A DNA stretch of 34,721 bases from an uncultured Sphingomonadales bacterium (GTDB lineage: Bacteria > Pseudomonadota > Alphaproteobacteria > Sphingomonadales > Sphingomonadaceae): the NCBI GenBank assembly GCA_937863505.1, contig CALMGC010000254.1, forward strand, positions 1-34,721, written 5' to 3'. Below, in pieces: positions 1-34,721 of the stretch. The notes below the pieces were generated by a model. The model saw nothing but the letters and a program-made list of their open reading frames with translations, was not told where the DNA came from and searched no databases. Position 1 is the first letter of the stretch. Each line of letters starts with the position of its first letter. The position numbers and the translations under genes were made by a program.

Positions 1-1
1 C

Positions 2-178
2 ATCGCCACCCCCGACGCGCTCCACTTCACCCCCGCGCTGCCCAAGACCCGCAGCGGCAAGATCATGCGCCGCATCCTCCGCAAAATCGCCGAAGGCGAC
101 ACAGACAGCCTCGGCGACACGAGCACGCTGGCGGACCCCGCGGTGGTGGATGCGCTGATCGCGGGGCGGGTGGGGTAG
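2..178 (+). CDS. acs: Acetyl-coenzyme A synthetase, C-terminal fragment (5' end outside window)
   Basis: Frame from base 2 reads [58 protein letters not shown], with the typical C-terminal [17 protein letters not shown] motif of Acs. Confidence 0.9.
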
Positions 179-197
179 CACCCTGTACGCTCTCCTT

Positions 198-295
198 CCG
201 TTACCCTGACCTTGTTTCAGGGTCCAGCGCGGGGCGAACGACCACCGGTGGTCGCGCGTACACAGCTGGATGCTGAAACGAGTTCAGCATGACGG
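198..295. repeat. REP-doublet-like inverted repeat between convergent genes
   Basis: Left arm CCGTTACCCTGACCTTGTTTCAGGGTCCAG and right arm CTGGATGCTGAAACGAGTTCAGCATGACGG are imperfect reverse complements. Each arm is itself a hairpin. The perfect palindrome GACCACCGGTGGTC (240-253) sits at the exact centre. Confidence 0.8.
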
Positions 296-356
296 CTGGA
301 TGGACGGAGGAGCAGGTGAACCCTCGTCAGTCAGCGACGGGCTGTGCCGCGACCTT

Positions 357-1208
357 CTACCTCCGCCGCCAGAACCGCAGCCGCCAACCGAGCCGCCGCC
401 CCACCCACAGCAGCGCAGCGACCACTAACATCCACGGAAACACCGCGACGGCGAAGGTCAGCAGCGCGGCCAGGCTTATCGCCAGCGTCTCCCCCGCGCC
501 GTGCACCGCCAGCCGCACCGGCGCGAGGCTGCCACGCGAGGCGGTGGCGGCATAGTCGATGTTGATCTCCGACATCGCCACGCGGCGGCGCAGCTCCGCC
601 TGTTCACCGCGCGCCGCTTCCAGTTCGGCCTGCGTGTCGGCGAACGCCTTTTCCGCCTGAACGAGATCGCCGACCTTGCCGTTGGCGCTGCCGATCAGCC
701 GGAACAGCCGGTCCGCAAGCGCCTGCTTGGCGCGGACGCGCGCGTCGGTGTCGATCACCTGCTTGGTCACGTCCTCGGCGGTGACGTGCCGCGCGGAGAC
801 GGTCCCGCCCGCCCCGGTCGCCGCCGCGTCGAGCTGCCCCTGGAACGCGGCCGCGAGCCGGGCGTCGACCACCAGCGCGGTCTGCGCGGTCGTGGTCCCG
901 CTCGCGTCGTCGCGGTTGAGGTCGGTCTTGACCACCAGGCACCGCGCGGAGCCGAGCTGACGGCACAACGCCACCTGCCGCGCCTGCACCGGCGCGATGT
1001 CGTCGGCATCGAGCGTGTAGGACAGGCCATAGCTGTAGGCGATCTGCGGTGCCGATACCGCCGGCGGCGGCGCGTTCGGCGCGCCGGCGATGTCAAGGGC
1101 GTTCATCTTCATCGAGCCCGCGTCGTGCCGCTGCCCACACCCCGCCAACGCCACGCACGCCGCCCCGAGCACCAGCCACCGCATACGCCTCTCCCGCGTG
1201 TCGAACAC
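357..1208 (-). CDS. DUF4349 domain-containing lipoprotein
   Basis: ORF with N-terminal signal and lipobox (ACVALAGC), central coiled region, C-terminal transmembrane segment; typical DUF4349 layout. Start may be the internal Met at MRWLVLG. Confidence 0.8.
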   Translation of the reverse strand: MFDTRERRMRWLVLGAACVALAGCGQRHDAGSMKMNALDIAGAPNAPPPAVSAPQIAYSYGLSYTLDADDIAPVQARQVALCRQLGSARCLVVKTDLNRDDASGTTTAQTALVVDARLAAAFQGQLDAAATGAGGTVSARHVTAEDVTKQVIDTDARVRAKQALADRLFRLIGSANGKVGDLVQAEKAFADTQAELEAARGEQAELRRRVAMSEINIDYAATASRGSLAPVRLAVHGAGETLAISLAALLTFAVAVFPWMLVVAALLWVGRRLGWRLRFWRRR

Positions 1209-1290
1209 CTATCATCCAGCTAGGGATTGCTCGTCAAGCCCGCTTGCCTTCACCCGCCCCACGCGCAACGGTGCGGGTGAGGAGAGGCGG

Positions 1291-2898
1291 ATGACCTACG
1301 ATTACGTCATCGTCGGCGGAGGCTCGGCGGGGTGCGTGCTCGCCAACCGGCTGAGCGCGGACCCGGCGGCGCGCGTGCTGCTGCTCGAAGCGGGCGGGCG
1401 CAACGACGGACTGCTGGTGCGGATGCCCGCGGGCGTGTCGCAGCTGATCGCCAAGCGCAATGGGCAGAACTGGGGTTTCTGGACCGAGCCCGAACCGTAT
1501 CTGAACGACCGCCGCCTGTGGTGGCCGCGCGGCAAGGGGCTGGGCGGCAGTTCGGCGATCAACGCGATGATCTACATTCGCGGGCACCGGCGGGACTATG
1601 ACGAGTGGCGCCAGCTCGGGCTCGCCGGTTGGGCGTGGGACGATGTCGAGCCGTATTTCCGCCGTCTCGAACGCCACCACCGCGCGGGCGAGCATCACGG
1701 CGGCGAGGGCCCGCTCCACGTCTCCGCGGGCGAGAGCGTCAGCCCGTTCAACGCCGCCTTCCTCGCCGCCGGGCGACAGGCCGGGTACGCGATCACCGAC
1801 AATTTCAACGGCCCCGAACAGGCGGGCTTCGGACGCTTCGACCTCACCACCTCGAAGGGGCAACGCTGGAGCGCGGCGGTGGCGTATCTCGATCCGGTCC
1901 GCGACCGCGCCAACCTGACGATCGTCACCGGCGCGCGGACCACCGCGATCCGCGTCGAGCGGGGCCGCGCGGTGGGCGTCGACTATGTTCGGGGCAAGCG
2001 CGGCGCGACCGAGCATGCGGCGGCGGGCGAGGTGCTGTTGTGCGCGGGCGCGGTGCAGACGCCGCAGATCCTGATGCTGTCGGGCATCGGCCCCGCCGAC
2101 GATCTCCGCGCCGCCGGGGTGACGGTCCGCCACGACCTGCCCGGCGTTGGCGGCAACCTTCAGGATCACCTCGACGTGGTGCTGAACTGGCGCACGCGCG
2201 GCCTCCAGACCGCGTACAGCGCCACGCGCGGGCTGAGGCAGCTGACCATCGGGCTCCAGTACCTCGCGACCGGCGCGGGCTTCGGGCGGCAGCAGTTCCT
2301 CGAAGCGGGCGCGTTCCTCCTTTCGCGCGAAGGGCTCGACCGGCCCGATATCCAGATCCACGCGGTGCTGGGCATGTTCCGCGACCACGGCAAGCACCGG
2401 GCGACGGAGGACGGCTTCACGCTCCACCTCTGCCAGCTGCGCCCCGAAAGCCGGGGGCGCATCGGGCTGCGCTCGGCGGACCCGTTCGCCGACCCCGCGA
2501 TCCGCGCCAACTACCTCGCCAGCGCCGAGGACCGGCGCGTGCTGCGCGAGGCGGTGCGGATCGGGAGGCGGGTCGCCGGGCAATCCGCGCTCGCCCCGTA
2601 CAATGCGGGCGAGACGTGGCCGGGCGCGGCGGTGGACAGCGACGCCGACGTCGACGCCTGGGTCCGCGCGACCGCCGAGACGATCTATCACCCGGTCGGC
2701 ACCTGCGCGATGGGCGCGGAGGGCGACGGGCAAGCGGTGGTCGACGCACGGCTGCGCGTGCGCGGGCTGGACGGCCTGCGCGTGGTCGACGCGTCGGTGA
2801 TGCCGAGGTTGGTCGGCGGCAACACCAACGCGCCGGTGATGATGATCGCGGAAAAGGCGGCGGAGATGATCGGGGGAGCGGCGGTGCTAGCGGGATGA
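1291..2898 (+). CDS. GMC family oxidoreductase (choline dehydrogenase-like)
   Basis: MTYDYVIVGGGSAGCVLANRLS FAD-binding motif, GGSSAINAMIYIRG, C-terminal YHPVGTCAMG and GGNTNAPVMMIAEKAA. The 1090 start in the ORF track is too long; ATG at 1291 fits. Confidence 0.93.
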   Translation: MTYDYVIVGGGSAGCVLANRLSADPAARVLLLEAGGRNDGLLVRMPAGVSQLIAKRNGQNWGFWTEPEPYLNDRRLWWPRGKGLGGSSAINAMIYIRGHRRDYDEWRQLGLAGWAWDDVEPYFRRLERHHRAGEHHGGEGPLHVSAGESVSPFNAAFLAAGRQAGYAITDNFNGPEQAGFGRFDLTTSKGQRWSAAVAYLDPVRDRANLTIVTGARTTAIRVERGRAVGVDYVRGKRGATEHAAAGEVLLCAGAVQTPQILMLSGIGPADDLRAAGVTVRHDLPGVGGNLQDHLDVVLNWRTRGLQTAYSATRGLRQLTIGLQYLATGAGFGRQQFLEAGAFLLSREGLDRPDIQIHAVLGMFRDHGKHRATEDGFTLHLCQLRPESRGRIGLRSADPFADPAIRANYLASAEDRRVLREAVRIGRRVAGQSALAPYNAGETWPGAAVDSDADVDAWVRATAETIYHPVGTCAMGAEGDGQAVVDARLRVRGLDGLRVVDASVMPRLVGGNTNAPVMMIAEKAAEMIGGAAVLAG

Positions 2899-2923
2899 GA
2901 CGGTTAGGGCGTAAGCTCCTCCC

Positions 2924-4969
2924 ATGACCCACCCCTTCTTCTCCCTACACCGCCACGCCATGCTCCGCGTCGGCGCGGCGACGTCGCTGGGGAGCGTGGG
3001 AGATACCGCCGCCAACGCCGCCGCGACGGTCGCGCTCGCCCGGCAAGCGCACGAACAAGGGGTCGACCTGCTCGTCTTCCCCGAGCTCAACATCACCTCA
3101 TACGCGATCGACGACCTGCACCTTCAGTCGGCCACCCACCTCGCCACCGACGCCGCGCTCGCCGAGGTCGTCGCCGCCACCGCCGACCTCTCCCCCGCCC
3201 TGCTCGTCGGCGCGGCGCTGCCCCGCAACGGGCGGCTCTATAATTGCGCGGTCGCGCTGCATCGCGGGCGGGTGCTCGGCGTCGTGCCCAAGACGTTCCT
3301 GCCCAACTATCGCGAGTATTATGAGAAGCGCTGGTTCGCGAGCGGGATGGGACTCGCCGGACTGACGATTGAAGTCGCGGGGCAGACGGCGCCGTTCGGC
3401 ACCGACCTGCTCTTCACCGCCAGCGACAACCCGCCCTTCACCTTCCACGCCGAAATCTGCGAGGATTACTGGGCGCCCACCCCGCCCTCCACGCACGGAG
3501 CGCTCGCGGGTGCGCTGGTCTGCTGTAACCTCAGCGCCTCCAACATCACGATCGGCAAGGCGCGCGAACGCGACCTGCTCTCCGCCGCGCAGTCGGTCCG
3601 CGCGAAATGCGCGTACGTCTATGCCGCCGCCGGGCCGGGGGAGAGCACCACCGACCTCGCCTGGGACGGGCAGGGCAGCGTCCACGAACTTGGGCAACTG
3701 CTCGTCGCGTCCGAGCGGTTCGGCCACGCAGCCGGGATCGCGTATGCCGACATCGACTTGGAGCGCCTCCAGCAGGAGCGCCTCCGCGACGGCACCTTCA
3801 ACGACGCCGCCATCGCCGCCGGGCACCCCGAAACGCGCTTCCGCCGCGTCGCGTTCGAGCATCGCGCGCCTGTGGCCGACCTCGGCCTCCACCGCCCGCT
3901 GCGCCGTTTCCCCTTCGTCCCCGACACGCCTGAGCGCCTCGACGCGGATTGTTACGAGGCGTTCAACATCCAGGTCGAGGCCCTGGCGAAGCGCGTCGCC
4001 GCATCGGGCGGGCGCACGCTGGTGATCGGCGTGTCGGGCGGGCTCGACTCCACCCATGCGCTGATCGTCGCGGCCAAGGCGGCGGACCGGCTCGGCCTGC
4101 CCCGCTCGGCGATCCTCGGTTTCACCATGCCCGGCTTCGCGACCGGCGAGACGAGCAAGGCGGCGGCCTGGGCGCTGATGCGCGCGCTCGGCGTCACCGC
4201 GGAGGAGATCGACATCCGCCCCGCCGCGCGCCAGCTCCTCGCCGACATGGCGCACCCGTTCTCGAACGGCGAGCCGGTGTACGACGTGACGTTCGAGAAC
4301 GTGCAGGCGGGCCTACGCACCGATTATCTCTTCCGCCTCGCCAACCAGCGCGGCGGGTTGGTGGTCGGCACCGGCGACCTGTCCGAACTCGCGCTGGGCT
4401 GGTGTACCTATGGCGTTGGCGACCAGATGAGCCATTACGGCGTCAACGCGGGCGTACCCAAGACGCTGATCCAGTTTCTGATCCGCTGGTGCATCGCGAC
4501 CCGCCAGTTCGACGAAGCGACGCATGGGGTGCTGGCGGGCATCCTCGCGCAGGAGATCAGCCCCGAGCTCGTCCCCGCCGACGCGACCGGCGCGATGCAG
4601 AGCACGGAAGCGGTCGTCGGCCCTTACGAACTCAACGACTTCTTCCTCCACTACATCGTCCGCCACGGCCTCGCGCCGTCCAAGGTCGCGTTCCTCGCCT
4701 GGCACGCGTGGCGTGACCCGGACGCGGGGCTGTGGCCGCTCGACTGGCCCGCCGACAAGCGCCGCGCCTACGACCTGCCGACGATCAGGCACTGGCTCGA
4801 GCGGTTCCTCCACCGCTTTTTCCAGACCAGCCAGTTCAAGCGGTCCGCCCTCCCCAACGGCCCCAAGGTGAGCGCGGGCGGCGCGCTTTCCCCGCGCGGC
4901 GACTGGCGCGCGCCGTCCGACGGGACGGCGGCGCTGTGGGTCGAGGAGCTACGGGCGAACGTGCCGTAG
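2924..4969 (+). CDS. nadE: Glutamine-dependent NAD(+) synthase
   Basis: N-terminal CN-hydrolase domain ([21 protein letters not shown]) and C-terminal synthetase P-loop ([41 protein letters not shown]). Confidence 0.95.
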
Positions 4970-4976
4970 CGGGTGG

Positions 4977-5189
4977 CTACTTGTTCGTCCGCCCCAGCCG
5001 GTCCTCGTCCGCGCCGCCGAGCGGGTTGGCCTGGTTCTCCACATCGCCCTCGCTGGTGGTGAGCCCTTCCAGCTCCGCCGGGTCCTCGCCGGTCGCGAAC
5101 GCGCCCTTCGACTGGCCGATGCCGGGGTTGCGCTCGAGGTCGTCGGGAAAGGGGCTGCCGTCGGTCTTGTCGTGCTTGCTCGTGCTCAT
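4977..5189 (-). CDS. Small hydrophilic hypothetical protein (70 aa)
   Basis: ORF with Shine-Dalgarno AGGAG before ATG; polar, low-complexity composition suggests disorder. Confidence 0.65.
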   Translation of the reverse strand: MSTSKHDKTDGSPFPDDLERNPGIGQSKGAFATGEDPAELEGLTTSEGDVENQANPLGGADEDRLGRTNK

Positions 5190-5199
5190 GGAATATCTC

Positions 5200-5448
5200 C
5201 TAGCTGTCCCGTTCGTCGGGGGGCGTCTGCTTCGTCCCGCTCGTCGTCGCGGTGTCGCCGCCGAGCGCGCTCGGCTGGCGCTTCCGCATATCGCCGGTCT
5301 CCTCGACCCGCTGCCCCTTCATCCCCGGCTGGTCCTCGCCCGGCTCGGGGTGGTTGAGCCGCACCGGGTCCTCGAAATGCTCGTGCCCGCGGCCGCCGGC
5401 CATGCCCGGCGTGTTGTGCCCGTGCATCCGGGCGTCATCCTTGCTCAT
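5200..5448 (-). CDS. Small hydrophilic hypothetical protein (82 aa)
   Basis: MSKDDARMHGHNTPGMAGGRGHEHFEDPVRLNHPEPGEDQPGMKG..., start 5448 preceded by AGGAGA. The longer ORF-track start at 5595 is unlikely. Confidence 0.65.
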   Translation of the reverse strand: MSKDDARMHGHNTPGMAGGRGHEHFEDPVRLNHPEPGEDQPGMKGQRVEETGDMRKRQPSALGGDTATTSGTKQTPPDERDS

Positions 5449-5559
5449 CTGATCTTCTCCTCGACGCTCCAACGCGCGAGACGCCCAAGCGGTTCGCCCG
5501 TCCGTCGCGACAGGGGCACCCCCTACCAATGTTGGACGGGCTGTGGCTAAGGCGAGCGG

Positions 5560-6252
5560 ATGCGTGTCCGCCACTTCCGCCGCCACCTCGTCCAACGCGC
5601 CGCGACCTTTGCCGGAAGTGCGGTATCGAGCGACCGTAGAGCGAACTTAGCGAACTTCCGCGTCGCGACTCGGGCGCGCGCCGCGTTGCTGTTCGCGCTC
5701 CCATTGCTCCTTGCCGCCGCGCCCGTGCGGCCCGGCTTGCCGCATGTTCGGCTCGACACCCCCGAGGGCGCGATCGTGCTGGAGCTCGACATCCGCCGCG
5801 CGCCGATCACCGCCAACAATTTCCTCGCCTATGTCGACGAGCACAAGTTCGACGGCGCGACCTTTTACCGCGCGGCGCGGAGCAAGGCCGATCCGAAGCG
5901 CGGCTTCATCCAGGGCGGAGTGAACCACGTCGCGAGCAAGTCGAAGTTCCCGATCGACCATGAACCGACGACCAAGACCGGGCTGCACCATCTCGACGGC
6001 ACGATCAGCATGGCGCGGTTCCAGCCGGGGTCGGCGCAGGGCGACTGGAGCATCCTCGTCGGCCCCGCCCCGTCGATGGACGCGCACGGCAGCGAGCCCG
6101 GTTATGCCGCCTTCGGCCATGTGGTCAGCGGCATGGCGGTGGTCCGCCGCATCCTCGCCGCGCCGACCTGGCCCGGCGCGCGTACGCCCGAGATGATGGG
6201 GCAGATGATCCATGATCCGGTTACGATCACGCGCGCGACGCGGGTGCCCTGA
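5560..6252 (+). CDS. Cyclophilin-type peptidyl-prolyl cis-trans isomerase, probably exported
   Basis: HVRLDTPEGAIVLELDIRRAPITANNFLAYVDEHKFDGATFYRAAR...SMARFQPGSAQGDWSILVG, cyclophilin fold motifs; hydrophobic N-terminal segment. Start uncertain. Confidence 0.88.
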   Translation: MRVRHFRRHLVQRAATFAGSAVSSDRRANLANFRVATRARAALLFALPLLLAAAPVRPGLPHVRLDTPEGAIVLELDIRRAPITANNFLAYVDEHKFDGATFYRAARSKADPKRGFIQGGVNHVASKSKFPIDHEPTTKTGLHHLDGTISMARFQPGSAQGDWSILVGPAPSMDAHGSEPGYAAFGHVVSGMAVVRRILAAPTWPGARTPEMMGQMIHDPVTITRATRVP

Positions 6253-6311
6253 CCCTCGATTTTTCGCGGTTTGTTCCTATCTTAAGAGGGTGGAATGGGA
6301 GCAAGATCAAC

Positions 6312-6563
6312 ATGTTGACGCTATCCGCCCGCGTCTCGCGCGGGCCGCACAAGGGCCGCCCGCTGGTGCTGGCGCGCAATCGCCGGGGCAGGATCGTGAC
6401 CGCGCTGAGCAAGGCGGGCGATGGCCGCCGCGAGCACAGGTCGGAAGAGGAGGCCGCGCGCGCGGTCTGGGCCGAGGGGCATGGCGCGTTCTTCAGTGCG
6501 AACGGTCGCGGCGCGCACGCGGCGTTCCACAAGCCGCGCGCAGGTCGCCGCAGCGCGCGATGA
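6312..6563 (+). CDS. Small basic hypothetical protein (83 aa)
   Basis: ORF with GGGAG-type ribosome site upstream; stop overlaps next start as ATGA. Confidence 0.55.
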   Translation: MLTLSARVSRGPHKGRPLVLARNRRGRIVTALSKAGDGRREHRSEEEAARAVWAEGHGAFFSANGRGAHAAFHKPRAGRRSAR

Positions 6564-7138
6564 CCGCGCCGTACATTCTCGCGTTCGGCGACAGCCTGAC
6601 CGCGGGCTATGGCCTGCGCGCGCACGAGTCCTTCCCCGCGCGGCTAGAGGCGCTGCTGCGCGAGCGTCGGCCCGGCGCGGCGGTGCAGAATGCGGGCGTG
6701 TCGGGCGACACCAGCGCCAGCGGTCGTGCGCGGCTGCCGCGCGTGCTGTCGCGCCTGCCGCGCCGCCCGGACCTCGCGATCCTCGAGTTGGGCGCGAACG
6801 ACATCCTCCAGGGCGTCGCGCCCGAGCGGTTGCGCGACAATCTCGACTGGTTGCTCGGCGAGTTCGCGCGCTGCGGCATCCCCGTGCTGCTCGCGGGAAC
6901 GGAGCTGCCGCCGTTTCTCGGACCGTATGCGGCGCGGTACAATGCGGTGTTCGCAGGTTTGGCGGCGAGGCACCGCGTCGCGTTCGACCCGCATTTCCTC
7001 GACGGAGTCGCGGGTGTCCCCGGCCTGACGCTCGCCGACCGGCTCCACCCCAATGCGCGCGCGATCGACACCGTCGCGCGCCGCATCCTGCCGCTGGTCG
7101 AGCGCGAACTCGACCGGGAGGCCACGAAGGCGGCGTGA
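6560..7138 (+). CDS. Arylesterase / SGNH hydrolase (TesA-like)
   Basis: ILAFGDSLTAGYGL (block I), GVSGDTSASG, LELGANDILQG (block III), DRLHPNA (block V). Confidence 0.92.
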   Translation: MTAPYILAFGDSLTAGYGLRAHESFPARLEALLRERRPGAAVQNAGVSGDTSASGRARLPRVLSRLPRRPDLAILELGANDILQGVAPERLRDNLDWLLGEFARCGIPVLLAGTELPPFLGPYAARYNAVFAGLAARHRVAFDPHFLDGVAGVPGLTLADRLHPNARAIDTVARRILPLVERELDREATKAA

Positions 7139-7202
7139 CGGTTACGCGGCGGCAACCATCTCCGGACACGATCGGGTGAGGTCTCGCGCGCATCGTGCCC
7201 CG

Positions 7203-7352
7203 ATGATCCCGCGCAACGTATTCCGCAGCCGCTGGGCGGCGCTGTTATGGGCGGGCGGCATCCTGTGGACCGCCTACGACATCGCCAGCGCGCCGCCGGG
7301 CGCGCCGGACAATGCCGCCGGCGCGGCCACGATCGCCAACGCGCTGGGCTAG
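7203..7352 (+). CDS. Small hypothetical protein with one possible membrane segment (49 aa)
   Basis: MIPRNVFRSRWAALLWAGGILWTAYDIASAPPGAPDNAAGAATIANALG; hydrophobic stretch. Short ORF. Confidence 0.45.
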   Translation: MIPRNVFRSRWAALLWAGGILWTAYDIASAPPGAPDNAAGAATIANALG

Positions 7353-7355
7353 CGC

Positions 7356-7706
7356 CTAGGGTCGCGTCGCGACGTCGTCGCCGTCCTCCTCGTCGCCCGG
7401 CTCCGGCCCGTCGCCGGTCTCGAAGTCGTCCTGCGCGTCGTCCTCGTCCATGTCCTCCTCGGCCATGGTGACGGTGGCGTCCTCCTCGCCGACCTCGCCG
7501 TCCTCCATGACCAGATCGTCCTCCGGCTCGTCCGCGTCGTCCTTGTCGAGCCCCGCCACGTCCGGGTCGAGATCGGTCAGGATCGTCCCGTCGGACGGCC
7601 CGTCGCGCGTCGCCTCCAGGATCTCGGCGCGCTGGCTCTCGTCATAGCCTTCCTCGTCGAAGCTGTCGTCGCCCGACCCCTGCGGCATCACCCGGTTCCC
7701 GCCCAT
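7356..7706 (-). CDS. Extremely acidic hypothetical protein (116 aa)
   Basis: ORF with CGGAGAG Shine-Dalgarno; about 40% Asp+Glu by hand count. Confidence 0.65.
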   Translation of the reverse strand: MGGNRVMPQGSGDDSFDEEGYDESQRAEILEATRDGPSDGTILTDLDPDVAGLDKDDADEPEDDLVMEDGEVGEEDATVTMAEEDMDEDDAQDDFETGDGPEPGDEEDGDDVATRP

Positions 7707-7760
7707 GAAACTCTCCGTTGTTGGTCCAGTGCCAATCGAACGACGGGCGGCGCGGGTTCC

Positions 7761-9047
7761 TTAGGCGGCGCGGAACAACCGCCCGCGCTCCGTCCATGCC
7801 GCCATCGCCAGCGCCAGCGCGCCCGCGACGGCGAACCCCAGGATCATCGGTCGCGCGCTGCCGTCGAACGCCTGCCCGATCGCCGCGCCGATCGCGGAGC
7901 CGATCAGGATGGAGGCGAACCCCTGCACGCTCGACGCGGTGCCCGCGATCGGCCCCATGTTGCTCATCGCCATGGACGAGAAGTTCGTGCCGATCAGCCC
8001 GAAACACCCCATCGTCAGCGCCTGCAGCAGCGCGAACATCACCAGCGTCTCGCGCCCGGTCGCGTAGATGGCGAGATGCAGCAGCGCGGTGCCCATCAGC
8101 GCGCACACCGCGCTCTGCGACAACAGCCGCTGCCCGAAGCGCAGCACCAGCCGCGAATTGGCGAAGTTGCTCAACGCCATCGTCCCCGCCGTGCTCGCGA
8201 ATACGAGCGGGAGCAGCCCGGGCCGCCCGAACGCATCGCCGACCACCTGCTGGATCGAGTTCACATAACCGTAGATGCCGCCCGTCGTCGCGCCCGCCGC
8301 GAGCATGTACCCGAGCGACAGCCGGTCGCTCACCGTCCGCCGCCACCCCGCCACGATCCGCGCGCCTGATAGCGGAAGCCGGTCCTCGCGCGCCTGGGTC
8401 TCGGGCATCCGCCACGCGAACCACCCCGCCACCGCCAGCGTCAGCACCGCGATGCCGGCGAAGATCATCCGCCAATCGCCCCCGAACAACAGCACGCCCG
8501 CACCGAAATTGGGCGCGAGCACGGGCACGATCATGAACACGATGAACGCGGTCGACATCACCCGCGCCATGCTGCGCCCCTGGTAGCAGTCGCGCACCAT
8601 CGCCACGGGGACCACCCGCGAACAGGCGACCGCCAACCCGCTGCACAGCCGCGCCGCGAGCAGCATCGAAAAGCTTGTCGCCCCCGCGCACAGGAGGCAG
8701 GCGATCGCGTTGAGACCCAGCGCCCACAACAATACCGGCCGCCGTCCATACGCATCGGCGAGCGGCCCGTGGATGAGCTGACCCGCGCCGAACCCGACCA
8801 CGAACGCGGTGATGACGAACTGGCGCGTGTTCTCCCCCGCCACCCCCAACGCCTCGCCGATCGCGGGGAGCGCGGGCAGCATCGCGTCGATGCCGAGCGC
8901 GCCCAACGCCATCACCGCCGCGATCAGCGTCACGAACTCCCAAAACGGGAGCGGCGCACCCGCCAGCGGGACAGTCGGCTCCTCAAGCGGCGCGAGGCCG
9001 ATCGCGGCTTCGTCCTCGACGGCTTCGGGGGTGGAAAGGGCGTTCAT
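7761..9047 (-). CDS. MFS multidrug efflux transporter, Bcr/CflA type
   Basis: About 12 hydrophobic segments; GADAYGRRPVLLWAL-like motif A (IHGPLADAYGRRPVLLWALGLN). Start MNALSTPEAVEDE at 9047. Confidence 0.88.
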   Translation of the reverse strand: MNALSTPEAVEDEAAIGLAPLEEPTVPLAGAPLPFWEFVTLIAAVMALGALGIDAMLPALPAIGEALGVAGENTRQFVITAFVVGFGAGQLIHGPLADAYGRRPVLLWALGLNAIACLLCAGATSFSMLLAARLCSGLAVACSRVVPVAMVRDCYQGRSMARVMSTAFIVFMIVPVLAPNFGAGVLLFGGDWRMIFAGIAVLTLAVAGWFAWRMPETQAREDRLPLSGARIVAGWRRTVSDRLSLGYMLAAGATTGGIYGYVNSIQQVVGDAFGRPGLLPLVFASTAGTMALSNFANSRLVLRFGQRLLSQSAVCALMGTALLHLAIYATGRETLVMFALLQALTMGCFGLIGTNFSSMAMSNMGPIAGTASSVQGFASILIGSAIGAAIGQAFDGSARPMILGFAVAGALALAMAAWTERGRLFRAA

Positions 9048-9131
9048 GCTCCTGCCGCCTAGCGATGCTGCGCCGCGGCACAACCCCGCGCGGCTCTGTT
9101 CGACCGCGCGCCGAACCGCTATGGTGCCGCC

Positions 9132-10109
9132 ATGCTCGACACCCCCGCCGCCCCAAGAACAGCCGAGGTCCCGACGCTCAGCCTCGCCGATCAGGCACAC
9201 GATCCGGACGCGTTCGCGAGCGCGTTCGGTGCTTCATTCGAGCGGTTCGGCTTCGCGATCGTCGCCGACCACGGCATCCCCGCCGATCTCGTCGCGCGGG
9301 CGTGGGCGGAGACGGAGGCGCTGTTCGCGCTGCCCGAGCCGGAGAAGCGCGGCTACCACGTCCCGGGTGGCGGCGGCGCGCGCGGCTACACGCCGTTCAA
9401 GACCGAGATCGCCAAAGGCGCGAGCGCCGTCGACCTCAAGGAGTTCTGGCACATCGGCCGCGAATTGCCCGCCGGGCACCGTTACGCCGGTGTCATGGCC
9501 GCGAACGTCTGGCCGGAGCGCCCGGACGGCTTCCGCGACACCTTCTCCGAGCTGTTTACCGCCTTCGACCGCGCGGGCGACCGGCTGCTGTCCGCGATCG
9601 CACGCTATCTGGGCCTCGCGCCCGACTGGTTCGACGTGGCGATGCGCGACGGCGATTCGGTGCTGCGCCTGCTCCACTACCCGCCCATCCTCGCCGACGC
9701 CGAAGGGGTGCGCGCGGGCGCGCATGAGGATATCAACCTCATCACGCTGCTGCTCGGCGCGGAGGAAGCGGGGCTGGAGTTGCTCGACCGCAGTCAAGAA
9801 GACGAGGGCGCGCGCTGGCTCGCGATCAAGCCGCCCGAGGGCGCGCTGGTCGTCAATGTCGGCGACATGCTCCAGCGGCTGACCAATCACATTCTCCCTT
9901 CCACCACCCACCGCGTCGTCAACCCGCCCCCCGAGCGGCGCGGCCGCTCGCGCTACTCGATGCCCTTCTTCCTCCACCCCGCACCCGATTTCCTGATCGA
10001 GACGCTCCCGGGCTGCGTGAGCGCGGAGAACCCGAACCGCTACCCGCAGCCGATCACCGCTCATGACTATCTGCACGAACGTTTGGTCGAAATCGGTTTG
10101 GTGAGGTAG
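9132..10109 (+). CDS. Isopenicillin N synthase-like 2-oxoglutarate/Fe(II) dioxygenase
   Basis: GFAIVADHGIP, GAHEDINLITLLLG (HxD), NHILPSTTHRVVNPPPERRGRSRYSMPFFLHP (H and RxS). Confidence 0.93.
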   Translation: MLDTPAAPRTAEVPTLSLADQAHDPDAFASAFGASFERFGFAIVADHGIPADLVARAWAETEALFALPEPEKRGYHVPGGGGARGYTPFKTEIAKGASAVDLKEFWHIGRELPAGHRYAGVMAANVWPERPDGFRDTFSELFTAFDRAGDRLLSAIARYLGLAPDWFDVAMRDGDSVLRLLHYPPILADAEGVRAGAHEDINLITLLLGAEEAGLELLDRSQEDEGARWLAIKPPEGALVVNVGDMLQRLTNHILPSTTHRVVNPPPERRGRSRYSMPFFLHPAPDFLIETLPGCVSAENPNRYPQPITAHDYLHERLVEIGLVR

Positions 10110-10135
10110 GAGCCGTGCGATCGAAGGAGAATCAC

Positions 10136-10684
10136 GTGGTTCGCGGGTGGCTCTGTTCATTGCTCTACGTGTTAGCTTCACCTGTAGTGGCTCAGGGAAG
10201 ACACCCACCCATATCACCTCCACCTATCGTCCGTGTTTCACCTGAGACGTCCACCGAAGTTTTCGGGTCGTGGAGCGTGGGAAAGTTCGGGGAGAACTTC
10301 TCTATCGCTACCACCGCAAATCAGGGACAGAGTGTTCTTGGAGTCATGTGTGACTATTCTGGTTGTGTGACTTTTTTCAACCCACATATAACTTGTGAAG
10401 ACAAGGCGTCCTATCCGGCTTTGATTAACTCTCCCGGCGGAGCTTTCTCGGACAATCTGACTTGTCGGAAGATTGGTGATAATTTTGTATACGCGCTGTC
10501 GAGCGAGAACCCTGTCATCGAGGCGATGTCAATCGGAGGGACTCTAGGTGTCGCCTTCCCGATGCAATCGGGAGAGTTCACGGTCTCTCGTTTTTCGTTG
10601 ACCGGTGGGGCAAGGGCCTATGCTCGCGCGGCACAGCTGGTACATGCACCGATTGGCGCTCAGACTGGCGATGTTCGACTGTGA
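10136..10684 (+). CDS. Hypothetical secreted protein, atypically low GC
   Basis: GTG start at 10136 preceded by AAGGAGA; signal peptide MVRGWLCSLLYVLASPVVAQ; several Cys residues. No family recognised. Confidence 0.6.
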   Translation: MVRGWLCSLLYVLASPVVAQGRHPPISPPPIVRVSPETSTEVFGSWSVGKFGENFSIATTANQGQSVLGVMCDYSGCVTFFNPHITCEDKASYPALINSPGGAFSDNLTCRKIGDNFVYALSSENPVIEAMSIGGTLGVAFPMQSGEFTVSRFSLTGGARAYARAAQLVHAPIGAQTGDVRL

Positions 10685-10756
10685 TTCATAACTTAGCGCC
10701 AGTTTCTACCAGCGTTAGTATTGGCAAGCTGCGCGCTTTATTTGAGGAGATGCGCT

Positions 10757-10927
10757 ATGACCGACAGCCCCGAAAGCCGCATCATCGCCGACGTCGCGAT
10801 CAACGAGGAAGAGCACCCCTCCCGCCGCGTGACGCTCCCCGACGCGGACGAGGACGAGGTGCCACATCAGCCGGTCGCCGATGCGATCGCGGACACCGCG
10901 CAGGTCGGCCGGGAGCGGCCTGCCTAG
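10757..10927 (+). CDS. Small acidic hypothetical protein (56 aa)
   Basis: MTDSPESRIIADVAINEEEHPSRRVTLPDADEDEV..., preceded by GAGGAG, though spacing is not ideal. Confidence 0.5.
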   Translation: MTDSPESRIIADVAINEEEHPSRRVTLPDADEDEVPHQPVADAIADTAQVGRERPA

Positions 10928-10957
10928 GCAGCGCCGCTCGGGGCCGGGTGGGCCTTA

Positions 10958-11383
10958 TTAGGGCAGCTCCGCGTCGGGGTTGAGCAACTTCGACCCCAGC
11001 CGCGTCAGCACCGTCACCGGATCGCGCCCGCCGCCATAGCCGTAGCGCGCCGCCTCCGCCTTGCCGCAGCGGCGCTCCCCGACGAAAATCCCGCACGGCG
11101 CGGCGGGCGTGATCGCGGCGAGCGCGCTGCCCGGTTCACCCGGTGTGCGGACGTCCTGCGTGGTGTCGCGCTCGGCTGGCAATGGAAGGCGGTAGCGGTC
11201 GGGCGAGCGTCCGCACACGACCACGTCGCTCGTATCGACTTTATCTCCGCAACGCCGCACGGCGGTGAGCCGTTCGGGAATGGCGAGCGCCACCGTCCCC
11301 GCCTGCAAGGCCACCGCCAGCATCAGCATCGCGCGCGCCCCTACCCCCACCCACCTTCCAGAAACCGCATCGCCATCGCGCAA
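10958..11383 (-). CDS. Hypothetical exported protein
   Basis: Signal-like MLMLAVALQAGTVALA, then RRCGDKVDTSDVVVCGRSPDRYRLPLP, a Cys-pair motif often seen in small alphaproteobacterial exported proteins. True start probably internal (near 11338). Confidence 0.6.
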   Translation of the reverse strand: MRDGDAVSGRWVGVGARAMLMLAVALQAGTVALAIPERLTAVRRCGDKVDTSDVVVCGRSPDRYRLPLPAERDTTQDVRTPGEPGSALAAITPAAPCGIFVGERRCGKAEAARYGYGGGRDPVTVLTRLGSKLLNPDAELP

Positions 11384-12555
11384 TGCATGGCCACGCCGCG
11401 CGCCATCACGCGCTCATCGATCATCATACGCGTGTTGTGGAGTGGAGGGTTAGCGGCGGCGTCGCTCCCTTCGGGCGCGACGCCGAGGAACGCCATCGCG
11501 CCGGGTGTCTGCTGGAGGACATAGGAGAAGTCCTCGCCGCCCATCATCGGCGCGGGCATCGTGCGATACGCATCCTCGCCGCCCAGCCCGGTCGCAACCT
11601 CGCGCATCAACGCCACCGCGCGCGGGTCGTTGAGGGTGACGGGGTAGCCTTCCTCGACCAAGGTTTCGACGCTCGCGCCGTGCGCCGCCGCGACGCCTTC
11701 CGCTACCCGGCGGAAGGTCGCGCGCATCTGCTCGCGCACCTCCGGCGACAGCGTACGAAGCGTGCCCATCAGCTCGACCTCGCCCGGGATGATGTTGTGC
11801 GACGAACCGGCGTGGATTTGCGTGATCGTCAGCACGGCGGGATCGCTCACCGGCACCTGCCGCGCGAGCGCGACCTGGAGCGCGGTGACGATCGCGCACG
11901 CGACCGGGATCGGGTCGAGCGCCTCATGCGGCATCGCCGCATGCCCGCCGCGCCCGCGCACGGTCGCACGCACTGTGTCGGTGCTGGCGAGCAGCGGCCC
12001 GACGCGTGTCACCACCACCCCGGCGGGCATGTTCGGCGAGATGTGGAGCGCGAAGGCGGCGTCGGGCGCGGGCTCGGCGAGCAGGCCGTCGGAGATCATG
12101 TGCTTCGCGCCGTGATGCCCCTCCTCGCCCGGCTGGAACATGAATACCACCGTTCCCGGCAGCGCGTCCCGCCCCGCGCACAGCGCTTTCGCGGCCCCGA
12201 CCAGCATCGCGGTATGCGCGTCATGCCCGCAGGCGTGCATCGCCCCGGCGTTGCGCGACGCGAAGGGGAGCCCCGTCTCCTCCGCCATCGGCAGCGCGTC
12301 CATGTCGCCGCGCAGCAGGACCGTGCGCTGGTTGTCCGAGGCCCCGCCACGCAGCACCGCCACCGCGCCGCTGGTCGAGGGTCCCTCGCGCCACTCGAGC
12401 GGCAGGCCCGCCAGCGCCGCCCTGATCTTCGCGGTCGTACGACGGCAGTCGAGCCCCACCTCCGGGTCTGCATGGATCGCGCGGCGGAGCTCGACGACGT
12501 CGGCAAGCTCGGCCTCGCCGGCGGCGGTCCAGTCGGTGAGGGCGTCGAGGGTCAT
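11341..12555 (-). CDS. M20 family amidohydrolase (hippurate hydrolase-like)
   Basis: DMDALPMAEETGLPFASRNAGAMHACGHDAHTAMLVGAA, PGEEGHHGAKHMI, MMGGEDFSYVLQ. Start MTLDALTDW at 12555. Confidence 0.94.
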   Translation of the reverse strand: MTLDALTDWTAAGEAELADVVELRRAIHADPEVGLDCRRTTAKIRAALAGLPLEWREGPSTSGAVAVLRGGASDNQRTVLLRGDMDALPMAEETGLPFASRNAGAMHACGHDAHTAMLVGAAKALCAGRDALPGTVVFMFQPGEEGHHGAKHMISDGLLAEPAPDAAFALHISPNMPAGVVVTRVGPLLASTDTVRATVRGRGGHAAMPHEALDPIPVACAIVTALQVALARQVPVSDPAVLTITQIHAGSSHNIIPGEVELMGTLRTLSPEVREQMRATFRRVAEGVAAAHGASVETLVEEGYPVTLNDPRAVALMREVATGLGGEDAYRTMPAPMMGGEDFSYVLQQTPGAMAFLGVAPEGSDAAANPPLHNTRMMIDERVMARGVAMHCAMAMRFLEGGWG

Positions 12556-12619
12556 GGGGCGGGTCCTTTGCGAGGGTGCGCTTGTCTCACTCGGAGCAGG
12601 GCGGAGCAAGCGCCTACCC

Positions 12620-12640
12620 GGCGACGGCAAAGCCGCCGCC
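12620..12640. other. Strong GC hairpin between GH130-like gene and amidohydrolase gene
   Basis: GGCGACGGC-AAA-GCCGCCGCC, 9-bp stem with one mismatch; no U tract seen. Confidence 0.4.
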
Positions 12641-12741
12641 GTGACGTCAGACGAGCTTGGCTTCGCGAACTCGCTGGCCGGGCGGGCCGCTGCGCTGCGC
12701 GCACCAGCGCCGTCGCTGCGCCGACGCGCTTGCGATCCGCC

Positions 12742-14022
12742 TCACATCGTCGCTAAAAGCTCCTTGATCGCGACGAACGCGAACCCGACCGAGCTGTCCG
12801 CGATCCCATACGGCATGAACAGCGTGTCGCCGTGCTTCACCGCGCCGCAGGTGTAGACGACGTTGGGCACATAGCCCTCGCGGTCCTGGTCCGCCGCCGC
12901 GAGCAGCGGCTCGCGCGTGCGGCCGACCACCTTGCCCGGATCGTCCTTGTCGAGCAGCACCGCGCCGATCGAATATTTCCGCATCGCGCCGACGCCGTGG
13001 GTGAGCAACAGCCAGCCCTCGTCGAGCTCGATCGGCGCGCCGCAATTGCCGATCTGCACCAGCTCCCACGGGAACTGGGGCCGCAACAGCATCGCGCCCT
13101 CGTCCCAATGCGTCAGCGAGTCGGACTGGAGCAGGAACAGGTTCTCTCCGTCCTGCCGCCCGATCGTCATGTAGCGACCGCCGATCTTGCGCGGGAACAG
13201 CGCCATGCCCTTGTTGCGCGCCGCGGAACCGGTCATCGGCACCAGGTCGAACGCGCGGAAATCGCGCGTGCGCATCAGCTCGGAGCCGATGTTCGAGCCG
13301 TTATAGGCGGTGTAGGTGCCGAGCCACTCGACCGCGCCGTCGTCATGCGTGAACTGGACGAGGCGCAGATCCTCCAGCCCCTTCGACTGCGCGCGGGTGA
13401 TGGGGAAGATCACCGTGCCGCTCAACGTCGAGTCGCGGTGACGATGGACGGTCACCGGCCCCTGCGGCAGCGCCTCCTCGCCATGGCCGGGGCTGTCCGC
13501 GGCGGTGGCGAAGGGCGGCTCGGGCGCGAGCGTCAGCTCGTTGCCGTCCGAGATGATGCCCTCGCGAAACGCGACGGAGCTGATGTGTCCCTCCCCCACC
13601 GCGCGCAGCGACATCAGGATGCGCAAGCTGCCCTCGGGCATCCCCGACTGGTCGAAATGCGGCACCGCGCTGGGGTTCATCAACGCGGCGGCGGCGTAGC
13701 TGTATTCGTGGCAGAAATACGCGCCGATCAACTGGCGCTTCTCGTCGCTGATCGTCGCGCCGTCGAGGTGCATCATGTCCTCGATCTGGTCGTAGCGGGT
13801 CATGAACACGCGCCGCGTCTGCCAATGCCGCGCCTCGAAATCGCGCAGCACCAGCTCGAGCTGGTCGCGCGTCTCGCCCGGCGACATGGCGAGCACCTCG
13901 CCGACCAGCCGCTCGGTGCGGCTGGGCATTCCCGCGGCGCCGCCCCAAGCGAGGTGAAAGGGCCGCACCACCACCCGCGACGGGTCGGCGTACAGCCGCA
14001 GCTCGTGATCGAACAGGTTCAC
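12742..14022 (-). CDS. GH130-like glycosidase/phosphorylase
   Basis: LVQFTHDDGAVEWLGTYTAYNG, FPRKIGGRYMTIGRQDGENLFLLQSDSLTHWDEG, GNCGAPIELDEGWLLLTHGVG; five-bladed propeller style motifs of GH130, with a long N-terminal extension. Confidence 0.8.
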   Translation of the reverse strand: MNLFDHELRLYADPSRVVVRPFHLAWGGAAGMPSRTERLVGEVLAMSPGETRDQLELVLRDFEARHWQTRRVFMTRYDQIEDMMHLDGATISDEKRQLIGAYFCHEYSYAAAALMNPSAVPHFDQSGMPEGSLRILMSLRAVGEGHISSVAFREGIISDGNELTLAPEPPFATAADSPGHGEEALPQGPVTVHRHRDSTLSGTVIFPITRAQSKGLEDLRLVQFTHDDGAVEWLGTYTAYNGSNIGSELMRTRDFRAFDLVPMTGSAARNKGMALFPRKIGGRYMTIGRQDGENLFLLQSDSLTHWDEGAMLLRPQFPWELVQIGNCGAPIELDEGWLLLTHGVGAMRKYSIGAVLLDKDDPGKVVGRTREPLLAAADQDREGYVPNVVYTCGAVKHGDTLFMPYGIADSSVGFAFVAIKELLATM

Positions 14023-14075
14023 GTCGAGGCCCGCCCCTTGTTATGCCACCCGCGCCGACGCACGCGGAGCAAGGC

Positions 14076-16343
14076 TCAGGCGGCGGTGCCGGTCGCTCCT
14101 GCCACGGTCGCACGGGCGCGCGAAAGGGTGGAAATCGCGCAAGACGCCATCTGTAGCGCCAAAATCGACTCGGCACCCTGATTGCGGTTGAGCCCGGTCG
14201 GCATCAGCCCGTCGAAACACCCGCCGTCCGCCTTGCTCGCGAGAGGCAGGTCGAGGTCGTTCGAGCCGAGGTACCAGCCATAGGCCTTGGTCGCCTCCGT
14301 TCGCCAGCGCTCGTCGCCGGTCGCTTCCCACGCGGCGACACACGCGTCGATCGTCGCCTGCGCCTCCAGCGGCTGCTGGTCGAAGGGCAGCGGCTCTTCG
14401 TACGGACGCCCGAAACTTTCGGTGCCCACCGCGCGGAAGCGGCCCTCGGGGCTGGTCTGCATGCCGACGATCCAGTCGAGCGTGTCGAGCCCGCATTGCA
14501 GCAGATCGGCGCGCTCCAGCGCGACGCCCGCGCGGATCAGCGCCTGCGGCAGGCGGGCATTGTCATAAGCGAGCACGATCTCGAACCAGCGCCATTCGGG
14601 CCGCCGCGCCTCGCCCAGCAAGGCGAGATGCTCGTCGGGGAAGCGTTGCAGGATCGCGCGCGCGAGTTCGTGACCGGGGCGCGCTTCCAGCATCGCCGCC
14701 GCGCCCAGCATCGCGAACGCCTGCGCGCGCGGGGAGCCGAGGTCGAAGGCGAGGCTGGCGGTGGCGTCGAACAGCGTGTGCGCCCAGTCTCGGTGCTTGG
14801 CGAGCCGCGAGTCGCGCGCGGTGACCCCCAGCGCCCACAGCGCCCGCCCGTTGGAGTCCTCCGACCCCGTATCCTCGCACCAGGTCCGGTCGAACGCCAT
14901 GAAGTTGCGGAACCGACGCTCGTCCGGGTTCCACGCATATTGGACGAACGAGGCGTAGATCGTCGTCCAGCGGTCGTACTCGGCGTCCGACAGCTCGGGC
15001 ACTATGTGCATCAGCATCAGCGCGCGGGCATTGTCATCGATGCAATAGCCGTGGCGACGATCGGGGACCGAGTAGATTGAGTGCTGGAGCATCCCCGTCG
15101 AGTCGCTCATCCGCAGCACGGCCGCGATGTCAGGACGCAATGGTTGCGCCGGCGTGGCCGGCGTTGCGGGGTGTCTGATAGGGCGTTGCGCGACGACCTC
15201 CGCCATTTCCGCCAGCGCGCGCTCGGCGAGGCGCGGCCACACCATCGTCCGCCCGCGCGCATAAGCGCGCTCCGACAAACGCCGCCGGTCGCGGTCGGAG
15301 CCGAGCAGATGGTTGATCTCGCGCGCAAAGGCGGCGCTGTCGCCGAAATCGACCAGCACGCCATGGCCGTCGCCGAGAATCTCGGTCGCGTGGACATAAG
15401 GCGTGGACACCACCGCCTTGCCGACCCCGACCGCATAGGACAGCGCGCCCGAAGTGATCTGCGCCGGGTTGGCGTAGGGCGTCACGAACAGGTCGGCGGC
15501 CTGGAGATAGTCGACCAGCTCGTCATGCTCGACGAACGTGTCGAGGAACTCGACATGGTTCGCGACCCCAAGCTCGGCGATCAACGCATGAAGCGTGTGA
15601 CGGTATCTCTCACCCTCATGCGCGACGAGGTTGGGGTGGGTCGCGCCGAGCACGACGTACAGCAATCGCGGGTGCTCGGCGACCATCGCGGGCAACGCGC
15701 GGATCATCGTCTCGATGCCCTTGCCCGGCGAGAGAAGCCCGAACGTCAGCACCACCTGCCGCCCCTGCCAGCCGAAGCGCGGCTTGCCCAGGTCGGGGTC
15801 GACCAGCGCGCGGTCGGGAACACCGTGCGGGATACTGACAAGCTGTCGCGGGTTCGCGCCGTACACGCGAGTGAGGATTTCGCGTCCGCGCTCCGCCATC
15901 ACGATCACCTTGGCGGCGCGGCGGAGCAACTCTTCCAGCACCCGTCGCTCGTCCGCACTCGGCTTTTCGAGCAGCGTGTGCAGCGTGACGATCAGCGGCA
16001 AGGAGGTACGATCGAGCAGCGTCAGGACATGCTCGCCCGCCGCGCCGCCGAAAATGCCGTATTCGTGCTGGAGCCAGATCACCTGCGCGCCGCTCGCCTC
16101 GATGGCGCGCGCGGCGGCGAGATAGTCGGCGAGGTTGTTCTGCGCGATCGAGCGCGTCACCTCGGGACCATAGGCATAAGGCGCTTGGTGATCATCCATC
16201 GCGTACAGGTCGACGCGCACCTCCGGGAAGCTCGCGCGCAAGGCCTGGAGCGTGTCGCTCGTATAGGTCGCGATGCCGCACTTCCTGGGCAGCGCGTTGC
16301 CGATCAGGGCGATATGGTCGATGGTCACTCCGTCGTGCTGCAC
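14076..16343 (-). CDS. Two-domain glycosyltransferase: GT4-like N-terminus plus C-terminal probable alpha/alpha-barrel domain
   Basis: ALIGNALPRKCGIATYTSDTLQAL, VIWLQHEYGIFGG, LTFGLLSPGKGIETMIRALP, ITSGALSYAVGVGKAVVSTPYVHATEIL; C-terminal helical repeats from about GMLQHSIYSVPDRRHGYCIDDNARALML. GTG start 16343 chosen from AAAGGA site. Confidence 0.8.
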   Translation of the reverse strand: MQHDGVTIDHIALIGNALPRKCGIATYTSDTLQALRASFPEVRVDLYAMDDHQAPYAYGPEVTRSIAQNNLADYLAAARAIEASGAQVIWLQHEYGIFGGAAGEHVLTLLDRTSLPLIVTLHTLLEKPSADERRVLEELLRRAAKVIVMAERGREILTRVYGANPRQLVSIPHGVPDRALVDPDLGKPRFGWQGRQVVLTFGLLSPGKGIETMIRALPAMVAEHPRLLYVVLGATHPNLVAHEGERYRHTLHALIAELGVANHVEFLDTFVEHDELVDYLQAADLFVTPYANPAQITSGALSYAVGVGKAVVSTPYVHATEILGDGHGVLVDFGDSAAFAREINHLLGSDRDRRRLSERAYARGRTMVWPRLAERALAEMAEVVAQRPIRHPATPATPAQPLRPDIAAVLRMSDSTGMLQHSIYSVPDRRHGYCIDDNARALMLMHIVPELSDAEYDRWTTIYASFVQYAWNPDERRFRNFMAFDRTWCEDTGSEDSNGRALWALGVTARDSRLAKHRDWAHTLFDATASLAFDLGSPRAQAFAMLGAAAMLEARPGHELARAILQRFPDEHLALLGEARRPEWRWFEIVLAYDNARLPQALIRAGVALERADLLQCGLDTLDWIVGMQTSPEGRFRAVGTESFGRPYEEPLPFDQQPLEAQATIDACVAAWEATGDERWRTEATKAYGWYLGSNDLDLPLASKADGGCFDGLMPTGLNRNQGAESILALQMASCAISTLSRARATVAGATGTAA

Positions 16344-16479
16344 CTCAAAGGTCCTTTTGCGCCAAGCGCGAAGACTCGCGGGCCTGTACGGGCGATGAAC
16401 GCCGCCGCGCCAACATGGTTGCATTTCCGCTGCATTGCAACATGGTCGGCGCGGCGCACGGGACGCTCGCTTCGGCGCG

Positions 16480-16926
16480 TCAGCCGCGCCCGCGATAGGA
16501 TGGGACGCCTTGGTCCGGCAGCCACAATCCGGCAGGCGGCGCGCCCGACTGCCAGAACACGTCGATCGGCATTCCTCCACGCGGATACCAGTAACCGCCG
16601 ATGCGGAGCCAGAGCGGCTTCATCTCGGCATCGAGCCGCTCGCCGATGCCGACGGTGCAGTCCTCGTGGAACGCCTGATGATTGCGGAAAGCCCCGAGGA
16701 ACAGCTTAAGCGACTTTGACTCCACGATCGACTCGGCGGGCGCATAGTCGATCACCAGATGCGCGAAGTCGGGCTGCGCGGTGACGGGGCAGAGACTGGT
16801 GAACTCGGGCACGGTGAAGCGGACGAGGTACGGACGACCGGGCCGGGGATTGGCGATGTAATCCAGGATAGCGGATTGCGGATTTGCGGGCAGGCCGCTT
16901 GTCTGGCCCAGGTGAAGAGGCGTCAT
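16480..16926 (-). CDS. queF: NADPH-dependent preQ1 synthase (7-cyano-7-deazaguanine reductase)
   Basis: [49 protein letters not shown], diagnostic QueF motifs. Confidence 0.95.
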
Positions 16927-16946
16927 GCGCGCTTATGTAGGACGCC

Positions 16947-18506
16947 GTGCCCGCCAACGCACCTCCCGCGCTGATCCCCATTCTCGGCGACCAGCTGAGC
17001 ATGACACTATCCGCGCTGGACGGAATTGACCCGGCACGCGCGACATTGCTGATCATGGAGGTGGTGGAGGAGACGACCTACGTCCGCCACCACAAGCGCA
17101 AGATAGCGTTCATCCTTGCTGCGATGCGGCACCATGCCGCCGCGTTGCGGGAGGCGGGGTGGACGGTCGATTATGTCGCGCTCGACGACCCCGACAACAC
17201 GGGCAACTTCACCGGCGAGATCGCACGTGCGGTGGAGCGCCATGCGCCCGAACGGATCGTCACGACAGAGGCGGGCGAGTGGCGCGTCGTCGCGATGCAG
17301 CAGGCGTGGGAGACGCTGTTCGGCATCCCCGTCGAGGTCCGCCCCGATACACGCTTCCTGTGCAGCATCGGCGAGTTCCAGGAGTGGGCGGGCGACGCGG
17401 GCTCGCTGGTTATGGAAGCTTTCTACCGGACGATGCGCCGCCGCACCGGTTTGCTGATGCAGGACGGCAAGCCCGTCGGCGGCCGCTGGAACTTCGACAC
17501 CGACAACCGGCAGGCGCTCAGCGAGGCGGACATGTTCATGCCGCGCCCGCTTTCCTTCGCGCCCGACGCGGTGACGGAAGAAGTGCTGGCCCTGGTCGAG
17601 CAGCGCTTCCCCGATCACCCCGGCGTACGCGACGGGTTCGATTACGCCGTCACCGCCGCCGACGCCGAAGCACAGGCCGCCTATTTCCTCGCCCATGCGC
17701 TGCCCAAGTTCGGCGACTACCAAGACGCGATGCTGACCGGCGAGCGTTTCCTGTGGCACTCAATCCTGTCGCCCTATCTCAACGCCGGGCTGCTCGACGC
17801 CGCCGACCTGTGCCGCCGCGCTGAGGCGGAGTATCACGCGGGCCGCGCGCCGATCAACTCGGTCGAGGGCTATGTCCGCCAGCTGATCGGCTGGCGCGAA
17901 TATGTCCGCGGCGTTTATTGGCGCGAGGGGCCGGACTACCAACGCCGCAACCATTTCGGCAACACCCGCGCGCTGCCCGGCTGGTATTGGACCGGCGAGA
18001 CCGACATGCATTGCCTGGCGGAGGCGCTGGGCCAGACCGTCGCCACCGCGCACGCGCATCATATCCAGCGGCTGATGGTGACCGGCAACTTTGCCGCGCT
18101 GATCGGCGCGGACCCGTATCAGGTGCATATCTGGTATCTGGAGATCTACATCGACGCCTATGAGTGGGTCGAGCTCGTCAACACGCTCGGCATCAGCCAA
18201 TATGGCGACGGCGGCGTGGTCGCGTCCAAGCCGTACGTCGCGTCGGGCGCGTACATCAACCGGATGAGCGACTATTGCGCGCATTGCCGCTACGACGTGA
18301 CGGAGCGCGTCGGCGAGGACGCTTGCCCCTTCAACGCGCTCTACTGGGACTTCCTCGCGCGAAACGAAGCCAAGCTCCGCGAGAACCCGCGCCTGAACAT
18401 GCCCTACCGCAACTGGGACCGCTGGAGCGCGAAGGCGAAAGCCGAGACGCGCGCGCAGGCGGCGGCGTTCCTGGCGAAGCTCGACGCGGAACCGAAAACG
18501 TATTGA
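16947..18506 (+). CDS. Cryptochrome/photolyase family protein, FeS-type (PhrB-like, (6-4) photolyase related)
   Basis: LIPILGDQLS start, HAHHIQRLMVTGNFAALIGADPYQVHIWYLEIYIDAYEWVELVNTLGISQYGDGG, Cys-containing MSDYCAHCRYDVTERVGEDACPFNALYWDFL. Confidence 0.93.
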   Translation: MPANAPPALIPILGDQLSMTLSALDGIDPARATLLIMEVVEETTYVRHHKRKIAFILAAMRHHAAALREAGWTVDYVALDDPDNTGNFTGEIARAVERHAPERIVTTEAGEWRVVAMQQAWETLFGIPVEVRPDTRFLCSIGEFQEWAGDAGSLVMEAFYRTMRRRTGLLMQDGKPVGGRWNFDTDNRQALSEADMFMPRPLSFAPDAVTEEVLALVEQRFPDHPGVRDGFDYAVTAADAEAQAAYFLAHALPKFGDYQDAMLTGERFLWHSILSPYLNAGLLDAADLCRRAEAEYHAGRAPINSVEGYVRQLIGWREYVRGVYWREGPDYQRRNHFGNTRALPGWYWTGETDMHCLAEALGQTVATAHAHHIQRLMVTGNFAALIGADPYQVHIWYLEIYIDAYEWVELVNTLGISQYGDGGVVASKPYVASGAYINRMSDYCAHCRYDVTERVGEDACPFNALYWDFLARNEAKLRENPRLNMPYRNWDRWSAKAKAETRAQAAAFLAKLDAEPKTY

Positions 18507-18622
18507 GCGCCGCATGGCGAGTGGCGCGATTGATCTGCCTGCTAGGCGGTGCCCGGAACACTTTCGCCTCTGAAGTGGACAGCCCTTCCCCTCCCGCGCC
18601 CAATCTGGCTAAGCCCGCCTAT

Positions 18623-19450
18623 ATGCTCCCGCTTGTCACCCCCGCATGGCTTGCCGAACACCTCGCGGAAGTGCGTGTGCTCGACGCGAGCTACTTCCTT
18701 CCCGAGCACGGGCGCGACGCCGCCGCCGAGTTCGCGGCGGCTCACATTCCGGGCGCGCGGCACCTCGATCTCGCGACGCTCGCCGACTTGGGCGATCCGC
18801 TGCCTTCCACCCTGCCCCCGCCCGCATTGTTCGTCGAGCGGCTGGGCGCGCTGGGGGTCGCGGACACCGACGCGATCGTGGTGTATGACGACAGCCCGCT
18901 TCGGAGCAGCGCCCGCGCGTGGTGGATGTTGCGGCATTTCGGCGCGGGGGAGGTCGCGATCCTCGACGGCGGACTCGCCCGCTGGCGCGCAGAGGGTTTG
19001 CCGGTGGAGAGCGGGACGCCTCGGCCCGAACCCGCCCTGTTCACCTCCCGCCCGCGCGAGCGCGACACCCGCGCCCTAGCCGACCTGCAGGCCAACCTCG
19101 CCACCGCCGTCGAGCAGGTCGCGGACGCGCGCTCCCCCGCCCGCTTCGCCGGGACGGAGCCGGAAACGCGCGCCGGCGTCGTCCCCGGCCACATACCCGG
19201 TTCGCGCAACCTTCATTACGCCAAGCTGTTCGCGCCCGACGGCAATTACAGGCAGACCGACGCGCTAGCCGACGCCTTCGCCGATGCAGGTGTCGACCCC
19301 GCGCGCCCGCTGGTCGCGACCTGCGGCTCGGGCGTTACTGCCTGCACCATCGTCTTCGCCGCCCATCTGCTCGGCCATGACGCGGCGCTGTACGACGGCA
19401 GTTGGGCCGAATGGGGCGCGCACCTGGACACGCCGAAGGAGCGCAGATGA
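18623..19450 (+). CDS. sseA: Sulfurtransferase (3-mercaptopyruvate sulfurtransferase-like, two rhodanese domains)
   Basis: LVTPAWLAEHLAEVRVLDASYFLP, AHIPGARHLDL, active-site loop ATCGSGVTACTIVFAAHLLGH. ATG 18623. Confidence 0.92.
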   Translation: MLPLVTPAWLAEHLAEVRVLDASYFLPEHGRDAAAEFAAAHIPGARHLDLATLADLGDPLPSTLPPPALFVERLGALGVADTDAIVVYDDSPLRSSARAWWMLRHFGAGEVAILDGGLARWRAEGLPVESGTPRPEPALFTSRPRERDTRALADLQANLATAVEQVADARSPARFAGTEPETRAGVVPGHIPGSRNLHYAKLFAPDGNYRQTDALADAFADAGVDPARPLVATCGSGVTACTIVFAAHLLGHDAALYDGSWAEWGAHLDTPKERR

Positions 19451-20628
19451 GCGACCGCGACGCCACCAAGGTCGTCTCCGCCGGTCGCCGCGCGGAGTGG
19501 ACACAGGGTATCGTCAACCCGCCTGTCTGGCGCGCATCGACAATCCTCTACGACTCGGTCGCGGACCTGCGCGCGGCGGCCGGCCCCGACACGCATCACC
19601 GGCTGTTCTACGGTCGCCGCGGCACGCCGACGCAGTGGAGCCTGGCCGATGCGCTGACCGAACTCGAGCCGGGCGCGGAAGCGACGTTCCTCTACCCCTC
19701 GGGCGTCGCCGCGATCGCCGCCGCGCTGCTCACGGTGCTCTCGCCCGGCGACGAGTTGCTGTGCGTCGACAGCGCCTATGACCCGACGCGCAGCCTCGCC
19801 AACGGCCTGCTGGGGCGGATGGGTATCGCGACCCGCTTCTACGACCCGCTGATCGGGGCGGGCATCGCCGACCTCATCGGCGAGCGCACCCGCGCGATCC
19901 TGCTGGAATCTCCCGGCAGCCTCACCTTCGAGGTGCAAGACATCCCCGCCATCACCGCCGTCGCGAGCGCGCGCGGCGTCACGACGCTGCTCGACAACAC
20001 TTGGGCCACCCCGCTGCTGTTCCGCGCGGTCGAGCACGGCGTCGATTACTCGATCCTCGCCTGCACCAAATATGTCGTCGGCCATTCGGACGTGATGCTC
20101 GGCTCGGTCACCGCAGCGCCCGGGCGGTTCGCCGCCTTGCGCGACACCAGCCATCAGCTCGGCCAAGTGGCGAGCCCCGATGATGCGTGGCTCGGCAGCC
20201 GGGGGCTGCGCACGATGGCGGTCCGCCTTGCGCAGCACGGGGCGAGCGCGCTCCAAGTCGCGCGCTGGCTGTCGACGCGCGCGGAGGTGGGCGAAGTGCT
20301 TCACCCCGCCTTCTCCTCCTGCCCGGGCCACGAGATCTTCGCGCGCGACTTCCGCGGGCCGTCGGGGCTGTTCGCCTTCGCGCTGCGCGGCGGCAGAGAG
20401 GCGTCGCGCGCCGCGTTCATCGACGCGCTGCGGCTGTTCGGCATCGGCTATAGCTGGGGCGGGTATGAGAGCCTGGCCATCCCGGTCGACCCCGCGCGCC
20501 ACCGCAGCGTCACGCGACCGGTCTTCGCCGGGCCGCTGGTGCGGTTGCAGATCGGGCTGGAGCATCCCGACGACCTCATCGCCGACCTCGACCAAGCGTT
20601 CGCGGCGGCTCACGCCTGTGGCGATTGA
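19447..20628 (+). CDS. metC: Cystathionine beta-lyase (PLP-dependent)
   Basis: GIVNPPVWRASTILYDSVADL, YGRRGTPTQWSL, LLDNTWATPLLFRAVEHGVDYSILACTKYVVGHSDVMLG (PLP Lys), LRLFGIGYSWGGYESL. Overlaps sseA by ATGA. Confidence 0.93.
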   Translation: MSDRDATKVVSAGRRAEWTQGIVNPPVWRASTILYDSVADLRAAAGPDTHHRLFYGRRGTPTQWSLADALTELEPGAEATFLYPSGVAAIAAALLTVLSPGDELLCVDSAYDPTRSLANGLLGRMGIATRFYDPLIGAGIADLIGERTRAILLESPGSLTFEVQDIPAITAVASARGVTTLLDNTWATPLLFRAVEHGVDYSILACTKYVVGHSDVMLGSVTAAPGRFAALRDTSHQLGQVASPDDAWLGSRGLRTMAVRLAQHGASALQVARWLSTRAEVGEVLHPAFSSCPGHEIFARDFRGPSGLFAFALRGGREASRAAFIDALRLFGIGYSWGGYESLAIPVDPARHRSVTRPVFAGPLVRLQIGLEHPDDLIADLDQAFAAAHACGD

Positions 20629-20798
20629 GCAACAATCGTTCACCGTTCGTCTTCAAGTTGAAACATGCTCTTGTGCGATGCAACAAGCGGGCGCATCAGC
20701 CGCGCGTTGCCCAGCCCGCACGGCGAACGGTTCCGCCGTTCAATGGCGGCGGGTCGGCGACGCAGGACGGGACGTTGCTCCCACGCGAAAGGGACCCC

Positions 20799-21677
20799 AT
20801 GCGTTTTCTCCCCCTCGCCGCCGCGCTGCTGGTCGCCGCGCCCGCCTACGCCCAGAGCAATCCGACGCCGCCCGATCCGGTGCCGGGGCAGGATAACAGC
20901 CCGGCGACTCAGTCAGCGGTGCAGTCGAACACCGGCGGCGACACCTCCCCGCCCAAGCCGTTCAAGATCACCGGCGGGGTGACCGGCGTGTCCGACTACC
21001 GCTTCCGTGGGTTGACGCAAACGGCCGGCGACGGCGCGATCCAGGGGACGATCAACATCAACTCGGCGGTCGGCTTCTATGTCGGCACCTGGGCGTCGTC
21101 GATCGACGGCGGTCGCCGCAGCCGCACCCCGCTGCTGGTCGGCTATGGTCCGGCGGAAGTCGATCTCTACGCCGGCTACACCAGGACGTTTCACGGCGTC
21201 GGCGTCGACGCGGGCGTCCTCTATTACTACTATGCCGGCCACTTCAAGGACGTGGTCCGCAACACCGACTTCTTCGAGCCTTATGCGAACCTGAGCTATA
21301 CGATCGGCCCGGTCGCGGCCAAGATCGGCGCGAACTATGCCTGGGGCGGGCAGAAGGGGCTCGATTTCCGGCCCAACAACTCGGACGACAATATCTATGT
21401 CTATGCCGAAGGCTCGATCGGGATTCCGCACACGCCGCTGACGATCAAAGGACATGGCGGGCGCACCCAAGGTTCGCTCGGCCTCGCCAACATCGATTCC
21501 GTCATCAACCCCAATCACGACACCTATTACGACTGGTCCGTGACCGGCGAAGCGGTCGGCGGCCCGATCAAGGTCGGCGTGAGCTATGTTGACACCAACA
21601 TCAGCAACCAGGGCGGCTTCGCGCGCACCTATGGGCGCGGATCGACGGTGCTGGGCTATGTGGGGCTGAGCTTCTGA
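20799..21677 (+). CDS. TorF-family/TIGR02001-like outer membrane protein (putative porin)
   Basis: Signal peptide MRFLPLAAALLVAAPAYAQ; ITGGVTGVSDYRFRGLTQTAGDGAIQGTININSAVGFYVGTWASSID is characteristic; terminal aromatic (GLSF). Confidence 0.87.
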   Translation: MRFLPLAAALLVAAPAYAQSNPTPPDPVPGQDNSPATQSAVQSNTGGDTSPPKPFKITGGVTGVSDYRFRGLTQTAGDGAIQGTININSAVGFYVGTWASSIDGGRRSRTPLLVGYGPAEVDLYAGYTRTFHGVGVDAGVLYYYYAGHFKDVVRNTDFFEPYANLSYTIGPVAAKIGANYAWGGQKGLDFRPNNSDDNIYVYAEGSIGIPHTPLTIKGHGGRTQGSLGLANIDSVINPNHDTYYDWSVTGEAVGGPIKVGVSYVDTNISNQGGFARTYGRGSTVLGYVGLSF

Positions 21678-21682
21678 TCTCC

Positions 21683-21712
21683 CCGTCATCCCCGCGAGAG
21701 CGGGGGTGACGG
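21683..21712. repeat. Single REP-like palindrome between convergent genes
   Basis: CCGTCATCCCCGCGAGAGCGGGGGTGACGG, imperfect palindrome lying between two stop codons. Confidence 0.75.
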
Positions 21713-21722
21713 TTCGGGCGGC

Positions 21723-22133
21723 TTACTTCGGCGTCGCCGCCCGCGCGCTCTGCCCGTCGCCTTCGGGCGCGGCGACGATGTCGCGGGTGGTGGAGCCCTT
21801 GTCGACGACGCTGGTCCCGGGATCGCCCGCGTCCGAGCGAACGCCCGGATCGGCCTGGTCGCTTCCCGCCTGATCGAGCGTCGAGCGTTCGGAGCCGCTG
21901 CGCGCGGCGGGGCCACCGAACAGCGCGTCCAGCGCCTGCGCGCTCGCCGAATTGCCCCCGGTCGCCGCCGCGCCCGGCTTGGGCGGCACCAGCGCATAAT
22001 CGGGCGGGATCACCAGCGGTGCCTGGCGCGCGACCGCGAACTCGTCGGGCCCGCTCCTGAGGCCGCCGCGACCGTGCGCGCATCCGCCGACCAGCACCGC
22101 CGCCGCCAGCATGACGGGAACCATCTTACGCAT
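21723..22133 (-). CDS. DUF3035-like lipoprotein
   Basis: Lipobox VLVGGC; GPDEFAVARQAPLVIPPDYALVPPKPG, typical DUF3035; next to lspA. Confidence 0.85.
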   Translation of the reverse strand: MRKMVPVMLAAAVLVGGCAHGRGGLRSGPDEFAVARQAPLVIPPDYALVPPKPGAAATGGNSASAQALDALFGGPAARSGSERSTLDQAGSDQADPGVRSDAGDPGTSVVDKGSTTRDIVAAPEGDGQSARAATPK

Positions 22134-22671
22134 TCGCCTTCTCCACCGTGCCTGCCTTGTCGCGGGTCAGCAACGCCCGCGCCAGCAGCACCAATACGCC
22201 CGTCGTTATAGCCGCGTCCGCCAGATTGAACACCAGGAAAGGCCGCCACTCGCCGAAGTGCAGGTCGGCGAAGTCGATCACGCAGCTTGGGTAATGAATC
22301 GCGCTCGCCGACACCTTGCCCAGCATGCCAGGCGGCAGCACCCGGTCGGCGATGTTGCCCAGCGCCCCGCCGAACACGAGGCCCAGCGCCGCCTGATCGA
22401 CGCCTTTCCGCTCGCGTAATAGCCACACCAGCACGCCGGTCGCGATCCCGCCGGTCAGCAGCACCAGCGCCCAGCGCATGAGGATGCTGTCCGTCTGCAC
22501 CAGCCCGAGCGACACGCCGCAGTTGCTGACAAAGGAGATTTGAAAAAACGGCGCGAGCCAGCGGACATCGCCGAGCTGGTTGATGCCCAGCACCGTCGTC
22601 ACCGCGTATTTCACCGCCTGATCCGCCGCGAACACCGCCGCCGCGACGCCGAGCCCCGCGCGCGCGCTCAC
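22126..22671 (-). CDS. lspA: Lipoprotein signal peptidase (signal peptidase II)
   Basis: FVSNCGVSLGL, GALGNIADRV, VIDFADLHFGEWRPFLVFNLADAAITTGV. GTG start 22671 overlaps the ileS stop by 4 nt. Confidence 0.95.
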   Translation of the reverse strand: MSARAGLGVAAAVFAADQAVKYAVTTVLGINQLGDVRWLAPFFQISFVSNCGVSLGLVQTDSILMRWALVLLTGGIATGVLVWLLRERKGVDQAALGLVFGGALGNIADRVLPPGMLGKVSASAIHYPSCVIDFADLHFGEWRPFLVFNLADAAITTGVLVLLARALLTRDKAGTVEKANA

Positions 22672-25613
22672 GCCACCACCTCCGCGCAGCGCGAGCAGAG
22701 CGCGCCGTCGATCGGCACCTCGGGGCGATGGCGCCAACAGCGGCCGCACTTCTGGAACTCGGTCCGGGTCACCGCCACGCCATCGCCGGGCGTGACTTTC
22801 GCGACGATGAACATCTCCGCCAGCGTCTCCGCGTCGAGCGGCGGATCGAGCACCGTCACCTCCGCCTCCAGGCTGGAGCGCACCTCCTTCGCGCGGCGCA
22901 GCGGCTCGATCGCCTCCGTCACCCGCGCGCGCTCGCGCCGTACCTGCGCCCAGCGCGCGGACAGGTCCTCGCCGGTCTGCTCCGGGAAGTCGGGCCATTC
23001 AAGGAAATGCACCGACCCGTCCTCGCTCGGGAACCGCGCCTGCCACACCTCCTCCGCCGTGAAGCACAGCACCGGCGCGGCATAGCGGACGAGCGCGTGG
23101 AACAGCGTGTCGAGCACCGTCCGGTACGCGCGCCGCTTCGGGTCGCTGGCGGCGTCGCAGTAGAGCGAATCCTTGCGCACGTCGAAGAAGAACGCGCTCA
23201 GGTCCTCGTTGGCGAAGTCGGTCAGCGCGCGGACATAGCGGTTGAACTCATAGGCCTGCGCCGCGCTCTTCAGTTCGCGGTCGAGCGCGGCGAGCAGGTG
23301 GAGAATGTAGCGTTCCAGCTCGGGCATGTCCGAGGGCTGGACCCGCTCCTCCTCCGCCCAGCCGTCGAGCGCGCCGAGCAGGTAGCGGAAGGTGTTGCGC
23401 AGCTTGCGATACGCGTCGGACGCGGTGGCGAGCACCTCCTTGCCGATCTTCACGTCGTCGAAATAGTCGCATGACGCCGCCCAGAGCCGCAGGATGTCCG
23501 CCCCCGCATCGCCGATCACCTTCAACGGATCGACGACGTTGCCGAGCGACTTCGACATCTTGCGCCCCTTGTCGTCGAGCGCGAACCCGTGCGTCAGCGC
23601 GGCCTTGTACGGCGCGCGCCCGCGCGTGCCGCACGACTCGAGCAGCGACGACTGAAACCAGCCGCGATGCTGGTCGGAGCCCTCGAGATACAGGTCCGCG
23701 CGCGCGTCGGGGCCATAGCGCGCCTCGACGGTGAAGACGTGCGTGGAGCCGGAGTCGAACCACACGTCGAGGATGTCGGTGACGACCTCGTAATCGGCGA
23801 GGTCGTACTCCGCGCCGAGCAGCGCGGCATGGTCGGCGGTGAACCACGCATCCGCGCCGGCCTGCCTAAACGCGGCGATGATGCGCGCATTGACGGCGGG
23901 GTCGGCGAGATACTCGCCCGTGCCGCGGTGGACGTAGAGCGCGATCGGCACCCCCCAGGCGCGCTGGCGCGAGATCACCCAGTCGGGGCGGCCCTCCACC
24001 ATCGAGCGTATGCGGTTCTCCGAGCGCGCGGGCACCCAGCGAGTGCGTTCGATCGCGTCAAGCGCGAGCCGGCGGAGGGTGGACGAGTTATCTCCCCTCC
24101 CGCTTGCGGGAGGGGTCGGGGGTGGGCCTGAGTCGAGCAGGTCCGCCCGTTCGGACAAGCCCGCCCCTAGCCCCTCCCGCAAGCGGGAGGGGGACTGCCC
24201 GCCCCCGTCCATCGGAATGAACCATTGCGGCGTCGCACGGAAGATCAGCTTCGCCTTGCTCCGCCAACTATGCGGATACGAGTGAGCATAATCATCGCTC
24301 GCCGCCAGCAACGCCCCCGCCCCGCGCAGGTCCGAACAGATCGGCCCATCGGACGCGACAAACTTCTTGTTGATGACGCTCCCCTGCCCGCCGAGCCACG
24401 CCCAGTCCGCGCGGTACATCCCCGCGCCGTCGACCGCGAACACCGGCTCGATCCCGGCGCTACGGCACAGCTCGAAATCATCCTCGCCATGATCGGGAGC
24501 CATGTGGACGAGGCCGGTGCCCGCGTCGGTGGTGACGAAGTCGCCGGGGAGGAACGGGCGCGGGCGGGCGAAGAAGCCGCCTAGGTTGTGCATCGGGTGG
24601 CGAGCGACGGCACCGGCGAGCTGCGAACCTTTGACCTTCCGAGGCTCATCCAGAGCCGCCTGCAACACTGAGAAAAGCGGCTCCTTGAGCAAGCCATCCG
24701 TGTGGAAAGGCGGCCACTTCTGCCCAGCAACACGCTCAACAAACTGTGTAAACAAGGGCTGTGCTATAAGATATTCACGCCAATCACCCGTCGCGGCATC
24801 AGACACACCGCCGATCAGAACGTATTCAATCTCCTCCCCATACGCGAGCGCCTGGTTCACCGGGATCGTCCATGGCGTCGTCGTCCAGATCACCGCATGC
24901 GCGCCGACCAGCTCCGGCGCGTTGGGGGCCTCGACGATCTCGAACGCCACGTCGATTTGCGTCGAGACGATGTCCTCATATTCCACCTCCGCCTCGGCGA
25001 GCGCGGTGCGTTCGACCGGCGACCACATCACCGGCTTCGCGCCACGGTACAGCTGGCCGCTTTCGGCGAACTTAAGGAACTCGCCCACGATCGCCGCCTC
25101 GGCTTGCGGGTCCATCGTCAGATACGGGTCGTCCCAGTCGCCCATCACCCCCAGCCGCTCGAACTCCCCCCGCTGCACCGCCACCCATTTGTCGGCATAG
25201 GCGCGGCACTCGGCGCGGAACTGCTCGACCGGCACCTCGTCCTTCGACTGCTTCTTGGCGCGATACGCCTCCTCGACCTTCCATTCGATTGGCAGCCCGT
25301 GGCAGTCCCAGCCGGGCACGAACGGCGCGTCCTTGCCCATCAGCGTGGCCGAGCGGACGACGATGTCCTTCAACACCTTGTTCATCGCATGGCCCATATG
25401 GATGTCGCCATTGGCGTAGGGCGGGCCGTCGTGAAGGATGAAGCGCTCACGCCCGGCGCGCTGCTCGCGGAGGCGATCGTACACGCCGATCCGCTTCCAC
25501 CGCTCCAGGATCGCGGGCTCCTTGGCCGCGAGCCCCGCCTTCATCGGGAAGTCGGTGCGGGGGAGGAAGACGGTGTCGCGGTAGTCGCGTTGGGGGTCGG
25601 GAGTGTCGGCCAT
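22668..25613 (-). CDS. ileS: Isoleucyl-tRNA synthetase with in-frame repeat-derived insertion
   Basis: HIGH motif PYANGDIHMGHAMNK, editing domain, KMSKS motif DKGRKMSKSLGNVVDP, C-terminal zinc-type Cys pairs KCGRCW/LCSRC. ATG 25613. Confidence 0.97.
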   Translation of the reverse strand: MADTPDPQRDYRDTVFLPRTDFPMKAGLAAKEPAILERWKRIGVYDRLREQRAGRERFILHDGPPYANGDIHMGHAMNKVLKDIVVRSATLMGKDAPFVPGWDCHGLPIEWKVEEAYRAKKQSKDEVPVEQFRAECRAYADKWVAVQRGEFERLGVMGDWDDPYLTMDPQAEAAIVGEFLKFAESGQLYRGAKPVMWSPVERTALAEAEVEYEDIVSTQIDVAFEIVEAPNAPELVGAHAVIWTTTPWTIPVNQALAYGEEIEYVLIGGVSDAATGDWREYLIAQPLFTQFVERVAGQKWPPFHTDGLLKEPLFSVLQAALDEPRKVKGSQLAGAVARHPMHNLGGFFARPRPFLPGDFVTTDAGTGLVHMAPDHGEDDFELCRSAGIEPVFAVDGAGMYRADWAWLGGQGSVINKKFVASDGPICSDLRGAGALLAASDDYAHSYPHSWRSKAKLIFRATPQWFIPMDGGGQSPSRLREGLGAGLSERADLLDSGPPPTPPASGRGDNSSTLRRLALDAIERTRWVPARSENRIRSMVEGRPDWVISRQRAWGVPIALYVHRGTGEYLADPAVNARIIAAFRQAGADAWFTADHAALLGAEYDLADYEVVTDILDVWFDSGSTHVFTVEARYGPDARADLYLEGSDQHRGWFQSSLLESCGTRGRAPYKAALTHGFALDDKGRKMSKSLGNVVDPLKVIGDAGADILRLWAASCDYFDDVKIGKEVLATASDAYRKLRNTFRYLLGALDGWAEEERVQPSDMPELERYILHLLAALDRELKSAAQAYEFNRYVRALTDFANEDLSAFFFDVRKDSLYCDAASDPKRRAYRTVLDTLFHALVRYAAPVLCFTAEEVWQARFPSEDGSVHFLEWPDFPEQTGEDLSARWAQVRRERARVTEAIEPLRRAKEVRSSLEAEVTVLDPPLDAETLAEMFIVAKVTPGDGVAVTRTEFQKCGRCWRHRPEVPIDGALCSRCAEVVA
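24094..24192. repeat. REP-doublet-like palindromic element inside ileS coding sequence
   Basis: CCCCTCCCGCTTGCGGGAGGGG (24094-24115) and CCCCTCCCGCAAGCGGGAGGGG (24171-24192) in inverted orientation, similarity continuing inward (TCGGGGGTGGGC.TG / CTAGGGGCGGGC.TG). Confidence 0.9.
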
Positions 25614-25700
25614 GATGGGCGGGGGTGTAGCGGGCCAAGGCGCGCCCGTCACCCCGAAGCGGTCCGGCCCGAGGCGCGCTCCGACGTACCAGCCCCACTT

Positions 25701-25800
25701 CCGTCACCCCGGCCCCTGTGCCGGGGTCCAGTGTGGTGCGTGTACTCCCGACCGCGATGCGCGCACCGCGCTGGACCCCGGAACAAGTCCGGGGTGACGG
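25701..25800. repeat. REP-doublet-like inverted repeat between ribF and ileS
   Basis: CCGTCACCCCGGCCCCTGTGCCGGGGTCCAG (25701-25731) and CTGGACCCCGGAACAAGTCCGGGGTGACGG (25771-25800) are near-perfect reverse complements; each arm is a hairpin. Confidence 0.88.
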
Positions 25801-25808
25801 TCGGGTTG

Positions 25809-26753
25809 TTATGCTCGGGCGGTGCTCGCGTTTCCCAACACCTCCCGCGCCCGCGCGCAATCCCTGTCCATCTGCGCCACCAGCGCCTCCAGCCCGTCGA
25901 ACTTCTCCTCAGGCCGGAGGTACTCGACCAGCTCCACCTCCAACCCTTGCCCGTACAGGTCGCCGGAGAAGTCGAAGAAATACGGCTCCAGCAATTCCTT
26001 GGGCGGCTCGAACTGCGGCCGCACACCGAGGTTCGCCGCGCCTTGCAGCACCCGCCCGTCCGCCAGCCGCCCGCGCACCGCGTAGATGCCGTAGGCTGGC
26101 CGCAGATACGCGCCCATGTCAAGGTTCGCGGTCGGGTAGCCGACCGTGCGGCCGACCTTATCGCCATGCTGCACCCAGCCCGCAATCGCCCAGGGCCGCG
26201 TTAGCAGCCGCGCCGCCTCCTGCGGGTTGCCCGCTTTCAGCGCCGCGCGGATGCGGCTCGACGACACGGGCGCGCCGTCCAGCGACACCGGCCCCACCGC
26301 CTCATGCGCAAAGCCGTGCAGATCGCCGAGCCGGGCGAGCACCCCGACATCGCCGCTCCGCGCAGCGCCGAAGGTGAAGTCCTCCCCGGTCACCATTCCC
26401 GCAACGCCGAGAAGTCCGACCAGCCGATCCGCCACAAACGCCTCCGCCGACAGCGCAGCCAACGCGGCATCGAAGCGGAACACCACCGCCGCGTCCGCCC
26501 CCGCGCGCTCGAACAGCCCGAGCCGTTGCTCGATCGTGGTCAGCCCGAACGGCGGCGTCTCGGGGCGAAAGAAGCGCACCGGATGCGGATCGAACGTCGC
26601 GACCAGCGCGGGACGACCCTCGGCGCGCGCGCGCGCAATCGCGCGGCCAACCACCGCCTGATGCCCGAGGTGGAACCCGTCGAAATTGCCGAGCGCGACC
26701 ACCCCGCCCCTGAGGTTCCCCGGCGCGACCGCGCCGCCGTCCAGCCGCTGCAT
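25809..26753 (-). CDS. ribF: Bifunctional riboflavin kinase / FAD synthetase
   Basis: VVALGNFDGFHLGHQAVV, GEDFTFGAARSGD, SSSRIRAAL, GYPTANLDM, GLEVELVEYLRPEEKFDGLEAL. Confidence 0.95.
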   Translation of the reverse strand: MQRLDGGAVAPGNLRGGVVALGNFDGFHLGHQAVVGRAIARARAEGRPALVATFDPHPVRFFRPETPPFGLTTIEQRLGLFERAGADAAVVFRFDAALAALSAEAFVADRLVGLLGVAGMVTGEDFTFGAARSGDVGVLARLGDLHGFAHEAVGPVSLDGAPVSSSRIRAALKAGNPQEAARLLTRPWAIAGWVQHGDKVGRTVGYPTANLDMGAYLRPAYGIYAVRGRLADGRVLQGAANLGVRPQFEPPKELLEPYFFDFSGDLYGQGLEVELVEYLRPEEKFDGLEALVAQMDRDCARAREVLGNASTARA

Positions 26754-26850
26754 GGGGCGGGTATAGGGAGGACGCGCCGACGCGGAAAGCCCTTAGCTTC
26801 TCACGCTTCCGGGCGCGAGCTGAGCAAAGTATCACCCCCCGGCCCTCTCT

Positions 26851-26938
26851 CCGTTCGTGCTGAGCTTGTCGAAGCACGGGGTCCACGCGCCGACGTTCGC
26901 GACTGAAGCCGGCCCTTCGACAAGCTCAAGGCGAACGG
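26851..26938. repeat. REP-doublet-like inverted repeat between folA and ribF
   Basis: CCGTTCGTGCTGAGCTTGTCGAAGCACGG and GGCCCTTCGACAAGCTCAAGGCGAACGG, imperfect reverse complements. Confidence 0.85.
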
Positions 26939-26954
26939 GTGTGGGGGATCAATC

Positions 26955-27422
26955 CTACGGGCGCTCTAGCGTCACAAACGCATGGCCTGGCGCGTCGCCC
27001 TCTGCCGGGTGCTCCTCCCGCCCCACCTCGCGCCAGCCCTCGAACGGCGGCACGACCGTGTCGCCCTCGAACGCGCGATGCACCTCGGTCAGCTCCACCC
27101 GGTCCGCCATGTCCAAGAACAGCGCGAACACCTCCGCCCCGCCGATCACCGACACGTCGCCGCCGGCAAGCGCCAGCGCCTCCTCGGCCGACCGCGCCAC
27201 CTCCGCCCCGGTCGCACGCCACCCCGGGTCGCGCGTCAGCACAATGTGCCGCCGCCCGGGCAGCGGGGCTGGGAAGCTCTCGAACGTCTTCCTCCCCATC
27301 ACCATCGGCTTGCCCAGCGTCAGCGCCTTGAAGCGCCTCAGGTCCGCCGGGAGCCGCCACGGCAAGCCCCCGTCGCGCCCGATCACCCCGTTGCTCGCCC
27401 GCGCCAGCACCAGCGTGATCAC
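26955..27422 (-). CDS. folA: Dihydrofolate reductase
   Basis: MITLVLARASNGVIGRDGGLPWRLPADLRRFKALTLGKPMVMGRKTFES, VIGGAEVFALFL. Confidence 0.96.
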   Translation of the reverse strand: MITLVLARASNGVIGRDGGLPWRLPADLRRFKALTLGKPMVMGRKTFESFPAPLPGRRHIVLTRDPGWRATGAEVARSAEEALALAGGDVSVIGGAEVFALFLDMADRVELTEVHRAFEGDTVVPPFEGWREVGREEHPAEGDAPGHAFVTLERP

Positions 27423-27937
27423 CCCGGCGCGTGCTCCTTGAGCCAGGTCTTCGGGTCCTTGTCGACCGCCTTCACGCCCATCAGATGCTCCGCCTCGTAG
27501 GCCGCGAAGCGGATGCCGAGTGCGTGGCGTTCCTCGACGCTCGCATGGCGGCGAAAGTCGGTCAGCCCCTGCCGCTCCTCCTCGGCGAGGTGATCCTCAT
27601 TCTCCTTGTTGCAGGCCTCTACCGCCTTTATCCAGGCATCGCTGCCGACCGGGTGCTGGTCTACCGCCTCGGCGGTGTCGCGGATCTTGTTGTGGTCCTT
27701 GATCGCGTCTTCGGTCTCCTCCTCGGCGGAGGGAGCATCGTTCGCGCCCGTGCCGATCTGCATCAGCCGGGGATAGAAGAACCGCTCCTCCGCCTCCGCA
27801 TGCGCGTCGAGCAGGTGATGGAGCCGTCCCCATATCGCGGACAGCGCGGGCGTGTCGCTCGGGTCGATCTCGTCGAGCAGCGCGAACAGTTTGCGCTGCT
27901 GGCCATGCTCGTCGAGGATCAGTTCGGTGATGTCCAT
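27419..27937 (-). CDS. Hemerythrin HHE domain-containing protein
   Basis: LILDEHGQQRKLFALL, LLDAHAEAEERFFYPRL, IKDHNKIRDT, CNKENEDHLAEEERQGL, spaced His/Glu motif. Confidence 0.9.
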   Translation of the reverse strand: MDITELILDEHGQQRKLFALLDEIDPSDTPALSAIWGRLHHLLDAHAEAEERFFYPRLMQIGTGANDAPSAEEETEDAIKDHNKIRDTAEAVDQHPVGSDAWIKAVEACNKENEDHLAEEERQGLTDFRRHASVEERHALGIRFAAYEAEHLMGVKAVDKDPKTWLKEHAPG

Positions 27938-27992
27938 TGGTCGCTCCGTTTACGCCAGGTTAAGCGAACGCGCGCCCGCCCGGTTCCGCCGG

Positions 27993-28877
27993 TCAGCGCG
28001 TCGGATCATCGGCGCGGCCGAACATCGCCCGCCACTGGTCGGCGTAGCGCGGGTCGCGGATCGTGATCGCATGGTATGGATTGGGGTTGGCGGGCGACAC
28101 ACCGAGCGGCAGGTCGAGGTCGAACACGCGGATGTTCGCGGGCGGTATCGCGAGCGCGGCGTACGCCGCCTTGAGCAGGCCGACCGTTTTCTCGCGCGCA
28201 TGGTATTCCGTGAACCAGCGGTCGGGCGGCGTGGCGCTCAGGCGCGACAGCCACGGCGCGGGATGCCCGTCGCGCCCGGTCGAGTCCCACGGGCTCGAGA
28301 ACAGCACCACCCGCCGGACGCGATGCTGCTTGGCGATAAAGGCGGCCATCCCTGCGCCCTGCGACAGGCCGGACACGACGATCGCGTCCCAGCGCGGCCG
28401 GTCGCCGTCGAGATAACGCCCCCAGCCCTCGCGCGGCGCGGCGGCGTCGAGCGCGTGCAAGGCGGTGACCAGCCGCGCGACGATCCCTTCCGCGGGCGGG
28501 TTGGTGACAGGGCCGTCGCGACCGATCCCGTTCACCCGCGCTTCGCGAAACTTCGCCGCGCAGTCGGGGTCGGGGTCGCGCGGGCACAGCTGCGCCACCG
28601 CCGGCGCGTCGTCATATTCCAGCCCCAGCACCGGATAGCCCTGCCCCGCGACGACCCGGAGCAACCCGAGCGCGTTTTCCGGTCGCCCGTCCGTCCCCGG
28701 CATGAACACCACCAGCGGTGCGTCGGGGGCCGCGCCCGCCGGGTAGAGCGCGACATTATTCTCGGTGAACCGCGTCACCCCGGGGTCGGCGCTCGGCGAC
28801 ACCCGATGCTCGGCGACCTGCTGCGCCGCGAGCGCGGCGGACCCGAGCAGCAGGACGAACGCGAGGGGCCGCTTCAT
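27993..28877 (-). CDS. Exported alpha/beta-hydrolase-like protein
   Basis: Signal peptide [34 protein letters not shown] and [18 protein letters not shown] (GLSQG nucleophile elbow). Confidence 0.75.
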
Positions 28878-29668
28878 ACCGCCACCGGTGCCTTGATGTG
28901 CGGTTGTGGATGGTAATCCAGCAGCTCGAAATCGTCAGGCTGGTAGCCGTCGATGCTGTCGGGCCTGCGCTTGATATGGAGGCGCGGCAGCGGCCCCGGC
29001 GTCCGCGCCAGCTGCTCGCGCGCCTGATCGAGATGGTTGAGGTACAGGTGGCAGTCGCCGCCCGTCCAGATGAACTCGCCTGCTTCCAGCCCCGTCTGCT
29101 CGGCGAGCAGATGGGTGAGCAACGCATAGCTGGCGATGTTGAACGGTACGCCGAGGAAGATGTCCGCCGACCGCTGGTAGAGCTGGAGCGACAGCCGCCC
29201 GTTCGCGACATGGGTCTGGAACAGGCAATGACATGGCGCGAGCGCCATCCGGGGCAAGTCGCCGACGTTCCACGCGGACACGATCTGGCGGCGCGAGGCG
29301 GGGCTGGTCCTGATCTGCCCGATCAGCGCCGCGATCTGGTCGACGTGCCGTCCGTCGGCGGTCTCCCAATCGCGCCATTGCTTGCCGTATACCGGGCCGA
29401 GGTCGCCATTCTCGCGCGCCCACTCGTCCCAAATGCTGACCCGCTGATCGTGCAGCCAGCGCACATTGGTGTCGCCGCGCAGGAACCATAGCAGCTCGAC
29501 GATGATCGAGCGGAGGTGCAGCTTCTTGGTGGTCAGCGCGGGGAAGCCTAGCGCCAGGTCGAACCGCATCTGCGCGCCGAACACGGAGAGCGTACCGACG
29601 CCGGTCCGGTCGTCCTGCCGCGCGCCCGAGTCGAGTATGCGCCGCATCAGGTCGAGATATTGGCGCAA
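28874..29668 (-). CDS. thyA: Thymidylate synthase
   Basis: [63 protein letters not shown]. Confidence 0.97.
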
Positions 29669-29672
29669 CCCG

Positions 29673-30398
29673 TCAGCTCCGCTGCGGCAGGCGACACGCC
29701 CTCATCGCGCCCGGCTGCGGGCGCGGGCCGACCGGGCGGAACGCGGCGAGATAGCCGCCCGCCTCGGGCATGTCGGTCAGCGACACGAGGCTGTAGCCGA
29801 CGGCGGCGAACTCGCATTTCAGCAGCGCGGGCGGGGTGCCGTGGAACTGCGTCTGTCGGTTGGCGTCGACGACGATCACCTCGCCATCGGGTTTGAGCGA
29901 GGGACGCATCCGCCACAGGAACTCGTACGGTTGCGCGATCTCGTGATACATGTGGATCATCAGCACACGGTCGAAGCTGTCGGCGGGCAGCTTCGGGTCC
30001 GCGACCGTGCCCAGCTGCACGCTGATGTTGTCGAGCGCCTGCCGCGCGACGCGCGCGGCGAGCTGGTCGGTGGTGTCGGGGATCACGTCTTCGGCCAATA
30101 CACGGCCGGTCTTGCCGACCTTGGTGGACAGGCGGATGGTGTAATACCCCTCGCCCGCGCCGATGTCGGCCACCGTCATGCCCGGCGCGATCCCGGCGCG
30201 CTTCATCACATCCGCCGCCTCGCCCGCGCGGTCGCGGTCGTCCTCGGTCGACCAGCGCGGCGAGACGATCGGCGCGACGGGGCGGTCAGGGGTGGGAAAC
30301 GGGCCGGGCTGTTGCGCCTGACGTTTGATGAGCGGCTTGGACCCATCGCACGCGGCAAGCAGGGCGAGCGTCAGCAGCGCGGCGCGGGCAATAGTCAT
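29673..30398 (-). CDS. Class I SAM-dependent methyltransferase with lipoprotein signal
   Basis: N-terminus [22 protein letters not shown] (lipobox LAAC); [19 protein letters not shown] motif I. Confidence 0.82.
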
Positions 30399-31522
30399 TC
30401 CACGTCCTCCACCTGACCCACTTCGCCCGTCACCCGTTGGGACAGCGCGGCGGCCATGAACGGGTCGAGGTCACCGTCGAGCACGTCACCGGGCGAGGTC
30501 GAGGTGACGCCGGTGCGCAGGTCCTTCACCAGCTGGTACGGCTGCAACACATAGGAGCGGATCTGGTGACCCCAGCCGATATCGGTCTTGGCGGCGTTGA
30601 CCGCATTGGCCTCCTCCTCGCGCTTCCTCAGCTCATGCTCGTAGAGCCGCGCGCGCAGCTGGTTGAACGCCTCCGCCTTGTTCTTGTGCTGCGATCGCTG
30701 GTTCTGGCAGGCGACGACGATCCCGGTCGGCAGGTGAGTGATGCGGACGGCGGAGTCGGTGGTGTTGATATGCTGCCCGCCAGCGCCCGACGAGCGATAG
30801 GTGTCGATGCGAAGCTCGCTGTCGTTGACCTCGACCTCGATCGAGTCGTCGATCACCGGATACACCCATACGCTCGAGAAGCTGGTGTGCCGCCGCGCGG
30901 ACGAGTCGTACGGGCTGATCCGCACCAGCCGATGCACCCCCGACTCGGTCTTCGCATAGCCGTACGCGTTCTCGCCCTTGAGCAGCAACGTCGCCGACTT
31001 GATCCCCGCCTGCTCGCCCGCATGATAGTCGATCAGCTCGACCTTCATGCCCCGCCGCTCGGCCCAGCGCGTGTACATGCGCTGGAGCATCTCCGCCCAG
31101 TCCTGCGACTCGGTGCCGCCCGCGCCCGCGTTGATCTCAATATAGGAGTCGTTCGCGTCCGCCTCGCCCGCGAGCAGCGCCTTCACCTTGTCGGTTTGCG
31201 CGCGCGCGTCGAGTTCGGCGAGTGCGACGACTCCGTCGCGCTCCAGCTCCGCATCGCCCTCCGCCTCGGCAAGTTCGATCAGCTCGATCGTTTCGGCCAT
31301 GTCCTTTTCGATCGCGCGCGTGGCACCGATCGCCTCATCCAGGCGGCGGCGTTCGCGCATCACATCCTGCGCCGCCTTGGGATCATTCCACAACGCCTGG
31401 TCCTCGACGCGCGCGTTGAGCTCGTCGAGCCGCCGGAGCGCGCGGTCCCAATCGAGGAACCGGCGCAGCAGCGCGAGCGCGTCGTTGATGGAATCGACAT
31501 GGGCCTGCGCTTCGGCGCGCAT
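30395..31522 (-). CDS. prfB: Peptide chain release factor 2
   Basis: GGQ motif [42 protein letters not shown]. Confidence 0.95.
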
Positions 31523-31627
31523 GGGAAAGTCCTCTCGTCACCCCCGTAACAAGCGGTGGTCCCGCTTCTTTATGGAAGGCGCATTGTGAAATCGGGATTC
31601 GCGTGTTTGCGGGAATAACAAGCGGGG

Positions 31628-34156
31628 TTAGTAAATGCCCCCCTGCCTTTGCAAGAAGTCGCTGTCTCCTTGCGCTCTGCGTCGCGCGGCCGGCTTGGGT
31701 CCGCCGCCGCCACCGGCACCGGCGGTCGCGACACTCGTACGGCGCAGGTAACGGCGCGGTTCCGATTCGGGCTTGAACGCTTCCCAGATCACCGCCGCCT
31801 TGGGGTCGGCGGTGTTCGGCCAGGTGCCGAACACCGGATGCCCGCTCGCGCGGTCGATGCGGACCATGCGAATGCCTTCCGGCGCGCGGAACGGGATCTT
31901 CTCCATCCCGTCATACGCCTTGGTCGCGAACGCCTTGAAGATCGGCGCGGCGAGCGTCCCGCCCTGCGCGCCGCCGCCCAGGCTCTGCGGATGGTCATAG
32001 CCCATGTACAGCCCGCCGACGATCTGCGGGGTGCCGCCGATGAACCACACGTCCGTCGGCCCCGAGTTCGTCCCGGTCTTGCCGAACATCGGCCGGTCGA
32101 GGTCGCGCAGGGTGGTCGCGGTGCCGCGCTGGATCACGCCCTCGGTGATGTGGATTATCTGGTACGCGGTCATCGCGTCGACCACCTGCCGCCCGTGCGT
32201 GGCGAAGCGCGGCATCGGCTTGCCGTCCCAATCGGGCGCGTTGCAGCGGTCGCAGGCGCGCCAGTTCTCCGGCCACACCACCTTGCCGTGCCGGTCCTGG
32301 ACGAAGTCGATCAGCGTCGGCGGGTGCCAGCGCCCCTGGTTGGCGAGCACGCTATAGGCGTTGACCATGCGGCCCACCGTCGTCTCGCCCGCGCCGAGCG
32401 CATAAGCGAGGTACGGCGAATAGGTGCCGACGTTCATGTCGCGCATCAGCTTGACGACCTTGGGCATCCCGGTTTGCGAGGCGGCGCGCACCGTCATCAG
32501 GTTGCGCGACTGCTCGATGCCCCAACGCATCGTGTGCGGGCCCGAGCCCTGGCTGCCGCCGAAATTCCGAAAGCATTTCTGCCCCAGATGCGCGCCCTGG
32601 AACACGCAATAGGGCGCGTCCATCAGGATGGTCGCGGGGGTCATCCCGTTCTCCAGCGCGGCGGAATAGACGATCGGCTTGATCGTCGACCCCGGCTGGC
32701 GCATCGCCTGCGTCGCGCGGTTAAACGACTGGACGCGGTTGTCGAACCCGCCCTGCATCGCCAGCACGCGCCCCGTCTGCGGCTGCTCCGCCACGAACCC
32801 GCCGGAGATCTTGGGCACGGAGCGAAGCCCGAACCGGCCCCCTTCGGGCGCGACCGCGACGATGTCGCCGGCCTTGAGCGCCGCGAACGCGGTCCCACCG
32901 AGCCCACGCGCGGGCATGGACGCGCCCGACGCGGGCAGCGCGCCCGTCTGCCCGTCCGCGAAGCCGACCGTCGCGTTGCCCGGCTCCTTGTCGATCACCA
33001 CCGCGGCGCGCCAGTCGGAATAATCGAAGCCGATATTGGTATCGAGCAGCGGCTGGAGCCAGTCGTCGCGGTCGATGTCGACATGCTTCAACGCCCCCGT
33101 CCAGCCGCGCCCGCGGTCGAAGCGGAGCAGCCCGTCGCGCAGCGCCTGTTGCGCATAGCCCTGGAGCACGGGGTCGAGCGAGCTTCGCACCCACAAGCCA
33201 CCCGAATAGACGCTGTACGGCCCGTCGCGCGCGGTTTCGCCGAACTTGTCGATCAGCTCGCGGCGGACCTCCTCGACGAAATAGCCGCCGACCTTTTCAT
33301 ATTTGGGCGTCTGACGCAGGATCGCGCCGACCGGCTCGGCCCGCGCCTCGTCGCGTTGCGCAGGCGTGATGAAGCCGTTCTTCGCCATCTCGCCCAGCAC
33401 ATAATCGCGTCGGTTGAGCGCCTTCTGCGTGGCGCGGAACGGGTCGTAATTGCTCGGCCCCTTGGGCAGGATAGCCAGATACGCCATCTGCGCGAGGCTG
33501 AGCTGCGGCAGTTCCTTGTCGAAATAGGCATGGCTCGCCGCCTCCACCCCGAACGCGTTGCGCCCCAGCGCGATCTGGTTGAGGTACAGCTCCAGGATCT
33601 GCTGCTTGGTCAGCGTGTCCTCGATCCGGTAGGCGAGCAGCGCCTCCTTCAATTTGCGCGTCGGCGAATATTCGTTGCCGATCAGCAGGTTCTTCGCGAC
33701 CTGCTGCGTGATGGTCGAGCCGCCCTTGGCGCGCCGCCCGGTGCCGATCTTGGAAACGTAATCGACCACCGCCCCCGCGACGCCGGTATAGTCGACGCCG
33801 TGATGCTCGAAGAAGCTCTTGTCCTCCGCCGACAGGAACGCGTCGACGAGCAGCTTGGGATATTCGGCGTAGGACAGCTCCACCCGCCGCTCGCGCGCGT
33901 AGGAATAAACGGGGGTGCCGTCGTCGCCGCGCACATTGGTGGGCAAGGGCGGCTCATAGGTGCGCAACGCATCCACCGACGGCAGCTGGCGGATGATGGT
34001 GAGATACAGCACCAGGTAGCCGACCACCCCGAGCAGCAGCAGCGCGAGGATCGCCTTCCCCCACCAGCGCCCGAGCGCGCGCGCGGTGAACGCGCGGATG
34101 CCCGCCAGATCGCTACGGAGGTGCAGGGAAAAGCGGGAAGGAACGCGGGACGCCAT
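31628..34156 (-). CDS. mrcA: Penicillin-binding protein 1A (GT51 transglycosylase / transpeptidase)
   Basis: SAEDKSFFEHHGVDYTGV, RAKGGSTITQQVAKNLL, RQPGSTIKPIVYSAAL (SxxK), FGKTGTNSGPTDVWFIG (KTG). Confidence 0.96.
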   Translation of the reverse strand: MASRVPSRFSLHLRSDLAGIRAFTARALGRWWGKAILALLLLGVVGYLVLYLTIIRQLPSVDALRTYEPPLPTNVRGDDGTPVYSYARERRVELSYAEYPKLLVDAFLSAEDKSFFEHHGVDYTGVAGAVVDYVSKIGTGRRAKGGSTITQQVAKNLLIGNEYSPTRKLKEALLAYRIEDTLTKQQILELYLNQIALGRNAFGVEAASHAYFDKELPQLSLAQMAYLAILPKGPSNYDPFRATQKALNRRDYVLGEMAKNGFITPAQRDEARAEPVGAILRQTPKYEKVGGYFVEEVRRELIDKFGETARDGPYSVYSGGLWVRSSLDPVLQGYAQQALRDGLLRFDRGRGWTGALKHVDIDRDDWLQPLLDTNIGFDYSDWRAAVVIDKEPGNATVGFADGQTGALPASGASMPARGLGGTAFAALKAGDIVAVAPEGGRFGLRSVPKISGGFVAEQPQTGRVLAMQGGFDNRVQSFNRATQAMRQPGSTIKPIVYSAALENGMTPATILMDAPYCVFQGAHLGQKCFRNFGGSQGSGPHTMRWGIEQSRNLMTVRAASQTGMPKVVKLMRDMNVGTYSPYLAYALGAGETTVGRMVNAYSVLANQGRWHPPTLIDFVQDRHGKVVWPENWRACDRCNAPDWDGKPMPRFATHGRQVVDAMTAYQIIHITEGVIQRGTATTLRDLDRPMFGKTGTNSGPTDVWFIGGTPQIVGGLYMGYDHPQSLGGGAQGGTLAAPIFKAFATKAYDGMEKIPFRAPEGIRMVRIDRASGHPVFGTWPNTADPKAAVIWEAFKPESEPRRYLRRTSVATAGAGGGGGPKPAARRRAQGDSDFLQRQGGIY

Positions 34157-34215
34157 GACAGACCCGGCGGTCTAGCAGCCCGCCGCGCGCTCCGAAAGTC
34201 CCGCCGCGCTGTGGC

Positions 34216-34721
34216 TCACCGCGCGGCCAGCCGCCGGGCGAAGTGAGTCTCCACCGCGCGGCGGATCGCCTCGGCGATGCGGCCCTCGCCCTCCTCGCTG
34301 TTGAGGAACGCCGCGTCGCGCGGGTTGGAGATGTACCCGGTCTCGAACAGGATCGACGGCATGTCGGGCGCTTTCAGCACCATCAGCGACGCCATGCGGT
34401 GGAAGTTCGGCTTTTCCGGCACCAGCGGCTCCGCCTCGCGACCGAGCACCCGCGCGAACTCGGCGGAGTTGTTCATGGTCTCGCGCTGCGTCAGGTCGAT
34501 GAGGATCGAGGACACGTCCGCGCTCTCGCCGCCGAGGTTGACGCCCGAGATCACGTCCGCCTTGTTCTCGCGCGCCGCCAGCCGCGCGGCCTCCTTGTCC
34601 GACGCGACCTCCGAGAGGGTATAGACGGACGCGCCCGACGCTTCCCCTGCACCGACGCTGTCGCAATGGATCGAGATGAACAGGTCCGCGTGGAGCCGCC
34701 GCGCGATGCCGAACCGCTCGC
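34216..34721 (-). CDS. N-acetylmuramoyl-L-alanine amidase (Amidase_3), partial; N-terminus outside window
   Basis: ERFGIARRLHADLFISIHCDSVG, SDKEAARLAARENKADVI, SILIDLTQRETMNNS, VLKAPDMPSILFETGYISNPRDAAFL. Confidence 0.93.
   Translation of the reverse strand, partial: ERFGIARRLHADLFISIHCDSVGAGEASGASVYTLSEVASDKEAARLAARENKADVISGVNLGGESADVSSILIDLTQRETMNNSAEFARVLGREAEPLVPEKPNFHRMASLMVLKAPDMPSILFETGYISNPRDAAFLNSEEGEGRIAEAIRRAVETHFARRLAAR

Follow-up and report, generated by a model that had tools for sequence, protein, structure and literature searches.

The presence of palindromic repeats in frame within essential genes is seen as a curiosity of Rickettsia, with scattered examples elsewhere. The Rickettsia palindromic elements (RPEs) are in-frame palindromes in housekeeping genes (Ogata 2000, 2002, as cited in PMC10969869 and PMC3733652). 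As far as these accounts go, RPEs resemble the Sphingomonas elements described here in being palindromic repeats of about 100-150 bp, belonging to several families, that lie in frame in housekeeping genes and are apparently translated. PMC3733652 (Di Nocera 2013) describes intragenic GTAG and CGTC REPs, as singles and dimers, in many species. Its examples include REPs inside tRNA synthetase genes of the sphingomonads E. litoralis and S. alaskensis, inside dnaE2 and the dnaE of R. conorii, and in recB of two Xanthomonas, where they occupy about the same site. The CGTC REPs in that account have a CGTC end tag, a stem of 8-9 bp and no transposase. Since RPEs and intragenic REPs in sphingomonad synthetases, dnaE2 and dnaE appear in these sources, the kind of event reported here is already known, and the finding is best filed with the Rickettsia-type protein-coding palindromes.

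There are also clear differences. Unlike RPEs, the Sphingomonas elements occur in another genus, probably have other sequences, are GC-rich REP doublets and occupy a few linkers that many families reuse in different species. The element studied here has neither the GTAG nor the CGTC tag, and whereas the REPs in the examples given in PMC3733652 are mostly at different sites, here there is one site per gene, reused genus-wide. No description was found of a single linker in each essential gene being reused by several families throughout a genus, although PMC3733652 may list single ileS or leuS examples. Among the papers searched, there was none linking Sphingomonas REPs with isoleucyl-tRNA synthetase (IleRS) or with intragenic REPs.

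The window, that is, the whole stretch of DNA that was analysed (34,721 nt), is contig 254 of a Sphingomonas-type MAG (3.06 Mb, 324 contigs, 87.7% complete). A preliminary description of the window had claimed an uninterrupted ileS frame running through a palindromic element and had quoted the encoded peptide; both points were confirmed (Table 1), and the protein matched IleRS entries in the PDB down to E 7e-208. The inverted pair of 22-mers, CCCCTCCCGCTTGCGGGAGGGG and CCCCTCCCGCAAGCGGGAGGGG, was likewise found as described and spans 99 nt from outer end to outer end. The 22-mers lie in 37-nt arms (24094-24130 and 24156-24192) that are 86% complementary and separated by 25 nt. The strong mRNA hairpins that had been anticipated were reproduced computationally, the element as RNA having a predicted energy of -89.2 kcal/mol (z = -8.2 relative to dinucleotide shuffles). 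The 20-mer core, CCCTCCCGCNNGCGGGAGGG, had no second mismatch-free occurrence within the window, and when up to 3 mismatches were allowed there were 4 matches compared to 0.17 expected, a number reached in 0/100 shuffles. A search of Rfam 15 with the window and five loci gave no match.

Table 1. Features of the ileS locus, with positions in the window.
Feature	Positions	Strand	Description
ileS, isoleucyl-tRNA synthetase, intact	22668..25652	-	994 codons; open frame; PDB IleRS matches; AlphaFold2 model compared with IleRS structures
Variable IleRS loop, residues 483-524, 42 aa, contains the element	24081..24206	-	81-species comparison; residues 485-523 with pLDDT <50
Palindromic repeat element, family F1	24094..24192	.	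99 nt; two inverted REP-like arms flanking a variable spacer
First 22-nt palindrome, CCCCTCCCGCTTGCGGGAGGGG	24094..24115	.	
Second 22-nt palindrome, CCCCTCCCGCAAGCGGGAGGGG	24171..24192	.	
Spacer separating the 37-nt arms	24131..24155	.	unconserved among same-genome copies

The loop that holds the element is bounded by PQWFIPMD and TLRRLALDAI. The two conserved halves meet directly at residues 415/417 of S. aureus IleRS, and in the remaining families of the order this segment reads PQWF(V/I)SM(E/D)KTG-LR, with a loop of 3 residues compared to 42 in the window protein, so the direct run through this segment stated in the preliminary description was correct. An earlier AlphaFold2 model made from a shallow alignment (pLDDT 51) was discarded. 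The usable model, built from 52 order-level sequences, had a pLDDT of 82 and a pTM of 0.81 and gave a TM of 0.79 with bacterial IleRS structures. The low-confidence residues 485-523 were flanked by an ordered strand (476-479) and an ordered helix (526-536), and the modelling thereby places the insert as a predicted disordered loop amid ordered segments of the catalytic core.

The core was found at 20 places in the source genome, compared to 0 for the backward-read control, and BLAST located about 19 additional places, each with either the complete element or a single arm. Alignment of 14 copies gave the consensus CCCCTCCCGCTTGCGGGAGGGG(C/T)TAGGGGTGGGC..spacer..GGCCCACCCCCRACCCCTCCCGCAAGCGGGAGGGG, with conserved arms, a variable spacer and flanks shared over a few bases at most. 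Most copies are intergenic or lie next to genes. Three conserved genes apart from ileS also have in-frame copies. In dnaE the copy separates the PHP and polymerase domains, in putA it separates the two enzyme domains, and in leuS it lies a short way ahead of the editing domain and is itself interrupted by a second, nested element. The element is multi-copy, and its sequence distribution, as dispersed palindromes in frame in these four genes, would correspond to the RPE pattern.

The element had also been called REPIN-like. The dispersed, in-frame palindrome was verified, and its layout of two inverted REPs with a variable spacer between them is that of a REPIN; the class assignment did not hold. 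A profile search for RAYT (Y1_Tnp, PF01797) found none in the source genome, as far as it is complete, nor did 33 of 36 other genus genomes give a match, and the GTAG end tag was absent from the 14 F1 copies inspected, where the stem is followed by CTAG/TTAG or TCGG/CCGG. REPIN/RAYT membership was rejected on these two counts. The CGTC end tag was absent from F1, which has a stem of 10 bp. No target-site duplication was visible at the 14 copies or in close relatives. With respect to MITEs, the inverted arms are present, no direct repeats are visible at the 14 copies and the window copy has no empty site in a close relative.

A separate type of element, designated N-type, is about 64 nt long, has the ends AGTT(T)C..GAA(A)CT and two inner hairpins, and could form a three-way junction. 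It was located in ileS (L115, L088), dnaE (L197), leuS (L222, L226) and at three other loci (L157, L163, L165). At 8/8 places examined it lies within a REP stem, always in nearly the same position, which fits REP-targeting elements; it is possibly a REP-targeting miniature element. Nesting in REP stems at a fixed point is shared with the MITEs and IS elements that target REPs; in contrast to these, no transposase or target duplication was identified here.

A genome scan gave 80 Sphingomonas-type ileS loci, so that 81 genes, including that of the window, could be compared. The best match to the window protein had 77% identity, and the window species therefore has no near neighbour among the scanned loci. 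The loop between PQWFIPMD and TLR..ALDAI ranged from 12 to 70 residues in these genes, and about half of the 81 loops contained a palindromic repeat. Cultured strains with an element in ileS include Sphingomonas sp. UV9 and S. aurantiaca. By sequence, the repeats fell into at least seven unrelated families, with labels assigned by eye from DNA and peptide: F1, the family of the window's element; F2, CCCTCTCCCCTTCAGGGGAGAGGG; F3, CCCTCTCCCCTCCGGGGAGAGGG; F4, CCCCTCCCCTTCAGGGGAGGGG; F5, a longer, four-hairpin element; F6, GCTTCGACTTCGCTCAGCACGAACGG; and F7, CCCCAGCG..CGCTGGGGTGACG. F1 to F5 and both nested elements (L115, L088) were dispersed repeats in the host genomes tested. For F6 and F7, only the copy itself was present among the matches listed in the host-genome search, and parts of each recur in the flanks of other loci. 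F7 in L111 has CGTC/GACG ends and is CGTC-like in look. Another loop type, 'F8' (DLPGAGRSAEVGA), has a palindrome and was not counted as a family for want of evidence for multiple copies.

Perfect hairpins with 9-bp arms, counted irrespective of family, had a density of 7.0/kb in the ileS loop, compared to 0.087/kb for the remainder of ileS and 0.196/kb for the flanks (612 kb, intergenic DNA included), so the density in the loop was about 36 times the flank average. In a separate, evenly drawn sample of 31 same-genus genomes that included the window's, 25 loops were readable and 16 of these had an element or remnant that we judged recognisable. Two side observations were made on ileS. The Hephaestia caeni gene (L123) has a different in-frame repeat in the editing domain, with the peptide RHSREGGNPEAS..DSRLRGNDG, the only ileS repeat found outside the loop. 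The loops of L119, L086, L089, L087, L097, L071 and L123 share a common linker type (RSATSDLPGAGRSAEVGA) with the palindrome ACCTGC-CGGGG-GCAGGT; the stem has compensating changes between species and a likeness to a nested-element hairpin.

Repeat peptides of various families were also found in the linkers of leuS (8/30), dnaE (at least 5/30) and putA (about 11 of 26 genus genomes, L252-L281, several families). Hairpin density in these three linkers was 1.8-2.7/kb versus 0.05-0.16/kb in the rest of their loci. Since they behave like the ileS loop, all four in-gene positions confirmed in the window genome are recurrent in the genus. The PRODH/ALDH linker of PutA is perhaps the one most often hit after ileS. 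One putA copy (L280, from G026) has a match whose halves fall in separate frames, which suggests a frame shift; no element is present there.

On a tree built without the loop, a minimum of 28 changes in loop type, and of 14 between presence and absence, is required. The spacers of F1 differ among the window copy, L050, L088 and the group L046/L047/L053/L061. A comparison of L065 with L078/L080/L085 showed that the whole linker was exchanged, not an old linker split by an insert, while identity in the flanks, taken as 600 nt to either side, was 95-97% in the two pairs measured. Because genes that are nearly identical differ in the whole linker, turnover is recent and can be replacement and not simple insertion. 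In L086, L089 and L119 an older type of linker can still be seen next to the element. The loop has 3 residues in the order's other families and 21 residues, with no repeat, in the family with the closest IleRS; consequently, the origin of the long loop lies close to the base of the family to which the window belongs. The single jump into a tight loop envisaged in the preliminary description therefore does not describe what was found: the loop is long throughout the family and in its sister, has turned over among close relatives and holds at least seven families, in different species. Part-elements in some element-free or half-filled loops (L057, L076, L114, L121, L122) suggest that old insertions may decay into ordinary linkers; the loop is also long in about half of the species, those with no recognisable element, where an origin by decay is not proven.

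Every one of the 81 ileS loops, 30 leuS linkers and 30 dnaE linkers is a multiple of 3 and free of stops, and for ileS this indicates translation rather than removal. Among the putA linkers the one exception is the frame-shifted copy L280. The element-bearing loops are 45% P+G+S and 12% bulky hydrophobic residues. The ileS element is very probably read as a floppy protein loop in the cell, as judged from the sequences and the model, and the core of the preliminary description, a repeat element translated within an essential gene as a tolerated loop, is well supported by the copy number, the frame and the predicted disorder. Alternatively, the inserts might be lost through RNA excision, translational bypass or protein splicing, so that the functioning enzyme would never contain them. 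Bypassed elements elsewhere have strong hairpins, and the predicted -89 kcal/mol is of that kind; strict retention of frame, however, would be unneeded if the insert were removed, and the copies in the source genome have a length divisible by 3 in only 7/14. Removal is thus very improbable, and excision and bypass were rejected on the strict frame and stop-free retention. The same 7/14, with 67% of frames open, means that a translation-compatible insertion is not rare. An assembly or binning artefact might be suspected in a draft MAG of 324 contigs, but the reading frame is intact and many isolate genomes, including the one-contig G010, have elements at the same loop; this idea was rejected and has almost nothing to commend it.

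The observed copy number, in-frame position, recurrence, multiplicity of families and turnover are probably best explained by a dispersed, apparently non-autonomous REP doublet of about 100 bp that entered an already permissive ileS linker, where it codes for a disordered surface loop, with such linkers reused genus-wide. In Sphingomonas, elements of many unrelated families would spread genome-wide, most surviving copies being intergenic, and those in genes would survive only in tolerant protein linkers with the frame kept open. The open frame would be fairly easy to keep because GC-rich palindromes lack stops in most frames. Since survival needs both a tolerant linker and an open frame, the same few linkers would be repeatedly hit, overwritten and nested: in ileS after the editing domain, in leuS at the turn before the editing domain, in dnaE between PHP and polymerase and in putA between the enzyme domains. 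Old inserts would then decay into ordinary linker sequence. Tolerance as the cause of the enrichment in linkers is our inference, and the roughly 36-fold excess in the loop is more than simple tolerance obviously predicts, while the whole-linker exchange between L065 and L080 counts against a simple insertion picture. Both, together with the placement of the N-type inside the REP stem at all eight places (ileS, dnaE, leuS and three others), favour the alternative that the linkers are true targets of a mobilising machinery or of palindrome recombination (single-stranded hairpins, resident REPs), so that targeting outweighs tolerance. We regard this alternative as rather unlikely, given that the four genes are unrelated and have no evident common target sequence, that unrelated families use the same linkers and that the empty leuS sites have no palindrome. 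An active, RAYT-independent process that directs palindromes of many families to a few linkers of essential genes, replaces linkers wholesale and continually rewrites them from selfish DNA is a speculative and, in our estimate, unlikely proposal. It is more doubtful that the elements are kept as useful, for example as an mRNA hairpin that paces multidomain translation or as a functional linker: about half of the species have no element at the site and no visible compensation, the families differ in sequence and peptide, and loop length is anything between 12 and 70 aa, although the location at the edges of domains (preceding or following editing domains, and between those of PutA) and the repeated acquisition would suit such a role.

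Insertion of a dispersed REP doublet into permissive linkers, the preferred reading, brings the phenomenon known from Rickettsia into a free-living, cultivable genus, where at least seven families converge on the same linkers. It raises the concrete question of what moves REPs that have no transposase. The linkers in IleRS, LeuRS, DnaE and PutA are marked as tolerating long insertions, and the genus offers a replicated natural experiment in the conversion of mobile DNA to protein, in which insertion, nesting, replacement and decay can be compared in close relatives. Sphingomonas seems to derive protein linkers from selfish DNA on a regular basis.
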